A DNA stretch of 64,000 bases, taken from positions 1-64,000 of the forward strand of contig NZ_FWXI01000008.1 of the NCBI RefSeq assembly GCF_900176355.1, in the 5' to 3' direction. Shown here one piece after another: positions 1 to 64,000 of this stretch. Positions within the stretch are counted from its first letter, which is position 1. Each line of letters starts with the position of its first letter. Origin of the DNA: Sporomusa malonica (GTDB lineage: Bacteria; Bacillota; Negativicutes; Sporomusales; Sporomusaceae). The notes beneath the pieces were generated by a model that saw only the letters and a program-made list of their open reading frames with translations, had not been told where the DNA came from and did no database searches. The position numbers were made by a program, and so were the translations under genes.

Positions 1-458
1 GCCCTTGCAACTGCTACTCTCTGCTGCTGACCGCCGCTAAGCTGGTAGGGATATCTATCTTTATACTCGTTCATATTAATTAGACTTAATAGTCGATTAA
101 CCCGCTCATCGCGATCTTTTTTAGGGATATTTGATATGCCAAAAGCAATATTGCTATGAACGGTAAAATGAGGAAACAGCGCATAGTCTTGAAAAACCAT
201 ACCGATTTTTCTTTTTTCTGGCGGAACAAAACTATTCTTATCAGCCACTACCCTATTATTTATTGTTATACTCCCGGATGCCGGTACTTCCAAGCCTGCT
301 ATAAGTCGTAGCACAGTGCTTTTTCCGCTGCCGCTTAACCCGACAATAGAAACTATCTCTCCCTTTTCCACACTAATGTTTAAGTCCTTAAGAACATACT
401 TATCTGTACCTTTATATTTAAATGATACATTTTTCAAGTCTAGAAACAATTGACTCAC
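1..458 (-). CDS. fbpC: Ferric-iron ABC transporter ATPase, partial (FbpC-like)
   Basis: ATP-hydrolysing subunit of a binding-protein-dependent importer on the inner face of the cytoplasmic membrane. The gene runs off the left edge, so only the first ~152 codons are present. Visible are Walker A (GLSGSGKST, residues 40-48), the Q-loop (VFQDYALFPHF) and the ABC signature (LSGGQQQRVAVARA); Walker B lies outside. The GTG start shares the bases GTGA with the stop of the permease gene upstream, suggesting translational coupling. Gene order (binding protein, permease, ATPase) and the Fur box ahead of the set identify it as the third gene of an fbpABC-type operon. The substrate is inferred from the operon, because CysA/PotA/FbpC ATPases look alike. 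Confidence 0.85.
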   Translation of the reverse strand, partial: MSQLFLDLKNVSFKYKGTDKYVLKDLNISVEKGEIVSIVGLSGSGKSTVLRLIAGLEVPASGSITINNRVVADKNSFVPPEKRKIGMVFQDYALFPHFTVHSNIAFGISNIPKKDRDERVNRLLSLINMNEYKDRYPYQLSGGQQQRVAVAR

Positions 459-2056
459 TCCTTCTCTGCTTTGGACAGATAGTAAACCGATATAGAACAG
501 ATGGCTATGATGATTAGCGCGGCCGGAGCACTATGCTGAATTCGTTCATCATGAGCATATTCGTACACCTTGGTGGCAAGTGTATTATAATTGAATGGAC
601 GTAATATAAGCGTTAGCGGCAGCTCTTTGGCCATATCCACAAATACCAAAGAAAAAGCACCTACTAAAGAAGGGATAATCATTTTAAAATCAACTTTGAA
701 GAATGTTTCTGTGACACCACATCCTAAGGTTCTGGATGCCTCAAAAAACGTCTTCCCTATTTTCTCAAAACCACTTTCAAGTGTATTGCAGCCCACCGCT
801 AAGAATCTGACTATATATGCGAAAAACAACATGTATAGACTGGTAATGACAGAGTATTCCCACGCGCTCTCTGTAAATTTATTTAACCACATAAACAATA
901 TCAGAACACCGATAGAAATAACAGCCCCTGGCACCGAATAGCCTACTACGGTAAGTTTAGCCGCAGTCCTGGCGAACATGTTCTGGCTGATTCGGGCGCT
1001 GTTCGTTATCACTATAGAACAGCAAACAATTATAGCAGCACAAATAACTGCTGCAACAACAGTATTGACTGCAGCATCAAAAAAGCTGGGTTCTAATACT
1101 TCATCATAGGTCATAGATGCCCATGCTAATAATTGAAAAAAAGGAAGTAAAAATCCCAGACTAAATATTATAAAACAATAGAAGCTGACTGCCAGTGCTT
1201 TTGTTTTGGGAAGTCTATGTAGTGCCAACACTCTAACCTTAGAAGTAGCGATAGCAAACTTCTTTTGACCCCTTACTATCTTTTCTAATAAGATAATTGA
1301 AACAATAAACCCCATCAAATACATACATAACCGAACAGCCGAGCTAATGTCCCCCATCCCGAACCATACCTTGAAAATTGCAATACTGAAAGTGTTAATC
1401 CCGAAATAACTGACAACTCCGTAATCGTTGGCAACTTCCATTAAAACTAAAGCACAGCCTGAGGCAATTACACCGCGCGAGACTGGAAGTATCACTTTGA
1501 AAAATATTTGCATATAATTCTTGCCAAGCATTCTGGCGCTTTCAATAAGTGATGCTGTGTACTTTGCCAAAAATGCCCTGCTTATAATGTACACATAGGG
1601 GAATAGGAAAAAGGTAAAAATGAATATTGTTCCTGGTACCGACATAATGTCAATCAAAATCATTTTGCCGAAAAGCAAGGTCAGTATTTTGGTGATAACG
1701 CCAGTATAACTGACCATACCGCTGTACGTATAAGCTCCAATATAGGCTGGTATTGACAACGGTAAAATGAGCGCCCACTTAAAAAACTTTCGTAACGGAA
1801 AATCAAAAACTGTAATTATGTAAGCAAGACTGACGCCAAGTAAGGCAGCAAAAAATCCGGAGAATACAAAAAGAATAGCGGTATTTATTATATATTCCTG
1901 AAGCAAGTACTGTTTGATATGTGGCCAATTTTCTGTCTCAGTTGATACAACACCAAATATAATATTCAGTGCCGGAATTATGGTAACAGCTATTACGGCA
2001 AACGCCAAAAGACTCCATGCATTCGATTCGTTTATCAATTTACTCGGTCTTATCAA
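455..2056 (-). CDS. fbpB: Ferric-iron ABC transporter permease (FbpB-like)
   Basis: Membrane permease of the iron(III) importer, 533 aa, about twelve hydrophobic segments. It is the fused double-module type usual for FbpB: each half ends in a cytoplasmic EAA loop that docks the ATPase (ESARMLGKNY near residue 173 and EASRTLGCGV near residue 440). The start ATG is preceded by AAAGGAATTATT. It lies about 95 bp downstream of the binding-protein gene, with a stem-loop in between, and overlaps the ATPase gene by 4 bp. The family also moves putrescine or phosphonates; iron is favoured by the partner binding protein and the Fur box. Confidence 0.85.
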   Translation of the reverse strand: MIRPSKLINESNAWSLLAFAVIAVTIIPALNIIFGVVSTETENWPHIKQYLLQEYIINTAILFVFSGFFAALLGVSLAYIITVFDFPLRKFFKWALILPLSIPAYIGAYTYSGMVSYTGVITKILTLLFGKMILIDIMSVPGTIFIFTFFLFPYVYIISRAFLAKYTASLIESARMLGKNYMQIFFKVILPVSRGVIASGCALVLMEVANDYGVVSYFGINTFSIAIFKVWFGMGDISSAVRLCMYLMGFIVSIILLEKIVRGQKKFAIATSKVRVLALHRLPKTKALAVSFYCFIIFSLGFLLPFFQLLAWASMTYDEVLEPSFFDAAVNTVVAAVICAAIIVCCSIVITNSARISQNMFARTAAKLTVVGYSVPGAVISIGVLILFMWLNKFTESAWEYSVITSLYMLFFAYIVRFLAVGCNTLESGFEKIGKTFFEASRTLGCGVTETFFKVDFKMIIPSLVGAFSLVFVDMAKELPLTLILRPFNYNTLATKVYEYAHDERIQHSAPAALIIIAICSISVYYLSKAEKE

Positions 2057-2101
2057 TGTTAATAATTCCTTTCACAGTATCTGCAATTAATATTGAAAAG
2101 C

Positions 2102-2133
2102 GAACAAGCATGAGGAGAATCTCATGCTTGTTC
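2102..2133 (-). terminator. Intra-operon stem-loop between fbpA and fbpB
   Basis: A perfect 13-bp stem (GAACAAGCATGAG with its complement, 6-nt loop), followed on the minus strand by CTTTTC. Placed just after the binding-protein stop, it is likely to act as a leaky terminator or mRNA stabiliser that gives more binding protein than permease. Function is inferred from position. Confidence 0.65.
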
Positions 2134-2152
2134 ATTTTCGTGAATTCTATTC

Positions 2153-3220
2153 TTACTTCCAACCAATCTCGTTAAATATTTGAACAGCTTTCTTGTTGTT
2201 TTCGCCTAATTTTGAAAGATTAATGTCCTGCTTCTTGAAGGTACCCCACGACTTAAGAAGCGCTGAAGGCTCTACGTTAGGATTTACCGGATATTCAGTA
2301 CTTGCTTCGGCAAATGTCTTTTGGGCATCGGCCTCTGATAAGAATTCAAGTAACTTCACAGCGTTGGTAACATTTTGGGAAGTCTTGACGATTCCGGCAC
2401 CGCTTACGTTAACATGTGTACCTGTTGTATTTTGATTGGGGAAGAATACGCCAAGTTTCTCAGCAGCTTTGACTTCTTCCGCATCCTTTGAATTTAGCAT
2501 TTGGCCAAGATAATACGAGTTCATAATCGCCACATCGCCCTTACCTGCGGCTATGGCCTTAGCTTGGTCTCTGTCGCCACCTTCAGGCTGTTTGGCAAAA
2601 TTGCTCACAAGACCCTTAGCCCACTCTTTGGCTTTGTCTTCACCATTCAGCTCTATGAACGAAGCCAGCATTGATTGATTGTAAATATTGTTAGACGACC
2701 TTGTTACAATTTTGCCTTTCCATTTAGTAGCAGTTAGATCTTCATATGTAGACAGTTCCTCTTTATTGACCCTATCTTTAGCGTATACCAACACCCTGGC
2801 TCTCATCGTCAAGCCTGTCCACATTTTATCTTTATCGATAAAGTTTGCAGGAATATTCTTTTCTATCACAGGGCTTTTGATAGGCTGTAACAGGCCAGCT
2901 TCTTTTGCTAGGTGAAGATTGCCGGCATCAGAAGTAATATAAATATCGGCTTTACTACTAGCGCCTTCAGTTTTTATTCGTTGGATAAGTTCTTCACCAC
3001 TGGCTTTAATAAGATTTACCTTAATGCCAGTTTTATCTGTGAAAGCTTTGTAAATTGCATCATCCACACCAGGATAATGCCTAGCTGTGTAAACATTGAC
3101 TTCTTTGGATTCAGGCTGACTGGTTTGGGGCACAGCTGACTGCTTTGTGGAGGCGCAACCGGCAAACACAAGAGATGCTGACATTAGTAGTGATAACATT
3201 AGAGTAATAGGCTTCTTCAC
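2153..3220 (-). CDS. fbpA: Iron(III)-binding lipoprotein of ABC importer (FbpA/FutA-like)
   Basis: Extracytoplasmic solute-binding protein, 355 aa, anchored by a lipobox (LVFAGC, cysteine at residue 22). The mature part opens with VNVYTARHYPG and carries a YY pair in NSYYLG near residue 237; in FbpA/FutA1 proteins these tyrosines ligate Fe3+. Residues between show the usual type-2 periplasmic-binding-protein pattern (KADIYITSDAG, WKGKI, NIYNQSMLASF). It is the first gene of the operon, directly behind a Fur box, which supports ferric iron as substrate. The ATG start follows GGAGGTATTGTAGAAAGTGAAG at a slightly long spacing. Confidence 0.9.
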   Translation of the reverse strand: MKKPITLMLSLLMSASLVFAGCASTKQSAVPQTSQPESKEVNVYTARHYPGVDDAIYKAFTDKTGIKVNLIKASGEELIQRIKTEGASSKADIYITSDAGNLHLAKEAGLLQPIKSPVIEKNIPANFIDKDKMWTGLTMRARVLVYAKDRVNKEELSTYEDLTATKWKGKIVTRSSNNIYNQSMLASFIELNGEDKAKEWAKGLVSNFAKQPEGGDRDQAKAIAAGKGDVAIMNSYYLGQMLNSKDAEEVKAAEKLGVFFPNQNTTGTHVNVSGAGIVKTSQNVTNAVKLLEFLSEADAQKTFAEASTEYPVNPNVEPSALLKSWGTFKKQDINLSKLGENNKKAVQIFNEIGWK

Positions 3221-3249
3221 TTTCTACAATACCTCCGACACAATTAACT

Positions 3250-3268
3250 GATAATGAATTTCATTATC
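3250..3268 (-). promoter_or_regulatory. Fur box upstream of fbpA
   Basis: GATAATGAATTTCATTATC is a perfect 9-1-9 inverted repeat matching the 19-bp Fur consensus GATAATGATAATCATTATC in all but the middle bases. It sits 30-48 bp ahead of the fbpA start, so Fe2+-loaded Fur should block transcription when iron is plentiful. Confidence 0.9.
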
Positions 3269-3286
3269 GTGACTAAATGATAACAT

Positions 3287-3335
3287 AAAATGTCATTATT
3301 GGTCAACTAGGTATCCTTTTTAAAATGTCATTATT
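3287..3335 (-). promoter_or_regulatory. Direct repeat in fbpA upstream region
   Basis: The 14-mer AAAATGTCATTATT occurs at 3287-3300 and again at 3322-3335, 35 bp apart. The first copy also pairs loosely with AATGATAACAT just before it, resembling a degenerate Fur half-site pair. These may be secondary Fur sites extending repression, or part of the promoter; no better assignment is possible from sequence. Confidence 0.45.
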
Positions 3336-3402
3336 TTAAAGTTTGAATTAGCATTGTTCAATATGGGAATTCAACAAAAAAAATTTACGCTAGTTATGAA
3401 AA

Positions 3403-3437
3403 TGTAGACCTTGGAACTACGAATTCCAAGGTCTACA
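3403..3437 (-). terminator. Terminator of the doxX gene
   Basis: A perfect 14-bp inverted repeat (TGTAGACCTTGGAA and complement, 7-nt loop), followed by TTTTC on the minus strand, five bases after the doxX stop codon. Confidence 0.75.
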
Positions 3438-3441
3438 GAGC

Positions 3442-3858
3442 TTACTGCTTTTGACAACGCCCATCGATACTGTACCGGCCAGGTCCAATCAATATCAAAC
3501 TAAGAAATACAATGCCGACCTCGATAGCTTGCGAAGCGCCACCCAACCCAGCTCCAGTACTAAACTTTAATACAACAGCAACAACCATGTTAAAAGCTAG
3601 CATCATAGCAACTGGACGGGTTAAGAAGCCGACAGCAATTAGAATTCCTCCAAAAAATTCAGTAGCGGCAGACATAAATCCCCAAAATGCCGGTGCAAAG
3701 CCAACACCCAAAAACTTCATAGCCATCCCGAGTTTTACCCAAGTCTCAGTTCCACCAAAAATTTTTGGCCAGCCATGAAAAACAAACATTAATCCAATTC
3801 CCACACGCAATAGTAATATCCCTAACTCTCTATGCTTGTCCCAGTTTCCTAATATCAT
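3442..3858 (-). CDS. DoxX family membrane protein
   Basis: Small integral membrane protein of the DoxX family, 138 aa with four hydrophobic helices (about residues 10-28, 54-74, 82-100 and 107-125) and the family motifs LLLRVGIGLMFVFHGWPK and GFLTRPVA. DoxX proteins are found in thiol/oxidative and quinone-stress operons; MhqP of Bacillus subtilis is one. The ATG is preceded by AGGAGGTAG. Directly upstream is a MarR gene in the same orientation, and an 18-bp palindrome resembling an MhqR operator lies about 100 bp before the start. A role in quinone or electrophile resistance is inferred from this pairing; the biochemical activity is unknown. Confidence 0.8.
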   Translation of the reverse strand: MILGNWDKHRELGILLLRVGIGLMFVFHGWPKIFGGTETWVKLGMAMKFLGVGFAPAFWGFMSAATEFFGGILIAVGFLTRPVAMMLAFNMVVAVVLKFSTGAGLGGASQAIEVGIVFLSLILIGPGRYSIDGRCQKQ

Positions 3859-3954
3859 TTTTTTCTACCTCCTGATGTTATTCCAAAGTGTAATTTATAA
3901 AAACCATAGATACACCACTTATTCGCTCCGCTAATCCTCCTCAAACCTTGAATT

Positions 3955-3972
3955 TATCTTAAATTAAAGATA
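3955..3972. promoter_or_regulatory. MarR/MhqR-like operator upstream of doxX
   Basis: TATCTTAAATTAAAGATA is a near-perfect palindrome lying between the marR stop and the doxX start. Its ends (TATCTT...AAGATA) recall the MhqR operator of B. subtilis (tATCTcgaAtTCgAGATa). A second version overlaps the marR promoter at 4462-4479, which makes it the likely binding site of the neighbouring regulator. Confidence 0.65.
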
Positions 3973-3985
3973 TTTGGTTAAATTT

Positions 3986-4432
3986 TTAGTGACTCTCCGC
4001 CCAGAGGCCGATTTTTTTTACTAAATCAATCGCAAACTGTTTTTCTTCTACCGTTAGCCCCTGAAATGCTTTTGTTAAAGTTTCCGCATGCTGTGGGAAG
4101 ATTTCAGCCAATAACGCCTTTCCATGTTCTGTCAAAGTTGCGTACACAATTCGCCGATCTTCCTCACAAGGTTTACGCTCAAGTAAACCCTTCTTCTCAA
4201 GTTTATTAATTACATATGTGATACTGCCACTGGTAATTAATATCTTCTCACCTATTTGCTGGAGTGGGTGGGGCCCTTTGTGATACAGGAGTTCAAGTAC
4301 TGCGAACTCAGTCTGGTTCAATCCGTAACGCCTGATATCACGCCGGTCTAATTCCATAAGCGTGTTGTGGGTGCGAGCTAGAACAGTGAACAGTTTTAAT
4401 GCTAGGCTCTGCTCGTAGCTATCTTGGCTCAT
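3986..4432 (-). CDS. MarR family regulator (MhqR-like)
   Basis: Dimeric winged-helix repressor, 148 aa. Hallmarks are the recognition-helix stretch ILITSGSITYVINKLEKKGL (residues 64-83) and the wing DRRIVYATLTEHG (97-109). It is preceded by a strong promoter whose downstream edge overlaps a TATCTT-type operator, indicating autoregulation, and it is followed by doxX behind a second such operator. One cysteine (residue 94, KPCEEDRR) sits just before the wing and could be a redox sensor; that is speculation. It resembles MhqR in context more than in any diagnostic residue. Confidence 0.85.
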   Translation of the reverse strand: MSQDSYEQSLALKLFTVLARTHNTLMELDRRDIRRYGLNQTEFAVLELLYHKGPHPLQQIGEKILITSGSITYVINKLEKKGLLERKPCEEDRRIVYATLTEHGKALLAEIFPQHAETLTKAFQGLTVEEKQFAIDLVKKIGLWAESH

Positions 4433-4461
4433 TCTCTCTCTCCTAGCGACTTACTATCGAT

Positions 4462-4508
4462 TCTCTTTACTTCAAGATAATTTTAAAATATATAATGCCA
4501 AATGTCAA
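4462..4508 (-). promoter_or_regulatory. marR promoter with overlapping operator
   Basis: On the minus strand a consensus TTGACA (4503-4508) is followed after 17 bp by TAAAAT (4480-4485). Immediately downstream, bases 4462-4479 read TATCTTGAAGTAAAGAGA, matching 14 of 18 positions of the palindrome upstream of doxX. Binding there would block RNA polymerase. Confidence 0.7.
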
Positions 4509-4541
4509 GAAGGAGTCAGTATCTAAACAGGAATTTCGTGA

Positions 4542-4587
4542 TAAAGAAAACACGACTTGCGACGAGCCTTTGGCGACAGCGGAAGCT
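4542..4587 (+). repeat. Truncated copy of the dispersed 90-bp repeat
   Basis: The left half of the repeat family seen complete at 6596, 31356, 36979 and 37068 (TAAAGAAAACACG...GGCGACAGCGGAAGC). The right half with the GAAAGT/ACTTTC hairpin is missing, and two substitutions (ACTTGCGACG for GCTTGCGCCG) break the main stem, so this looks like a decayed copy. Confidence 0.7.
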
Positions 4588-4690
4588 TTCACAAAGGATA
4601 AATATACACATGATACTGCAAAAATGCAGGAGGGGATTGCCGAGAAATTATCGGAGATCTGGAGTAGAAAAAGTGCAGAAAAATAAAATA

Positions 4691-4712
4691 GGACCGTCAA
4701 GATAGACGGCCC
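4691..4712 (-). terminator. Second terminator-like hairpin after the tRNA cluster
   Basis: GGGCCGTC-TATCTT-GACGGTCC on the minus strand, with one internal mismatch, followed by TATTTTATTTTT. It follows another terminator at 4783-4803 and may back it up. Confidence 0.5.
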
Positions 4713-4782
4713 AAAATTCGGAGTTAGAGCATTGTGTTGTCAAAATGTCTTCAGGACCCATCGGACTATGAAAATGAAAAAG

Positions 4783-4803
4783 ACTTCGCAATGACTGCGA
4801 AGT
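4783..4803 (-). terminator. Terminator of the five-tRNA cluster
   Basis: A perfect 8-bp stem ACTTCGCA/TGCGAAGT with 5-nt loop, followed on the minus strand by CTTTTTC, 12 bases beyond the last tRNA. Confidence 0.8.
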
Positions 4804-4814
4804 TTTCTTCATAC

Positions 4815-4903
4815 TGGTGCCGAGGACCGGAATCGAACCGGTACGGAAATTTCTTTCCGACGGATTTTAAGTCCGTTGCGTCTGCCAGTTCCGCCACCCC
4901 GGC
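4815..4903 (-). tRNA. tRNA-Leu (anticodon TAA)
   Basis: 89 nt with encoded CCA and a long variable arm; anticodon loop CTTAAAA. Last tRNA of a five-gene array transcribed on the minus strand. Confidence 0.95.
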
Positions 4904-4949
4904 ATGTAATTAATTAAAAAACCACATATGTGGCTCTTATTATGTTAGA

Positions 4950-5024
<75 letters not shown>

Positions 5025-5031
5025 ACAACAA

Positions 5032-5106
5032 TGGAGCGGAAAACGAGATTCGAACTCGCGACCCTCGCCTTGGCAAGGCGATGCTCTACCGCTGAGCTAC
5101 TTCCGC
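5032..5106 (-). tRNA. tRNA-Gly (anticodon GCC)
   Basis: 75 nt with encoded CCA; anticodon loop TTGCCAA. An identical gene occurs at 9518-9592, also beside a tRNA-Asp. Confidence 0.95.
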
Positions 5107-5111
5107 GCAAA

Positions 5112-5187
<76 letters not shown>

Positions 5188-5195
5188 GTGTAAAT

Positions 5196-5272
5196 TGGCG
5201 ACCCTGAACGGATTTGAACCGTCGATCTCCGCCGTGACAGGGCGGCATGTTAGACCGCTACACCACAGGGCC
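5196..5272 (-). tRNA. tRNA-Asp (anticodon GTC)
   Basis: 77 nt with encoded CCA; acceptor GGCCCTG pairs with CAGGGTC; anticodon loop CTGTCAC. First gene of the array. The copy at 9602-9678 differs by a compensated acceptor pair (GGCCCCG/CGGGGTC). Confidence 0.95.
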
Positions 5273-5420
5273 GCTTAATAAATCGCATAATCTAGTATAT
5301 ATCAGTCTTTTATTAAAGTCAATACTGAATAAAATCCCAATTTTTATACCAGCTATACACTGACGGAATATATTATATCTCAATAGAAATAACCCGTCAA
5401 GTACTTTAGAAAATCGGATT

Positions 5421-5783
5421 TTATCCTGCCAAAACCTTATTTACTGTTTCTGCTACCTGATCAGGCTCAAAGGGCTTTATGATAAAGCTTGATGCACCTG
5501 CTTTGAGAGCGTCCGTAATGATACTTCGTTGACCAATGGCTGTGACCATGATAATACGGGCTAGTGGGTCTTCCTCATGAATATGCTTTACTGCTTCAAT
5601 GCCGTCCATTATCGGCATAGTAATATCCATAGTAACCAAATCTGGTTTGTACTGGCGGTATAATTGTACTGCTTGTTTTCCGTCACCCGCTTCGCCAACG
5701 ATCTCATGACCATTATCTGTTAACAGCTTTTTCAACATCATTCGCATGAATGAAGAATCATCGCAAACTAAAATCTTTGCCAT
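5421..5783 (-). CDS. cheY: CheY-like single-domain response regulator
   Basis: Stand-alone receiver domain, 120 aa. The acidic pair (CDDSSF, residues 7-12), phospho-acceptor Asp in VTMDITMPIMDG (about residue 53), Thr in MVTAIG and Lys in IIKPFEP are all present, so it should be phosphorylatable. There is no output domain, as in chemotaxis CheY, where it would act on the flagellar switch; no kinase is adjacent, so the pathway is open. The ATG at 5783 follows AGGAGG with 7-nt spacing and is preferred over a TTG one codon upstream. It lies 36 bp downstream of a gene of unknown function in the same orientation, possibly co-transcribed. Confidence 0.85.
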   Translation of the reverse strand: MAKILVCDDSSFMRMMLKKLLTDNGHEIVGEAGDGKQAVQLYRQYKPDLVTMDITMPIMDGIEAVKHIHEEDPLARIIMVTAIGQRSIITDALKAGASSFIIKPFEPDQVAETVNKVLAG

Positions 5784-5819
5784 CAAGTAACCTCCTGCGT
5801 TTAGCGCTCTACCTAACTA

Positions 5820-6482
5820 TCATTGTAGCTTTAACCGTAATTTCTCAAGCATTGGATTCAGATTATCATTTAACCTTCCCTCAAGTTCAGGCAGCGTCTT
5901 GGCATCGAATTCAGCCGTCGGAATTGGCGTTCGTCTGAGGCGTATTTCACTAAAGAATTGATCGCGAAATATATTGTAATTTACAACCAGGTTACTCTCT
6001 GTAGCAAAGTCACTATAGTCTATTATAACATAAGAACCGTTCAATCCTTTAAATGGTTCTTGCGGTGTTATAAAAAGTTCAAATCCGGCTAAATTCTTAG
6101 GCAGCTGGAGCGCATAAGGCCACTCGAGAATTTTCTTTGATGCAAATTGCGCACATAAGCAGTTTGCATCAAATTGAGCTAAACCGCAAAGTGTTTTTTC
6201 CATCCGTTCTCTCAATAGCTTTTCCAGCGCTGCTATGTTTGCGGTAAAAAAGCTGATATCGCAAAACTCTGTTAATCCAATTACCGTACGAACTAAAAAG
6301 TCTTTAGTAGCTTTATCATATAAAACAGTAAAGCTACGCCTAGCTTTTTGATTATTATATGTAAAAATACGGTACTGGGAGCCGCATGTCATTAACTCGT
6401 TAATGAGCGTGAAGCCGCACATCTCTAAGGGAAGATTTTGCAAAAACTCCCACTCTGTTACTTGTTTAACAATTTTTTCCAT
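5820..6482 (-). CDS. Hypothetical protein upstream of cheY
   Basis: 220 aa, soluble, no signal peptide or membrane helix; not recognised. It has five cysteines (one in LEMCGFTL, one in MTCGSQY, one in EFCDISF, and LCGL and NCLCAQF further on), mixed alpha/beta composition and a C-terminal stretch rich in Leu and Asn (LEGRLNDNLNPMLEKLRLKLQ region). Start ATG follows AGGAGAGGACTACTAT. Same orientation and short gap to cheY suggest a shared transcript, so it could have a signalling or chemotaxis-related role, but nothing in the sequence shows that. Confidence 0.6.
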   Translation of the reverse strand: MEKIVKQVTEWEFLQNLPLEMCGFTLINELMTCGSQYRIFTYNNQKARRSFTVLYDKATKDFLVRTVIGLTEFCDISFFTANIAALEKLLRERMEKTLCGLAQFDANCLCAQFASKKILEWPYALQLPKNLAGFELFITPQEPFKGLNGSYVIIDYSDFATESNLVVNYNIFRDQFFSEIRLRRTPIPTAEFDAKTLPELEGRLNDNLNPMLEKLRLKLQ

Positions 6483-6595
6483 ATAGTAGTCCTCTCCTAT
6501 TAACCGATATGACTATATTCTTGGCTACCCTAAAAAAAACCTGCCTGCCAAGTAACCAAAAAATAAACTCAGAATAGTATGAAGTAGCTCCTACG

Positions 6596-6684
6596 TAAAG
6601 AAAACACGGCTTGCGCCGAGCCTCTGGCGAAAGCGGAAGCCGCTGTTGCCTTATCCAGACGGAAAGTTATACTTTCTTACAGGA
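6596..6684 (+). repeat. Dispersed 89-90 bp hairpin repeat, copy 1
   Basis: Full copy beginning TAAAGAAAACACGGC and ending CTTTCTTACAGGA. It folds into an imperfect arm (CGGCTT...AAGCCG around GCGCC/GGCG) and a short hairpin GAAAGT-TAT-ACTTTC. It lies 33 bp before the ATG of the binding-protein gene, so it may fall in its leader. Other copies: 31356, 36979, 37068, and a half copy at 4542. Confidence 0.85.
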
Positions 6685-6717
6685 GAACAAATTCTAAAAT
6701 CACAAGGAGGGAACAAT

Positions 6718-7794
6718 ATGTTAAAACGTTGGGGAGGACTGGTGTCAGTCTTACTTGTATTCACCTTTTTCATTACGGCTTGCAGTCTGGCGCCTACTAC
6801 CCAGGTTTCACCGGCAAAAGGGATTGCCTGGGCTCCTGGATTAACTGCACTGCCGCAGGAAACTGTGGTAAAGGTTGGCATGAAGCAGGTTATTTCTGAT
6901 GCAGGTATTCTTATCGGTATGGCCAAAGGCTATTATCAGGACCTTGGCATCAAAATTGATCCGATACAATTCAATTCAGGTCAGGAGATGATTAATCAGT
7001 TGGCCGCCGGACAATTAGATGTCGGCGCAACCGTAACTGCCGCTGGGCTTTTAAATGCCATGTCCCGCGATATACCGGTTAAAATCGTGGCCGACAAAGG
7101 TATTAACGTTCCCGGACAGGGATACTATCGCTTAGTCGTGAGAAAAGATCTTGCTAATGACTTGAAAGACTTTGCAGACCTGCGCGGCAAAAAAATTGCT
7201 GTGGTTGGTACGGCTTCTTTAGATGAGATATGCCTGGCACGGGTTTTAGCCAAAGGCGGCTTAACGACCAAAGATATTGATATGCAGGTAATCCGCGCAT
7301 TCCCTGATATGCTAGTTTCCCTGGGCAATAAGAGCATTGATGCCGCCATGGTCATTGAGCCCTTTGTAACCCAAGGCATTGCCAAAGGTATTGTTGACCC
7401 CTGGAAAGATCCGTCTGAATATGACCCAGATGCCCAAATCGCCCTGTTAGTATACGGTACTAGTATGACCACACGTCCAGATGTAGCTAATCGCTTTATG
7501 ACTGCTTATGTAAAATCTATGCGTGACTACAATGATGCTTTTTTCAAAAATAAAAACAAATCTGAAGTAATCAACATGCTCTGCAAATATTCGGTTATCA
7601 AAGACCCAGCCTTATATGAAAAAATGTTCCCTACCGGGCTTAATCCTGACGGCTACCTCCGGATGAATGGAATTGCTGCTGATTTAGCGTGGTACAAAGA
7701 AAATAACCTGCTTAAGTCTGAAATTAAACTGGAAGATGCTGTTGATAACAAGTATGTAGATTTTGCCGTGAAGACCTTAGGCAAATATCAATAA
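6718..7794 (+). CDS. NitT/TauT-type ABC transporter substrate-binding lipoprotein
   Basis: Binding protein of the SsuA/TauA/ThiY superfamily (NMT1-like fold), 358 aa. A lipoprotein signal ends at FFITACS (Cys near residue 22). Family features are ILIGMAKGYYQDLGI (about 63-77), the GQLDVGAT segment and LRGKKIAVVG. Start ATG at 6718 follows AAGGAGGGAACAAT; an in-frame extension upstream runs into a repeat and is not credible. Permease and ATPase genes follow at once. Substrates of the family include alkanesulfonates, taurine, nitrate, bicarbonate and thiamine precursors; nothing here decides between them. Confidence 0.85.
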   Translation: MLKRWGGLVSVLLVFTFFITACSLAPTTQVSPAKGIAWAPGLTALPQETVVKVGMKQVISDAGILIGMAKGYYQDLGIKIDPIQFNSGQEMINQLAAGQLDVGATVTAAGLLNAMSRDIPVKIVADKGINVPGQGYYRLVVRKDLANDLKDFADLRGKKIAVVGTASLDEICLARVLAKGGLTTKDIDMQVIRAFPDMLVSLGNKSIDAAMVIEPFVTQGIAKGIVDPWKDPSEYDPDAQIALLVYGTSMTTRPDVANRFMTAYVKSMRDYNDAFFKNKNKSEVINMLCKYSVIKDPALYEKMFPTGLNPDGYLRMNGIAADLAWYKENNLLKSEIKLEDAVDNKYVDFAVKTLGKYQ

Positions 7795-7825
7795 ACCCTA
7801 TGTTGTATACCGGGAGCTGATTTAG

Positions 7826-8572
7826 GTGAAAACAACTATTTCTATACTTTCGCCATTAACCCTCTTATTTCTTTGGGAAGCGGCAGCCCGTTTGGGGTTT
7901 GTTGACACCCGCCTGCTCTCAAGCCCGTCGCTAATTCTTCAGGCTTTTTTCCCATTGCTAATTTCCGGCGACCTTCTTTACAATACCTGGGTGAGCGTTC
8001 TAAGGGTCATCTGGGGTTTTATCGCCGGAGCTCTTCCAGGAATTCTCCTGGGCATGAGCATGGGGCTATCCCCCCTTGTCCGTTCAGCGGTCGAGCCCAT
8101 GATCGCAGCTACATATCCAATTCCTAAATTAGCCATTATGCCGTTGATTCTCCTAATCTTTGGCCTAGGAGAAACCTCTAAGATATTTACAATCGCTATC
8201 GGCGTATTCTATCTGGTAGCCATTAATACTATGGCTGGGGTATTAAACATTGACAAAATCTATCTGGAAGTCGCCAAAAATTTCGGTGCCAGCCGCAAGG
8301 ATTTCTACCTCACAGTAGCTTTACCTGGAGCGCTGCCTATGATATTTGCCGGACTCAAGCTTGGCATGGGGATGGCTCTTATCCTGATTGTTGCCGCTGA
8401 GATGTCGGCTGCCAAAGCCGGCGTAGGCTGGATGATATGGCGCGCCTATGACATGTTTGATATTGAGCAGATGTTTGTTGCGCTGATTACGCTATCAGTG
8501 CTTGGCTATATCTTTTCTCTTATACTTGATTGGCTGGAACGTCTGGTGCTTCCGTGGAAGCAGGCCAGCTAA
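7826..8572 (+). CDS. NitT/TauT-type ABC transporter permease
   Basis: Integral membrane subunit, 248 aa, about six transmembrane helices, with the EAA docking loop EVAKNFGASRKDFYLTVALP around residues 151-170. Matches the SsuC/TauC family in length and pattern. GTG start preceded by GGGAGCTGATTTAG. It lies 31 bp after the binding-protein gene and 23 bp before the ATPase gene; the three form one operon ended by a terminator at 9400. Confidence 0.88.
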   Translation: MKTTISILSPLTLLFLWEAAARLGFVDTRLLSSPSLILQAFFPLLISGDLLYNTWVSVLRVIWGFIAGALPGILLGMSMGLSPLVRSAVEPMIAATYPIPKLAIMPLILLIFGLGETSKIFTIAIGVFYLVAINTMAGVLNIDKIYLEVAKNFGASRKDFYLTVALPGALPMIFAGLKLGMGMALILIVAAEMSAAKAGVGWMIWRAYDMFDIEQMFVALITLSVLGYIFSLILDWLERLVLPWKQAS

Positions 8573-8595
8573 GGAGATTTTAAGGAGGTGCGGTT

Positions 8596-9396
8596 ATGCC
8601 TTACGACAGCACCAGCATTGTCTTAAACAATATCGGAAAAACGTTTATTACAAGCCGTGGTCAGGTGACCGCTCTTACTGACATCAACGTTTCTATCGGT
8701 GATGGCGAGTTCTTTTCTATTGTCGGGCCCAGTGGCTGTGGTAAAACTACGCTGCTCCGCATCCTCGCTGGCTTAGACACCGCATCTATTGGTACAGTTG
8801 ATGTTACAATTACAACAGGCGACCGTCCGGTAAACTCTATGGTGTTTCAAGAACAGTCGGTATTCCCCTGGCTCACAGTAATTGACAATGTTGCGTACGG
8901 CCTTAAGCTCCGGGGCATTCCTAAAAAAGAGCGTTATAAAATTGCTGAAAAATATATCCGGATGATTGGTCTAACTAAATTTGCTAAAGCATATCCCCAT
9001 CAACTTTCAGGCGGTATGAAGCAGCGGGTAAGCGTAGCCCGTGCATTTGCCAACAACCCCGAAATCCTGCTGATGGATGAGCCCTTCGGTGCGCTTGATG
9101 AGCAAAATAGAATCCTTCTCCAACAGGAACTACTGCGCATTTGGGAATTAAGCAAAAAAACGACCGTTTTTATCACCCATAGCATTGATGAAGCCTTATG
9201 CCTCAGTGATCGCATCATGATTATGACAGCACATCCTGGCACCGTAAAATCAATTGTAGACGTTGATCTGCCTCGCCCGCGTGATATCGCTTCGATCCGG
9301 ACTACGCTTCGCTATAATGAACTGTTCCAGACTATTTGGCTGACACTGCGCGAAGAGGTATTAAAGGTGAAAGAGTTGGAGCTGGCTGACAGCTAA
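8596..9396 (+). CDS. NitT/TauT-type ABC transporter ATPase
   Basis: 266 aa nucleotide-binding subunit with Walker A GPSGCGKTT (about residues 47-55), Q-loop VFQEQSVFPWL, signature LSGGMKQRVSVARA, Walker B ILLMDEPFGALD and the H-loop ITHSIDEA. The VFQE..FPW and SGGMKQR forms are typical of SsuB/TauB. ATG follows AGGAGGTGCGGTT. Confidence 0.9.
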   Translation: MPYDSTSIVLNNIGKTFITSRGQVTALTDINVSIGDGEFFSIVGPSGCGKTTLLRILAGLDTASIGTVDVTITTGDRPVNSMVFQEQSVFPWLTVIDNVAYGLKLRGIPKKERYKIAEKYIRMIGLTKFAKAYPHQLSGGMKQRVSVARAFANNPEILLMDEPFGALDEQNRILLQQELLRIWELSKKTTVFITHSIDEALCLSDRIMIMTAHPGTVKSIVDVDLPRPRDIASIRTTLRYNELFQTIWLTLREEVLKVKELELADS

Positions 9397-9399
9397 TAA

Positions 9400-9426
9400 A
9401 AAAGAACGCCATAAAGGCGTTCTTTT
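9400..9426 (+). terminator. Rho-independent terminator of the ABC operon
   Basis: AAAAGAACGCC-ATAAA-GGCGTTCTTTT, 11-bp perfect stem ending in a T-run, starting a few bases after the ATPase stop. Its A-rich left side could also serve the opposing tRNA genes. Confidence 0.9.
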
Positions 9427-9438
9427 CATCTTTTTTTG

Positions 9439-9514
9439 TGGCAGGGGCAGAAGGACTTGAACCCTCAACCAACGGTTTTGGAGACCGCTACTCTACCAAT
9501 TGAGCTATACCCCT
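9439..9514 (-). tRNA. tRNA-Trp (anticodon CCA)
   Basis: 76 nt with encoded CCA; acceptor AGGGGTA pairs with TGCCCCT; anticodon loop CTCCAAA. Confidence 0.95.
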
Positions 9515-9517
9515 ATA

Positions 9518-9592
9518 TGGAGCGGAAAACGAGATTCGAACTCGCGACCCTCGCCTTGGCAAGGCGATGCTCTACCGCTGAGCTACTTCCGC
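9518..9592 (-). tRNA. tRNA-Gly (anticodon GCC), second copy
   Basis: 75 nt with encoded CCA, same sequence as the gene at 5032-5106. Confidence 0.95.
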
Positions 9593-9601
9593 AAATCAGG
9601 A

Positions 9602-9678
9602 TGGCGACCCCGAACGGATTTGAACCGTCGATCTCCGCCGTGACAGGGCGGCATGTTAGACCGCTACACCACGGGGCC
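9602..9678 (-). tRNA. tRNA-Asp (anticodon GTC), second copy
   Basis: 77 nt with encoded CCA; differs from the copy at 5196-5272 only in one acceptor pair. Confidence 0.95.
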
Positions 9679-9878
9679 GTGTTAATTATTTCTCCCTGAC
9701 GAGTTCTAATAATACCATGCTTTCGACATAATATCAATAGCAACTGGCGTTTATTTAAGAAAATTATTTTCTTCTAGCTCTCTTTTTGGCTATATATTGG
9801 CTGTTTACTATAGATTTTAAGTAAATAAACGGCTGACTACCGGTAATTAAAAGCAATATAAATTAACATAAAGTAGAC

Positions 9879-9967
9879 AGAAAAGCGAGATTGCCACGCG
9901 CCTTCCTCACAATGACTAAAATTCAGGGTCATTGCGAGGAGGTACGACGAAACAATCTGACTTTTCT
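9879..9967. repeat. Long imperfect palindrome, dispersed intergenic repeat
   Basis: AGAAAAG at the left end pairs with CTTTTCT at the right; inside, AGATTG/CAATCT and CCTTCCTC-acAATGAC/GTCATTgc-GAGGAGG continue the stem. The core (GTCATTGCGAG...CAATCT) belongs to a family of palindromic repeats common between bacterial genes, with shorter copies at 28432 and 57401. It follows the pyr operon (last stop at 9995) and may act as a 3' stem-loop. The rest of the 9679-9994 gap is AT-rich with no gene seen. Confidence 0.75.
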
Positions 9968-9994
9968 AAACAGCAGTGTCTCTATAACACAACC

Positions 9995-10567
9995 TTACAG
10001 CTTACGGCTGCCACGCTTTGTTATGGCTACACCTTCTTTACAAAGTGGACAGTTTTCCGGTTGATAAGTAGGAACAGTCAGGTGTAGGAGCGCCTGGGAC
10101 GGAATACCGAAACCTGCCTTACCACCGCTGCGGTCAACCAGTATACCCACGGCCACAGGAATGCCGCCTTGCGCGCGCACTACGTCAACTACTTCTTGCA
10201 CAGAGCCGCCTGTAGTAACAATATCTTCGACAATGAGTACACGCTGGCCTTGTTCAATGACAAACCCACGTCTTAATGCCATCTTACCATTTTCACGCTC
10301 AGTGAAAATAGCGCGAGTGCCAAGATGCTTGCCAACTTCATGAGCCAGGATAATCCCACCAGTCACAGGGCCGATCACAAGCTCAATGTTATCATTCTTA
10401 AAGCGTTCAGCGAGCGCTGCACAAAGCTTTTCGGTATGTTTAGGGTACTGCAATACCTGAAACTTCTCTACATATAACGGACTATGTAAGCCTGAGGTCA
10501 GTAAAAAATGCCCTTCTAATATAGCGCCTGTCTCAACAAATAATTGCCGAACTTCTGCTTCATTCAT
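9995..10567 (-). CDS. pyrE: Orotate phosphoribosyltransferase
   Basis: Joins orotate to PRPP to give OMP, the fifth step of UMP synthesis, 190 aa. The PRPP-binding motif VLIVEDIVTTGGSVQE (about residues 108-123) is intact, and the N-terminal substrate region TSGLHSPLYVEKF is typical. A C-terminal Cys pair (ENCPLC) matches the longer thermophile/Clostridia type of PyrE. Its ATG overlaps the pyrF stop (TAATG). Last gene of the eight-gene pyr operon. Confidence 0.93.
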   Translation of the reverse strand: MNEAEVRQLFVETGAILEGHFLLTSGLHSPLYVEKFQVLQYPKHTEKLCAALAERFKNDNIELVIGPVTGGIILAHEVGKHLGTRAIFTERENGKMALRRGFVIEQGQRVLIVEDIVTTGGSVQEVVDVVRAQGGIPVAVGILVDRSGGKAGFGIPSQALLHLTVPTYQPENCPLCKEGVAITKRGSRKL

Positions 10568-11286
10568 TATGCCTTCCTCATTTCTTCTAAAATCGCCAGT
10601 GCAGCCTCGCGCGGATCCCTTGCCGCAGTAATCGGCCGACCTACTACCAGATAGTGTGCTCCAGCTTTTAATGCATCGGCTGGCGTAGCTACCCGGCTTT
10701 GGTCATTTAAGGCCGCTCCTTGGGGGCGAACACCTGGTGTAATGATCGAAAAATCTTTGCCGCACGCTTCCCGGATAAGCTCAGCTTCCTGTGGCGATGC
10801 TACCACACCGTCTAACCCAGCCTCCTTGGCCATTCTTGCCAAATGTACAACTTGGTCGGGAATGCTGGCAGCAGACCTAAGTGAAGCCCATTCTGCCTGA
10901 TCCATACTTGTCAGCACAGTAACGGCAATCAGCTTAGGGCGAGGAATCTCAAGACTAGCAGCTGTTTCGGCTACCTTCTCTACAGCCGCCCGCATCATGG
11001 CTGGGCCGCCTGATGCCTGGACGTTAATCATGGCTACCCCCAACCGAGTCAGTGACGCAGCACCTTGAGCCACAGTATTCGGAATGTCATGCATTTTTAA
11101 GTCAAGAAAAACGTCTTTACCTGCTTCGCGCAAAAAGGTCAGGCATTCCATGCCTACGCTGTAAAAAAGCTGCATACCTACTTTATAATAACTGACGGCG
11201 TCCCCTAATGTCTCGACTAATTGCCGTACTTCAGCCATGGTGGCGACATCAAGGGCTACAATCAAACGATTACGAACTTGATCCAT
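10567..11286 (-). CDS. pyrF: Orotidine 5'-phosphate decarboxylase
   Basis: Decarboxylates OMP to UMP, final step of the pathway. 239 aa TIM barrel with the catalytic cluster DLKMHDIPNTV (residues 62-72, Lys-Asp pair), substrate Asp in ALDVA at the N-terminus, ITPGVRPQGA and the phosphate loop YLVVGRPI. ATG preceded by GGAGGTTTGCTAA. Follows pyrD by about 30 bp. Confidence 0.95.
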   Translation of the reverse strand: MDQVRNRLIVALDVATMAEVRQLVETLGDAVSYYKVGMQLFYSVGMECLTFLREAGKDVFLDLKMHDIPNTVAQGAASLTRLGVAMINVQASGGPAMMRAAVEKVAETAASLEIPRPKLIAVTVLTSMDQAEWASLRSAASIPDQVVHLARMAKEAGLDGVVASPQEAELIREACGKDFSIITPGVRPQGAALNDQSRVATPADALKAGAHYLVVGRPITAARDPREAALAILEEMRKA

Positions 11287-11315
11287 TTAGCAAACCTCCA
11301 TCTTACGCGATTCTT

Positions 11316-12239
11316 TTAGTTACAATTGACTTTGCCAATAAGCTCGCTTACCTGTGTTAAACCGCGTTTAGTAAGGTAGTCTCTGATTCCTTCAGCCATT
11401 TCAACTGAGATGTATGGGTTAACAAAATTGGCAGTACCAACAGCCACTGCACTCGCTCCAGCCAGCATGAATTCAATAGCATCCTCTGCTGACATAATCC
11501 CGCCCATGCCAATAACCGGTACATTAACGGCTTTTGCCACCTGCCATACCATCCGCACAGCAACCGGCTTAACAGCCGGGCCGGACAAGCCGCCGACCGT
11601 ATTACCCAGGACAGGCCGCCAGGTCCGAATGTCAATCGCCATACCCAGCAGCGTGTTAATCATGGAAATAGCATCAGCACCAGCCGCTTCGACAGCCCTA
11701 GCCATCAACACAACATCTGTAACATTGGGTGACAATTTAACAATGACAGGCAGGTTCGTCTTAGCTTTTACCGCTCGTACTACTTCAGTCGCACTGTCTG
11801 GGCAAGTGCCAAAAGCAATTCCGCCTTGCTTAACATTGGGACAGGAAATATTGACTTCCAGACCAGCTATGCCAGACTGATTAAGTCGTGCTGCCAATTC
11901 GCCATATTCTTCTACAGTATTACCAGAGATATTGACAATGACAGGCACTTGATACTTGGCCAATTTAGGCATTGTTTCAGTAACAAATTCCTCAACACCA
12001 GGGTTTTCCAGGCCAATAGAGTTAAGCATGCCTGCCGGAGTTTCTGCCATGCGCCGACCGCTATTACCTGCCTTAGGTGCAAGCGTTGTCCCTTTAACTA
12101 CTATGGCACCAACCTGGTTTAAATCAACAAAGTCGCTATATTCAAGTCCAAAGCCGAAGGTTCCTGACGCTGTCATAACCGGCGTCTTCATCTTTATCCC
12201 AGCAATATCAACAGAAAGCATGTTGTCGGTTATGCTCAC
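11316..12239 (-). CDS. pyrD: Dihydroorotate dehydrogenase, catalytic subunit (PyrDB type)
   Basis: Oxidises dihydroorotate to orotate with FMN; class 1B, which passes electrons to the PyrK subunit and on to NAD+. 307 aa barrel with [22 protein letters not shown], the catalytic-loop Cys in [14 protein letters not shown], and FMN phosphate site GMGGI...[10 protein letters not shown]. The GTG start at 12239 overlaps the pyrK stop (GTGA) and is 7 nt from GGGGAGG; a GTG one codon earlier is also possible. Confidence 0.93.
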
Positions 12240-13003
12240 CACGCCACCTCCCCGGCCCAGAATACCGGCCCGTCAGTGCACACCTTATGCCGCTTGCCAC
12301 TGCTGCTGGCACAGGTACAGGACAAGCAGGCGCCAACGCCGCAAGCCATATATTCTTCCAAAGAGACCTGACAAGGAATACCGTTGCGGGCCGCAGCCTC
12401 AGCCACACCCTTAAGCATGGCGTGCGGACCGCAGGCGTAGATAATATCAAACTTATCTTGTTTTAATAATTCAGGCAGGATATCGACCGTAAAGCCACGG
12501 TGGCCGACACTGCCGTCGTCGGATGTAATATGGATATTCTGACACACCGATGTGTAAATGCTAGGCCAAAATAATTCCTGTTCATTGCGTCCGCCCATCA
12601 GCACAGTGGCTGGGCGTGAACAAAAAGCTTTGGCCAGCATAACGAGAGGCGCTAGACCCATGCCGCCCCCTACTAAGAGGGGGCGCTGGCCGGTTAAAGC
12701 AAACCCATTGCCCAGCGGCCCCATACAATCAATATTGTCTCCTGGTCGAAGCTTTGTCATTAAAGCCGTCCCTCGACCAACAACCCGGTAGATGATAGTG
12801 AGAGTTCCCTTGGCTGCATCACAGTCGGCAATACTAAACGGCCGCCGCAGAAGCGGATCAAGGGTATCGGCCAGCCGGATATGGACAAACTGGCCAGGAC
12901 GGGTGATACTGGCAATCTCGGGTGCAGTCACTACCAACTCAAATACATCCCCAACAATGGTACTGTGTTCAATTACTTGAGCTGTTACACAGGTTTTACT
13001 CAC
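12236..13003 (-). CDS. pyrK: Dihydroorotate dehydrogenase electron-transfer subunit
   Basis: FAD and [2Fe-2S] subunit linking PyrDB to NAD+, 255 aa. Visible are the FAD motif RPFSIAD, the nucleotide-binding [12 protein letters not shown] (about residues 110-121), and the cluster-binding cysteines [11 protein letters not shown]...CTDGP near 222-245. GTG start overlaps the end of carB by 8 bp. Confidence 0.93.
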
Positions 13004-16000
13004 GGACTCTTTCGCCTCCGCCTACATAGTCCTGCAGTGCCAGCACATAGAGGAACTTTCTTTGGCGAATGATGCTCAGTACATCAAGAACAGCGGTGGC
13101 TGTATCCATTGAGGTCAGACATAAGAGCGAATGTTCTACTGCAGCCCTTCTGATTTTGAAACCGTCACTTTCAAAGTCCCGTCCCTTAGTTAAGGTATTA
13201 ATAACCATATTTATTTTGCCAGCCTTGATCATCTCAATAATCTGAGGCTGCTGTTCATGCAGCTTAGGCACCGTGCTTACCCTTAAGCCCAGTGACCGGA
13301 GGTACTCAGCAGTACCGCTGGTAGCAATAAGCTCATAACCAATTTTGGCAAACTCTCTTGCGATTTCCCCAGCCTCGGGTTTGTCTTTATCGGCAACAGT
13401 AATAAGTACTGTTCCCTCTTGCGGCACATTCATTCCGGCACCCAAAATGCCTTTATATAAAGCTCTGGCATATTGATAGTCAATCCCCATGACCTCACCG
13501 GTTGATTTCATTTCTGGTCCAAGCGAGATATCTACTTGCTGCATTTTAGCGAAAGAGAATACCGGCACCTTTACCGCAATGTACTCTCTGGCTGGCATAA
13601 GCCCAGGAACGTATCCCATCCCTTTTAGGGTATCGCCAAGTGCTATGCGGGTAGCCACATCGACCATTGGCACATCGGTAATTTTGCTCAAGAAAGGGAT
13701 TGTCCGGCTAGACCGTGGATTTACTTCAATTACATATACTTCGTCATCCACAATTACATATTGGATATTGATTAAGCCTTTTACCTGAAGCCCTTTCGCC
13801 AGGCGTCCAGTATAGTCGACAATTGTATCTATTACGTTTTGCGACAGCGTCTGGGGTGGATATACGGCGATACTATCGCCAGAGTGTACACCGGCACGCT
13901 CGATATGTTCCATAATGCCTGGGATAAGGAAATCATCGCCGTCAGCTATGGCGTCAACCTCAACCTCAGTACCCTGCATATAGCGGTCAACCAGAACCGG
14001 ATGTTCAGGTGATGCTTTAACAGCCCGCACCATATAATCCTTTAACTCAGCTTCGTTGTAGACAATTTCCATGGCCCGTCCGCCAAGTACATAGGACGGA
14101 CGAACGACAACCGGATAGCCGATACGCGCAGCCGCCGCTGGAGCCATAGCAGCATCAGTAACCGTTTCACCTTTAGGCCGTGGAATATTAAGTTGCCCTA
14201 AGAGTTCTTCAAATTTTTCCCGGTCTTCAGCCCGGTCAATCCCTTCCACACTTGTGCCAAAAACTTTGACACCAGCTCTTACTAGTGGTCCCGCAAGGTT
14301 AATGGCCGTCTGTCCGCCGAACTGGACGATGACACCATCAGGTTTTTCTTTATCAATAATATTCAGTACATCTTCGGGTGTAAGCGGTTCAAAGTACAGA
14401 CGATCTGAGGTGTCAAAGTCAGTAGAAACCGTTTCAGGGTTATTATTGACAATAACCGATTCGATACCCATTTCTCTAAGCGCCCAGACTGAGTGCACCG
14501 AGCAATAGTCAAATTCTATGCCTTGACCGATACGAATGGGGCCTGAACCCAGCACCATAACTTTGCGCTTATCGGTTGTCACAACCTCATCTTCTTGCGC
14601 ATAGGTCGAATAGTAGTACGGTGTAACAGCCTCAAACTCGGCCGCGCAGGTGTCTACCATCTTATAACTTGGAATAATATTGGCCTGTTTGCGCATTTTC
14701 CTGATTTGGAAGACTGTTTTGCCAGTAAGCTCAGCAATGGTCTTATCGGCAAAACCTATTTTCTTGGCAGCAAGCAGCACTTCATTCGACAATTCTTTGC
14801 TGATTTGCCGTTCCATGTCCACAATGTTTTCAATCTTGTCTAAGAAAAAGTTATCAATGGCTGTTATCTCATGAATTTCAGCTACTGTTACACCCCGGCG
14901 TATGGCCTCGGCAATAACAAAGGCTCGCTCATCATTGGCAAGGCTGATCTTTTCCTTTATTTCCTGATCACTCAGCTTGGCAAATTCGGGAATATACAGA
15001 CGGTTAATGCCAATCTCAAGCGAACGCACAGCCTTCAATAACGCACCTTCAAAATTACGATCAATGGACATAACCTCGCCAGTGGCCTTCATTTGAGTGC
15101 CAAGAATCCGGTCGGCAAAGTTAAATTTATCAAACGGCCAACGTGGAAACTTAACTACCACGTAATCAAGCGCCGGTTCAAAGCATGCCTTGGTTTTGCC
15201 TGTTACTGTATTGGTAATCTCATCTAGGGTATAGCCAATAGCAATTTTAGTAGCGACTTTAGCGATTGGGTAGCCTGTGGCCTTGGAGGCCAAGGCACTA
15301 GAGCGGCTTACCCGCGGGTTAACCTCAATGACTATATATTTGCTGCTTTTAGGGTCAAGGGCGTACTGTACGTTACAACCGCCTTCAATTCCCAAGGAGC
15401 GGATGATTTTGAGCGAGGAGCTTCTCAGCATCTGGTATTCATAATCAGTCAAGGTCTGTGATGGCGCAACAACAATACTGTCGCCAGTATGAATGCCAAC
15501 AGGGTCAAAATTCTCCATGTTACATACTGTGATGCAGTTATCAGCAGCGTCACGGATGACTTCGTACTCGATTTCCTTCCAGCCTGCCACACTGCGCTCA
15601 ATAAGGGCTTGGCCAATCAGGCTGTGCTTCAGTCCTCTATTTACTGTATCAATAAGTTCCTCGTCACTGTGGGCAATGCCGCCGCCTGTCCCCCCCAGGG
15701 TATATGCAGGACGCACAATCAGTGGATAACCTATTTCCTGGGCAAATTTGAGCGCACTCTCAATATCTTCAACAATCGTACTCTCAGGAATAGGCTGGCC
15801 GAGTTCCTCCATAGTGGCTTTGAATAATTCTCTGTCTTCCGCCTTTTTAATGGCTTCGATCGGAGTACCCAGCAGCTCTACCTGATATTTTTCCAGAACA
15901 CCGTTTTCAGCCAGTTTAACTGCCAGGTTAAGGCCAGCCTGACCGCCTAAGGTAGCTAAAAGGCCGTCCGGACGTTCTTTTGCGATAATCTCTTCTAAAT

Positions 16001-16217
16001 ATTCAGGGGTAAGGGGCTCAATATATACCCAATCAGCAATATTGGTATCTGTCATGATGGTCGCCGGATTGCTGTTGACCAGCACCACCTCAAAACCTTC
16101 TTCTTTAAGTGCCTGACACGCCTGAGTGCCGGCATAATCAAATTCGGCAGCTTGGCCAATCACTATCGGGCCTGAACCGATTACCATAACCTTACGCAGC
16201 TTTTGTTTTTTCGGCAC
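12996..16217 (-). CDS. carB: Carbamoyl-phosphate synthase, large subunit
   Basis: Makes carbamoyl phosphate from bicarbonate, ATP and ammonia tunnelled from CarA. 1073 aa, full length, with two homologous ATP-grasp halves ([20 protein letters not shown] near residue 8 and [20 protein letters not shown] near 555) and a C-terminal MGS-like regulatory domain (about 940-1073, [20 protein letters not shown]). GTG start behind GGGGGAACTAACG. As the only carAB in the window and inside the pyr operon it probably serves pyrimidines; arginine use cannot be excluded. Confidence 0.95.
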
Positions 16218-16219
16218 CG

Positions 16220-17296
16220 TTAGTTCCCCCTTGCCTTATTCATTTCTTTGTTGAGTATTCTCATAAAGTCTTCAAACAAGTAGGTGCTATCATCCGGCCC
16301 TGGAGCGGCTTCGGGGTGATACTGCACAGAGAATACCGGCAAGCTGTTGTGCCGCATACCTTCAATAGTCTCATCATTAACGGCGCGATGAGTGACTGTC
16401 ACGTCAAGCTCAGCAAGCGACTTCTCTTCGATCGCATATCCGTGATTTTGAGATGTTATATATACCCGGCTTGTTGATAAATCCTTTACCGGATGGTTGG
16501 AACCACGATGACCAAACTTCAGTTTATAGGTATCGCCGCCTAAAGCCAACGCTAACAACTGATGACCAAGGCAGATGCCAAAAATCGGCTTTTTGCCAAT
16601 CAGTTCGCGAACTGTCGCCACAGGCGCATCTTTCGGGTCGCCAGGTCCATTAGACAAGAATATGCCGTCAGGATTAAGCGCCAGCACCTCGGCTGCACAA
16701 GTATGAGCAGGCAGCACAGTAAGGTCACAACCAGCTTGAGCCATGGAGTTTAAGATATTGCGTTTAATACCAAAATCCATAACCGCTATGCGGGGCCCAT
16801 TGCCTGGTATCCGGTATACTTCCTTAGTTGTAACTTCATTGACAACCTCAATAAAAGGCGGTCTGCCAAACAGCTCAGCAATCTCGCTTTCCTGCGCATC
16901 AGCTGACACGATAACGCCCTTCATGGTTCCATGTGAACGTATCCGTCTGGTGATAGCCCGGGTGTCTACGCCATATATACAGGGAATATCCCTTGCTTGT
17001 AGATAAGAAATCAAGGAACCTTCTGCCTGCCAGCTGCTCGGTTTACCGCAAAGCTCGCTGACTACAAAACCGCGCACAAACGATTGTCTGGCTTGTTCAA
17101 ATATGTCAGCAACTCCATAGTTGCCGATAAGCGGGTAGGTCATTGTTACAATTTGTCCACAGTAAGACGGATCTGTTAATACTTCTTGGTAACCGGTCAT
17201 ACCGGTATTGAATACTACTTCCCCAACTGCTTTAGTACCGGAAGCAAGCATCCCTTGGAAAACGCTGCCGTCTTCCAATATCAGTTTGCCAATCAT
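16220..17296 (-). CDS. carA: Carbamoyl-phosphate synthase, small subunit (glutaminase)
   Basis: Releases ammonia from glutamine for CarB. 358 aa with the N-terminal CPSase domain ([17 protein letters not shown]) and a class I glutamine amidotransferase domain: nucleophile Cys in FGICLGHQ (about residue 242), and the His/Glu pair in [10 protein letters not shown] (about 325). ATG overlaps the pyrC stop by 4 bp (ATGA). Confidence 0.95.
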
Positions 17297-18582
17297 TTAA
17301 GCACCTCGCCATTTTGCATAATTATACTGCCGTTCACTATAGTAATTAGCGATTTACCCCTTAAATTCCTGCCTTCAAATGGCGAATGTTTGCCACGGGT
17401 ATAAAATTTTATGCAGTCTACAGTCCATTGATATTCAGTATCAATGATTGTAATGTCTGCCGGAGCGCCAACTTTCAGGACTCCACTCTCCAGGCCGAGA
17501 ATTTTGGCAGGCCTATATGACATCTTTTCAATTACTTCTAATAGTGTTAGCTTCCCAGTGTGATATAATCCTGTCAGCACAACCCCCAACGCTGTTTCCA
17601 GTCCAGCAAAGCCGCTAGGAGCGTAACGGAACTCAACATCCTTTTCTTCAAAAGCATGGGGTGCGTGGTCGGTAGCAATTGCATCCAGTGTACCGTCTTT
17701 TAACCCGGCGACTAGCGCCTCAACATGGTCAGCTGACCGGAGTGGCGGATTTACTTTAAAGGCTGTATTAAACGTTTTTAGTTCATCATCAGTCAGTGTC
17801 AAATGATGGGGTGTTACTTCAGCCGTTACTTTTACACCCCGCTGTTTGGCTTGGCGGATAAGCTCAACCGCCCCTTTACTGCTTACATGAGCGATGTGGA
17901 TAGGCGAGTTTGTATATTCAGCCAGCATAATATCTTTGGCTACCGCAATATCTTCAGCAACAGACGGCCGACCTTTAAGTCCCAGCATGGCCGATACCTC
18001 ACCCTCATGCATGAAACCTTCACTGGCAAGTTCTTCATCCTCTGAATGAGTAATTACAGGCCGCCCAAACATTCCTGTATATTCAAGGCCAGTCTTTAAG
18101 AGACGGGTACTGTCCAGATGACCACCATCATCGGAAATAGCTACCACCCCTGCCTGAATCATATCACCGATCTCAGCAAGCTCCTTACCTTCCAAGCCTT
18201 TGCTGAGCGCACCAATTATTTTGAGGTTGACAACGCCTTCTGTTTGCCCTCGCTGGATTAAACCAGATACCAGGATTGAGTTATCGACAACCGGTTTAGT
18301 GTTCGGCATGCAGGCCACTGTAGTGAAACCACCCGCTGCTGCTGCACGTGTTCCTGAAGCAATGTCTTCCTTGGCTTCCAGGCCCGGCTCTCTCAAATGT
18401 ACGTGCATATCAACAAAACCTGGTGTTACTACCAAGCCAGCAGCATCAAGAATCTCAGCCCCATCGATTGCAAGATTTTGGCCAATCTCAGCGATCCTGC
18501 CATCTTCGATTAATATATCGCCTACTGTATCCATGTTATCTGCCGGGTTAATAATTCGCCCGCCTTTAATTAGCAGCTTCAA
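17293..18582 (-). CDS. pyrC: Dihydroorotase
   Basis: Cyclises carbamoyl aspartate to dihydroorotate. 429 aa, class I amidohydrolase with zinc ligands [10 protein letters not shown] (about residues 58-67), a His in THSEDE, IAHVSS, and catalytic Asp in AIATDHAPH (about 304). TTG start behind GGGAGGG; the first 17 bp overlap the end of pyrB, indicating coupled translation. Confidence 0.94.
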
Positions 18583-19522
18583 TGTGAGTCCCTCCCATCA
18601 ACACCAAAAATAGCAGTGCCATTCTGATTGCCAGCCCGTTTTTTACCTGCTCTTGTATAGCAGACTGCTCGCCATAGGCTATGTCTGGAGCAATTTCAAG
18701 CCCTCGATTCATTGGACCCGGATGCATTAAGAGCACATCTTCTTTAGCTAGAGCTAACCGTTTGGCGTTAACACCAAATATACGGGCATACTCCCGCGCT
18801 GACGGGAACAGTCCTTTTTGCTGGCGCTCACGCTGAATGCGAAGTACATTCACGACATCAGCCTGATCGAGCGCTTCTTCAACGCGGTTATGGACATGTA
18901 TACCGGTTTTTTCAATACCGCGTGGCAGCAGTGTTTGCGGTCCGGCAATATGGACTTCAGCCCCCATTGCAAGAAGTCCCCAGATGTTTGAGCGAGCTAC
19001 CCGGCTATGTAAGATATCACCAATGATAGCCACTTTAAGTCCAGCAATCTTTCCTTTATATTGTTTAATGGTAAACATATCCAACAATCCCTGAGTCGGA
19101 TGTTCATGTGCGCCATCACCAGCATTAATAATTACCGGTTTCACGACGCTTGCGGCAAATTGCGCTGAGCCTTCGGCCTCATGGCGCATAACGACAATGT
19201 CTACCCCCATGGCTTCGACGGTGAGGAGGGTATCACGCAGGCTTTCCCCTTTGGCAACACTGCTTGAGCTTGTAGAAATGTTAACAACGTCAGCGCCAAG
19301 ATATTTGCCAGCCAATTCAAACGAGGTCCGCGTCCGGGTGCTGTTCTCAAAAAACAGATTAACGATTGATTTACCGCGCAGTGTTGGCGCTTTTTTGATA
19401 TCGCGGTCGATGATGTTTTTCATTTCTTTAGCAGTATCAAGAATTAGGTCCATTTCGGCTGCAGACATAGTCTCAAGACCAAGGATATCCTTGTTTCGCA
19501 GCGATACTTGAGCTTTACTCAT
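18566..19522 (-). CDS. pyrB: Aspartate carbamoyltransferase, catalytic subunit
   Basis: Condenses aspartate with carbamoyl phosphate, first committed step. 318 aa with carbamoyl-phosphate motif [15 protein letters not shown] (about residues 54-68), HPTQGLLD (about 142), and [11 protein letters not shown] near the C-terminus. No pyrI regulatory subunit is present, as in Gram-positive pyr operons. ATG at 19522 follows GGGGGAG; a GTG one codon upstream is less well spaced. First structural gene after a 260-nt leader with two attenuators. Confidence 0.94.
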
Positions 19523-19551
19523 CACACACTCCCCCTTGATTTAAAAAAACA

Positions 19552-19579
19552 AACTCCTTGCCCGAATAAGCAAGGAGTT
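19552..19579 (-). terminator. pyr leader attenuator 2 (promoter-distal terminator)
   Basis: AACTCCTTGC/GCAAGGAGTT, 10-bp perfect stem followed on the minus strand by TGTTTTTTTAA, 27 bp before pyrB. With the PyrR box at 19630 it forms a standard PyrR attenuator: UMP-bound PyrR should favour this hairpin. Confidence 0.88.
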
Positions 19580-19629
19580 GTATCAATGGCCATGCCAAAT
19601 AAGCATAATCAACTTGACAACATCCTTGC

Positions 19630-19644
19630 AGACCTCTCTGGGCC
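19630..19644 (-). promoter_or_regulatory. PyrR-binding loop 2
   Basis: On the minus strand GGCCCAGAGAGGTCT matches most of the PyrR consensus ARUCCNGNGAGGYU. The flanks CCTTTAAGTTGG and CAAGG form the anti-antiterminator stem, and repeat almost exactly around the first PyrR box. Confidence 0.8.
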
Positions 19645-19685
19645 AACTTAAAGGATAGTATTTGTTATTATCAGATATAATAAAA

Positions 19686-19717
19686 GCCTTCTTGCCGTGA
19701 AAAGCGTACAAGAAGGC
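19686..19717 (-). terminator. pyr leader attenuator 1 (promoter-proximal terminator)
   Basis: GCCTTCTTG/CAAGAAGGC stem followed on the minus strand by TTTTATTA. Lies 30 bp downstream of the first PyrR box. Confidence 0.85.
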
Positions 19718-19745
19718 GTTGATATTCCTTACCGTCCCCCTTGCC

Positions 19746-19759
19746 AGCCTCACAGGACC
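19746..19759 (-). promoter_or_regulatory. PyrR-binding loop 1
   Basis: GGTCCTGTGAGGCT on the minus strand matches the PyrR-binding consensus at 13 of 14 positions, flanked by CCTTTAAGCTGG and CAAGG. Confidence 0.88.
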
Positions 19760-19788
19760 AGCTTAAAGGCCATATTCTTATTGGTTAG

Positions 19789-19818
19789 ATAATAACAGAA
19801 TTCGCCAAGGGTTGTCAA
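19789..19818 (-). promoter_or_regulatory. pyr operon promoter
   Basis: Consensus -35 TTGACA (19813-19818) and -10 TATTAT (19789-19794) with an 18-bp spacer on the minus strand. The predicted start is near 19782, giving a leader of about 260 nt that contains both attenuators. Confidence 0.8.
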
Positions 19819-19841
19819 TAGTAATCTACAAGTATGCCTTC

Positions 19842-20369
19842 CTATAACCCCTTGCGTTCAAGCCAACGAAAGAAAAAAATCGTTGCAGCCACAAAAGGAA
19901 CAATGATAAACCAGTGATTGACCGCTAAAACTTGTGGGATGGTAATTTTACCATAGTCACCCCAGGTAAGCACACTGGTTTTTAAAAAGGGATACGCTTC
20001 CGCATATAGCGCCGCCCCAACAAGCATCCCAAAAATTCCCCATAAGGCATCCAAACGACCCTCGCCCAACGCCCCTAGTGAAGTGCCTGGACAGTAGCCA
20101 ACCAGCCCCCACCCTAGACCGAAAATGAGACCGCCCACAATAACTCCGCCTAAGATGGTTGGCTTGATCGCCAATTTAACCATCCCCAGGTCATATAAGA
20201 AATATACCCCTACCATGGCGACAACGATATGTGACAGCATAAATTTTACAATAGTCATATCTTTAAGAAGCAAAGCCGCTAATTGCTTGTCATAGCGAAG
20301 AACACGACCTTTTTGGAGGAAAAAGCCGAATAACACACCAGTTATGAAACCATAAACAAGTTCTGTCAT
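19842..20369 (-). CDS. YeeE/YedE family sulfur transport protein (second half)
   Basis: 175-aa membrane protein, about five helices, with the family motif GYCPGTSLGALGEGRLDALWG (Cys near residue 93). YeeE/YedE (TsuA-like) proteins carry thiosulfate or related sulfur species, with conserved cysteines lining the path. It overlaps the stop of the preceding paralogue by 4 bp, so the pair are probably halves of one transporter encoded separately. Substrate is inferred from the family. Confidence 0.82.
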   Translation of the reverse strand: MTELVYGFITGVLFGFFLQKGRVLRYDKQLAALLLKDMTIVKFMLSHIVVAMVGVYFLYDLGMVKLAIKPTILGGVIVGGLIFGLGWGLVGYCPGTSLGALGEGRLDALWGIFGMLVGAALYAEAYPFLKTSVLTWGDYGKITIPQVLAVNHWFIIVPFVAATIFFFRWLERKGL

Positions 20370-20884
20370 GACTTACCACCACCCCGGTATAGAAGATTGG
20401 CTGTAATCAAACCACCAATAAAAAAACAGGCTAAAGCAATATACCCACTTACAGCAAGTTGCAGGGAACCACTTAATCCATGACCACTGGGACAACCATC
20501 TGCTAAACGGGCACCAAACATTGCAATTATACCGCCAGTAAAAGCTACTATCACCCGAAATGAGATTCGCGATCCAAAATTTTTCTCCCAGAGAGGTGGC
20601 AGCGCTTGCCAGCGAAAACTTCCTGAAGAGATAGCCGCTATGAAGGAACCTACGGCAATACCGATAACCATCATCCACTGCCAATCAATCATAGGGATTT
20701 CTTTGATAAAATAAGGCATCCCTGACACACGCTCAGGACTAAAAAGTTTTTCAACCATGCCGGTGGTCCGAACAAACGTGGTGGACGCACCAAGATACTT
20801 GCCTGCCAACCAAACTGAACCAATAGACACCAAACCACTTAATGCACCGGCCAAGTATGGATTCCAGCCTTGATCTTGCTTCAT
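20366..20884 (-). CDS. YeeE/YedE family sulfur transport protein (first half)
   Basis: 172-aa membrane protein with about four to five helices and the conserved Cys motif DGCPSGHGLSG (near residue 131). Same family as the downstream gene, with which it overlaps by 4 bp. ATG preceded by GGAGTGATTTGTC. No sulfurtransferase (TusA) gene is next to it, unlike many such pairs. Confidence 0.82.
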   Translation of the reverse strand: MKQDQGWNPYLAGALSGLVSIGSVWLAGKYLGASTTFVRTTGMVEKLFSPERVSGMPYFIKEIPMIDWQWMMVIGIAVGSFIAAISSGSFRWQALPPLWEKNFGSRISFRVIVAFTGGIIAMFGARLADGCPSGHGLSGSLQLAVSGYIALACFFIGGLITANLLYRGGGKS

Positions 20885-21043
20885 GACAAATCACTCCTTT
20901 TCCATATTTTTGTCACTCTGTTAAGAAGCACCGATTATCGCCATCCCTACGGGGCGGGGGTCTTATTATTATTATAGTAGTAAAAGTTTTTTTTTGACAA
21001 TATCTCCAAAAAAATATTTATTATTTTCTCTAAAACAAAATAA

Positions 21044-21073
21044 AAAAGGCTTTTGATTTTACTCAAAGCCTTT
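21044..21073 (-). terminator. Terminator of the tRNA-Leu array
   Basis: AAGGCTTTgAGTAAAATCaAAAGCCTT with a T-rich tail (TTTTTTATTTTG) on the minus strand, just after the last tRNA-Leu. Confidence 0.8.
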
Positions 21074-21086
21074 TCACAATTTAATT

Positions 21087-21172
21087 TGGTGCGGTTGGTG
21101 AGACTTGAACTCACACGCCTTGTGAGCGCCACCCCCTCAAGATGGTGCGTCTGCCGATTCCGCCACAACCGC
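21087..21172 (-). tRNA. tRNA-Leu (anticodon GAG), copy 1
   Basis: 86 nt with encoded CCA and long variable arm; anticodon stem CCATC/GGTGG, loop TTGAGGG. Last gene of a four-tRNA-Leu array. Confidence 0.93.
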
Positions 21173-21188
21173 ATGTAAATATATAATT

Positions 21189-21273
21189 GATGTTCTTCGC
21201 TCCACTCAGAACTAAGCGATTCACTCATATTCTTGTTTCGCTTTACAGCTCGCAATAATATGGTTCTCTGCTT
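21189..21273 (-). ncRNA. Structured spacer element A between tRNA-Leu genes
   Basis: About 85 nt reading AAGCAGAGAACC... to ...GAACATC on the minus strand. It aligns with element B (21545-21628). Stem 1 is CATATT/AATATG here and CAAGTTT/AAACTTG in B; stem 2 is GTTCT/AGAAC here and GTTCC/GGAAC in B, so both stems are kept by compensating changes. The sequence between, TGAATCGCTTAGTTC, is constant. Could be a processed RNA or a mobile structured repeat; no known class was recognised. Confidence 0.55.
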
Positions 21274-21284
21274 ATCGCTGCTTA

Positions 21285-21370
21285 TGGTGCGGTCGAGTGG
21301 ATTTGAACCACCACGAGGTTGCCCCCACTAGCTCCTGAGGCTAGCGCGTCTGCCGTTCCGCCACGACCGC
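21285..21370 (-). tRNA. tRNA-Leu (anticodon CAG), copy 1
   Basis: 86 nt with encoded CCA; anticodon stem CTAGC/GCTAG, loop CTCAGGA. Same sequence as the gene at 21633. Confidence 0.94.
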
Positions 21371-21445
21371 ATCTTTATGCTGATAACAATAAAATTATAC
21401 GATAAAGCATTTATTTCGTCAAGAAAATTTCCATTAATATCTAAT

Positions 21446-21531
21446 TGGTGCGGTAGAATGGATTTGAACCATCACGAGGTTGCCCCCGCCAGCCCCTCAA
21501 GCTGGTGCGTCTGCCGTTCCGCCACTACCGC
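21446..21531 (-). tRNA. tRNA-Leu (anticodon GAG), copy 2
   Basis: 86 nt with encoded CCA; anticodon stem CCAGC/GCTGG, loop TTGAGGG. Its body is closer to the CAG tRNAs than to the other GAG gene, suggesting gene conversion or duplication within the array. Confidence 0.93.
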
Positions 21532-21544
21532 GTATTATATATAG

Positions 21545-21628
21545 GATGTTCCGCGCTATCGCTTGGAACTAAGCGATTCACACAAGTTTCCGCGTCGCTC
21601 TCGCTCCTAAAAACTTGGTTCTCTGCTT
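21545..21628 (-). ncRNA. Structured spacer element B between tRNA-Leu genes
   Basis: Second copy of the element at 21189-21273, again between a GAG and a CAG tRNA-Leu. Conserved ends AAGCAGAGAACCA and TGAATCGCTTAGTTC surround a variable arm. See element A for the compensatory changes. Confidence 0.55.
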
Positions 21629-21632
21629 AAAT

Positions 21633-21718
21633 TGGTGCGGTCGAGTGGATTTGAACCACCACGAGGTTGCCCCCACTAGCTCCTGAGGCTAGCGCGTCTG
21701 CCGTTCCGCCACGACCGC
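21633..21718 (-). tRNA. tRNA-Leu (anticodon CAG), copy 2
   Basis: 86 nt with encoded CCA; first gene of the array on the minus strand; anticodon loop CTCAGGA. Confidence 0.94.
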
Positions 21719-21802
21719 ATCATTATATTGTGTTACGTTAACGCAACATAATGTATCTTATCATAACAACAAAACATCGTCAAGCTCTTAATTTATAAAG
21801 TA

Positions 21803-21853
21803 GACTTAGCCGCTCTCAACGCCCACTTGAGGGAGTCTTAGAGCGGGTTAGTC
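21803..21853 (-). terminator. Stem-loop after the peptide-binding lipoprotein gene
   Basis: GACTAACCCGCTCT pairs with AGAGCGGCTAAGTC (12 of 14 positions) around a 23-nt loop that can itself fold (CCC TCAAGT GGG). It begins 10 bases after the stop codon. It lacks a good T-run, so it may be an mRNA-stabilising structure rather than a terminator. Confidence 0.45.
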
Positions 21854-21863
21854 ATCGGACAAA

Positions 21864-23501
21864 TTACTTAGCAGCGGCAAAGCCCCACTGCCAAGCGTTC
21901 CAGAGATTTCCCGAGGGTGTTGGATTAGGCTGATAGTTAGTAACCGACACCTTCACAACATCAATATTCCCTCTGAAATACAGAGGCACAACCGGACAAT
22001 CTTCTCGAATAAAATCTTGAATACGAAAATAAATATCCTTCCGGGCCGTAATATCGATTGTTCGAACGCCCAGCTCAATCAGTTTGTCCACTTCCTGATT
22101 ACGCCAACCAGGATAATTTTGTCCGTCATAAGCATTTGCACGACTTGGAATTTTGCGGGAATGCCAAAGATTGAGATTATCCGGATCTACACCGGCAACC
22201 CAGGCATATACCGCCGTTTCAAACCGCCTATTTTTCAGAACATCACTAAAAAACAGCGGTGCATCAATTGGCCGAACCTCAACTAAAATACCAATCTCTT
22301 TAAGCTGCTCAGCGATTTTTTGCGCAGTCTGTTCCCGTTGTTTATTTCCAGTCGGAGTAGCCAATGAAAAAGCCAATTTCTTATTGTCCTTAGTCAGAAC
22401 TCCGTCAGGTCCTGGTTGCCAGCCGGCTTGAGCGAGCAAATCACGGGCGGCGTTTATATCCCTTGCGGGGGGCTGCTGCATTGGATTATAGGCCCAAGAT
22501 AACGGCGATTGATCGCCATAGGCTGGGCTTGCTGCACCTTTAAGCACACTGCTAACAATGGCTTGTCGGTCGATTGTACTTGTGATGGCCTTACGAACAC
22601 GAACGTCTTGAAATAGTGGGTTATCGAGATTAAAGTCCATATGTTCCCAGACCATTGTAGACGTAATAACTGTCCGCATTCCGTCTATGGCTTTTACTTG
22701 ATCTAAGTATGAAAAGCCAATACTGCTAACAATGTCTACTTCGCCTGCTTTTAATTGGGTCAGGAGAAGGTTAGGGTCTGGGATAACTTTGTAAACAATA
22801 CTGTCTAAACGCGGTTTTCCGCGATAATAGCCCGGATTAGCTTCAAAGGTAATTGCTTCGGCTATCTGCCATTCCTTAAATTTAAACGGACCAGTACCTA
22901 TCGGAGCCCTGTTGAAAGATGCCTTATTTATATCGCCAGCACTTTCAAGCTTATGTTTGGGCAATATTGTGGTAAACAGCGTCAAGTAGGGGGCATAGTA
23001 CTCCCGGAATTTTACTATAACGGTCTGCTTGTCAGGAGTATCAATTGAGCTAATCCGGTCATAGCCGTCACGCGAAACAATGTTTACTTTACGATTCATA
23101 ATTAACTGCCAGGTGAACTTGACGTCTTCAGCGGTAAATGGTGTGCCATCATGCCACATTACCCCTGGACGGAGTCGGTAGGTTACCGTTAGACCATCAG
23201 GGCTTACACCGCCGTTGGCGGTTGTTGGCACATCTACAGCCAGATCTGGCAGCCATTCACCTTTGTCGCCAGTGATTAGCAGACCACTAAACACCAATTT
23301 TCCTACTTCGGCTGTAGCTAACAAATCTGACAGGAGAGGATTGAGTGTGTTTGGTTCTTGCAAACTTCCATACTTAAGCTGCCCACCTTGCTGAATAGCC
23401 ACATTTTTTTTCTCAGGCGATGGAGTTTCTTCTCGTTGGCTGCATCCCACAGTGACAACAGCTATTACTATTAAAAATAGAATTATAAACTTACGCATCA
23501 T
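21864..23501 (-). CDS. Peptide/nickel-type ABC transporter substrate-binding lipoprotein (family 5)
   Basis: 545 aa extracellular binding protein of the OppA/DppA/AppA family with a lipobox (VVTVGCSQRE, Cys near residue 20). Characteristic segments are LQEPNTLNPLL, WHDGTPFTAEDVKFTW (about 118-133), IGTGPFKFKEW and the ERMAxxL-like C-terminal region ending in PLYFRGNID. No permease or ATPase genes adjoin it, so it must share a transporter encoded elsewhere or be an orphan. Start is one of two adjacent ATGs behind GAGGAG. Confidence 0.87.
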   Translation of the reverse strand: MMRKFIILFLIVIAVVTVGCSQREETPSPEKKNVAIQQGGQLKYGSLQEPNTLNPLLSDLLATAEVGKLVFSGLLITGDKGEWLPDLAVDVPTTANGGVSPDGLTVTYRLRPGVMWHDGTPFTAEDVKFTWQLIMNRKVNIVSRDGYDRISSIDTPDKQTVIVKFREYYAPYLTLFTTILPKHKLESAGDINKASFNRAPIGTGPFKFKEWQIAEAITFEANPGYYRGKPRLDSIVYKVIPDPNLLLTQLKAGEVDIVSSIGFSYLDQVKAIDGMRTVITSTMVWEHMDFNLDNPLFQDVRVRKAITSTIDRQAIVSSVLKGAASPAYGDQSPLSWAYNPMQQPPARDINAARDLLAQAGWQPGPDGVLTKDNKKLAFSLATPTGNKQREQTAQKIAEQLKEIGILVEVRPIDAPLFFSDVLKNRRFETAVYAWVAGVDPDNLNLWHSRKIPSRANAYDGQNYPGWRNQEVDKLIELGVRTIDITARKDIYFRIQDFIREDCPVVPLYFRGNIDVVKVSVTNYQPNPTPSGNLWNAWQWGFAAAK

Positions 23502-23540
23502 TTATAAAACATTCTCCTCGTTACCCTTGTTAATCTAAAA

Positions 23541-24110
23541 TCATCTTCCATATAATTCCTGATATCGTTTTTTACTATTGAGTACTCTTTCGACATACTC
23601 CCTGGTCTCTTTAAAAGGAATTTGCTCAATGTCATCAAAATCTTTTGACCACTCGTAACGCTGCATCCATTGTTTTACATTACCCCGCCCGCCATTATAC
23701 GCAGCAAGATAGAGCACCTCATTCCCAGCGAATTCTTTCTTTAATGACGCCAGATACCAGGTGCCAAACCGGATATTTAAATCAGGATCATTCAGATCAG
23801 CGATCATAAAATTCTTTTGCTCACGCTGTTCGGCAATCCAGCGGCCTGTCTCAGGCATAATTTGCATTAACCCTATAGCGCCTTTAGGGGAACGGGCCTC
23901 GGCAAAAAATTTACTTTCTGTTCGAATAACACCGGCGATTAAAAAAGGATTAAGGTCATATTCGAGCGCATAGGTATATACCGCTTCCTGATATAAAAAA
24001 GGATACATATATTTTTTCTGAAACCAGTCGCTCGTGAACACAGTATAAATCCCTGTGACAAATAATAAAAGACCGATCATCAGGACTTTCAGCCAAGTCC
24101 AGATACGCAA
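23541..24110 (-). CDS. Lytic transglycosylase (Slt/MltE-like)
   Basis: Cleaves peptidoglycan glycan strands, leaving anhydro-muramic ends. About 189 aa: an N-terminal membrane anchor (VLMIGLLLFVTGIY) then the SLT domain with catalytic Glu in GVIRTESKF, SPKGAIGLMQIMPETG (about residues 77-92), and YLAAYNGGRGNVKQW. The start is set at TTG 24110, eight bases after GGAG; an upstream in-frame ATG (24164) would place a polar stretch before the anchor. Follows coaE closely. Confidence 0.88.
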   Translation of the reverse strand: MRIWTWLKVLMIGLLLFVTGIYTVFTSDWFQKKYMYPFLYQEAVYTYALEYDLNPFLIAGVIRTESKFFAEARSPKGAIGLMQIMPETGRWIAEQREQKNFMIADLNDPDLNIRFGTWYLASLKKEFAGNEVLYLAAYNGGRGNVKQWMQRYEWSKDFDDIEQIPFKETREYVERVLNSKKRYQELYGR

Positions 24111-24173
24111 TAAAATCACTCCGCAATAAAAATCACTGTTTAAAAATATGTGCCTGCAAGGCAAAAAATGCTG

Positions 24174-24785
24174 CTATTCATTAGTACATTGTACGGCGTT
24201 TATTTCGTGCCAGGCCTTCAATACTTGTACTGTAGTGTTATCAATAGTCTTACTATTATTAATGACAACGTCAGCGTATTTTAATTTTTCATGTAACGAA
24301 AGTTGAGCCTTAATCCTGGCCATAGCATCCTCATAAGTACTATCGTCACGCATCATTAACCTGACAACTTGTGTTTTCTCATCAACATATACTACCCACA
24401 CAGCATTGACCCGGGTATGCCACCCAACCTCGATTAACAGCGGCACATCCAGAACAATGATGTCATAGCCCTGGTCCTCTGCCTCGGCAATAGCAGCCAT
24501 TGCTGCCTCCTCAATCCGTGGGTGAGTAATACACTCTAATCGCTCCCTGGCCCTAGTGTCCGCAAAGACGATTTGCCCCAGACGCTTGCGGTTAATTTGG
24601 CCATTCTCTTCGGTAATGTTTTTGCCAAATGTCTCAATAATCTCTTTCCAAGCCGGTTTACCTGGCTGGATAATCTCATGGGAAATTTTATCGGTGTCAA
24701 CAATATAAGCACCCAGCTCACGCAGCATTTTACTTACCGTACTTTTTCCGCTGGCAATTGAACCGGTGAGTCCAATTAAATACAT
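24174..24785 (-). CDS. coaE: Dephospho-CoA kinase
   Basis: Last step of coenzyme A synthesis, phosphorylating the ribose 3'-OH. 203 aa with P-loop GLTGSIASGKST (residues 5-16), DTDKISHE, RITHPR-type CITHPRI and LDVPLLIEVGW. Part of a polA-mutM-coaE cluster that is widely conserved in Firmicutes. ATG preceded by GGGGGGTACATAT. Confidence 0.94.
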   Translation of the reverse strand: MYLIGLTGSIASGKSTVSKMLRELGAYIVDTDKISHEIIQPGKPAWKEIIETFGKNITEENGQINRKRLGQIVFADTRARERLECITHPRIEEAAMAAIAEAEDQGYDIIVLDVPLLIEVGWHTRVNAVWVVYVDEKTQVVRLMMRDDSTYEDAMARIKAQLSLHEKLKYADVVINNSKTIDNTTVQVLKAWHEINAVQCTNE

Positions 24786-24800
24786 ATATGTACCCCCCTG

Positions 24801-25625
24801 CTATTTTTGACAGTTAGGGCAATAGTGAGTTCCGCGCCCGGCCACCTCTTTGCGGGCGATGGCAGTACCACAGCGGTGGCACGGTTCGTTGGCCCGGCCA
24901 TACACATTCAGGTGATGTTGATGACTACCACTTTGGCCTGCACCGTCGCGATAATCCCGAAAGGTTGTTCCACCATGGGCTATCCCATCAGCAATCACTT
25001 GATTAACCGCCTGATAGAGATACTTGGCTTCAACATCACTTATACTGTTTGCTATGCGTTCCGGATCTATGCCGGCAATAGCCAGCGCTTCATCTACATA
25101 AATATTACCAAGACCACCAATCAATTTCTGGTTCAGCAGCACAGGTTTAATTTTGGCCTGACGTTTGCTTAGCATGGTCGTAAAATAATCTAAGGTAAAT
25201 TCATCTGACAACGGTTCCGGCCCCATAGAAGACAGGCCGGCAATGCGCCACAGCTCTTCCTGCGGGAGTAGATAAAGCGTTCCCAGCGTACGGGTATCAG
25301 CATACAGCAAAGCGTCACCATTATCTAAATCAAATATGATATGCGTAAACCGATCATAAACTGTGCCTGGTTTTACATAATACAAGCGTCCAGTCATCCG
25401 CAGATGAACGACCAGCACGAAATTGTTATCCAAATAGAAAAGTAGATATTTACCCCGCCGGCCTAATGTAACAATTGTCCGGTCGGTAATAATCGCCTGA
25501 AATTCAGGTGCGGTTGGCCACTTAATCAGGCGCGGCAAACCAATCTCAACGCGGATAATTTTGCGCCCCTCTACTTTACCGGTAAGCGTCCGACGAATGG
25601 TTTCAACTTCAGGCATCTCGGGCAT
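24801..25625 (-). CDS. mutM: Formamidopyrimidine-DNA glycosylase
   Basis: Removes 8-oxoguanine and formamidopyrimidines, with AP-lyase activity. 274 aa. The start is fixed by chemistry: the catalytic amine is Pro2, so translation must begin at MPEMPEVETIRR (25625), not three codons earlier. Also visible are Lys in RRGKYLL (about residue 58), NIYVDEAL, and the C-terminal zinc finger CHRCGTAIARKEVAGRGTHYCPNC with four Cys. Sits 15 bp after polA. Confidence 0.95.
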   Translation of the reverse strand: MPEMPEVETIRRTLTGKVEGRKIIRVEIGLPRLIKWPTAPEFQAIITDRTIVTLGRRGKYLLFYLDNNFVLVVHLRMTGRLYYVKPGTVYDRFTHIIFDLDNGDALLYADTRTLGTLYLLPQEELWRIAGLSSMGPEPLSDEFTLDYFTTMLSKRQAKIKPVLLNQKLIGGLGNIYVDEALAIAGIDPERIANSISDVEAKYLYQAVNQVIADGIAHGGTTFRDYRDGAGQSGSHQHHLNVYGRANEPCHRCGTAIARKEVAGRGTHYCPNCQK

Positions 25626-25639
25626 AACGCACACTCCTC

Positions 25640-28279
25640 TTATTTAGCTTTGGCCCAATTTCTTCCCGTTTTTACTTCGGCTAAGAGCGGCACCGCAAGT
25701 TCCACTGCTTGCTCCATAGACTCTTTTACAAGTACCGCCACCCGTTCAAGCTCATCTGCAGTAACTTCCAGCACCAGTTCGTCATGAACCTGTAGGAGCA
25801 ATCTGCTTTTGAGTCCCGCCTCAGTGAGGGCACGATAAACATGGTTCATAGCAATTTTGATAATATCAGCAGCTGCGCCCTGGATAGGAGTATTCATAGC
25901 AGTACGTTCAGCAAACGATCGCTGATTAAAGTTGCTGCTGTTAATATCAGGCAAATGCCGTCGCCGCCCAAACAAGGTTGTCACATACCCATCCTGGTGA
26001 GCACCGGCAACTACCTCGTCAATATATCGTTTTACACCCTGATACTTGGCAAAATAGCTGTCAATATAGTAGCCTGCCTCTTTCCGACTGACACCAATAT
26101 CTCGCGACAAGCCATAATCACTAATACCATAAACAATACCGAAATTAACCGCCTTGGCTCTGGCCCTCAGTTCAGGAGTTACCTCCTCCATAGCAACGCC
26201 AAAAACTTCAGCAGCTGTCTTGGTATGAATGTCCTGATTATGACGGAAGGCCTCAAGCAGACTGGCATCACCTGCCATATGGGCAAGAACCCTAAGCTCG
26301 ATTTGGGAATAATCAGCAGACATGATATATTCATAGCCGTCACCAGGAATAAATAGTTCCCTTATTCTCCGCCCAATATCTGAGCGGATAGGAATATTCT
26401 GCAGATTAGGCTCTGAACTGCTCAGTCTGCCAGTTGCTGTTACTGTTTGATTAAACGTGGTGTGTATTCTGCCTGTTTCAGCATGTATTAGGGTTTCCAG
26501 GCCGTCAAGATAGGTAGATTTGAGTTTAGTCAACATGCGATATTCCAGCAGTTTATCAATCAGCGGGTTCTGTCCTGCCAGTTTTTCTAACACTTCAGCG
26601 TCTGTAGAATAACCGGTTTTTGTCTTTTTAATAATAGGAAGTTTAAGTTTTTCAAATAAAATAACGCCGAGCTGCTTAGTAGAATTAACATTAAATTCTT
26701 CACCGGCTAATAGATATATTTCTTCTAATAGCAGATCAACTTTACCAGCAATACTAACGGCCATCTCTTTAAGGTACTCTCGGTCAACCTTGATGCCGGC
26801 AACCTCCATGGCTGACAAAGATTCGATAAGCGGCATTTCAACCTGTTCAAACAGCTTATCCAGGCCGGCATCTGCCAGTTTGCAGGAAAGCGCATCCCTC
26901 AATTGTTCAATATTACTGCTAGCCCAAGCTGCATATTCCGGTTTAGTTGTTAAATTTTTATCGCCTACAGGTAAGATAATTGTCTGACCCAAATACTTTT
27001 CTACTAAAACATCCAGCGGATAGGCAGCTGCGGTAGGATCAAGTAAATAGGCGGCAATGAGCGTGTCAGCCACAGAACATCTGAGTACTGTTCCTCTCAG
27101 CCTGCAGGCATTATATAGCCTCTTGGCATCATATGTAGCAAGAGTGATACCACTGTCGGCCAGTAAATCAAAAACAACACACCAGCCTTCAGCCTCTGCT
27201 GGAATGTATACCGTTTTGCCAATACAAGTGACGGCAAGGCCGGTCAAACTGGCTAATGGCGAATGGTCCGCCGTTAGTGGATAGCAGCATAAATGGCCTG
27301 CTTGTTTCGCTTCCATATAAACAGCCTCAACCTCGGCACGGCTGGCAGCAATGATTGGCGGTGTAAGCTCAAGCGTTTTAGTTTCAACTGGGTCTGAGGC
27401 TTGACCGCTGCCCGGGAACAAAACATCAAACTTGGTCAGCATATTTTTGAACTCAAATTTAGTAAACAGTTCTTTTACAATTTCTCTATTGGGATTAATC
27501 CTGAAGATCTCCGGAATAAATTCCAGGGACATATCACACACAATCGTAGCAAGGTGCTTAGATAAGATTGCCTGCTCGGCATACTGCCGTAAGTTTTCCT
27601 GTACCTTTTTTCCTGATACACGATCAATGTTTGCCAGAACGTTTTCCATCGAACCGAATTGGGCTAACAATTTGATTGCTGTTTTTTCGCCAATGCCAGG
27701 TACCCCGGGAATATTATCAGAAGTATCTCCCATTAGACCTTTCATATCAATAATCTGACTAGGCGTCAGCCCATACTTTTCCTTAAGAGCAGCAGTATCC
27801 ATTGTTTCCATTTCCGAGATACCTTTTTTAGTAAGCAACACCTTAGTTTCAGGTCCAATAAGCTGCAATGCATCACGGTCACCAGTTACGATAAGCACCT
27901 CACAGCCTTGTTTAGAGGCCTTTTCAGCAAGTGTTCCTAAGATATCATCAGCTTCATACCCTTTTTCTTCAATGGTTGTTATCCCAAACGCATCTAATAA
28001 TTCACGTATCAGTGGAAACTGCTCGGACAGTTCGCCGGGTGTAGCCTGACGCCCAGCCTTATACTGCTGATAGGTTTCAGTCCGGAAGGTCACCCGGCCT
28101 TTATCAAAAGCCACAGCCAATAAATCAGGTTTATAGTCTGTCAGCAACTTAACAAGCATAGTCGTAAATCCATATACAGCATTGGTATACAGCCCATCGG
28201 CTGTGCGCAGCATTGGCAGTGCATGAAACGCCCGATGTACCAGACTGCTGCCATCAATTATAATAAACCTTTGGGGCAT
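25640..28279 (-). CDS. polA: DNA polymerase I
   Basis: Repair and Okazaki-fragment polymerase, 879 aa. Domains: 5'-3' exonuclease (about 1-300, with YEADDILGTLA and GDTSDNIPGVPGIGEKTA), a 3'-5' exonuclease-like domain (about 310-480) that lacks the DxE metal motif and so is probably inactive, as in Bacillus and Thermus, and polymerase A (DYSQIELRVLAH, RAKAVNFGIVYG, QVHDELVLEV). The ATG at 28279 follows AGGTGGTGGGCTT; an earlier in-frame start has no ribosome site. Confidence 0.95.
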   Translation of the reverse strand: MPQRFIIIDGSSLVHRAFHALPMLRTADGLYTNAVYGFTTMLVKLLTDYKPDLLAVAFDKGRVTFRTETYQQYKAGRQATPGELSEQFPLIRELLDAFGITTIEEKGYEADDILGTLAEKASKQGCEVLIVTGDRDALQLIGPETKVLLTKKGISEMETMDTAALKEKYGLTPSQIIDMKGLMGDTSDNIPGVPGIGEKTAIKLLAQFGSMENVLANIDRVSGKKVQENLRQYAEQAILSKHLATIVCDMSLEFIPEIFRINPNREIVKELFTKFEFKNMLTKFDVLFPGSGQASDPVETKTLELTPPIIAASRAEVEAVYMEAKQAGHLCCYPLTADHSPLASLTGLAVTCIGKTVYIPAEAEGWCVVFDLLADSGITLATYDAKRLYNACRLRGTVLRCSVADTLIAAYLLDPTAAAYPLDVLVEKYLGQTIILPVGDKNLTTKPEYAAWASSNIEQLRDALSCKLADAGLDKLFEQVEMPLIESLSAMEVAGIKVDREYLKEMAVSIAGKVDLLLEEIYLLAGEEFNVNSTKQLGVILFEKLKLPIIKKTKTGYSTDAEVLEKLAGQNPLIDKLLEYRMLTKLKSTYLDGLETLIHAETGRIHTTFNQTVTATGRLSSSEPNLQNIPIRSDIGRRIRELFIPGDGYEYIMSADYSQIELRVLAHMAGDASLLEAFRHNQDIHTKTAAEVFGVAMEEVTPELRARAKAVNFGIVYGISDYGLSRDIGVSRKEAGYYIDSYFAKYQGVKRYIDEVVAGAHQDGYVTTLFGRRRHLPDINSSNFNQRSFAERTAMNTPIQGAAADIIKIAMNHVYRALTEAGLKSRLLLQVHDELVLEVTADELERVAVLVKESMEQAVELAVPLLAEVKTGRNWAKAK

Positions 28280-28431
28280 AAGCCCACCACCTAACATTCG
28301 AATATAGTCCAATCTATTCTTATTGGCTATTAAAGCCCAAATCCCTTCTCTTATTTTCCTAAATACAGTCTAGCTTATGTAATATCTAATAAAAAAAAAG
28401 AGATTACCCTACTATTCCCGCAACACCACTG

Positions 28432-28458
28432 GTCATTGCGAGCTTAGCATGGCAATCT
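28432..28458. repeat. Short copy of the GTCATTGCGAG palindromic repeat
   Basis: GTCATTGCGAGCTTAGCATG continues into GCAATCT; its reverse complement matches the element at 57401-57428 with two differences, and it shares its ends with the long palindrome at 9879. Intergenic between polA and the transpeptidase gene. Confidence 0.7.
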
Positions 28459-28486
28459 AATTTTGTAAATACCGGATATCATTTAT

Positions 28487-29710
28487 TCACGGATACGTCA
28501 ATTCTATGGTCTTGGCCTCTTCATTCCAATACACATAGGCATCAAAATATTGGCTTATGTTGGTTATTTTTATATAAGGAACTGTTCCGATCATAGTTAT
28601 AGGCACTTTAGCACTTTGCCCATTGTTACTTACAGTTAATACCTGGGTTTCTTCACTCCATTTGACCTTGCGGCCCATCGTTTCAGCTAGTCGAAGCGCC
28701 GGAACCGCCAAGATTCCTTGTACTTTATTTATCTCAAGATTTACTGGGGTTTCATTTAAAAGTACGACCATCTTATTCAAACTCAGTGTATTTTCTTCTG
28801 CCTTCCAACTCTGCTCACTACCGAATAACGCTGATAAATTTACAGTAGACACATATACCATATTATCGCTCATAATCCCCGGTACAGTACTGAGCCCACA
28901 CTGCACTGTTTTTGCCTTTTCATTCCAGTTTATCTTTTGTTTTAATACTTCGGCAACTGGGTAAACAGGTACATATTGCACATCCTGAACAACCATCCCC
29001 GGCTCGTTTATCAGCTTGGCATTCACCTTAACTTTAAATTGATTGGCAATAGCAATTTGACTATCATTTGGCTCATTAAGCATCTTACGTAAAAATTCAT
29101 CAGTAACCAAAGCATTTACCCGATAGGCGCTGAGTTTGTTGCGAACATCCTGTATAGCTATGCTGCCATATCCGTAAACATCAGGATAGATTGAAAGAAG
29201 GATCTGCCCTTTTGAATTTGTCCTAATTTTTACCCGTTCATAGGTTATCAGTACTGGCGTACCGTAACTCACCATATCAAACAGTTCTTCCGCGTCTGCT
29301 TCGTACATGCGAATACAACCATTGGATACTACTGTACCGATTGACCACGGCGCATTCGTACCGTGAATCCCATAGTTGTTCCAAATGCCCATCCACCTGT
29401 ATCCAAGCGGGTTTGCCGGGCCTGATGGTACCATCTTTCCTTTTTGGTCTGGCGGATACCATGCTGGATTTACCTCTTTGTATACGATACTATAGTATCC
29501 TAGTGGTGTAGGTGTCGATGGTTTACCGATGGCTATGGGGTATTCTTTTACTAGATTATTGCCGGAAAACAGTTCAATCGTCCGACTTGGCAAATTCACA
29601 GTGATCCTTGATGCAACCATATCTGTATTTGCCTTGGTATAACCAGCAGAAACCGTCCCAAATAAAAAGATGTAACAGCAGACAAGAACCCGGAGGAGTA
29701 ACACTAGCAT
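28487..29710 (-). CDS. Exported L,D-transpeptidase with copper-amine-oxidase-like C-terminus
   Basis: 407 aa. Signal peptide (residues 1-21), then a YkuD catalytic domain (about 32-155) with HGTNAPWSIGTVVSNGCIRM, containing the catalytic His and Cys that form 3-3 peptidoglycan cross-links or attach envelope proteins. The C-terminal ~200 residues hold repeated segments of the copper-amine-oxidase N-terminal type (VYPVAEVLKQKINWNEKAKTV; VPALRLAETMGRKVKWSEE; NISQYFDAYVYWNEEAKTI), a wall-associated module common in Negativicutes and Paenibacilli. No accessory gene adjoins it. Confidence 0.88.
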   Translation of the reverse strand: MLVLLLRVLVCCYIFLFGTVSAGYTKANTDMVASRITVNLPSRTIELFSGNNLVKEYPIAIGKPSTPTPLGYYSIVYKEVNPAWYPPDQKGKMVPSGPANPLGYRWMGIWNNYGIHGTNAPWSIGTVVSNGCIRMYEADAEELFDMVSYGTPVLITYERVKIRTNSKGQILLSIYPDVYGYGSIAIQDVRNKLSAYRVNALVTDEFLRKMLNEPNDSQIAIANQFKVKVNAKLINEPGMVVQDVQYVPVYPVAEVLKQKINWNEKAKTVQCGLSTVPGIMSDNMVYVSTVNLSALFGSEQSWKAEENTLSLNKMVVLLNETPVNLEINKVQGILAVPALRLAETMGRKVKWSEETQVLTVSNNGQSAKVPITMIGTVPYIKITNISQYFDAYVYWNEEAKTIELTYP

Positions 29711-29809
29711 CCCTTCTTCACATTATTTTCAGTAACAATACCATAATATGAAGAAGGCCTAAGGAGATATGACCCAAAAAATAATTCCTAGGACTTTTTT
29801 TTGCATACA

Positions 29810-30952
29810 CTACTGCAGATTAAGTATCTGCTGATGTACCACCCGCAGACGGCGGTGGCGCTCGTCAACGATTGGCAGATATATATGAATATGAGCACCT
29901 GTGCCTGCCGTATTAACTGGGTTAATATTGATAAAGCCCCCATGTTCTCCTATTATCCGGTGAGCAACCGGCAGTCCCAGTCCCATATGTTCAAGCTTTG
30001 TAGTATAAAACGGTTCAAATACCCTGGGAAGAATCTCAGGAACCACCCCTGGGCCTGTGTCACCAATTGCAATAACCAACATACTAAGCTCAGAGTTAAT
30101 CCAAGATTTTACAGAAAGCACACCTTCTCCCGGCATGGCTTCTATAGCGTTTTGCATAATATTGACAATCGCTTGTTTGATTAAATTGCTGTCAACATTG
30201 AGTGCTGGTAGATTAGGGGCCAATTGCTTATCAATGGCTATCTTTTCGCCGCCAAGCTCCTTAAACGTTAAGAGCAGCGCCTCTTCAATTGTTCGATTTA
30301 TATCAATATCAGCTTCTTTATTTACAGGAGGCTTAGCAAATAACACCAGTTCTTTGACTACTTTATTGATACATGACACCTCGTCCAGCATCATCTCAAG
30401 CACGTCACGCCCTACTGTGTACCGATCATCTTCTAAACGGCCAAGCATAACCTGTAAGTATCCGCTGATGGTAGTGAGTGGCGTGCGCACATGGTGTGCC
30501 ACCCCTGCTGCTAATTCACCCAAAGACATTAGCATCTGCGTTATCTGAATCTGCTTAATGGCAGCTCTAACGGCTGACAGGTCTTGAATAATAACAATTA
30601 AACCGTTTGCTTCACCAGCGGTGCCCCGCAGCCGTAATGTATCTATGTGCGCATAGATGAACTGATCTTTTACTTTTAACTTTAAGTTAACAGTACTCAA
30701 ATCTTCGTACTCATCCAGATAAAATACCTGCAAAAATTTTTCACCATGATGCCTAAAAACCTCTTCGACCCTTCGCCCTACTGACTTGCCCCTATCAACA
30801 CCACAAATTTTTTCAGCTTCACGGTTAAGATTTTTCAAGCGGAGTTCACTATCTATAAATATAATCCCTGTCGTAGTCTCGAAAGAATCTTGATAGTCAT
30901 CTTCTCGGTGTAAGTATACTATTTTATTGTCAAGAGCTTCAGCCGCAGACAT
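29810..30952 (-). CDS. Orphan PAS-domain sensor histidine kinase
   Basis: 380 aa, cytosolic, no membrane helices. PAS domain (about 25-125, IFIDSELRLKNLNREAEKICG), HisKA with phospho-acceptor His in GVAHHVRTPLT (about residue 151), and HATPase with NIMQNAIEAMPGEG, GDTGPGV and GLGLPVAHRIIGEHGG. ATG at 30952 follows GGAGGCGATCGACA. No response regulator is adjacent. Single-PAS soluble kinases of this type include sporulation kinases that feed Spo0F; that role is possible but not shown. Confidence 0.85.
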   Translation of the reverse strand: MSAAEALDNKIVYLHREDDYQDSFETTTGIIFIDSELRLKNLNREAEKICGVDRGKSVGRRVEEVFRHHGEKFLQVFYLDEYEDLSTVNLKLKVKDQFIYAHIDTLRLRGTAGEANGLIVIIQDLSAVRAAIKQIQITQMLMSLGELAAGVAHHVRTPLTTISGYLQVMLGRLEDDRYTVGRDVLEMMLDEVSCINKVVKELVLFAKPPVNKEADIDINRTIEEALLLTFKELGGEKIAIDKQLAPNLPALNVDSNLIKQAIVNIMQNAIEAMPGEGVLSVKSWINSELSMLVIAIGDTGPGVVPEILPRVFEPFYTTKLEHMGLGLPVAHRIIGEHGGFININPVNTAGTGAHIHIYLPIVDERHRRLRVVHQQILNLQ

Positions 30953-31039
30953 TGTCGATCGCCTCCAGTGACCATCTTTTAATTTTCGTGTTGTTAAACA
31001 TTCTTGTAAAATATTGTATCTCCTGCAAAAATAGAGCAA

Positions 31040-31286
31040 TTACTTTTCGTAAAAAACCGACACAATTTTAAGCCTAGAGTGTCGAAATAAACACTCAACG
31101 TCAGTTATCCCTTGACCTGCCTACTTTTTACAAACCGCTTAATTCGACATAACTAGCTGCTTTATCACTACGAATGAGTTTATTCTCTAGCAGCATTAGG
31201 TAGGAAGTCTTATTAATTACCATTATTTGTAATTTAAGTTATTTTATTTACATTTTTTACCAATAATTATATTGGCCTATCATCAC
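31040..31286. other. Gene-free intergenic stretch
   Basis: AT-rich region upstream of the histidine kinase gene. No open reading frame with a ribosome site, RNA gene or clear repeat was found; it presumably carries the kinase promoter. Confidence 0.5.
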
Positions 31287-31328
31287 AAAAAGACAGTGGC
31301 CAGGTTTCCCCTTAGCTCACTGCCTTTT
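31287..31328 (-). terminator. Terminator downstream of the merR gene
   Basis: AAAAGGCAGTG pairs with CACTGTCTTTT (one mismatch) around a 19-nt loop, followed by TTTTTG on the minus strand. Confidence 0.65.
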
Positions 31329-31355
31329 ATAATTTACCTTTTTTCACTATCAATA

Positions 31356-31445
31356 TAAAGAAAACACGGCTTACGCCGAGCCTTTGGCGAAAGCGGAAGC
31401 CGATGTTGGCCTTATCCAGACGGAAAGTTATACTTTCTAACAGGA
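31356..31445 (+). repeat. Dispersed 89-90 bp hairpin repeat, copy 2
   Basis: Full copy (TAAAGAAAACACGGC to CTAACAGGA), 90 bp. Main stem CGGCTT/AAGCCG is kept; ACGCC/GGCG replaces GCGCC/GGCG. The merR stop codon, read on the other strand, lies inside its last ten bases. Confidence 0.85.
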
Positions 31446-32021
31446 AAACAGACGCTGCCAAAACGATTTAGGCTTATTGTTTCCCTTGTCCTCGGTTATT
31501 TGGCGTAAACGCGCTTCAACCAATTGAAAGTGATCTGTCAGTTCTGTCTCTAAGCGCTCCTCAAGCCTGGTTACTTCTTGCTTTAAGCTGCTCAATTCTT
31601 CCTGTTGTCCGTTAACCATATTAATTGTGGCCGCAATTTGTTGCAAAGCTTGGTTTTGCGATGCAATAACAGCCATAAGCGCAGAACCGTCAATTGGCGA
31701 AATTGTCGATAATGCCTGTGTTTGACTTATTTCGTTAGTTTGCGAATATGTTGCGCTGCTTTCCTGCGGTTCTGGGTCAACCTCAATAAATCTGCTAAAA
31801 CGATTATTTAGTTCATTGGTTATTTCATCAGCGCTTTTGTTTTGGTGCATGCATTTGGCGATCGCTTGAAACACCTCAACAGCTTCGGGATAAAACCGTT
31901 TTCGCTTGCCCTCACCCATAGCCGGTAAATAATCCATAAATATGTCGCGATAATACCGAAGTGTACTTTGCGGTATGCCTAGCTCTTGCGATATATCTTT
32001 GATGCTAAGCAATTCTGTCAT
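31437..32021 (-). CDS. MerR-type HTH protein with coiled coil
   Basis: 194 aa. N-terminal MerR helix-turn-helix (SIKDISQELGIPQSTLRYYRD, residues ~6-26, and RKRFYPEAVEVFQAI), a Gln/Ser-rich linker (about 80-130), then a coiled coil (EELSSLKQEVTRLEERLETEL) and a basic C-terminal KPKSFWQRLFSC. This layout resembles DUF3967-type MerR proteins and, loosely, the chromosome anchor RacA; there is no effector-binding domain, so it may organise DNA rather than sense a ligand. Start ATG at 32021 follows AAGGGGTGG. The last codons and stop fall within a dispersed repeat. Confidence 0.72.
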   Translation of the reverse strand: MTELLSIKDISQELGIPQSTLRYYRDIFMDYLPAMGEGKRKRFYPEAVEVFQAIAKCMHQNKSADEITNELNNRFSRFIEVDPEPQESSATYSQTNEISQTQALSTISPIDGSALMAVIASQNQALQQIAATINMVNGQQEELSSLKQEVTRLEERLETELTDHFQLVEARLRQITEDKGNNKPKSFWQRLFSC

Positions 32022-32129
32022 GAAAACCACCCCTTGCGTTTTTGTTGTTGCGATTACATTCGCTGCCAAGGGGTGATTTTCCTGCTATTTTTATGAAATT
32101 TTGTAAAAATATTCCAATTAAATTATTAT

Positions 32130-33512
32130 TTACTTTTCAATGGGCTTTAAACGACAGAGGAAGTGACGTAGCACTTTTGGCTCATACGTAAATTCTAATC
32201 CCTTAACCTGCTCACGCCGCTCCCAAATCTTAGCTAAAGCATCCACCACCACATCCATATGGCGATCAGTATATACTCTGCGGGGAATAGTCAACCTCAT
32301 GAACTCCACACCGGCTTTTTTCTGTTGTCCGGTTTCAGGGTCCCGCCCCAAGAGCAATGATCCAACCTCTACAGGGCGAACCCCTGCTTCAAGATAAAGT
32401 TCGTTACAAAGCGCCTGAGCCGGGAATTGCTCCGCAGGAATGTGCGGCAGAAATTTCCCAGCATCGACGAATACCGCATGCCCACCTACTGGCCATTGAA
32501 TAGGAATTCCACGCTTCCGCAGTTCTTCACCTAGATACTCAACTTGGCCAATCCGGTTCTCCAGGTAGTCAACATCCAGCCCCTCATGAAGCCCCACAGC
32601 CAAACATTCCATATCACGGCCAGACAAACCGCCATATGTTACAAACCCTTCCATTGGTACGCAAGAAGCGCTTGCAGCAGCGAAGAGATTGGCATCATCC
32701 TTAATGGCAATCATACCACCCATATTTACAATGGCATCCTTCTTAGCACTCATCGTTAAGAAATCGCCCATTTCATACATTTCACGTACAATTGACTCAA
32801 TGCTCTTATCAGCGTAACCAGGCTCACGTTTTTTTATGAAGTAAGCGTTTTCTGCAAAACGAGCAGAATCAAAGTTAATTCTGATACCAAACTTGTCTGC
32901 AATCCGTTTTACACCGCGGACATTTTCCATAGAAACAGGCTGTCCACCAGCAGAATTACAGGTAATCGTTACAATAATAAAAGCAATATTCTCCGCGCCT
33001 TTTTCCACAATGAAATTTTCCAAACGTTCTAAGTCAAAGTTACCTTTAAACGAATGTTCCTTTTGAGTATCAAATGCATCTTCAATCACTAAATTAACCG
33101 GAATTCCACCATTAAGCTCAATCCACGCCATAGTTGTGTCAAAATGCATATTACCTAATATGTACTGTCCCTTATGTTGAATCAGGTGTGGAAAGAGAAC
33201 CTGCTCGGCACCTCTTCCTTGGTGAGTAGGAATTACATGGTTGTAGTTAAAGATATCTTTAACAGCGTTTCTAACTTTATGGAAAGACTTACTGCCAGCA
33301 TATGCTTCATCCCCCAGCATCATGGCCGACCACTGGCGATCACTCATTGCCCCTGTACCACTATCTGTTAACAGATCAATATATACATCTTCAGAATTCA
33401 AGGCGAACGGATTATATCCGGCTTCCTTTAGGGCTAGAATTCTTTCTTCCTTCGGAATCTTACGAATTGGTTCCACCATTTTTATGCGATAAGGTTCTGC
33501 TGTTCTTTCCAC
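32130..33512 (-). CDS. tnaA: Tryptophanase
   Basis: PLP enzyme splitting tryptophan into indole, pyruvate and ammonia, 460 aa. It resembles both tryptophanase and tyrosine phenol-lyase; diagnostic sites favour tryptophanase: FDTT (Asp, where phenol-lyases have TTT), [11 protein letters not shown] (no Arg as in the phenol-lyase MERG), and a His in VLRHF near the C-terminus (Phe in phenol-lyase). PLP lysine lies in TMSAKKDA (about residue 250). GTG start behind AAGGAGGAATACCC. A sigma-54 promoter sits 48-63 bp upstream and a TyrR-like activator gene lies beyond it. No tryptophan permease is adjacent. Confidence 0.88.
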
Positions 33513-33559
33513 GGGTATTCCTCCTTGGTTGTTGCTAAAAATATGTTTACATACTTAAC

Positions 33560-33575
33560 AGCAAGTTTTATGCCA
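33560..33575 (-). promoter_or_regulatory. Sigma-54 promoter of tnaA
   Basis: TGGCATAAAACTTGCT on the minus strand fits the -24/-12 consensus TGGCAC-N5-TTGCW, with the required GG and GC exactly 10 bp apart. Predicted start near 33549. An imperfect palindrome TTGATAAATTTTCTTGTCAA at 33613-33632 is a candidate upstream activator site, and TGTAAA-N6-TTTAGC (33534-33551), a partial TyrR box, overlaps the transcription start. Confidence 0.85.
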
Positions 33576-33668
33576 ATCCTGAAACCCGCGAAATATAATC
33601 AAAATTAGGTTGTTGATAAATTTTCTTGTCAAGTTTTCTTCTCACACAGAAAGAAATCTTCTCATTCT

Positions 33669-35273
33669 CTACAACCCGTAGCTTCGCATTTTATTTAAAA
33701 TGGTGGTATTAGATACCCCTAACATCTGTCCTGCCAATCGGGACGACGGGTATTTTTCTAAAACCCTCGTGATAATCTCTTTTTCAACCTCGGCCACAAT
33801 ATCTTTTAATCTGGCCCCCTTGCCTTCACAAGGGATTTCAAGCTGTACTATATTTTTTCTTGGCAATGCATTTTTTACTCCTCCATTAGACGTCGTCCCT
33901 ATGTCAGCCCATACCGAAAGGTGATGCGGTTGAATTTCAGTAGCATCTATCAAATTAATTACGCGTTCCAGCGTATTTTCTAGTTGTCGTATATTTCCCG
34001 GCCATTCCTGATTCATCAAAGCTTCAATACTTTCCCTCGCTAATCGAATCTCAGGCTTATTTAATTTCGTGCAAATTTTTCGGATCAACCGTTGTGAGAT
34101 TAGAAAAATATCCTCTTTTCTTTCCCTTAGCGGCGGAATTGTTAACGGAATTACGTTTAGCCGATAGTATAAATCCTCTCTAAATTCCCCGTTTCGCACC
34201 ATTTCCTCAAGATTGCGGTGGGTTGCAGCGATAATGCGAACATCAACGCGCATCTCATTGCCGCCTCCCACTCTGCGGATTGTCCCCTCCTGTAAAACAC
34301 GCAGCAGTCTCGCTTGTACCTGAGGTGGCAACTCTCCAATCTCATCCAAAAACAATGTGCCGCCGTTGGCCTGCTCAAACAGACCTTTCTTCCCACTCTT
34401 GACAGCACCGGTAAAAGCACCTTCTTCATAGCCAAATAATTCACTTTCCAAAAGAGAATCTGGTAAAGCCGTACAGTTTACCGCGATAAATGGGGCTTGG
34501 TGCCTTGGACCTTCTGTGTGAAGCGCGCTTGCAAATAACTCCTTACCGGTACCACTTTCCCCACGGAGTAAAACAGTCGAACTACTTTTAGCTACCGTTC
34601 GCGCAGCTCCTATAAGTTGACGCATCTTATCACTTTGAAATACTATCTCATCAAAAGTCGTCAGATGTCTAATTTTATCTACCTTAGAAATAATTGCCTC
34701 GACCTGCCTAAAGTCGGTTATTGTGGCAACTGCCCCGATGATTTGTCCTTTAGCATTGATTACTGGTTCACCACTTGTTAAATAACGGATACTCCTGCCT
34801 TTTTTATTTATCCGTCCCTCTTTCAACCTATAGGTTTTGCCAGATTTTAAAGTGTCAAGAATAGGATGTTTGTCATCCAATAATGTCTCCACCCCTAAGC
34901 CAATTAACACTAGCGGGTCACACTGAAAAATTCTGCAGGCAACCTCATTGATGTGTGTAATCTTTCCATCTTTGTCTACAGCCAAAATTCCTTCACCAAC
35001 AGAGTTAAGAATGGTCTTCAGTTCAGCTTCTCTCTCCTCACAGGGCATTTGGTCACGATATTTGACAGCTTTAACCCCGGTCACTAAGCTTATGTCGTTA
35101 ATCAAAGACTGAGCTTTGCTATCTAAATCACAGCGAAACTTAATCACCATTCCATGTTCAGGCAAGACTTCCATAGCGATTTTATCAATAGCGTTCTGCT
35201 CTGTAAGCTTAAATATTTCATAACCCAAGCCAGGCCGGTCTACAAAATCAATCTGAATAACGTATTCCCGCAT
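33669..35273 (-). CDS. TyrR-like sigma-54 enhancer-binding regulator
   Basis: 534 aa. ACT-like domain (about 1-75), PAS domain (about 80-190), AAA+ sigma-54 interaction domain with Walker A GESGTGKE, the sigma-54 contact loop ELFGYEEGAFTGA, Walker B GGTLFLDEIGE and ...PGNIRQLEN, then a TyrR-type HTH at the end (SSRLAGQMLGVSNTTILNKM). The ACT domain is expected to sense an aromatic amino acid. Intact GAFTGA means it can activate sigma-54, unlike E. coli TyrR. ATG at 35273 is preferred; a GTG five codons earlier lies inside the AGGTGG ribosome site. It faces the tnaA sigma-54 promoter, 156 bp away in the same orientation. Confidence 0.88.
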   Translation of the reverse strand: MREYVIQIDFVDRPGLGYEIFKLTEQNAIDKIAMEVLPEHGMVIKFRCDLDSKAQSLINDISLVTGVKAVKYRDQMPCEEREAELKTILNSVGEGILAVDKDGKITHINEVACRIFQCDPLVLIGLGVETLLDDKHPILDTLKSGKTYRLKEGRINKKGRSIRYLTSGEPVINAKGQIIGAVATITDFRQVEAIISKVDKIRHLTTFDEIVFQSDKMRQLIGAARTVAKSSSTVLLRGESGTGKELFASALHTEGPRHQAPFIAVNCTALPDSLLESELFGYEEGAFTGAVKSGKKGLFEQANGGTLFLDEIGELPPQVQARLLRVLQEGTIRRVGGGNEMRVDVRIIAATHRNLEEMVRNGEFREDLYYRLNVIPLTIPPLRERKEDIFLISQRLIRKICTKLNKPEIRLARESIEALMNQEWPGNIRQLENTLERVINLIDATEIQPHHLSVWADIGTTSNGGVKNALPRKNIVQLEIPCEGKGARLKDIVAEVEKEIITRVLEKYPSSRLAGQMLGVSNTTILNKMRSYGL

Positions 35274-35500
35274 GTGGTTTGTTGCCACCTTTCATTTTGC
35301 CTAGGTAAAAATAAATTCACTACTTTCAAAAGGAACTCCTCTTCTGAGCAGCGTTCTGTCTTAAACCAATGAAAAGACATAGATAGCATAACCACCCATT
35401 TTTTGGTATAATAATAAAGTCGAACCATACTATTTGCCCCTCAATATCCATACAAATTGTCCATATATGAGTATCCATCATTACATACTGCGAGGTAGAA

Positions 35501-35761
35501 ATGAAAGAAATACAACTAACAAAAGAGCAAAAACAATCCTCTATTGAGGACATTAAAAGCTACTTCTTCACTGAGAAGGATGAGGAGATAACAGACTTAG
35601 CGGCAACATTGCTACTAGACTTTGTACTAACAAACATCGGCCCTCATATCTACAATCAGGCACTAAACGACGCCCATAGCCTAATGAGTGAGAAGCTTGA
35701 AGATATTTATGGACTAGAAAAATCTATCAAGAGGAGTAAAAAATATGTGGCAAAAGAATGA
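35501..35761 (+). CDS. DUF2164 family protein
   Basis: 86-aa helical protein of the DUF2164 family, recognised from LTKEQKQSSIEDIKSYFFTEKDEEITDLAATLLLDF and GPHIYNQALNDA segments. Function unknown. ATG behind GAGGTAGAA. A TATAAT at 35407-35412 may be its -10 box. Overlaps the following acetyltransferase gene by 17 bp. Confidence 0.8.
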   Translation: MKEIQLTKEQKQSSIEDIKSYFFTEKDEEITDLAATLLLDFVLTNIGPHIYNQALNDAHSLMSEKLEDIYGLEKSIKRSKKYVAKE

Positions 35762-36169
35762 ATTTCATATTTCAACCGACAAATCCTTGCTGGATGTCGA
35801 TGTAATCTTTAAATTTATTTCCTGCGAATCTTATTGGGACTAGGCCGAAGCCGGGAACTTATCCAAAAAACAATTGATAACTCCACATATTGTTTCGGAG
35901 TTTATCAAGGTACAGAGCAAGTTGGGTTTGCACGCGTTGTGAGTGACCTAGCCACTTTCGGGTTTCTAGCCGACGTGTTTATACTGAGTGATTATCGCGG
36001 GCGGGGTCTGGGCAAGTGGATGCTTCAGACTATTATTAATCACCCTGAATTAGCCAACATGAAGAGACTTACTTTATTCACTAGAACACCGGATTTTTAT
36101 TATGATGCAGGTTTTGAAATTTTTGTTCCGACAAATGAAATTGAGTTTATGGAACGGAAGGTTTTATAG
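35745..36169 (+). pseudogene. GNAT acetyltransferase gene with a one-base frameshift
   Basis: ATG at 35745 follows GAGGAG (35731-35736) and encodes MWQKNEFHISTDKSLLDVDV...SYWD before a TAG at 35841. The rest of the family sequence (LGRSRELIQKTIDN, then VFILSDYRGRGLGKWML, the acetyl-CoA motif) continues in another frame from about 35840 to 36169. Inserting one base in the GGGAC run restores SYWxLGRSREL, the usual join in this GNAT group. Either a recent frameshift, a sequencing error, or programmed frameshifting; the first two are likelier. Confidence 0.75.
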
Positions 36170-36180
36170 AAGGTGATACA

Positions 36181-36978
36181 TTGAAATTATGGCGTCAACT
36201 TATTTGTTTACTTATGGTACTTTATATTGTTCTGGGCGCTAATGTGGCAGCTGCCCAATATCAAAATGGCATTCCGGTTCTACTATATCATCATGTGAGC
36301 GATGATAGCAGTGATCTGCCCAAATTGACGGTAACCCCGGCGGAATTTGAACGACAGATGGCAATGCTCAAGAATGCTGGGTTTCAGACCATTCCGCCAG
36401 GAAAACTAATAGCGTATATGAGAGATGAACCTGTCACATTACCAGCCAAACCCATTCTTATTACTTTTGATGACGGCTATGAGGATAATTATGCCAACGC
36501 CTTTCCGATATTAAAAAGTATGGAATTTCGTGCTGTCATCTTCATGGTTGGCGTAAACCTTGACCGGGACAAACGGCTGTCAAGCCATCAAGTACAGGAG
36601 ATGTCTGCCTATGGTATTACTTTTGGCGGCCATTCGGTGACCCATCGTGACTTAACCACACTAACAGGCACAGCCTTAAACCATGAAGTTGGAGACATCA
36701 AAAAGAAACTTACTAATGTCACCACTTATGAAGCAGATTTATTTTCCTATCCTTACGGATATTTTAATCTTACTACCTGGGATGCAGTTGTAGCAGCCGG
36801 CTATCAGGCTGCTTTTACCACACTTCCGGGCCTGAATAGTTCTAAACAGGACAATGTCTACTTATTGCGGCGAATACCGATATACAGTACTACCGACTTC
36901 AGTGCCCTCTTTATCCTTCTTAATGCCAACCAACCCAAAACCCAACTCTTGGAATATTCGCCAGAATCCGCAGAATAA
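36181..36978 (+). CDS. Exported polysaccharide deacetylase (NodB fold)
   Basis: 265 aa. Signal peptide (1-25), then a polysaccharide deacetylase domain with the metal/catalytic TFDDGYEDN (about 96-104), GGHSVTHRDL (second metal motif) and SYPYGYFN. The VLLYHHVSDD opening is typical of the PgaB/YadE branch. It likely removes N-acetyl groups from peptidoglycan or an exopolysaccharide. TTG start behind GAAGGTGATACA. Two dispersed repeats begin at its stop codon. Confidence 0.85.
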   Translation: MKLWRQLICLLMVLYIVLGANVAAAQYQNGIPVLLYHHVSDDSSDLPKLTVTPAEFERQMAMLKNAGFQTIPPGKLIAYMRDEPVTLPAKPILITFDDGYEDNYANAFPILKSMEFRAVIFMVGVNLDRDKRLSSHQVQEMSAYGITFGGHSVTHRDLTTLTGTALNHEVGDIKKKLTNVTTYEADLFSYPYGYFNLTTWDAVVAAGYQAAFTTLPGLNSSKQDNVYLLRRIPIYSTTDFSALFILLNANQPKTQLLEYSPESAE

Positions 36979-37067
36979 TAAAGAAAACACGGCTTGCGCC
37001 GAGCCTCTGGCGACAGCGGAAGCCGATGTTGCCTTATCCAGACGGAAAGTTATACTTTCTTACAGGA
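36979..37067 (+). repeat. Dispersed 89-90 bp hairpin repeat, copy 3 (tandem)
   Basis: 89 bp, starts directly after the deacetylase stop codon; nearly identical to copy 1. Immediately followed by copy 4. Confidence 0.88.
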
Positions 37068-37157
37068 TAAAGAAAGCACGGCTTGCGCCGAGCCTTTGGC
37101 GACAGCGGAAGTCGATGCTGCCCTTATCCAGACGGAAAGTTATACTTTCTTACAGGA
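37068..37157 (+). repeat. Dispersed 89-90 bp hairpin repeat, copy 4 (tandem)
   Basis: 90 bp, head-to-tail with copy 3, differing at about eight positions. Stem change AAGTCG opposite CGGCTT introduces a G-U pair. Confidence 0.88.
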
Positions 37158-37160
37158 TTA

Positions 37161-37201
37161 TTAAGACCGCCCGGGCTCGCATCTGCCCGGAGCGGTCTTA
37201 A
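37161..37201. terminator. Bidirectional hairpin between convergent genes
   Basis: TTAAGACCGC-CCGGGC pairs with GCCCGG-a-GCGGTCTTAA, 16 bp with one bulge. It separates the deacetylase gene from the small Cys-rich gene on the opposite strand. Confidence 0.7.
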
Positions 37202-37203
37202 AA

Positions 37204-37347
37204 TTATTTACTGGCTTCAGTGTTATCTCTCATACAACAGACCTTATCACCTCGGTCGCGGTGAAAGTTAATACACTCACAGCACTTCCCATGTCTTTCA
37301 CACTGGAGCTTCGGACAGTTGCAGTTTTCTTCATTACAGTTAGCCAT
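37204..37347 (-). CDS. Small cysteine-rich protein
   Basis: 47 aa with nine cysteines (4, 9, 11, 16, 22, 23, 25, 37, 38), and the core CERHGKCCEC followed by INFHRDRG and VCC. ATG behind GGAGGAGATTACA. The C-x-RHG-x-C-x2-C-x3-H pattern occurs in small uncharacterised Firmicute proteins and suggests a zinc or iron-sulfur site. Flanked by a hairpin terminator. Function unknown. Confidence 0.75.
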   Translation of the reverse strand: MANCNEENCNCPKLQCERHGKCCECINFHRDRGDKVCCMRDNTEASK

Positions 37348-37431
37348 TGTAATCTCCTCCTAAATTAAATAATAAAGTCAATATTCACCACAAGTGAGAT
37401 AACTCCTGCCATTTGTTTTGGACATTAAGTA

Positions 37432-38652
37432 CTACAGGTTTTGAACAATGTCTGTCCGATACGTCAATACTGCCGGAATAAGCCCAGCTATCATACCAAC
37501 TATGGCTCCGCCGACAGCAATATACACCTCAGCAGAGGTAATGCCGGTAGTTAGCGCAATAGCTGTCTTGCTTGCCGCTGCCCCAGCCAAGAGCGCGTAT
37601 ACACCATGCCCGAGCAGGCTGCCAACAATGACCCCGGTCAAAGAAATGATAGCTCCTTCAGTAAAAATAATAGCAAAGACATCATGGGTACTGGCACCAA
37701 GAGCACGTAAGATAGCCCGCTCCCGAGCCCGGCTCAACGCTGACCAGTAAATCGATAACACCATTATCATCAGCCCCATCGCGACTATTATATAGGCAAC
37801 GGTTTTTAACGCCTGTTCACCTTGCCCAAGTATGGCAAATAGCTGAACAATTACCTGAGCTGGAAAGACAATTTGTGCTGCCGGTTCCCGCTGAAACTGC
37901 TGATAAAGACGCATAGCTTCACTATACCCTTTAGGCTTTATAAGAATGGCGGTAACTGCTTGCTCGTGATCATGATCGTCATGGCTCTCAGTATTTTCTG
38001 CTGCGGCAAGGCCAGGCTCATGTTTTTCATGGGCCTCCCAGATGCTGGCAATCGAAACCAAGATGGCATGATCATAGGGTCCGTTTACCGATTGTAGTAA
38101 CCCTACAACACGGTAAGGCCGGTCATGGCTCTCGCCTCCAGCAATTGAACCGTGGACTGATTTAAACTCATCGCCAAATTTTAAACCCAAGGCCTGTGCT
38201 GCTCTTGCACCGATTACAGCCTCAAACGGCTCAGTAAACGGTCGCCCTTCTGCCATTTGCAGCCATTCTGGCTGGCCTGTTTTAGCCTGATGCTTAAAAA
38301 TACCATTCCCGGCCCCAATGATGTTGTAGCCTTTATAGTTGTCACCAAAAGCCAGCGGTATGGCGGCAGCGACTAATGGATTATTTGCAATTTTGCCATA
38401 AACAGCATAATCAATATTCCCGATAGGCGTATCTTGCAGAAAAACAGTATTTAAAACCAGCTGATTAGGGCTGCCTTTAGCTCCTGCGATTAGATCAAAC
38501 GGCTCGGTGGCCCGCACAAGCCCGGCTTGAATGCCACCAGCCAGCAAGGTTACTGTTACCATCATAGCAATTGACATGGCAGCCACAACTACGGTTAGAC
38601 TGTTCTGTACCGGTTTTGCCAGAAGATTACGCCAAGCTACCGCAAACCGCAC
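37432..38652 (-). CDS. FtsX-like (MacB/LolC-type) ABC permease with His/Asp-rich loop
   Basis: 406 aa: one N-terminal helix, a large extracytoplasmic domain (about 40-270), three C-terminal helices with SRARERAILRALGAS (about 318-332). The extracytoplasmic domain contains a metal-binding-looking run around residues 205-228 (HEKHEP...ESHDDHDHEQ). Such permeases with a LolD-type ATPase drive mechanotransmission or lipoprotein/peptide export rather than import. GTG start behind AAGGTGAATACCG overlaps the ATPase gene by 26 bp. Last gene of the phoA operon. Confidence 0.82.
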   Translation of the reverse strand: MRFAVAWRNLLAKPVQNSLTVVVAAMSIAMMVTVTLLAGGIQAGLVRATEPFDLIAGAKGSPNQLVLNTVFLQDTPIGNIDYAVYGKIANNPLVAAAIPLAFGDNYKGYNIIGAGNGIFKHQAKTGQPEWLQMAEGRPFTEPFEAVIGARAAQALGLKFGDEFKSVHGSIAGGESHDRPYRVVGLLQSVNGPYDHAILVSIASIWEAHEKHEPGLAAAENTESHDDHDHEQAVTAILIKPKGYSEAMRLYQQFQREPAAQIVFPAQVIVQLFAILGQGEQALKTVAYIIVAMGLMIMVLSIYWSALSRARERAILRALGASTHDVFAIIFTEGAIISLTGVIVGSLLGHGVYALLAGAAASKTAIALTTGITSAEVYIAVGGAIVGMIAGLIPAVLTYRTDIVQNL

Positions 38653-39325
38653 CGGTATTCACCTTCCCTTCTGTCCGCCCAAGCGAGTATACCTGGGGAA
38701 ATTGATCTATAACTTGCCGATCATGTGTGGCTACCAGCAATATACTGTTATTCTCCTGCGCTAGCTGTCTGAGGAGTTCAATGACCAGTATACTGTTATC
38801 ATGATCAAGGCTGGCCGTAGGCTCATCAGCCAAAATTAGACGCGGCTTATTGACAATTGCTCTGGCAATAGCAACCCGCTGTTGCTCGCCCATGCTCAAT
38901 CGCTGCGGCCTGCTGTTAATTCTGTCAGCCAAACCTACAATTCCCAGCAGCTTTATCGCCCATTGACGTCGCTCCTGCTCAGGAATCACGCCAGCAAAGC
39001 TCATGGGTAGCAGCAGATTATCTACGATATTCAGGCTGGGAAGAAGGTTTAGCCTCTGAAAAACATACCCCACAGTAGTGGCGCGCCAGCTATCACGCCA
39101 CCTTTCAGACATACCTGAAATATTGGTACCAGCAAAAATGATTTCGCCACTAGTCGGGGTTAGCAATCCGGAGATGAGATGCAGCAAGGTCGTTTTACCT
39201 GAACCACTCGGTCCGACCAATGCCAGCTGCGCTCCTGCTTTGACACAAAGTTTATCAATAACAACAGCTGTTACTGTTTGCGACTGGTCTCGATAATCTT
39301 TGCGGACTTGATTTAACTCCAACAT
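38627..39325 (-). CDS. LolD/MacB-type ABC ATPase
   Basis: 232 aa with Walker A GPSGSGKTT (about 37-45), Q-loop YVFQRLNLLPSL, Walker B LILADEPTASLD and the H-loop ATHDRQVI. The signature reads LSMGEQQRVAIARA, with Met for the usual Gly at position 3. Partner of the overlapping FtsX-like permease. ATG behind GAAGGAGCTGGCGTC. Confidence 0.87.
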   Translation of the reverse strand: MLELNQVRKDYRDQSQTVTAVVIDKLCVKAGAQLALVGPSGSGKTTLLHLISGLLTPTSGEIIFAGTNISGMSERWRDSWRATTVGYVFQRLNLLPSLNIVDNLLLPMSFAGVIPEQERRQWAIKLLGIVGLADRINSRPQRLSMGEQQRVAIARAIVNKPRLILADEPTASLDHDNSILVIELLRQLAQENNSILLVATHDRQVIDQFPQVYSLGRTEGKVNTGAVCGSLA

Positions 39326-39354
39326 GACGCCAGCTCCTTCACGTTTAATAAAAG

Positions 39355-39885
39355 CTATTCAATACTATCCGCATATACCCTCACCAGGCTGACAAAACCA
39401 GTCTCGTCGTCCATCTGATACCCTAGCTCCAACCTGCCGGTGACAGTAATGGGGCGGTCAAAAGATAACGCAGTTACTGGCTGTGAAAGCTTTACCACCA
39501 CAATATCATTCGGCCAGTCGGCATCTGTTGAGCAAAACGGACATATTGCCATAGGTACTTTTGTCAGAACAAAAAAACTCAAGGTTGGCTTGAGCGGAGG
39601 AGCCATAAAGCCGCTAATCTTAACCACCTTACCATCAAGGCTTTTAAGCTTAGGCGATAATTCGAGCCCCAATGCCGAAGCGCCGCTGTACATTTCATTA
39701 AATTCTAAGGCTGTAGCCTGCTCTCCAAACCATGGCAGCCAAGCTGGTGCCGCCTGGGCGGGAGTACAAAACAGGGACGATTCCGCTCGGGGAACCGTCC
39801 CTTCTTGCCCCGTCCAGGGCAGCGGCAGCCCGGCCACAATGATGGCAAGGATTATTGCACACATACACCTGGCCAGTTTTACCAT
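39355..39885 (-). CDS. Exported protein, DUF3299-like
   Basis: 176 aa with an N-terminal signal peptide (1-21). The core, DGKVVKISGFMAPP (about 84-97), AICPFCSTDADWPND (about 113-127) and DRPITVTGRLELG, matches the DUF3299 family, beta-rich exported proteins that usually adjoin LolD/FtsX ABC genes. The CPFC pair could bind a metal or be redox-active. It lies 18 bp after phoA and ahead of the ABC pair, so belongs to the same operon. Function unknown. Confidence 0.7.
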   Translation of the reverse strand: MVKLARCMCAIILAIIVAGLPLPWTGQEGTVPRAESSLFCTPAQAAPAWLPWFGEQATALEFNEMYSGASALGLELSPKLKSLDGKVVKISGFMAPPLKPTLSFFVLTKVPMAICPFCSTDADWPNDIVVVKLSQPVTALSFDRPITVTGRLELGYQMDDETGFVSLVRVYADSIE

Positions 39886-39903
39886 TTCTGTTGCCTCCGG
39901 CTA

Positions 39904-41718
39904 CTATTTTTTTGCAGTTTTACGACCGTCTAAGCCTAGGGCACGCGCAATTCCATAAAACACTTCCGTATTGTCCAGAACACCTTTGAAGTACTCGGCG
40001 CCAGGACCTTCGGCAGTCAGCGGTACATCATCGGCAGCATGAACCTCTGACGGATCTGAGGTAGGAATGTTACCGACTTTAAGTTCACTCCCCTGGGGAG
40101 CTCGTTTCGGATTGGCTACAGCCTTACCGTTAGCCATGATGGCTGGCGAAGTGGGCACTCCCTGGAATCGGTAGTTCTCGTAGTAATCCGGGTGATTGGC
40201 AAATTGAACAGCCAAAGTCACGCTCGGATTGGGATCATCCGGGAAACCATCGCCGTCAGTATCGGCAAAAGTCGTCCAGCCTGCATCGCCATAAATACGG
40301 ACTGCGTCGCGGCCGGTTTTTCCATCCAATTCATGATAAGTACCGGTAATGCTGGCACCATGTGCATGGTCAGCTACAACTATGATTAGTGTGTCGCCGT
40401 TCTTTTTGGCAAACTCTTTGGCAATGCCTACCGCTTTGTCCAGCTCGATGGTATCATAAGCAGCCCGCTGCCAATCCATAGTATGCAGTTGTTTATCAAC
40501 GCAGGCTCCTTCCACCATTAAGAAAAAGCCATTAGAATTTTTGCTTAGGGTGTCAATCGCAGTTTTCGTCATATCCATAAGGTTCGGCTGATCAGTAAAC
40601 TTACCGAGAACAGCCGGATTTTTAGTTACCTCGCGGTCAATATACACGTCCATATTATCAAGTTGGAAAAGACCAAGCAACTTACCCGGTGAAGCCGTCT
40701 TTAACTCAGTCTTGTTTGTTGCAACTGTATATCCCTGCTCCTTGAACTCTGCAATCAGATTCCTATCATCGGTACGTTTTGAGCCTGGCACACTCTTTGG
40801 TAAAAAGTGGCGAGAACCGCCGCCGAGAATGACATCAGGGCGGTGCGCAGGATTAAGCATATCCTGAGCGATGTAGTTTTGCTCACTGCGTCTGCGGGTA
40901 TGTGCCAACATGGCTGCCGGCGTAGCATCAGTTATATTAGCTGTAGAAACGATACCAGTACTCATCCCGCGAGTCCGTTTTGCCAGCTCAATAATATTTT
41001 CCACCTTGGGATCATCTAATGGATCTTTGCTGCTGTCAGCATATACACCCATTGCGTTCACAGCGGTTTTATGGCCGGTGGCATAGGCTGAAGCACTGTT
41101 TGCCGAATCTGTGACTAACGAATCATTGCCTGAGGTAGTAACAATAGCCACATTGGACATGGTATCCATTTCCAGGAGACCGTTATATTTACCTTCGGTA
41201 ATCCCTTTAGATAGAATGCGGCCGATTTGACGGGCTTGCAGGCTCATACCGTCCCCAACAAAGAGGATTACATTCTTAGCCTGTTTTCTGGCCTTCTCGG
41301 CAGTCACATCATAATTGATGAAACGCTTCTCCATGCCCTGCTCGGTTTTTACATTAACAACTACTGCTACTTTGCCAGCTTGGGTAAAAGCAACGTCGTT
41401 TATACGGTATGTACTCATGTTGTCAAACTTGATAGCAGCCTCTTTGCCAAAGTATTTTTCAGCTTTCATCCCGTTTACCAAAACTTCTATTGCTTTAGCT
41501 GGAGCATCTGTTTTGACCTCAATAGCAAAGTCAAATTTTTGTCCAATCAGGAACTTGGCCCGGTCGATCGGTAAAACATTAACATTCGAGACTTGGGGCG
41601 CACTATAAGCAGCATAAGTTACCGTCGTTCCTGTCAGAAATGAGGCAATAACCGCCAGCGCCACCACAACCCGCAAAAAACGGGATTGGCTTAATACAGA
41701 CATACTTGGTTTGTACAC
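39904..41718 (-). CDS. phoA: Alkaline phosphatase
   Basis: Exported phosphomonoesterase, 604 aa. Signal peptide (about 1-33), metal-binding FVGDGMS, the nucleophile motif VTDSANSASAYATGHK (Ser in DSA), DITDATPAAMLAHT, MVEGACVD and the C-terminal VVADHAHG with metal-binding Asp and His. An N-terminal Ig-like insertion of about 90 residues precedes the catalytic domain. GTG at 41718 is 8 nt after GGAGG; an in-frame GTG three codons earlier overlaps that ribosome site. Behind a three-repeat Pho box, first gene of an operon with DUF3299, LolD and FtsX genes. Confidence 0.92.
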   Translation of the reverse strand: MYKPSMSVLSQSRFLRVVVALAVIASFLTGTTVTYAAYSAPQVSNVNVLPIDRAKFLIGQKFDFAIEVKTDAPAKAIEVLVNGMKAEKYFGKEAAIKFDNMSTYRINDVAFTQAGKVAVVVNVKTEQGMEKRFINYDVTAEKARKQAKNVILFVGDGMSLQARQIGRILSKGITEGKYNGLLEMDTMSNVAIVTTSGNDSLVTDSANSASAYATGHKTAVNAMGVYADSSKDPLDDPKVENIIELAKRTRGMSTGIVSTANITDATPAAMLAHTRRRSEQNYIAQDMLNPAHRPDVILGGGSRHFLPKSVPGSKRTDDRNLIAEFKEQGYTVATNKTELKTASPGKLLGLFQLDNMDVYIDREVTKNPAVLGKFTDQPNLMDMTKTAIDTLSKNSNGFFLMVEGACVDKQLHTMDWQRAAYDTIELDKAVGIAKEFAKKNGDTLIIVVADHAHGASITGTYHELDGKTGRDAVRIYGDAGWTTFADTDGDGFPDDPNPSVTLAVQFANHPDYYENYRFQGVPTSPAIMANGKAVANPKRAPQGSELKVGNIPTSDPSEVHAADDVPLTAEGPGAEYFKGVLDNTEVFYGIARALGLDGRKTAKK

Positions 41719-41785
41719 TAGTTGCACCTCCGTGAATAATTGGTTTTTTCCCTATTCCTATTATGACAGGCCTCAAGGTGCACAA

Positions 41786-41813
41786 AGTTAAATAATGGTT
41801 AATTTTATGTTAA
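41786..41813 (-). promoter_or_regulatory. Pho box of the phoA promoter
   Basis: On the minus strand three hexamers TTAACA, TTAACC, TTAACT occur with exact 5-bp spacers (11-bp period), matching the PhoP/PhoB direct-repeat consensus TT(A/C/T)A(C/T)A. A -10 candidate CATAAT follows at 41760-41765. Confidence 0.82.
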
Positions 41814-41833
41814 ACCATCTCATTTTTCCATAA

Positions 41834-41861
41834 TTTACATTTTATTTACTTTCACTTAACA
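41834..41861 (+). promoter_or_regulatory. Pho box of the divergent Tat-HD gene
   Basis: On the plus strand hexamers TTTACA, TTTACT, TTAACA occur with exact 5-bp spacers, mirroring the phoA box 20 bp away. A -10 candidate TAAAAT lies at 41882-41887. Confidence 0.78.
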
Positions 41862-41918
41862 CTGAGCGGGCAGTAATCAACTAAAATATTTCTAGTCCAT
41901 AAAATTGGAGGGATAGCT

Positions 41919-43085
41919 GTGAACAACTTAATTAAAGACATGACACTTGACTGTAACCGGCGTGACTTTATTAAAATGTCGGCAGGCGCGATGGCTGCAT
42001 TAGCCGCAACTACACTCCCCCTTTCTATAACTGCAAAGGCCCCGTCAATCAAAGCCGCTAAAATCTCACTTAAGGATTGTCTGGCAATGGATCCAATAAC
42101 CATGGCCGAAAAATCCTCTTACGTGAAATCGTCCTATGACTATTTACTAAAAACAGCCAATGAAATTCAAGACATCAAACTTCGCCGTTCGACAATTGAA
42201 ATACTACAAAATCCTGCACCCCGCCTGTTGGAACTCTACCCGTCAAATGCCGAGAAAGAGCAGGCAAAGCAGCGCCTGGTGGCAGCAGGATGGCTAAAAC
42301 CTACTGCGGCCTACGATGACTTTCTGCCGCCATGTAACAACCCAAGTAAGGCAGTAATTCCTTTCTACGCAGCGCCAGGAAGTGGCTATGGCAGCCATCA
42401 CTCCTATCCGGGCGGACTTGCCACTCATGTTGCCGTAAATGTCAAAGCAGCCCTTGGCTTTTTTAACGCTTACAAAGATATTTATGGCTTTCCCATGAGC
42501 CGGGACGTAGTAATTGCCGCCCAGTCGCTTCATGACCTGCATAAGCCCTGGGTTTTCCAGTGGCAGAAAAATGGCGCCTCCCGCACAGAATTTCCGATCG
42601 CCGGTCAAGGCGCCCACCATGTTCTCAGCCTTGCCGAGCTAATCCACCGCCGCTTCCCGGCAGAAGTTATTGTTGCCCAAGCTTGCGCCCACAATCATCC
42701 CGGAACCCCTGATGACGAGCGTGAAGTTGTTAGTTGGCTAAATGCAGCAGCGATTTTGGCAAATCAAGACGCTGTTTCTTTCGGTTTATTGACCGAAGAT
42801 GGTAAGACTCTGCCCTTGCCCCGCCGCACTGAAGGTTTTATTACCCACTTAGGCGATCACGATTGGGTATTGTCTGTTCCTGTTGCCAAGTGGATGATTG
42901 CCAAGCTTGGCGAAATTGCTAAACAGGAATATCAGATGACTGACGCCGACCTACAGAGCCAAAAATTCTATGCCTTTAGAAACTACGTTTTTTCTCAGGC
43001 TACACTGGAGCAGCTTTATTTAATTTGGACAGTTGACAGCCAAGCTGCACTTGTCGACACCGTGAAGTCAATCGTAACACCGTAA
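41919..43085 (+). CDS. Tat-exported HD-domain protein
   Basis: 388 aa. Twin-arginine signal CNRRDFIKMSAGAMAALAATT (Arg pair near residues 13-14). The mature part has an HD-type metal site: GGLATHVAVN (His), SLHDLHKPWVF (His-Asp, about residue 208), GQGAHHVLSLAELI and QACAHNHPG supplying further histidines. HD proteins are usually cytosolic metal phosphohydrolases; Tat export fits a cofactor loaded before translocation. GTG start behind GGAGGGATAGCT. Its own Pho box and divergence from phoA point to phosphate scavenging from an organic phosphate outside the membrane (inference). Confidence 0.78.
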   Translation: MNNLIKDMTLDCNRRDFIKMSAGAMAALAATTLPLSITAKAPSIKAAKISLKDCLAMDPITMAEKSSYVKSSYDYLLKTANEIQDIKLRRSTIEILQNPAPRLLELYPSNAEKEQAKQRLVAAGWLKPTAAYDDFLPPCNNPSKAVIPFYAAPGSGYGSHHSYPGGLATHVAVNVKAALGFFNAYKDIYGFPMSRDVVIAAQSLHDLHKPWVFQWQKNGASRTEFPIAGQGAHHVLSLAELIHRRFPAEVIVAQACAHNHPGTPDDEREVVSWLNAAAILANQDAVSFGLLTEDGKTLPLPRRTEGFITHLGDHDWVLSVPVAKWMIAKLGEIAKQEYQMTDADLQSQKFYAFRNYVFSQATLEQLYLIWTVDSQAALVDTVKSIVTP

Positions 43086-43165
43086 GGGGTTTAAGAGCGG
43101 AGTGATTTGCGCCCCGAGCCCAGTCAATGAAGTGAGACTTAGTGGATAATAATTGCGGAAAATGT

Positions 43166-43206
43166 AAAAGTGGCTGCCTCAATTTGATATTGAGGCAGCC
43201 ACTTTT
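43166..43206. terminator. Bidirectional terminator
   Basis: AAAAGTGGCTGCCTCAAT and its complement, 18-bp perfect stem with 5-nt loop, A/T-flanked on both sides; serves the convergent HD-protein and DUF3231 genes. Confidence 0.9.
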
Positions 43207-43209
43207 ATA

Positions 43210-44214
43210 CTATCTACTCAATGCCAATTCTTTACGGTCAGCCGCCTGTGGGGGTTGCTCCAGCCAACCGTATTTAATCATAATCTGCGCTCCATCTTCC
43301 CCAAACTGTGCAATCTCAGCCATGAGACGACCATACTCACCCGCGACATCTACCCTTGTACTTGCTCCCAATGCTGCTCCGTAATTTGCCATACTCATCG
43401 CAATCAAGAGAGTCACTTGTTGCATCATCAGCTTGTCGGAGAAGGGAGCAATAGTCGAATCCGTTACCTCCGAGTCCCATATCGCCGGAGCCGACAGGTC
43501 ATCCTGTTGAAGCAGTGAGCTAAACACTTCAATATGTTTTTGTGATATATCTTGCCCTCTCAAAAAGAACTCGCGGACATCCTGCGACTGCGCGACTTGC
43601 GCAAATCCGATGAGAATCACGCGGCCCATGGCGTTGGTTGATATATTTGCGAACAGGTGAGACAGTTCCAGGGCGTTCAACGGACGGTTCTCGCCCAATA
43701 TACTACCCATAAAACCTGGAGACTCGACAAACTGAACCTGCTTAGGTACCGGAATATACGGCGCTCTAATGTACACCCCCTTTGACAACAAAGTCTGCGT
43801 AACCTTATCACTCAATTCCTTGGTGGAATCGATACAATGCCCGAAATACTGGCGCACGTCTGAACGTACTGCCAGGTTTAAACCCAATGCATACGCCGCC
43901 ATCCCCGCGGCGGAGAGATGCCTCAGATAGCGCAGATAAAAAATATCGGTAAATAGTGGTGGTGCTTGTACATCAACATCTTCATCTGAATATCCTGTAG
44001 GTACTGCCATTCCCTCCTGCTTAAATATTTCCGCTATGGCTTGCACATGCTGCTCTGATAAGCCAAGCGCGAATTGAACGAGAGGCCGTACATCCTGATC
44101 CTTCACTTTCTCCAAAAAGTATTTCAGCGTACACACCGCCATACTATCACTCATATAGTCGAGCCATAAAGTCCCAATTTCAACCGAGGTGAGCCGCAGA
44201 TTTTGTTGTTCCAA
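43210..44214 (-). CDS. DUF3231 family protein
   Basis: 334 aa, two homologous halves (about 5-165 and 170-330) each predicted to form a four-helix, ferritin-like bundle, the pattern of DUF3231. Motifs include LTSVEIGTLWLDYMSDS and LLIAMSMANYGAALG. The family is almost confined to endospore formers and related Firmicutes; a sporulation or coat link is suspected but unproven. No signal peptide. Confidence 0.8.
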   Translation of the reverse strand: MEQQNLRLTSVEIGTLWLDYMSDSMAVCTLKYFLEKVKDQDVRPLVQFALGLSEQHVQAIAEIFKQEGMAVPTGYSDEDVDVQAPPLFTDIFYLRYLRHLSAAGMAAYALGLNLAVRSDVRQYFGHCIDSTKELSDKVTQTLLSKGVYIRAPYIPVPKQVQFVESPGFMGSILGENRPLNALELSHLFANISTNAMGRVILIGFAQVAQSQDVREFFLRGQDISQKHIEVFSSLLQQDDLSAPAIWDSEVTDSTIAPFSDKLMMQQVTLLIAMSMANYGAALGASTRVDVAGEYGRLMAEIAQFGEDGAQIMIKYGWLEQPPQAADRKELALSR

Positions 44215-44458
44215 CTCGAATACACTCCTTTGCCGAAGTAAAGAGTACTATCTTTATCTTTTGCTGTGGTAACCGCAATTATTCGACTGAAGCTATCTTT
44301 TTCCAATCTGTGGCTGCTGATTTGGTTATTTCCCCCATAGGCGGGGATAATAAAACGAGTTTGGGTAGGTTAATTTATCATTGAAACAATAAAGTCTATA
44401 CAACAAAAAATTAACCGATTAAATAGATCCATGTGCCTTGTGATAAGGAGAGACTAGC

Positions 44459-45700
44459 ATGAGCGATAACTATACCCCACGCCGCAAAAGATTGGACCTA
44501 TCAAGGTTCGATACCATGCAGATGCATGTCAGACATCCGTTGGTTGCTGTATGGTGGGCAATGTCGTTTGCGGGCTTTGGTCAAATGATGGTCGGCAGTT
44601 ATGTCAAAGGCTACGTGCTGGTAATTCTCGAGATTATCATTAATATGCAGTCGCATTTAAACCTGGCGATAGTATACTCGTTCACTGGGCGTTTTGAAAT
44701 GGCAAAAGAGGTCCTTGATACCCGTTGGCTTCTGGGCTATGTTCTCATTTATGTTTATGGCGTATGGGATTCCTACAACCTTACCGTGAACACCAATAAG
44801 CTGGCGGTGCTTGCTGCCAGAGAAAAAGCTCCGATTGATGTATTCAAAATGATACCGTTTAGCATCAACTACTTAGACATAAGGGTGCCGTGGGTGAGTG
44901 CTTTCTGGAGCCTCGTGCTGCCGGGATTGGGACATATGTATGTTCTGCGAATGGCTACCGGCTATTTCTTGATTGGTTTTTGGTTTCTATGCGCCTACTA
45001 TTCGAGAATATTTGAAGTCCTGCATTTTACCTTTTTGGGAGACTTTGCCCAGGCTATCGCCGTTGCTGATCCGCAATGGCTGCTGTTCATGCCCTCGATT
45101 TACGGCTATGCTATTTACGAGGCATACTCTTCTACTGTAGAACTTAACAAAATATTCGATATAGAGCTACGTGAATTTCTCCAGAAGAGATACCAAGCGT
45201 TTGCGCTTGATCTTCCCTTTTTGAAAACAGAGGAGGCAGCCGAAGTGTTAATAGCGGCAACTTTTGATCATTCACAATTCGTTGAGCTGGCAATCACAGA
45301 ATTGGAAGAGAAAGGCATAGCCAAAGATAAGATACTAGCTATTCCTCTCGTACAGGAGCATAAGGACTTTGCCATCTTAGATACCATCCACCGCGCCGAC
45401 GGGGTAAGTATCTTTGATACTGCCTCCGTGTTTGGGACCACCGGCATGACGCTGGGAGTAATATATGGTTTTATCTGGTCCTGGGGACCGATAATATGGG
45501 GCCTAATTGGTCTAATTGCCGGATCAGCCATGGGGTTCATCTTGGATTATCTGTTAACTAAGAGAATAATATCCACTGAAAGAAAAGCCAAGGAATCAGA
45601 GCTGGTGCTGATAGTTAGCTGCGAGAAATATCAAAGTGCTTTAGTTGAGAAAGTTCTGCGAAGCAATACTGCTTTCGGGGTTGGCAAGGTAACTGCATAA
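44459..45700 (+). CDS. Unknown membrane protein with duplicated TM unit and C-terminal glycine-zipper domain
   Basis: 413 aa, not recognised by name. Residues ~24-115 and ~140-235 are two copies of one unit: [HP/VPW]-V-A-[FV]-W..., G-G-M/Y-V, G-Y, then F-G-x-F-x-x-A, W-L-L, I-Y-x-Y and a final NK(L/I). The second has the PGLGHMY motif seen in TM2-like proteins. Residues ~255-413 form a second domain: a beta-alpha segment (LIAATFDHSQFVELA), then a Gly-rich double membrane helix (GTTGMTLGVIYG...GLIGLIAGSAMG). A homologue split in two lies at 54578-55810. ATG behind AAGGAGAGACTAGC. Confidence 0.7.
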   Translation: MSDNYTPRRKRLDLSRFDTMQMHVRHPLVAVWWAMSFAGFGQMMVGSYVKGYVLVILEIIINMQSHLNLAIVYSFTGRFEMAKEVLDTRWLLGYVLIYVYGVWDSYNLTVNTNKLAVLAAREKAPIDVFKMIPFSINYLDIRVPWVSAFWSLVLPGLGHMYVLRMATGYFLIGFWFLCAYYSRIFEVLHFTFLGDFAQAIAVADPQWLLFMPSIYGYAIYEAYSSTVELNKIFDIELREFLQKRYQAFALDLPFLKTEEAAEVLIAATFDHSQFVELAITELEEKGIAKDKILAIPLVQEHKDFAILDTIHRADGVSIFDTASVFGTTGMTLGVIYGFIWSWGPIIWGLIGLIAGSAMGFILDYLLTKRIISTERKAKESELVLIVSCEKYQSALVEKVLRSNTAFGVGKVTA

Positions 45701-45718
45701 TTGTCATAAAAATCATCA

Positions 45719-45748
45719 TTGACAAAACAACATTTGTATGTTACAAAT
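45719..45748 (+). promoter_or_regulatory. marR promoter with ATTTGTA-N3-TACAAAT operator
   Basis: TTGACA at 45719-45724, 17-bp spacer, -10 TACAAA at 45742-45747. ATTTGTATGTTACAAAT (45732-45748), a perfect 7-3-7 inverted repeat, overlaps the -10. The same operator sits before the next gene. Confidence 0.8.
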
Positions 45749-45771
45749 ATTTTAAAGGGGCGATCCAATAA

Positions 45772-46245
45772 ATGCCAAATCATATTAATGACCTAGATAA
45801 ATATAATCGCTGTGTCGAAGACATCGGCGAACTGCTGCAGCGGACAGTACGAATTTGCCAACTATTTGAACGCGAACAAATCAAAATCCATGGATTTACC
45901 AGTTCACAATGCCATATACTGTTGGAAATTCTCAAAAACGAGACGCTAACCATTAACGAAATCAGCGCTAAAATGAATTTGGAGATAAGTACTATTACCA
46001 GAATTATGGATATTCTAGTGCGCGACCAACTCCTCGTGCGAAACCGCCTTAGTCATGACAAACGAATTGTTGAGGCATCTCTAACTGAAAAAGGAAAACA
46101 GGAAGCCTACAAATTACAGGAAACTATCCGCGACTATTATAAGAACGTAATATCCTACCTCCCCCCCGGCCATGTGCGTGAAGTAATGAGCGCAGTTGAA
46201 CTGCTGCTGTCAGCAGTAGAACGGTCAACTCGCCGCAGTCTATAA
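45772..46245 (+). CDS. MarR family repressor of the lysA-dapL operon
   Basis: 157 aa winged-helix dimer. DNA-binding part INEISAKMNLEISTITRIMDILVRDQLL (split about residues 62-89) and wing SHDKRIVEASLTEKGK. One conserved Cys lies in VRICQLF and another in SQCHILL, near the dimer/ligand region. Its promoter and the lysA promoter carry the same palindromic operator, so it should repress itself and the DAP/lysine genes. Ligand unknown. ATG behind AAGGGGCGATCC. Confidence 0.87.
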   Translation: MPNHINDLDKYNRCVEDIGELLQRTVRICQLFEREQIKIHGFTSSQCHILLEILKNETLTINEISAKMNLEISTITRIMDILVRDQLLVRNRLSHDKRIVEASLTEKGKQEAYKLQETIRDYYKNVISYLPPGHVREVMSAVELLLSAVERSTRRSL

Positions 46246-46258
46246 ATTTTTTTCGAAT

Positions 46259-46279
46259 ATATTTGTATTATACAAATAT
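46259..46279 (+). promoter_or_regulatory. MarR operator upstream of lysA
   Basis: ATATTTGTA-TTA-TACAAATAT, a perfect 9-3-9 inverted repeat 31 bp before the lysA start, sharing the ATTTGTA/TACAAAT arms of the site ahead of marR. The centre TATTAT can serve as a -10 box, so binding would block it. Confidence 0.8.
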
Positions 46280-46309
46280 CATAAAAATCATAAGGAGGGA
46301 CATAAACTC

Positions 46310-47578
46310 ATGCAGTATATTCAAGCCAAAGTAACCCAGGAGGCAAATTTCTATGGAAAACTAAACCCAGTTGAGCTTATTGAAAAATACGGGGGCCCGC
46401 TATACATTTACAGTGAGCGAATACTCCGTGAACGTTGCCGGGATATCAAGCGACTAATGAGAGGTCCGAATTTTATCGTGAATTACTCGGCAAAGGCCAA
46501 TAGCAATCTGTCATTACTCAAAATCATTAAAGATGAAGGCTGTTGTGTTGACGCGATGTCACCTGGTGAAATCTATGTGCAACTGCAGGCAGGGTTTCAA
46601 CCCGCACAAATTCTCTACATTGGCAACAACGTCTCAGCAGAGGAAATGAACTATGCCATTAATCAGGGCATCCAGGTAAGCGTTGATTCGCTGTCACAAC
46701 TAGAATTATATGGAAAAATCAACCCGCACAGCACTGTCGTTGCCCGGTTTAATACAGGGGTTGGCGCCGGGCACCACAAAAAAGTGGTCACTGGCGGCGA
46801 AAAAACCAAATTTGGAATTGAAACTGCATTCATACCAGAGGTAAAGGATATTCTCCAAAAGTATCATCTACGCCTTATCGGAATTAACCAACATATCGGA
46901 TCGCACTTCATGGATACCCATTCGTATATCAGCGGTGTTCAGGCACTGCTGGATGTAGCAACGCAATTTCCAGATCTGGAATTTATCGACCTCGGCGGCG
47001 GGTTTGGCATACCCTATCACAAATATGAAAATGAACAGCGCCTTGATTTGGCTGAGTTGAGCGAAAAATTAGAAGTAATCCTTACCAAATGGGTCAACAC
47101 CTACGGTAAACAAATGAATTTTAAAGTCGAGCCTGGCCGTTATTTAGTAGCCGAGTGCGGTATTCTCCTGGGCAAGGTCCATACGGTTAAGACGAATTAT
47201 ATGACAAAATATATTGGCACAGATCTAGGATTTAATGTACTCATGCGGCCGGTTCTATACAATTCCTATCACGATATTGAAATCTACCGCAGCAGTAATA
47301 TGCAATCAAGATGCCAGGAAGCAGTCACTATTGTCGGAAATATCTGCGAAAGCGGCGATATCATTGCCGAAGAGCGAAAACTCCCAGAAGTATTTGAAGA
47401 AGACATTATCGGGGTGCTGGATGCTGGCGCCTATGGTTATTCCATGGCATCTAATTACAACAACCGCCTCCGCCCTGCCGAAGTCCTAATCACAACCCAA
47501 GGTGACGATGTGTTGATCCGGCAAAGAGAAACACTGGAAGACTTGGTACGGCATTATAACAGCAACGCTCATTATTAA
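46310..47578 (+). CDS. lysA: Diaminopimelate decarboxylase-like protein
   Basis: Fold-III PLP decarboxylase, 422 aa; DAP decarboxylase makes lysine from meso-DAP. PLP lysine in VNYSAKANSN (about residue 59), GGGFGIPY, EPGRYLVAECG (about 283), substrate-binding CESGD (about 347) and DAGAYGYSMASNYNNRLRPAE. The last two match DAP decarboxylases; a relaxed lysine/ornithine decarboxylase as in Selenomonas is an alternative. ATG behind AGGAGGGACATAAACTC. Paired with dapL and controlled by a MarR protein, which is unusual for a biosynthetic lysA. Confidence 0.83.
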   Translation: MQYIQAKVTQEANFYGKLNPVELIEKYGGPLYIYSERILRERCRDIKRLMRGPNFIVNYSAKANSNLSLLKIIKDEGCCVDAMSPGEIYVQLQAGFQPAQILYIGNNVSAEEMNYAINQGIQVSVDSLSQLELYGKINPHSTVVARFNTGVGAGHHKKVVTGGEKTKFGIETAFIPEVKDILQKYHLRLIGINQHIGSHFMDTHSYISGVQALLDVATQFPDLEFIDLGGGFGIPYHKYENEQRLDLAELSEKLEVILTKWVNTYGKQMNFKVEPGRYLVAECGILLGKVHTVKTNYMTKYIGTDLGFNVLMRPVLYNSYHDIEIYRSSNMQSRCQEAVTIVGNICESGDIIAEERKLPEVFEEDIIGVLDAGAYGYSMASNYNNRLRPAEVLITTQGDDVLIRQRETLEDLVRHYNSNAHY

Positions 47579-47606
47579 AAATTTGAAATGTGAAAGGAGT
47601 AAATCA

Positions 47607-48845
47607 ATGCAAGAAAGCTTTATTCAACAGACATTTGCTCAACGCATTGGGGGAAATCAGTTTGGTAAAGATACAGTTTTATATAAGTTTGAAAAAATAA
47701 AAAGGGCCAAAAGAGCCGCAATAGCAAAGAATCCAGAAATGAAACTGATTGATTTGGGAGTCGGCGAGCCGGATTGGATGGCTGAGCCAGAGGTTATTGA
47801 AATATTATACAATCAAGCCCAACAAAAAGAAAATCGGGGCTATACCGATAACGGCATTCAAGATTTCAAAGCTGCAGCTGTCAGCTATATGGAGTCAGTA
47901 TATAATGTTTCCGCTTTAGATCCTTTAACTGAAGTAAACCATGGCATTGGTTCCAAACCTATTTTGGCACTCCTGCCGTTAGCATTTATAAACCCTGGCG
48001 ACATTACCATTATGACGGTTCCTGGTTATCCAATTATGGGTACCACGACCAAAGCTTTGTATGGCGAAGTTATAAACTTGCCACTACTAGAAGAAAATGC
48101 ATTCCTTCCCAACTTGGATTCACTCACTGCCGAACAACGCCGCAAAGCCAAATTATTATATATCAATTATCCAAACAACCCAACCGGTGCCATTGCAACT
48201 AAAGAATTCTACGAAAAAGTAGTCCAATTCGCCCGTGAAAACCAAATCATCGTCGTCTCTGATGCGGCCTATGCAGCCCTCACTTTTGGCGGCGAGAAAC
48301 CGCTGAGCTTCCTGTCAGTAGACGGCGCCAAAGAGGTAGGCGTAGAAATCCACTCCTTATCCAAAGCCTATAACATGACCGGTTGGCGAATAGCCTTCAT
48401 TTGTGGTAACGAGCTAGTTGTCAAAGGCTTTGCTGCCGTGAAAGACAACAATGATTCAGGCCAATTCGCTGCAATCCAAAAAGCAGGAGCCTACTGCTTG
48501 CACCACCCGGAAATCACAGAGAAAACGGCCTTAAAGTACTCCCGTCGTCATGACATGCTGGTCGAAACCTTGACTAGTGTTGGATTTTCCGTAAGAAAGC
48601 CCAAGGCCTCTTTTTATCTCTATGTCCGCATACCGCAAGGAACAAAAGATGGGCGTGTATTTAATTCAGCAGAGGAGTTTTCCGAATATCTCATCACTGA
48701 GAAATTAATTTCCACCGTTCCCTGGGATGACGCCGGCGCCTATATACGATTCTCAGTCACGTTTGAAGCCGCAGATGTTGAAGAGGAACACCGGGTTATT
48801 GCTGAGATAAAACAGCGTTTATCCAGCACTGATTTTGTCTTTTAA
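47607..48845 (+). CDS. dapL: LL-diaminopimelate aminotransferase (DapL-like)
   Basis: Class I/II PLP aminotransferase, 412 aa. In the DapL pathway it converts tetrahydrodipicolinate straight to LL-DAP with glutamate. Motifs: DLGVGEPDW (about 43-51), YPNNPTGA (about 187-194), SDAAYA and PLP lysine in SLSKAYNMTGWR (about 250). The start at 47607 follows AAAGGAG; an in-frame start 24 bp earlier has none. 28 bp after lysA. The last 27 bp overlap the convergent SGNH gene. Another aminotransferase specificity is possible, but the lysA partner supports DAP. Confidence 0.78.
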   Translation: MQESFIQQTFAQRIGGNQFGKDTVLYKFEKIKRAKRAAIAKNPEMKLIDLGVGEPDWMAEPEVIEILYNQAQQKENRGYTDNGIQDFKAAAVSYMESVYNVSALDPLTEVNHGIGSKPILALLPLAFINPGDITIMTVPGYPIMGTTTKALYGEVINLPLLEENAFLPNLDSLTAEQRRKAKLLYINYPNNPTGAIATKEFYEKVVQFARENQIIVVSDAAYAALTFGGEKPLSFLSVDGAKEVGVEIHSLSKAYNMTGWRIAFICGNELVVKGFAAVKDNNDSGQFAAIQKAGAYCLHHPEITEKTALKYSRRHDMLVETLTSVGFSVRKPKASFYLYVRIPQGTKDGRVFNSAEEFSEYLITEKLISTVPWDDAGAYIRFSVTFEAADVEEEHRVIAEIKQRLSSTDFVF

Positions 48846-49370
48846 TAAATTCAATGCAACCTTTGCCATCACTCTATACCCTTCTTCATTTGGGTGAAGT
48901 ACGTCGGCATAAAGCTCTAATTTGGTCTGCCTACCTCCGGCTTCCATAAACGCACTATAAAAATCAATCATGCATATGTTATTAGCCATGCCATATTCTC
49001 GCATATCTGCGCGGTATAGACCAAGAATACGTTCATCTTTAGAATAATTACAGGGTATTGGTATGCCGATGATTGGTATAATTCCATTTTGCACAGCGAG
49101 ATCCACCATACGGGAAATATTATCATAAACCTCTTCAGCCGCCACACCGGCGCAAGCATCATTAGTCCCACCCATTATGATTACATGCGATGGTGAGCAC
49201 CTGACAACATCATTACTAAACCGTGCCAGCATTCCCGCACTTGTGTCGCCATTAACACCTTTATTGATAATAGGAATACCCAACTCTTTATTAACCAAAT
49301 TGCCCCATGCTGAGTCAGGTGTATACGGAAACCCGTACGTAATAGAATCACCTATTGCAACTACTTTCAT
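48819..49370 (-). CDS. SGNH/GDSL hydrolase
   Basis: 183 aa cytosolic esterase or lipase of the SGNH fold: block I AIGDSITYG (Ser near residue 8), block II GVNGDT, block III GGTND, and block V DVLHPNEEGY with catalytic Asp and His (about 161-164). Resembles TesA/YpmR-type lysophospholipase-like proteins. No signal peptide. Convergent with and overlapping dapL by 27 bp; upstream of it lies the nucleoside transporter operon in the same orientation, about 30 bp away, so it may be its last gene. Confidence 0.85.
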   Translation of the reverse strand: MKVVAIGDSITYGFPYTPDSAWGNLVNKELGIPIINKGVNGDTSAGMLARFSNDVVRCSPSHVIIMGGTNDACAGVAAEEVYDNISRMVDLAVQNGIIPIIGIPIPCNYSKDERILGLYRADMREYGMANNICMIDFYSAFMEAGGRQTKLELYADVLHPNEEGYRVMAKVALNLLKDKISAG

Positions 49371-49400
49371 AATTGTTGGATCACTTCCTTTGATAATCCC

Positions 49401-50345
49401 TTATCGCTTTCCATGGTCAAAGGGTTGACCGGATGCACGCGGTGGTTGTGAGGTTTTTGAAAACAAGACAAGTACTAGCAGTGTAACAATATAGGGGAAG
49501 GTTTTAAGTGCTACGCCAGGTATCTGCGCCAAAGCCGGGATAGCCTGCGCAGATGTTGCTATTGTGCTGGCATAACCAAAAAAAGCGGTAGCCCCTAAAA
49601 TACCAAGCGGTTTCCATTGCCCGAAAATCAGTGCCGCCAAAGCTAAAAAGCCTAACCCAAATACCGTACCGTTAAACTCACCCGAATAAGTTGTAAGAAT
49701 AATGGCACCGCCTAGCCCGGCACATGCACCTGATATGATGACCGCAGCATAACGTATAAACTGAACATTAACCCCTGCCGAAGCAACAGCCTGTGGATGT
49801 TCCCCACAAGCTCTAAGACGCAGCCCGAAGACTGTCCTGTATAAGACAAAATAGGCAACCGTCAAAATGAACAGCGTAAGCCAGGTTGTTGCGTAGGTAT
49901 TAGAAAATAATAATTTGCCGACCACCGGCACCTCATTAAGTACAGGTATGTCAAACCGGGTAAATGGGTTAATCTGAATGTTGCCGCTGCCTGTTACATT
50001 GCGTGCGATAAACACCGTAATCGCACCGGCAATCATGTTAATGGCTGTCCCGCTGATTACCTGATTGGCTTGTAAACTAATGCTGGCAAACGCATGCAAA
50101 AGGGAAAAAAGTGCGCCTGCCAGTACCGCCGCTAAAAGGCCAATCCAAAGAGCCTGGCTGTGCATAATCGGCTGCAAAACCGATATTGTGATAGCTGCCG
50201 CAAAAGAACCGATAACCATCAGGCCCTCCAGCCCGATATTAACCACACCGCTCCGCTCGGAATACAGACCGCCAATCGCGGTAATAAGCAAAGGAATGGC
50301 AAACGCTATTGCATAGGGTGAAATCTGCTGCAAAATCTGCCACAC
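49401..50345 (-). CDS. BMP-type nucleoside ABC transporter permease 2
   Basis: 314 aa, about nine to ten hydrophobic segments, branched-chain-type permease of the YufQ/NupC group: SERSGVVNIGLEGLMVIGSF (about 29-48) is the hallmark. GTG start seven bases after GGAGGGG. Fourth gene of the importer operon. Confidence 0.85.
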   Translation of the reverse strand: MWQILQQISPYAIAFAIPLLITAIGGLYSERSGVVNIGLEGLMVIGSFAAAITISVLQPIMHSQALWIGLLAAVLAGALFSLLHAFASISLQANQVISGTAINMIAGAITVFIARNVTGSGNIQINPFTRFDIPVLNEVPVVGKLLFSNTYATTWLTLFILTVAYFVLYRTVFGLRLRACGEHPQAVASAGVNVQFIRYAAVIISGACAGLGGAIILTTYSGEFNGTVFGLGFLALAALIFGQWKPLGILGATAFFGYASTIATSAQAIPALAQIPGVALKTFPYIVTLLVLVLFSKTSQPPRASGQPFDHGKR

Positions 50346-50424
50346 ATCAGGCCCCTCCTTTTTGGTCTACCAAAATTTATAACGCAATTCTGTTGACATA
50401 AGAACGACTAAGGCTTCTGCTGGC

Positions 50425-50451
50425 GCCCTGAAGGGCTTGGCACAAGCCAAG
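50425..50451 (-). repeat. Paired hairpins between permease genes
   Basis: CTTGGC-TTGT-GCCAAG and GCCCTTCAGGGC lie back to back in the 113-bp gap between the two permease genes. They may stabilise or process the mRNA; no T-run follows. Confidence 0.4.
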
Positions 50452-50458
50452 TCTTTTC

Positions 50459-51508
50459 TTATCTCTTTATAACCTTATCAATACCTTTTTCAATAAGTAC
50501 ACTTGTGGCGGCAAAATAAATAATTGTGGCAATGATGGTGTCGGCAATTTCCGGCGGTATGCTGGTCATAGCGTTCATAAAACCTTTGCCGGAATATAAC
50601 AACCCAAAAAATAACGCGGCTGCCAATACTCCCCACGGTGAATTGGCTCCTAATAAAGCTACCGCAATACCGTCAATTCCTTGTGACGGCAATATCCCGA
50701 TTTGAAGGTTGGTAGCATAACCGCAGTATAGCGTCATCCCACCCAATCCGGCCAGGGCCCCGGCGATCACCATAGAAAGAACAATACTACGGCCAGCATT
50801 AATACCTGCGTATTCTGCCGCATGTTGATTGAACCCCACAGCCTTTAATTCAAAACCAAGCGTTGTTCGCTGCAATATAAATACACTAAGCAAAACAGCG
50901 GCAATTGCCAAAAATATCCCTATATTAATATACGAGCCGTCAAACAGCTGCGAAAGCCACTCTGTACGCAGTGAGGCAGACACCGGGATATTCCTGGATT
51001 CTGTTTCAAAGGAACCTTTGAAGTAGGCTGGAACCAGATAGTATACCAGCCAGTAGGCTATCCAGTTAAGCATAATGGTAGAAACCACTTCATGTACATT
51101 AAACTTGGCTTTCAGCCAGCCTGGGATTGCCGCCCATAATCCACCACATACCAGCGCCGTCAAAATCATAACAGTTAACAAGAGCGGCTTAGGAAAGTCG
51201 AATGTTAATCCCACTGCAGTAGCGCAAAAGCCGCCGATTAACATTTGACCTGCTGCTCCGATATTAAAAAGGCCTGTTTTAAAAGCGAAAGCTACCGACA
51301 GCCCGGTAAATATCAAGGGCACAGCTGTTGCAATTGTGTTCCCGACCCGTTCCAAGCTCATTAAACCGCCCCGAAATAAAAACTCATAGCCGGTTACCCA
51401 ATCATGACCGGTCAAAATCATAAACCCGGCTCCGGCTACCAAGCCTAAGAGAATGGTCAGCAGCAAAATGACAGCTTCTTTTTGACTTTGCCAATTTATC
51501 GTAGTCAA
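50459..51508 (-). CDS. BMP-type nucleoside ABC transporter permease 1
   Basis: 349 aa, YufP/NupB group, about ten membrane segments, with FKTGLFNIGAAGQMLIGGF (about 76-94) and GIDGIAVALLGANSPWG near the C-terminus. TTG start, two codons' distance from the ATPase stop (TAATTG), behind AAGGAGGCAGAC. Confidence 0.86.
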   Translation of the reverse strand: MTTINWQSQKEAVILLLTILLGLVAGAGFMILTGHDWVTGYEFLFRGGLMSLERVGNTIATAVPLIFTGLSVAFAFKTGLFNIGAAGQMLIGGFCATAVGLTFDFPKPLLLTVMILTALVCGGLWAAIPGWLKAKFNVHEVVSTIMLNWIAYWLVYYLVPAYFKGSFETESRNIPVSASLRTEWLSQLFDGSYINIGIFLAIAAVLLSVFILQRTTLGFELKAVGFNQHAAEYAGINAGRSIVLSMVIAGALAGLGGMTLYCGYATNLQIGILPSQGIDGIAVALLGANSPWGVLAAALFFGLLYSGKGFMNAMTSIPPEIADTIIATIIYFAATSVLIEKGIDKVIKR

Positions 51509-53029
51509 TTAGTCTGCCTCCTTTCGAATACCAGCCATCATCATACCAAGGTCATTTTCATTTGCAGTATCGGCCTCAACCAAACCAACTAATTCACCTT
51601 GACTGATAACGGCAATACGGTCCGAAAGATTCAAAACTTCCTCTAGTTCCAAGGATACTAACAGCACGGCATATCCGGCATCCCGCTGCGCTATTAACCG
51701 TCTATGAATATACTCAATTGAGCCAACATCAAGACCTCTTGTCGGTTGTACTGCAATCAGCACCTTAGGGTTTAGACTTATTTCCCGTCCAATGATGGCT
51801 TTTTGCTGGTTACCGCCTGACAACGATCTGGCAAGCGTAACAGCACCTTGTGCGGCACGGACATCGAACTGTTGCATAATCTCTTTAGCATAATGTCGAA
51901 TAGCAGGACGCTTTAGCAAACAGTTTTTTGAAAATGGCGGCCGGTCATAAACTTCAAGCACCAGATTATCTTCAATGCTATAGTCAAGCACCAGGCCTCG
52001 TTTATGACGGTCTTCCGGCACATGTGCCAACCCGGCATCGATCCGCTCTTTAATACTTAAGGAAGAAATATCTTTGCCCTGCACTAGGATCTGACCTGCA
52101 TGTATCTTTCCAAGACCGGTTATGGCAGCTACCATTTCTGCCTGCCCATTGCCATCTACACCGGCAATACCGACAATTTCTCCGGCACGTACATTTAACG
52201 AAAATTTCTTAACTGCAAGCATCTTGGTCTGGTTAAGCACTGTCAAATCCTTGATTTCCAATAAAACTTCACCCGGAGAACGCGCCTCTTTTTCCACTTT
52301 TAAAAAGACTTGACGCCCGACCATCATCTCGGCCATCTCTTCTTTACTGCATGAAGCTACATCAACAGTGCCAACATAGCGCCCCCGCCTTATCACCGTA
52401 CAACGCATCGCCGCCGCTTTAATTTCCTTTAGCTTGTGAGTAATGAGTATAATGGCCTTTCCCTCTGCGGCAAGCTTTTTCATAATCCCGATAAGGTCGG
52501 TAATTTCCTGCGGTGTTAGCACAGCTGTCGGCTCATCAAAAATCAAAACCTCGGCCTCACGGTACAACATTTTTAAAATTTCTACACGCTGTTGCATGCC
52601 TACCGAAATATCCTCGATTTTGGCATCTGGGTCAACATTTAGTCCGTAACGCTCAGATAATTCTTTTATCCGCCTGCTTGCCGACTGAGTATTGACAATG
52701 CCACACCTGTTGGGCTCAATCCCCAAAATAATGTTTTCCGTAACAGTAAAGTTATGAACCAATTGAAAATGCTGGTGAACCATGCCAATCCCCAAATCAT
52801 TGGCTGCTTTAGGATTAGCAATCCGGACTTCTTGTCCGCGCACCCGGATTCTGCCGCTATCCGGCCGATATAATCCGAATAAAATATTCATCAACGTAGA
52901 TTTGCCTGCTCCATTTTCCCCCAATAATGCGTGTATTTCACCGCGCCGGACGGCTAACGTAATATCATCATTTGCGACAATCCCAACAAACTCTTTGCGG
53001 ATGCCTAGCATTTCTACGACATACTCCAC
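51509..53029 (-). CDS. BMP-type nucleoside ABC transporter ATPase (double cassette)
   Basis: 506 aa with two fused ATPase domains, as in YufO/NupA and RbsA. First cassette: Walker A GENGAGKST, signature ISVGMQQRVEI, Walker B VLIFDEPTAVL. Second: degenerate P-loop VDGNGQ, signature LSGGNQQKAIIGRE and VLIAVQPTRGLD in place of the canonical DEP. GTG at 53029 lies nine bases after GGAGG; a TTG three codons earlier abuts that site. Confidence 0.88.
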   Translation of the reverse strand: MEYVVEMLGIRKEFVGIVANDDITLAVRRGEIHALLGENGAGKSTLMNILFGLYRPDSGRIRVRGQEVRIANPKAANDLGIGMVHQHFQLVHNFTVTENIILGIEPNRCGIVNTQSASRRIKELSERYGLNVDPDAKIEDISVGMQQRVEILKMLYREAEVLIFDEPTAVLTPQEITDLIGIMKKLAAEGKAIILITHKLKEIKAAAMRCTVIRRGRYVGTVDVASCSKEEMAEMMVGRQVFLKVEKEARSPGEVLLEIKDLTVLNQTKMLAVKKFSLNVRAGEIVGIAGVDGNGQAEMVAAITGLGKIHAGQILVQGKDISSLSIKERIDAGLAHVPEDRHKRGLVLDYSIEDNLVLEVYDRPPFSKNCLLKRPAIRHYAKEIMQQFDVRAAQGAVTLARSLSGGNQQKAIIGREISLNPKVLIAVQPTRGLDVGSIEYIHRRLIAQRDAGYAVLLVSLELEEVLNLSDRIAVISQGELVGLVEADTANENDLGMMMAGIRKEAD

Positions 53030-53093
53030 GCCTGACAACCTCCTATTCTGAAGAAATAGCTTCTCATTTTATAAAGTAGTCACAGGATAAAAC

Positions 53094-53150
53094 TAGGTCC
53101 GGATAAGAGACTGCTCACTCAAGCTGAGCTCTCTCCCTAATCCGGACCTA
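53094..53150 (-). terminator. Intra-operon stem-loop after the BMP lipoprotein gene
   Basis: TAGGTCCGGAT pairs with ATCCGGACCTA around an inner, partly folded loop; on the minus strand it is followed by GTTTTATCC. As a leaky terminator it would give more binding protein than ATPase and permeases. Confidence 0.6.
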
Positions 53151-53206
53151 TTCTACCTAGTACTTTCAAGAAGTTTGGGGTTATAAGCAGCTATTACAGC
53201 TTGAAA

Positions 53207-54307
53207 TTAACGTAATAACCCCTCACCTTTATCGGCAACAGTTAGTTTACCTTCTTTCAAGCTGGCAAACACTTCTTTGACCTTGCTGGAAACGTCTTCG
53301 CCAAGATTTGGATTTTTAGCAGGAATACCCACACCATCATTTTTCGCATTGAAAACAAGTGATTTACCGCCAGGGAAATTACCATCTTTGACACTTTTAA
53401 CCATATCATAAGCAGCTTGATTAACGCACTTCATCGCTGAAGTCAAAATAACCGATTTTGTCTTACCTTCGTCATAATAGCCTTGTGCGTATTGGTCTAC
53501 ATCGACGCCAATAACCCAAGCCGAGCGTCCGCTTTTTGTCCGCGCTATCGCTTCATTTATTACTCCTATACCTACGCTGCCAGCCGCAGCAAAGATAACA
53601 TTGACACCCCTGTCATACATTTGAGCAGCCAATTGTTGACCTGCCGCAACATCATGAAAGGTTCCTTGGTAAAGAAAATTTTCGGCTTTTATATTAATTT
53701 TGGTACCAAAGTTAGCATTGGCGTACTTTATACCTTGCTGAAAGCCCCAGTTAAAACGCTGCACTGCCGGTATCTCCATACCGCCAATATAACCAAATTC
53801 GCCGGTTTTAAGCTGCAAAGCAGCCGCAACACCTGCCAAGAAACCGGATTCATGTTCGGCAAAGTTAATAGATACTGTATTCGGCCCAATGTTAACCTTA
53901 CTGTAATCGTTGCCCGGATGCGGAACTCCATCCAAGATTACGAATTTGGTGTCCTTGTATTTTTCTTGAGCTGTATAAATCGAATTCTCAAATTTGAATC
54001 CAGGAGTAATGATCAATTTATAACCAGCATCATTTAGATTGGCAATCTCTTTGTCATAATCGGCTGTTGTCGTACCAGCCGGACGCAGATATTTGGGCTT
54101 AAAATTAAAATCTGTTCCCGCCTTGGCAATGCCCTCCCACGTTCCTTGATTAAATGACCTGTCATCAATTGTACCTGCATCTGTAATCATCCCCACCATA
54201 AGACTCCCAGCAGCCGGAGCTTGGGACTGCTGCGTACTGGAACAACCGGCAAGCATAATAGATAAACTAAGAATCAATAGTAATAAAGGCAACCTTCTTT
54301 TACTCAT
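53207..54307 (-). CDS. BMP family nucleoside-binding lipoprotein
   Basis: 366 aa PnrA/Med/BmpA-type binding protein. Lipobox SIMLAGCSS (Cys near residue 22); family segments GTIDDRSFNQGTWEGI (about 45-60), VNIGPNTVSINFAEHESGFLAG, YIGGMEIPAVQRFNWGFQQGI, GVDVDQ and ILTSAMK. PnrA homologues bind purine nucleosides such as inosine, guanosine and adenosine. ATG behind GGGGGTAACAAGAC. First gene of the importer operon; no purine riboswitch was seen upstream. Confidence 0.88.
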   Translation of the reverse strand: MSKRRLPLLLLILSLSIMLAGCSSTQQSQAPAAGSLMVGMITDAGTIDDRSFNQGTWEGIAKAGTDFNFKPKYLRPAGTTTADYDKEIANLNDAGYKLIITPGFKFENSIYTAQEKYKDTKFVILDGVPHPGNDYSKVNIGPNTVSINFAEHESGFLAGVAAALQLKTGEFGYIGGMEIPAVQRFNWGFQQGIKYANANFGTKINIKAENFLYQGTFHDVAAGQQLAAQMYDRGVNVIFAAAGSVGIGVINEAIARTKSGRSAWVIGVDVDQYAQGYYDEGKTKSVILTSAMKCVNQAAYDMVKSVKDGNFPGGKSLVFNAKNDGVGIPAKNPNLGEDVSSKVKEVFASLKEGKLTVADKGEGLLR

Positions 54308-54434
54308 GTCTTGTTACCCCCTTAATCATAAGCTATGATTAATTTCTCCATCTGCACAATGAATCCTTCTACATTTCCTCAATATTCCAATAAAAGTATT
54401 CGATAGGAAATTATATATTTCCCCCTATCTTTCG

Positions 54435-54539
54435 CTAGGGACTGTCACCCATTCTGCCACCGCGAAATAACCCTAATACCAATAGCAGGAGAATAATCAC
54501 AAAGATAACTGGCAGAATATAGTAAGACAAACATAGCAC
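54435..54539 (-). CDS. Possible small membrane peptide
   Basis: 34 codons from a GTG: one strongly hydrophobic helix (YILPVIFVIILLLLVLGLF) and a basic, Gly-rich tail (RGGRMGDSP), the layout of YjcZ/YrhC-like mini-membrane proteins. There is no good ribosome site, and a small CCCTA/TAGGG hairpin overlaps the stop. Doubtful but the composition is unlike random sequence. Confidence 0.3.
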   Translation of the reverse strand: MLCLSYYILPVIFVIILLLLVLGLFRGGRMGDSP

Positions 54540-54577
54540 TTGTAAAAACAAATTTTCATTAAGAAGGTACTATCACT

Positions 54578-55336
54578 ATGCACAACCAACCCCGCCGTCC
54601 CCTTATGACCATCAGCCTGTATGGCGTTACTTATTTCCATCGGCAGAATCCTTACATGGTAGCTTGGTTGTCCGCTTTATATCCCGGTTTTGGCCACTAT
54701 TTGCTTAATCAATATGCACGGGCTACCTTATTAACTTTATCCGAAGTAACTACAAATACACTAATTCATATAAACGAAGCAATTATTTATTCCTTTTGCG
54801 GGCAATTTGAAATGGCCAAAGCCGTCATCAAAACACATTGGCTCTTGGGCTATGTCATCATCTATTTTTATGCAATATGGGACAGTTATCGATCTACTCT
54901 GGTGCAAAACAAAATGTGTCAGCTTGCAGAGCTCGAAAATGAACCATTACGTTGTACAATCATTCATCCGTTTGAGATTCAATATCTGGAGCAAAGAAAT
55001 CCATGGATGGCAGGCTTTTATTCTTTCTTTTTTCCCTGTCTGGGTCAACTGTACAATCATCAATGGTTACTGGCATTTTACGGAATAATTTGGTGGTGGA
55101 TTTACCTTTCCTTATCCCATGCGCATACATCCCTTTTGTATCTGTTACATAACAATGCCCAAGAATCGATTGCCGTACTTAACCCGCACTGGCTGTTATT
55201 TATGCCTTCCGTTTGGGGAGGATCGATTTATCATGCCTTTTATACAGCCTTGGAACATAACCGGCTTTTTCGGCTGGAGCAACGCCAGCATCTCGTTGAT
55301 CGCTACCGGAATTCCGAAGTGCGCCTCTTCCCCTAA
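54578..55336 (+). CDS. Unknown membrane protein, N-terminal part of a split homologue
   Basis: 252 aa, aligning with residues ~15-250 of the 413-aa protein at 44459. It has the same two repeated TM units (NPYMVAWLSALYPGFGHY... and NPWMAGFYSFFFPCLGQLY...), each ending in WLL...Y and an N-(K/R) pair. ATG behind AAGAAGGTACTATC. It stops at TAA 55334-55336, and the reading frame then continues without shift into the next gene, which matches the C-terminal domain of the fused protein. Confidence 0.7.
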   Translation: MHNQPRRPLMTISLYGVTYFHRQNPYMVAWLSALYPGFGHYLLNQYARATLLTLSEVTTNTLIHINEAIIYSFCGQFEMAKAVIKTHWLLGYVIIYFYAIWDSYRSTLVQNKMCQLAELENEPLRCTIIHPFEIQYLEQRNPWMAGFYSFFFPCLGQLYNHQWLLAFYGIIWWWIYLSLSHAHTSLLYLLHNNAQESIAVLNPHWLLFMPSVWGGSIYHAFYTALEHNRLFRLEQRQHLVDRYRNSEVRLFP

Positions 55337-55351
55337 GTAGGTGCTGACAAA

Positions 55352-55810
55352 TTGTTGATTATTGGAACTTTTGAGCATTCCCTTGAGTTAGAACAAGTAT
55401 TAGCTGTATTGGAGCATAACGGAATTGCCAGAAAGCATATCCTGGTAATCCCTATGGATACGGAGCCCACTCCCCCAGTCCGGTTTATTACCAAAGCACG
55501 CGACCTCTATGCCAAAGGTTTCGAGGTAGGCGTGTCCTGTGCTACGGGAAGCGCTGTCATTGGTACGAGTATCGGGTTTATTTTGCCATGGGGGCCCATC
55601 TTTGCAGGATTAATGGCTGCCGCTACTGGCTTTACTATCGCTTTTGGAATATATCTTCTCATCAACAAGGGCACGCACCGGCATCTTCCGAAAAAATTAC
55701 CCGAAATCACTATCATCGTCCAGTGCTTGGAAGAACAGTCTATCCCGGTTATGGAGACTATGTGGGAATATCGGATTCTAACAGTGGGCCGAGTTCCGGA
55801 GCCATCCTAA
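55352..55810 (+). CDS. Unknown membrane protein, C-terminal part of a split homologue
   Basis: 152 aa, matching residues ~255-413 of the fused protein at 44459: LLIIGTFEHSLELEQVLAVL, then a Gly-rich pair of membrane helices (ATGSAVIGTSIGFILPWGP..GLMAAATGFTIAFG) and a closing beta-alpha unit. The proposed start is TTG 55352, eight bases after AGGTG. It lies in the same frame as the preceding gene, separated by a single stop. Could be a genuine second gene or the tail of a gene broken by a nonsense change. Confidence 0.62.
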   Translation: MLIIGTFEHSLELEQVLAVLEHNGIARKHILVIPMDTEPTPPVRFITKARDLYAKGFEVGVSCATGSAVIGTSIGFILPWGPIFAGLMAAATGFTIAFGIYLLINKGTHRHLPKKLPEITIIVQCLEEQSIPVMETMWEYRILTVGRVPEPS

Positions 55811-55931
55811 AAGACGACTTCATTTTTGGCTATACCAATGCTTTTGTGTAACTCTGGCGGAGTGAGTGCAACAATATCTCTTGGCGCACGGGACGGTGGT
55901 TCTGCTTAGCGGTCACAAAAGCATAAAGAAA

Positions 55932-55953
55932 AGAGGCCAATAAATCAGCCCCT
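55932..55953 (-). terminator. Possible terminator of the secreted repeat-protein gene
   Basis: AGGGGCT/GGCCTCT stem with two wobble pairs, followed by TTTCTTT on the minus strand, 88 bp after the stop codon. Confidence 0.5.
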
Positions 55954-56040
55954 TAGTGATTATCAAGTTATTATTTTCAATATCTTTTAATTGTTGAACA
56001 AAACGTATTCAGCCTAGATTACTGTAACTATCATACAATA

Positions 56041-56862
56041 CTAATTGACTGCGCTAGTACTACTTTTCGAAGCTTTTACAACAATGCCTTTATCATCAAA
56101 TTCTACAGTTGTACCCGCTTCATAAACTTTAATACCACTACTGTCAGGCCGAAGTACGCTCGGCACTGTAAGCAACTTGGTGTCTTTATTTAATGTACCA
56201 TTGACTACTTCGCCTTTCTCATTTAGAACAATTGCTTTCCCAGCCTTAAATTCAACAAACCCCGGACATGCCGAGTTATCAGTATAGTTTTCAGTTAGAA
56301 TTTGTAGCCACCCGACGGGCCGTAGATAGGAATCACTGGATAACGTACAAGTTGCTAACATCCCATTTTTATGAAAACTTATTTCGCCATCAGATACTAG
56401 TATATGGTTTGCTTGATTTAGGTCGATGCTTTTATTAGAACCACTTATTATACCCTTAATAACTTCACCCTTATCATTGAATGTAACTTTTGTGCCACCT
56501 TTAAAAGGGAGATCCCTGTTTGTTGGTTCCTTAACTGTATTAGTGTAAACATAAAATGGAACAGGCGTATATGATGCTGACCTGATAGAATCCTGGGATG
56601 TACCAGTTTCATATGGCAAGCTTATGGTTTCAGCTAATATGCCCTCAAGAACCTCACCATACTCATTAAGGATAACAACGGTTCCTTTCTTAAACTTAGG
56701 TATATTAGACCAGGTTGACACTATGACTCCAGGCGGCGATATTCTTATATTCTCATTTAAAGTTTTGGTATATCGCGCCGCATCAACACTTGCCGTATGA
56801 CAGAAAAGTAAAAAAGCCATAAATATAACCCCAGTTAATACCTTTAATAAAATTCTCTTCAT
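56041..56862 (-). CDS. Secreted protein with four-fold beta repeat
   Basis: 273 aa, signal peptide about 1-28 (ending SVDAA). The mature part carries four imperfect repeats of one motif, F-K-x-G-T-x-V-x-[LF]-N-[ED]-x-G-E-V-[LIV]-x-G (near residues 55, 122, 211 and 250), each followed by a short strand and a variable loop. No known domain was recognised; the pattern recalls repeat proteins of cell-surface type. ATG at 56862 follows GGAGGGAATTACC; an in-frame ATG five codons earlier lies over the ribosome site. Confidence 0.7.
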   Translation of the reverse strand: MKRILLKVLTGVIFMAFLLFCHTASVDAARYTKTLNENIRISPPGVIVSTWSNIPKFKKGTVVILNEYGEVLEGILAETISLPYETGTSQDSIRSASYTPVPFYVYTNTVKEPTNRDLPFKGGTKVTFNDKGEVIKGIISGSNKSIDLNQANHILVSDGEISFHKNGMLATCTLSSDSYLRPVGWLQILTENYTDNSACPGFVEFKAGKAIVLNEKGEVVNGTLNKDTKLLTVPSVLRPDSSGIKVYEAGTTVEFDDKGIVVKASKSSTSAVN

Positions 56863-57129
56863 GGTAATTCCCTCCATTTTGTCTTATGTATTCTTCGAAT
56901 ATTCATTTATCATTGTTTACCATTCGCTATGCAACTATATTATCCTCCCATAATATGTATATAAAATATGTTTATTACGTCATCTTCTCCGGCTCTATAA
57001 CATTAATTGTGTAGCAAAAAAAGAAAGACGCGTCTCTTTCCGCGTCTCTTTCGAAATAGCCTGCTCAATTGTCACTTAAATACCCTCCTAACGTTAGTTG
57101 ACAGGTATCAAGTTCGTTAAAAGCAAAAA

Positions 57130-57158
57130 AGCCCTACTGTTTTTTCAACAATAAGGCT
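57130..57158 (-). terminator. Terminator of tRNA-Leu(CAA)
   Basis: AGCCTTATTGTT pairs with AACAGTAGGGCT through two G-U pairs; followed by TTTTTTG on the minus strand, 16 bases past the tRNA. Confidence 0.8.
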
Positions 57159-57174
57159 TACAAATGCTTTCTGA

Positions 57175-57259
57175 TGGTGCCGGAGGTCGGACTCGAACCG
57201 ACACGTCACGAGGACACTTGATTTTGAGTCAAGCACGTCTGCCATTCCATCACTCCGGC
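57175..57259 (-). tRNA. tRNA-Leu (anticodon CAA)
   Basis: 85 nt with encoded CCA and long variable arm; anticodon loop CTCAAAA; acceptor GCCGGAG pairs with CTCCGGC. Confidence 0.95.
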
Positions 57260-57400
57260 ATTTATTAAGTTTACATCCTGTAGCGGACATTAATTATGAT
57301 ATCATTTGTTCTCATTATTGTCAAGTACGTTTTATATCGATAATTTTTAGTACGCTAAAAGGATAATATAGATTGTTGGCAAATATATTCTGATGAATAG

Positions 57401-57428
57401 AGATTGCCACGCTAATGCTCGCAATGAC
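57401..57428. repeat. Short copy of the GTCATTGCGAG palindromic repeat
   Basis: AGATTGCCACGCTAATGCTC continues into GCAATGAC, the reverse complement of the element at 28432 with two changes. Confidence 0.7.
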
Positions 57429-57479
57429 GATGGGTTGGTACGGCTAACTTAATAAAACACGAAGGAATGGAACTACATA

Positions 57480-58208
57480 ATGCCAACAATCAAATTCAAT
57501 GGACAAAACCTTCTTTACACGATACGGTTAGATAGACGCCGAAAAGCCATTCAGATACGGGTACTTCCGACTGCCACTGTGGAGATTGTTACACCCGGAA
57601 AACTAACAAGTGATGAAATTGAGCATATCTTTACTACAAAGAAAAAATGGCTTACTGCCCGCCTTGACAAATTAGCTTCACTTGCTGCAAACCCTGTAAA
57701 TCAGCAGTTGGTTTCAGGTGCCCAGATTCTATACAAAGGCGAACCGCATACACTTACAGTTGTACCTGGCAGCAGCAAACCTGAGATACTATTAAAGCCT
57801 GCAGAAGTCGTTGTAAAACTGCCTGCAAGCAATACAAGTGCTGATTATTCTGCGATGACCGAACGAATAGTAAAAGCCTGGCTTGTTGACCAGGCTGGTA
57901 AACTATTTGTTGAAAAAACCAATCATTGGGCAGCAAAAATCGGCGTTCGCCCTGCTCGCATAACGCTTAGAGACCAGAAAACACGTTGGGGCAGTTGTTC
58001 TAGCCTTGGCAATATAAACTTCAACTGGCGGATTATTATGGCCCCGCCGCGAGTCGCTGACTACCTGATTATTCATGAGCTATGCCATATGCTTGTCCCC
58101 AATCATTCAGCCAAGTTTTGGGAGCAAGTTGTTCGATTTTCACCAGAATACCAGGAGTGCCGTAAATGGCTTACAGATCACGGCAAGCTCATATCTCGGA
58201 TATTTTAG
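57480..58208 (+). CDS. YgjP-like metallopeptidase domain protein
   Basis: 242 aa, cytosolic, DUF45/YgjP (WLM-like) family. The zinc site HELCHMLVPNHSAKFW (about 199-214) has the HExxH-type motif (HELCH) plus a third His. Upstream the family motifs RKTRWGSCSS-like (DQKTRWGSCSSLGNINFNWR) are present. Members are putative proteases or HsdR-associated factors; here no restriction genes adjoin it. ATG behind GAAGGAATGGAACTACATA. Confidence 0.85.
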   Translation: MPTIKFNGQNLLYTIRLDRRRKAIQIRVLPTATVEIVTPGKLTSDEIEHIFTTKKKWLTARLDKLASLAANPVNQQLVSGAQILYKGEPHTLTVVPGSSKPEILLKPAEVVVKLPASNTSADYSAMTERIVKAWLVDQAGKLFVEKTNHWAAKIGVRPARITLRDQKTRWGSCSSLGNINFNWRIIMAPPRVADYLIIHELCHMLVPNHSAKFWEQVVRFSPEYQECRKWLTDHGKLISRIF

Positions 58209-58209
58209 C

Positions 58210-58662
58210 CTATTTTACTGGGGCTAGTTGTTTATCCTGAAGGTACTTTGACAGTAACTCGGCGGTAGTGCCGGTAATTTTTAGACAGGTATGCCTTTGT
58301 TCCTGACTGCCAAATTCGTGAGGATTAAGCACCCGGCAGCAGGCCGCACCAAACTCTTCGGAAAATATGCTGTGAAACTCCTGGGCGCTGCTATAAATAG
58401 GACCACGGCTTTGCTCTTTGCTATCCCTGCCTTGCAGCATGCCAAGTACCATTGTCGCCCCGGATAACGCGCCGCACATACAGCCGGCATGGCCAAGACC
58501 GCCGCCAAATCCTGATGCCATGCGGAGTGCTTCGTCAGAAACGTCCAGGTTAAGCAAGTCGCGAAATGCGCGTGCGACTGACTCGGCACAGTTATACCCC
58601 GCTTTAAAGTTTTGTCCTGCCAACTCTTTAGCGCTTACATTGTTTTGTTGCTGTTCAGACAT
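58210..58662 (-). CDS. C_GCAxxG_C_C family protein
   Basis: 150 aa, with the family cysteine pattern: YNCAESVARAF, GCMCGALSGATM (about 75-86), ACCRVL and HTCLKI. The family is found in anaerobes, is thought to bind a metal or redox cofactor, and has no assigned reaction. ATG at 58662 follows GGAGGGATTGTTT; an in-frame ATG five codons upstream overlaps that site. Convergent with the YgjP gene, one base apart. Confidence 0.85.
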   Translation of the reverse strand: MSEQQQNNVSAKELAGQNFKAGYNCAESVARAFRDLLNLDVSDEALRMASGFGGGLGHAGCMCGALSGATMVLGMLQGRDSKEQSRGPIYSSAQEFHSIFSEEFGAACCRVLNPHEFGSQEQRHTCLKITGTTAELLSKYLQDKQLAPVK

Positions 58663-58717
58663 AAACAATCCCTCCATGTTAAACTTTGTAATATATCACT
58701 TTTCCGGCCGCAAAAGA

Positions 58718-58758
58718 AAACCCTCTGCCCTGTAGCCATCCAGCACAGGCAGAGGGTT
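58718..58758 (-). terminator. Terminator of the PocR-kinase gene
   Basis: AAACCCTCTGCC-TGT pairs with ACA-GGGCAGAGGGTTT with one bulged base and an 11-nt loop, followed by TCTTTTG on the minus strand. Confidence 0.85.
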
Positions 58759-58760
58759 TC

Positions 58761-59996
58761 TTAGCTGCTGGTTTCATCAAACCCATAAGGTAGGCAAATC
58801 TTTACTGTTGTTCCTTCCCCTTGCTCGCCACTACATATCTCAAGTCCGTATTGAAGGCCAAAATAATGCTGGATGCGTTTATGGACATTGGTTATACCTA
58901 AACCCGAAGTTTGGCCTTTACCAGCAAGTCTTTTTTCATTCCGGAAAATTCGTTCTATTTGGGCTTTATTAACGCCTACACCGGTATCGGTGATCATGAT
59001 TTCTACTTGGTTACCTTGCATCTGTCCGGAAATATTGATATTGCCACCGTAACGTTTGGGTTCAAGTCCATGAATAATAGCATTTTCCACAAGCGGCTGC
59101 AGTGTCATAAATGGAATTCTTTGCTCCATTAGTTCTTCGGGGATGTTAATGGAGGCCTGAATCCGATCACCAAACCGCGTTTCTTGAATTAGTAAATAGT
59201 TTTTTATATATTGAACTTCCTCGCCAACAGTGACCATTTCATCGATGTTGCGCAAGTTGTTGCGTAACAAATCTGACAAGGCATAAACCACTTCCTGGGT
59301 ACGGGGTGCCCCCTCTAGAAGAGCAAGGCGGGCAATGGTATTTAACGTATTAAACAAAAAGTGGGGATTGATTTGAGACTGCAGCGCCTTAAGCTCGGTT
59401 TCTCTTAAGACCTTCTCCAGGTCGGCCTTGGATTTCATCTCACTCATTAGTTGGGTTTGCGCAATATTAGCCATGGCAATCTCTACAATATAATTAGTCA
59501 TAATGTACAGGAGGTCAGCGGCAGCCTTAACGCGCTCTTCCGGAACTACCCGAATTTCAGTCAGCATTTCGAGAACGGTAGTTTTATCTAGATTTAAGTC
59601 AGCGACTCCTTTTAACACCTCACTAGCAATATCTATTCCATTCTGAGGCAATACCACTTGACCAGCTAAAAACCCGCCTAAATGCTGCTGATTTAATATA
59701 ATTGGTGCTCCCAAATCAGTAAGTCCACTATGACAGCGATATACGGAAGGACATAGTTGCCTAGCAGCCATTCTTCCACCGCAATCATCAGAACCTATAC
59801 AACGAGATAATCCTTCAGGGGTCGAACGAATAAGGTTACACAGCCTTGTAAAATTGCTAGGTTTAGTGACTGGTTGCCCAGCACTGTCAACGATTACTGC
59901 AGCCAAACCGGTAGCTTCGGAAAACTTATCCTGAATCTCCTGTAAAACCTTGACATTAACAATATCTGCTAATGTTAAGTCGTGATAGACATGCAT
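58761..59996 (-). CDS. PocR-domain LytS-type sensor histidine kinase
   Basis: 411 aa, soluble. N-terminal PocR ligand-binding domain (about 10-165) with a cysteine cluster (LCNLIR, RCIGSDDCGG, LCPSVYRC), a short coiled coil, then a LytS-type kinase: His_kinase with QSQINPHFLFNTLNTIARL (His about residue 216) and HATPase with PLVENAIIHGLEP, DTGVG, GLGITNVHKRI. PocR domains sense small hydrocarbon derivatives such as propanediol; cysteines may bind a cofactor. No response regulator lies next to it. Confidence 0.87.
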   Translation of the reverse strand: MHVYHDLTLADIVNVKVLQEIQDKFSEATGLAAVIVDSAGQPVTKPSNFTRLCNLIRSTPEGLSRCIGSDDCGGRMAARQLCPSVYRCHSGLTDLGAPIILNQQHLGGFLAGQVVLPQNGIDIASEVLKGVADLNLDKTTVLEMLTEIRVVPEERVKAAADLLYIMTNYIVEIAMANIAQTQLMSEMKSKADLEKVLRETELKALQSQINPHFLFNTLNTIARLALLEGAPRTQEVVYALSDLLRNNLRNIDEMVTVGEEVQYIKNYLLIQETRFGDRIQASINIPEELMEQRIPFMTLQPLVENAIIHGLEPKRYGGNINISGQMQGNQVEIMITDTGVGVNKAQIERIFRNEKRLAGKGQTSGLGITNVHKRIQHYFGLQYGLEICSGEQGEGTTVKICLPYGFDETSS

Positions 59997-60141
59997 AAAA
60001 CCCCTCCATAACCGGCCTAGTTTCAGGAAATAAAGCAGTACGTTGATTTATCCTAATATTTTGCTTTGACTGTATAATGTTTTGCCATCTTAGCATAAAA
60101 TTCCTGCCAAAAACTGAAACATTCATTCAAGTGAAAAAAAA

Positions 60142-60160
60142 AACACTCCAAAGGAGTGTT
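60142..60160 (-). terminator. Terminator of the ECF-like gene pair
   Basis: AACACTCC-TTT-GGAGTGTT followed by a run of nine T on the minus strand; its stem overlaps the stop codon of the upstream gene. Confidence 0.9.
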
Positions 60161-60659
60161 ATCTAATACGTCTACTAATTATCGAAGCTAATAACCCACC
60201 CAGAATACCTGTAACTAGCTGAGGCCAGCTCATTGCGAACATAATACCTGCGGCAAGGTTGGGTGGTACGGCAATAAAGGTGAGAAGCCACACAAATGCC
60301 CCATATAGAACTCCGGTTTTCCCGATTGTCCCCAGGAAAACCGCCAACACACGACCCCAACGCAGACTAGCTAAAAACAGGCATATATACGCCGCATTGC
60401 CCAACGCAACAGGAACAATAAAGACTGGCAGCGGTAAAAGCTGCTGAAAATAGGCTGCGACTGGCGCTACTACTGCAATCATAAGCGCTGGCCACAAGCC
60501 AACCTTTTCTGCGGCTATAAGCAAGGCTGAATTAACCAAACTGCCAATAATGAATGTAGACAGAAAAGACGGTATGGGAATTAAAAATCGCAGTGATTGA
60601 AATAGCAGGGTAAGCGCCAGCAGGAGCGCGGCTCTTGTGACAACCTTATGTTCAGACAC
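60159..60659 (-). CDS. ECF transporter S-component-like membrane protein
   Basis: 166 aa, about five to six hydrophobic segments, with an N-terminal ALLLALTLLFQSLRF helix and Ala/Leu-rich packing as in substrate-binding S components of energy-coupling-factor importers. Substrate cannot be told. ATG behind GGGGGGCAGCTAGT. Follows a small membrane-protein gene by 16 bp. Confidence 0.62.
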   Translation of the reverse strand: MSEHKVVTRAALLLALTLLFQSLRFLIPIPSFLSTFIIGSLVNSALLIAAEKVGLWPALMIAVVAPVAAYFQQLLPLPVFIVPVALGNAAYICLFLASLRWGRVLAVFLGTIGKTGVLYGAFVWLLTFIAVPPNLAAGIMFAMSWPQLVTGILGGLLASIISRRIR

Positions 60660-60675
60660 TAGCTGCCCCCCCTGA

Positions 60676-60981
60676 CTATCTGCGCCGACGGTTATTATTA
60701 CCGCGTCCGAACATCATGTAGCCCAAAAGTCCAAGCAGGACTAAGTTAGCAATCATGCCATCCATTATTCCTAAGTCTACCAGAACATTCACGGCAGTTA
60801 AGCCACCAAGAAAGATCATCGAACGCTTCATGTCAATAAAGGGATCACGACGCAACATTAAATACGCCACCCCAAACACCACTAAATCAATAACTACCCA
60901 GGCTAAAGGACTAACAATAAGATACTTAATTATACTGCCTGCAATCATAACTGCCAGAACTTGAAACCACATCTGATTCAT
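60676..60981 (-). CDS. Small membrane protein
   Basis: 101 aa with about three hydrophobic segments (residues 8-40, 52-68, 75-92) and a basic Arg/Asn tail (RGNNNRRRR). Not recognised. Co-oriented and 16 bp from the ECF-like gene, so probably co-transcribed. ATG preceded by AAGGGGGAATTTAG. Confidence 0.65.
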   Translation of the reverse strand: MNQMWFQVLAVMIAGSIIKYLIVSPLAWVVIDLVVFGVAYLMLRRDPFIDMKRSMIFLGGLTAVNVLVDLGIMDGMIANLVLLGLLGYMMFGRGNNNRRRR

Positions 60982-61214
60982 CTAAATTCCCCCTTCTAGT
61001 TTATATATATTTTGGAAAGAAGCAAAACGTCAAAACTAAATAAACCTTTCCCCAATAAGATTATGCCCGCGGATATAAAATTCCTGCATTTCTGTGCTCA
61101 ATTCCAAAGAATATCATAAATAAACATCAACATTTTTCCAATTTAGTGTTTATAGTTTTACAAGTTTGAGCATACTTTTTAATGTAACGATTAACTTTTA
61201 AGGAGTGAATTTTC

Positions 61215-61571
61215 ATGAGTGAAGAAAAAGGCTTTTCTTTTACTCTGTTTGAGCCGCATCGTACTCGTTCGCCCAAAAACGACGAGCCACTTATTGAAGT
61301 ACGTCCTAATGGCCGTATTGTCTTTAACAAAAGAGCCACCCAACTTTTAGAAAACAATCATTTCTGTATGTTGGGCTATGATCCCGAACAACAAGCCCTC
61401 GGCATTCTGCCTATGGAAGAGTTACAGCCCAACACGTTCCCTGTACGTTATGCCGCGAAAGGTGCCTATATCGGCGCAAAGAAGTTCTTTAAGCATTTTG
61501 ATATCTTACCAGGTCAACTAGTTGAAGACACGCCATTTAAAACTGGCCAATTTATCGGTATAACCCTCTAA
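61215..61571 (+). CDS. Hypothetical protein ahead of moxR
   Basis: 118 aa, soluble, no signal peptide; not recognised. Contains VRPNGRIVFNKRATQLL and LGYDPEQQALGILPM, and a C-terminal KFFKHFDILPGQLVED segment; mixed alpha/beta. ATG behind AAGGAGTGAATTTTC, with its own terminator right after, so it is a single-gene unit. Confidence 0.7.
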   Translation: MSEEKGFSFTLFEPHRTRSPKNDEPLIEVRPNGRIVFNKRATQLLENNHFCMLGYDPEQQALGILPMEELQPNTFPVRYAAKGAYIGAKKFFKHFDILPGQLVEDTPFKTGQFIGITL

Positions 61572-61592
61572 CCTGACATTTATTTATACTTT

Positions 61593-61631
61593 AAAACAAA
61601 AGTTACTCACTATGAGTAGCTTTTGTTTTTT
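61593..61631 (+). terminator. Terminator of the 118-aa protein gene
   Basis: AAAACAAAAGTTACTC and its complement with one bulge, loop ACTAT, ending in TTTTTT. Confidence 0.85.
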
Positions 61632-61716
61632 CGGAGAAACGTTTTCTCTTGTCAATTATTATCAATTTGCTGTAAAATTAAAACAACAGCTTGCACGAGA
61701 GATAGGAGAACAAGTT

Positions 61717-62679
61717 ATGGATAAGCAATCTAACACCGTTATAACCATGCCGGAATTACGCATTGCTTTTGAAGCCCAAGGGTACATCAGCGATAAGGAA
61801 CTTTTGACCACTGTCTATTTAGCTTTAAAGTTAGAAAAACCTCTTCTGATCGAAGGTGCGCCCGGTGTTGGCAAGACTGAGATCGCTAAAGTATTAAGTA
61901 AAGTATTTGATACCGAGCTTATCCGCCTTCAATGTTATGAAGGTCTGGACGAAAACAAAGCCTTATATGAATGGAATTATCAGCGCCAGCTAATTAAGAT
62001 TCAGATGAGCAGAGATATCGCTAACCAGTGCATTTCCGAAGAAGATGTTTTTTCTCCAGAGTACTTGCTGGAGCGTCCTTTGCTAAAAGCCATTCGTGCG
62101 GAAAAACGCCCAGTCTTATTAATTGATGAAATTGATAAAACTGATGAAGAGTTTGAAGCATTCTTATTTGAAATCTTATCCGATTTTCAAATATCAATCC
62201 CTGAGCTTGGCACCGTCAGAGCCAAACACATTCCCATAGTGGTACTAACAAGCAACCATGACCGGGAATTATCTGAAGGCTTGCGCCGGCGTTGCATTTA
62301 TCTGTACATCGACTATCCGCCCATTGATAAAGAAATTAATATCATTCGCACCAAAATCCCTGAGGCCACTGAAAAATTGGCTCTGCAAATTGCCACAGCC
62401 GTTAACCACCTGCGCACTAAACTAACCCTTAATAAACAACCATCGATTGCTGAAACGCTTGATTGGACAAGATCGCTTATGGCCATGCACGCCGACCACC
62501 TTGATCCAACCTTGGTTAAACAGACGATGGGTCTGTTGTTTAAAAACCGTGACGATTTAATAGCATTTCAAAAGGATCTAGGTGCCGAGGGACTGTGCGC
62601 AGCTATCAAACAGGAGGATGGCCCTACGGCCATGACCCCAGCTTGTCACTGCCATGGCAACGTAAGTAGTGGGGGCTGA
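61717..62679 (+). CDS. MoxR family AAA+ ATPase
   Basis: 320 aa. Walker A GAPGVGKTE (about 44-52), YEGLDENKALYEWNYQ, Walker B PVLLIDEIDKTDEEF (about 128-142), sensor 1 VVLTSNHDRELS, and arginine-finger region GLRRRC. MoxR ATPases act as chaperones that load metal or mature complexes together with a VWA protein; the next gene encodes such a partner, as in CoxD/CoxE. ATG at 61717 follows AGGAGAACAAGTT; an in-frame TTG-type extension runs through a terminator. Confidence 0.88.
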   Translation: MDKQSNTVITMPELRIAFEAQGYISDKELLTTVYLALKLEKPLLIEGAPGVGKTEIAKVLSKVFDTELIRLQCYEGLDENKALYEWNYQRQLIKIQMSRDIANQCISEEDVFSPEYLLERPLLKAIRAEKRPVLLIDEIDKTDEEFEAFLFEILSDFQISIPELGTVRAKHIPIVVLTSNHDRELSEGLRRRCIYLYIDYPPIDKEINIIRTKIPEATEKLALQIATAVNHLRTKLTLNKQPSIAETLDWTRSLMAMHADHLDPTLVKQTMGLLFKNRDDLIAFQKDLGAEGLCAAIKQEDGPTAMTPACHCHGNVSSGG

Positions 62680-62684
62680 TCGTT

Positions 62685-64000
62685 TTGAACTCGCTAGCTG
62701 ATAATCTAGTAGGTTTTGTTCAGATTTTGCGCCAGCTCGGAGTACGGGTAAGCACGGCAGAAACCATTGATGCTGTCGACAGCCTGACTGTCATTGAACA
62801 TTTTGACCGGGATGAATTTCGTGCCGCCTTAAAAAGCACACTAATCAAAAATGCAGAAGATCGAGCGGCGTTTGACCAAGCCTTTAACCTATTTTTTGTA
62901 CCACCTGAGTCTAAACAACAGCAGCGGGAAGCTTGGGATTCCAAACAGCAGCTTGATCTCGAACAGTCGCAGCAGGTTCAGGAGGAATTAGTCTTCCAGG
63001 GACGCCCCCTCGACCTCCCTGAAGAACTAAAAGACGTCTATAAACGCCTGCCTGAACAGGAAAAACAACGACTACAAGATTTTTTGGAAAAGACCTCGAC
63101 AGGAGCCAATGTTAAAGAGTCTTTTCAGCCCATAGTAGAAAACCTGCTTAAGAGCTCCTTATCCTATCACCATCGCCAGCTTTCACCTGAAGATTTAGCC
63201 CAGCTCGCTGCTGCTCGCCGTCAATTATTGGGTCATCATGAACTTGACCATGTTGTAGAATCGGCGGCAGGTCTTGGCGGTGCAGGAAAAAATCCTTTGC
63301 TGCATAAAAATATGCAGGATATCGCCGAACACGAAATCCCCCAGGTTACTGCCTTGATTAAACGGTTGGCCCACCGCTTAACCACCCGCATTTCCCGCAG
63401 ATTCCGCATGACTGGCCGCCGCAAGCTGATTGACATTCGCCAGAGTATCCGTCGTAATATGCGCTACGGCGGTATCATGATTGCATTAAAATATAAGACT
63501 AAAAAAATTCATAAACCTAATATTGTTGTTGTTTGTGACGTATCAGCCTCAATGACAAAATATGTCCGTTTTACCTTGCCGCTTCTTTATGGGTTATCCA
63601 ATGTTGTAAAAAATATTGAAACCTTCATCTTTGCCACAGATTTAGAAAAAGTAACCGACTATTTTCGGCGTAATGATGATTTTGCCCAAGTAAGCGAAAA
63701 ATTAGTAACAAGCTCTACCCAAATCGGACAAGGCACTAATTTATTTATTGCGCTAACAAGTCTAGAACAAGAATATAAACAGTTATTGTCTCCTTCCACC
63801 CTGCTCTTTATTATCAGTGATGCCAATACCCTGGCACCACTCGAAACAGCCAGTGAGTTATCTGTCATCAGCAAAAAGGTCAAACGGATTTTATGGCTTA
63901 ACACCCAGCCGAAAGAACGCTGGAGCCAAAATAGTGCTATCCCGCTGTTCGCTAAGCACAGCACCATGTTTGAGTGTTATTCGCTGGCACATTTAACTAA
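62685..64000 (+). CDS. VWA domain protein (CoxE-like), partial
   Basis: Open to the right edge, at least 438 codons. N-terminal helical region, an acidic/Gln-rich middle (about 75-110), then a von Willebrand A domain with the MIDAS motif VCDVSASM (DxSxS, about residue 286) and IGQGTNLF (MIDAS Thr). VWA-MoxR pairs assemble metalloenzymes or envelope complexes. Proposed TTG start five bases after the moxR stop, behind GGGGGCTGATCGT. Confidence 0.85.
   Translation, partial: MNSLADNLVGFVQILRQLGVRVSTAETIDAVDSLTVIEHFDRDEFRAALKSTLIKNAEDRAAFDQAFNLFFVPPESKQQQREAWDSKQQLDLEQSQQVQEELVFQGRPLDLPEELKDVYKRLPEQEKQRLQDFLEKTSTGANVKESFQPIVENLLKSSLSYHHRQLSPEDLAQLAAARRQLLGHHELDHVVESAAGLGGAGKNPLLHKNMQDIAEHEIPQVTALIKRLAHRLTTRISRRFRMTGRRKLIDIRQSIRRNMRYGGIMIALKYKTKKIHKPNIVVVCDVSASMTKYVRFTLPLLYGLSNVVKNIETFIFATDLEKVTDYFRRNDDFAQVSEKLVTSSTQIGQGTNLFIALTSLEQEYKQLLSPSTLLFIISDANTLAPLETASELSVISKKVKRILWLNTQPKERWSQNSAIPLFAKHSTMFECYSLAHLT

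Follow-up and report, generated by a model that had tools for sequence, protein, structure and literature searches.

What do two outward-facing repeat arrays, which separate an alkaline phosphatase gene from the gene of an exported protein, tell about the control of both genes and about the exported protein itself? The DNA in which they lie, here called the window, is a stretch of 64,000 nucleotides from Sporomusa malonica. From its sequence we predict a divergent pair of Pho promoters, driving phoA with a Zrg-like module on one side and, on the other, a Tat-exported HD-domain phosphohydrolase with a dinuclear metal site, a reading to which we assign a probability of roughly 0.8.

Opposed hexamer arrays between phoA and the HD gene

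In the 191-bp intergenic region (41728-41918), TTWACW-like hexamers recur in two arrays, one on either strand, each with an exact period of 11 bp. The array upstream of the HD gene (41834..41861, plus strand) reads TTTACA-N5-TTTACT-N5-TTAACA, without a mismatch to three TTWACW units, and that upstream of the phoA operon (41786..41813, minus strand) reads TTAACA-N5-TTAACC-N5-TTAACT, with one; they face outward, with 20 bp between them (41814-41833). The hexamer sequences, the period and the opposed arrangement 20 bp apart, all described in the first-pass annotation, are correct to the base. On both strands of the 64-kb window, three TTWACW units at this period occur once without mismatch and once with one mismatch, which are these two boxes, never with two mismatches and five times with three; the periods of 8, 9, 10, 12, 13 and 14 bp, pooled over the window, give no match with up to one mismatch and a single match with two. 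As base composition leads one to expect 0.016 sites with zero or one mismatch per 64-kb window, the scan and this expectation together led us to reject chance repeats as an explanation.

The arrays share with the Pho boxes of Escherichia coli and Bacillus subtilis the 11-nucleotide head-to-tail direct repeat that, in the part of the source drawn on here, is described as the binding site of the phosphate response regulator (PMC4415409), and they stand, here too, at pst and phoA genes. The Sporomusa box consists of three TTWACW units ending 20 bp before the -10 element, whereas in E. coli phoA the last hexamer, ending in CA, ends about 11 bp before it. We presume a likeness of the boxes to a TTAACA consensus of Firmicutes PhoP, of which no printed version was found in the literature searched.

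A fixed distance to the -10 element

A -10 element for the HD gene, TAAAAT (41882..41887, plus strand), lies 20 bp after the third hexamer, and a Shine-Dalgarno-like GGAGGG (41907..41912, plus strand) precedes the GTG start at 41919. On the minus strand the -10-like CATAAT of phoA (41760..41765, ATTATG on the plus strand) follows its third hexamer at the same distance of 20 bp, its first base breaking the TAnnnT pattern. For a broader view we aligned 28 sites, six hand-picked from the organism's own genome and 22 found upstream of HD homologs with at most three mismatches, the -10 element having played no part in their choice. In 21 of them the distance from the third hexamer to TAnnnT is exactly 20 bp, and any other distance is seen in zero to three; the CATAAT of the phoA promoter, at the same spacing, is outside the 21 counted. 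The -10 elements of pstS and pstC follow their boxes at 20 and 21 bp, respectively. With this spacing the third hexamer would extend into the -35 region, a position that suits an activator in contact with the polymerase. At HD loci outside the Negativicutes no fixed -10 spacing was found (at most three of 27 sites at any distance).

Such an arrangement suggests a mechanism in which, when phosphate becomes scarce, a PhoB/PhoP-type response regulator would bind head-to-tail on each (TTWACW-N5)x3 array. The arrays would abut the core promoters, with the third hexamer at about -38 to -33 and 20 bp between it and the -10 element, and the bound regulator would recruit RNA polymerase in both directions. 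Leftward transcription would then yield phoA and a DUF3299-like/ABC-ATPase/FtsX module resembling the Vibrio Zrg system, and rightward transcription a Tat-exported HD-domain phosphohydrolase, either a phosphodiesterase or a phosphatase, with a dinuclear metal site. We infer PhoB binding and induction by low phosphate.

The same repeat at the pst genes

Can the regulator be named with more assurance from the rest of the genome? In the 5.19-Mb assembly, perfect triple TTWACW repeats occur at four places, namely the plus-strand box discussed here, pstS, pstC and the gene of a 284-aa protein, compared to 0.03-0.04 expected genome-wide by composition. One mismatch is seen in eight matches (1.3 expected), some of which fall on an array already counted, read one unit further along, and two mismatches in 54 (23 expected), a class with heavy background; with zero to two mismatches pooled, the reversed pattern used as a control gives 37 matches versus 66 for the real one. 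About half of the two-mismatch matches are thus background, so that lone weak sites prove little. The longest pstS reading frame begins 24 bp past its box and pstC 64 bp past its own; the actual start of pstS is probably further in, since that of the longest frame would overlap the -10 element. A gene for a PhoB-like regulator adjoins pstB and phoU; its best NCBIfam match is TIGR02154 (PhoB, 7.7e-81), at a score under the equivalog cut-off. Divergent from pstS is the gene of a WalK/PnpS/PhoR-like kinase, for which the WalK model scores highest and no model exceeds its cut-off. The perfect repeat upstream of pstS and pstC and the PhoB-like regulator next to pstB and phoU support the assignment of the arrays to the PhoP/PhoB layout, as it had been proposed at the outset, and two divergent Pho promoters are very likely present, as predicted from sequence.

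The repeats could instead bind another regulator of the OmpR family, responding for example to envelope or metal stress, with phosphate not being the signal at all. Direct repeats spaced by about 10-11 bp are used by regulators of this family too, and the genome holds 25 matches to the Trans_reg_C domain; moreover, sub-optimal copies lie upstream of chemotaxis genes (L036, L038), the kinase divergent from pstS scores best as WalK and the PhoB-like regulator stays below the PhoB cut-off. However, pstS and pstC account for two of the four perfect matches, eight of 12 full-length phoA orthologs have a copy upstream, and GTCA-type repeats resembling the E. coli PhoB box can be present at the HD gene in other phyla. 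We thus consider control by another OmpR-family member very unlikely and retain a PhoB/PhoP-type regulator as the preferred reading.

Further copies of the repeat, of varying quality, were recorded in the genome. The 284-aa protein encoded behind a perfect box (L037:143-994, minus strand, contig C24) could be placed in none of the Pfam or NCBIfam families at the thresholds applied. A GtrA-type gene has an upstream box with one mismatch and a gene for an ABC ATPase one with two, both with a -10 element at 20 bp. The same spacing is seen for a two-mismatch box (L035:12756-12783, minus strand) which precedes a gene resembling monogalactosyl-diacylglycerol (MGDG)/diglucosyl-diacylglycerol synthases, where a swap of glycolipids for phospholipids under low phosphate is possible. 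A second alkaline phosphatase gene (L041) has a two-mismatch box with no -10 element at 20 bp, and a third one is located at C28:112231. A weaker Pho-box-like site lies upstream of a c-di-GMP-type gene, and three more are associated with chemotaxis: one before a CheX-like gene which is followed by a chemoreceptor gene (L036:15906-15933, minus strand, C24), one before a chemoreceptor gene with no -10 element at 20 bp (L038:3494-3532, plus strand, C36), and a one-mismatch site near a chemoreceptor gene but facing away from it (L039, 3725, plus strand).

Recurrence of the box upstream of HD homologs

Homologs of the HD gene were analyzed at the best 80 of 156 loci found, from named genomes. Upstream regions of 35 Negativicutes and 44 other loci were compared, leaving out one from Negativicutes (L121) with a short upstream; the two groups were assigned by hand, and the box thresholds were set after a first view of the upstream boxes. 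In this selection, 15 of the 35 Negativicutes upstreams carry a sense-strand box with at most two mismatches, compared to none of 35 on the antisense strand, none at periods of 9, 10, 12 and 13 bp, six in 165 upstreams of other genes and no box in 20 rounds of dinucleotide shuffling. In the other phyla, 10 of the 44 upstreams, likewise among the best 80 of 156 loci, carry the E. coli-type repeat YGTCAY-N5-YGTCAY with zero or one mismatch, for example in Leminorella (L114), Sutterella (L122), Accumulibacter (L115, L124), Desulfovibrio (L086) and Bilophila (L079); here the antisense strand yields none, periods of 9, 10, 12 and 13 bp yield 1, 1, 0 and 1, other genes four of 198, and shuffling a mean of 0.1. 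As some of the loci are related (two from Propionispira, several from Sutterella), these counts do not represent independent events. At the thresholds used, the box is missing from 20 of the 35 Negativicutes and 34 of the 44 other HD upstreams; some of the genes concerned may be internal to operons or have diverged boxes.

In the surroundings of the HD gene, phoA recurs at 20 of the 80 loci as judged by tblastn, and at 17 by clustering; at 14 of the 80 it is accompanied by a DUF3299-like gene and an ABC ATPase gene, and at 12 by the permease gene as well, all counts referring to the best 80 of 156. At Sutterella-type loci (L094, L101, L109, L116) the HD gene follows phoA, the DUF3299-like, the ABC and the FtsX genes on the same strand. 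Elsewhere HD gene and phoA are arranged in tandem (L130, L134, and L141 with a distant phoA paralog) or lie apart, and at two loci (L096, L111) tatC and phoA form a run from which the HD gene points away. The divergent HD-phoA pair itself is found only in Sporomusa malonica among the loci fetched.

Could phoA then be the only phosphate-regulated gene here, with the right-hand box an accident or an additional array serving phoA, and with unrelated control of the HD gene? The confinement of the divergent adjacency to one genome among the loci fetched would fit this, as would the fact that most HD upstreams fall below the strict box threshold. However, the plus-strand box has its own -10 element at 20 bp, other genomes have the HD gene and phoA side by side in tandem, and four HD homologs (L070, L073, L084, L123) keep a sense-strand box with no phoA in the surrounding DNA examined, from which we conclude that the HD gene has a box in its own right and does not owe it to phoA. 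Control of phoA alone was rejected on the box counts upstream of HD genes and the -10 spacing of the plus-strand box, and we give it hardly any credence. The HD gene is very likely a phosphate-starvation gene, as predicted from its upstream sequence; the earlier proposal of this role gains from the homologs that keep the box away from phoA.

A scan of relatives for the same paired boxes had also been suggested, together with the expectation that the repeats would persist there. That expectation was largely borne out: the repeats recur, with at most two mismatches, upstream of 15 of 35 Negativicutes HD genes and eight of 12 full-length phoA orthologs, but 20 of 35 and four of 12 are devoid of them at this threshold, as are the distant phoA paralogs of L139-L142. 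Single boxes thus recur in relatives upstream of HD genes and of phoA, but among the loci fetched the divergent pair is seen here only.

The HD loci have further neighbours. At 12 of the 80 loci a TatC-type cluster is present no more than about 4 kb from the HD gene (L085, L093, L096, L097, L107, L110, L111, L112, L113, L118, L120, L126; best 80 of 156), its identity as TatC being confirmed by Pfam for L112 and L111, which suggests that the HD protein is a main Tat substrate there. At five loci of Desulfacinum type and from Sporomusa (L048, L056, L058, L060, L061), the gene of a YibE/F-like membrane protein follows phoA near the HD gene, an assignment made by Pfam for the L056 member and by clustering for the rest. 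One homolog (L055) lies beside a gene for a phosphonate-binding protein. One metagenome-derived genome has a second, interrupted HD copy (L025, G021:C16, and L053), in which a stop and a change of frame set off the N-terminal part; this may be an assembly error.

The phoA operon and its Zrg-like genes

Four minus-strand genes, spanning 41727 to 37432, would share the minus-strand Pho promoter. The first encodes the alkaline phosphatase PhoA (PF00245; 39904..41727, minus strand), with up to 607 aa from the listed GTG start at 41727; the GGAGG site is better placed for a GTG at 41718. It is followed, on the same strand, by the gene of a 176-aa DUF3299-like (ZrgE-like) protein with a CPFC motif (39355..39885; PF11736 E=0.019, 15.5 bits versus a cut-off of 22), by that of a LolD-type ABC ATPase (38627..39325), which is ZrgC-like by gene order, and by that of an FtsX-type permease with a His-rich loop, SHDDHDHE (37432..38652). 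Of 12 full-length phoA orthologs, 11 have the DUF3299-like gene and the ABC ATPase gene behind them, and 10 of these also the FtsX-type permease gene within the DNA examined. Eight of these 12, our own included, have a sense-strand box with at most two mismatches. The four box-less cases comprise one in which phoA is the second gene after the HD gene (L130), one at a locus without upstream DNA (L137), and two with four (L132) and three (L138) mismatches; none of the four loci with distant phoA paralogs (L139-L142) has a box.

The gene set resembles the zinc system Zrg of Vibrio, for which the relevant part of the source describes a DUF3299 protein, an ABC ATPase and an ABC permease in one operon (PMC9817125). 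The likeness is one of gene content and concerns genes two to four of the phoA operon; as far as that account goes, ZrgABCDE is controlled by Zur and includes the zinc-binding ZrgA (DUF2796), whereas the Sporomusa operon is headed by phoA, lies behind a Pho box and has no ZrgA among its four genes. Pfam matches DUF3299 in two of seven members only, under the cut-off, and no PDB sequence matches the DUF3299-like protein at E ≤1. With DUF3299 scores below the Pfam cut-off, the link to Zrg is only suggestive, and the genes at 37432-39885 (minus strand) are possibly a Zrg-like zinc-handling module within a Pho operon. Such a phoA-Zrg operon suggests a coupling of phosphatase production to metal supply, with the ABC module as the presumed supplier.

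The HD protein: Tat signal, probable metal site and relatives

The gene on the right (41919..43085, plus strand) encodes a 388-aa Tat-exported protein of the HD superfamily, with ligand-type residues at H170, H205-D206, H233/H234, H258 and D313. Its twin-arginine leader scores 22.1 bits against TIGR01409, above the cut-off of 16.7, and 22.3 bits against PF10518, just below that of 22.7; no Pfam family exceeds its cut-off, the HD family reaching 14.3 of the 22 bits needed. In a family of 66 sequences, TAT_signal is matched by 45 and HD (PF01966) by 43, both at E ≤0.1, and RRx[FLIV] occurs in the N-terminal part of 55.

Two alignments were used to define the invariant residues. The first combines the window protein with 27 of 29 other loci, omitting a weak one (L024) and the interrupted copy of L025, and was not selected by motif; the second, a set for which patterns covering two of the motifs served in the search, combines it with 65 loci from the best 80 of 156, omitting two with stops in the translation (L089, L091) and 13 more, six members (L114, L060, L096, L107, L108, L118) being taken from their own ORF start. 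H160, H161, H170, H205, D206, K209, H233, H234, H258 and D313 are invariant in all 28 and all 66 sequences. The family thereby has the complete H..HD..H..H..D set that is described, in the portion of a superfamily review used here, as diagnostic of a dinuclear HD site (PMC8177086).

An AlphaFold model of the protein has a mean pLDDT of 92.3 and a pTM of 0.87, and a Foldseek search with it gave no match at E ≤0.001. The top match is a weak one to the exoribonuclease YhaM (E 0.041, probability 0.89, TM 0.22/0.36, rmsd 15.2), which is also the only sequence-profile match at E <0.01 (hmmsearch E 0.0017). The HD protein has in common with the YhaM/Cbf1 3'-5' exoribonucleases the region HH...GL..H...HD..K; the full-length similarity expected within the YhaM family is absent, with only profile positions 136-199 of 377 aligning. 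YhaM is a cytoplasmic RNase with an N-terminal OB fold, whereas the HD family is Tat-exported and Pho-linked, and the fold match between the two is weak. Classification as an HD-GYP c-di-GMP phosphodiesterase was rejected, the GYP motif being absent from the sequence.

The simplest reading of the protein is a phosphoester hydrolase acting outside the cytoplasm, and, as judged from its motifs, it is probably a phosphohydrolase that is exported and has a dinuclear metal site; hydrolase activity and a role in scavenging are what we infer for it. Alternatively it could be a binding protein, or a diiron oxygenase like PhnZ or MIOX that sets phosphate free from phosphonates. These mixed-valent diiron oxygenases share the H..HD..H..H..D set, again according to the portion of the review used (PMC8177086), and the homolog in L055 lies beside the gene for a phosphonate-binding protein. 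The ligand motif is what was seen in common with them; PhnZ and TmpB have a YxxE loop in addition. Tat export, YhaM as the nearest solved relative and the linkage of the HD gene to phoA at 20 of the best 80 of 156 loci speak against such a function. Moreover, many organisms that host the family are anaerobes. An oxygenase or a binding protein is thus an unlikely alternative to the exported phosphohydrolase.

Implications for phosphate acquisition

Pho control has strong computational support. Computation also supports the boxes with their fixed -10 spacing, the recurrence of these boxes, the linkage of the genes, the HD motif and the Tat signal. Of 150 genomes sampled from the class, 41 have the HD family, our own included (E <1e-100), and it occurs, among the best 80 of 156 loci, also in Desulfovibrio-type, betaproteobacterial, gammaproteobacterial and planctomycete genomes. 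PhoA, PhoD and PhoX are metal enzymes outside the cytoplasm whose synthesis rises under phosphate starvation, PhoD and PhoX being exported via Tat. The HD protein would share this setting of exported, Pho-controlled metal enzymes with PhoA, PhoD and PhoX but, judging from its motifs, differ from them in its fold, an HD domain. A Pho-regulated or exported HD protein family was not found in the literature searched, mostly by narrow combined-term queries, and the words 'secreted' and 'periplasm' are absent from the main text of the HD superfamily review (PMC8177086).

We tentatively propose, at somewhat less than even odds, that the HD family constitutes an undescribed exported scavenging phosphodiesterase or phosphatase with a fold unlike that of PhoA, PhoD and PhoX, and that the HD gene, phoA and the genes of a Zrg-like transporter for metal loading make up a conserved module of phosphatase plus metal supply under Pho control in Negativicutes, Sutterella-type Betaproteobacteria, Bilophila-type desulfovibrio and Planctomycetes. 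The pairing of phosphatase and metal supply in one module is plausible in itself, and the HD enzyme is likely a phosphate scavenger.

Pho boxes as such are well known; in this case they point to a likely physiological role for an unnamed family of exported enzymes, in a superfamily whose members are usually studied as cytoplasmic proteins. If the prediction is true, a Pho-controlled, exported HD enzyme would be a further route to phosphate for anaerobic bacteria of soil and gut.
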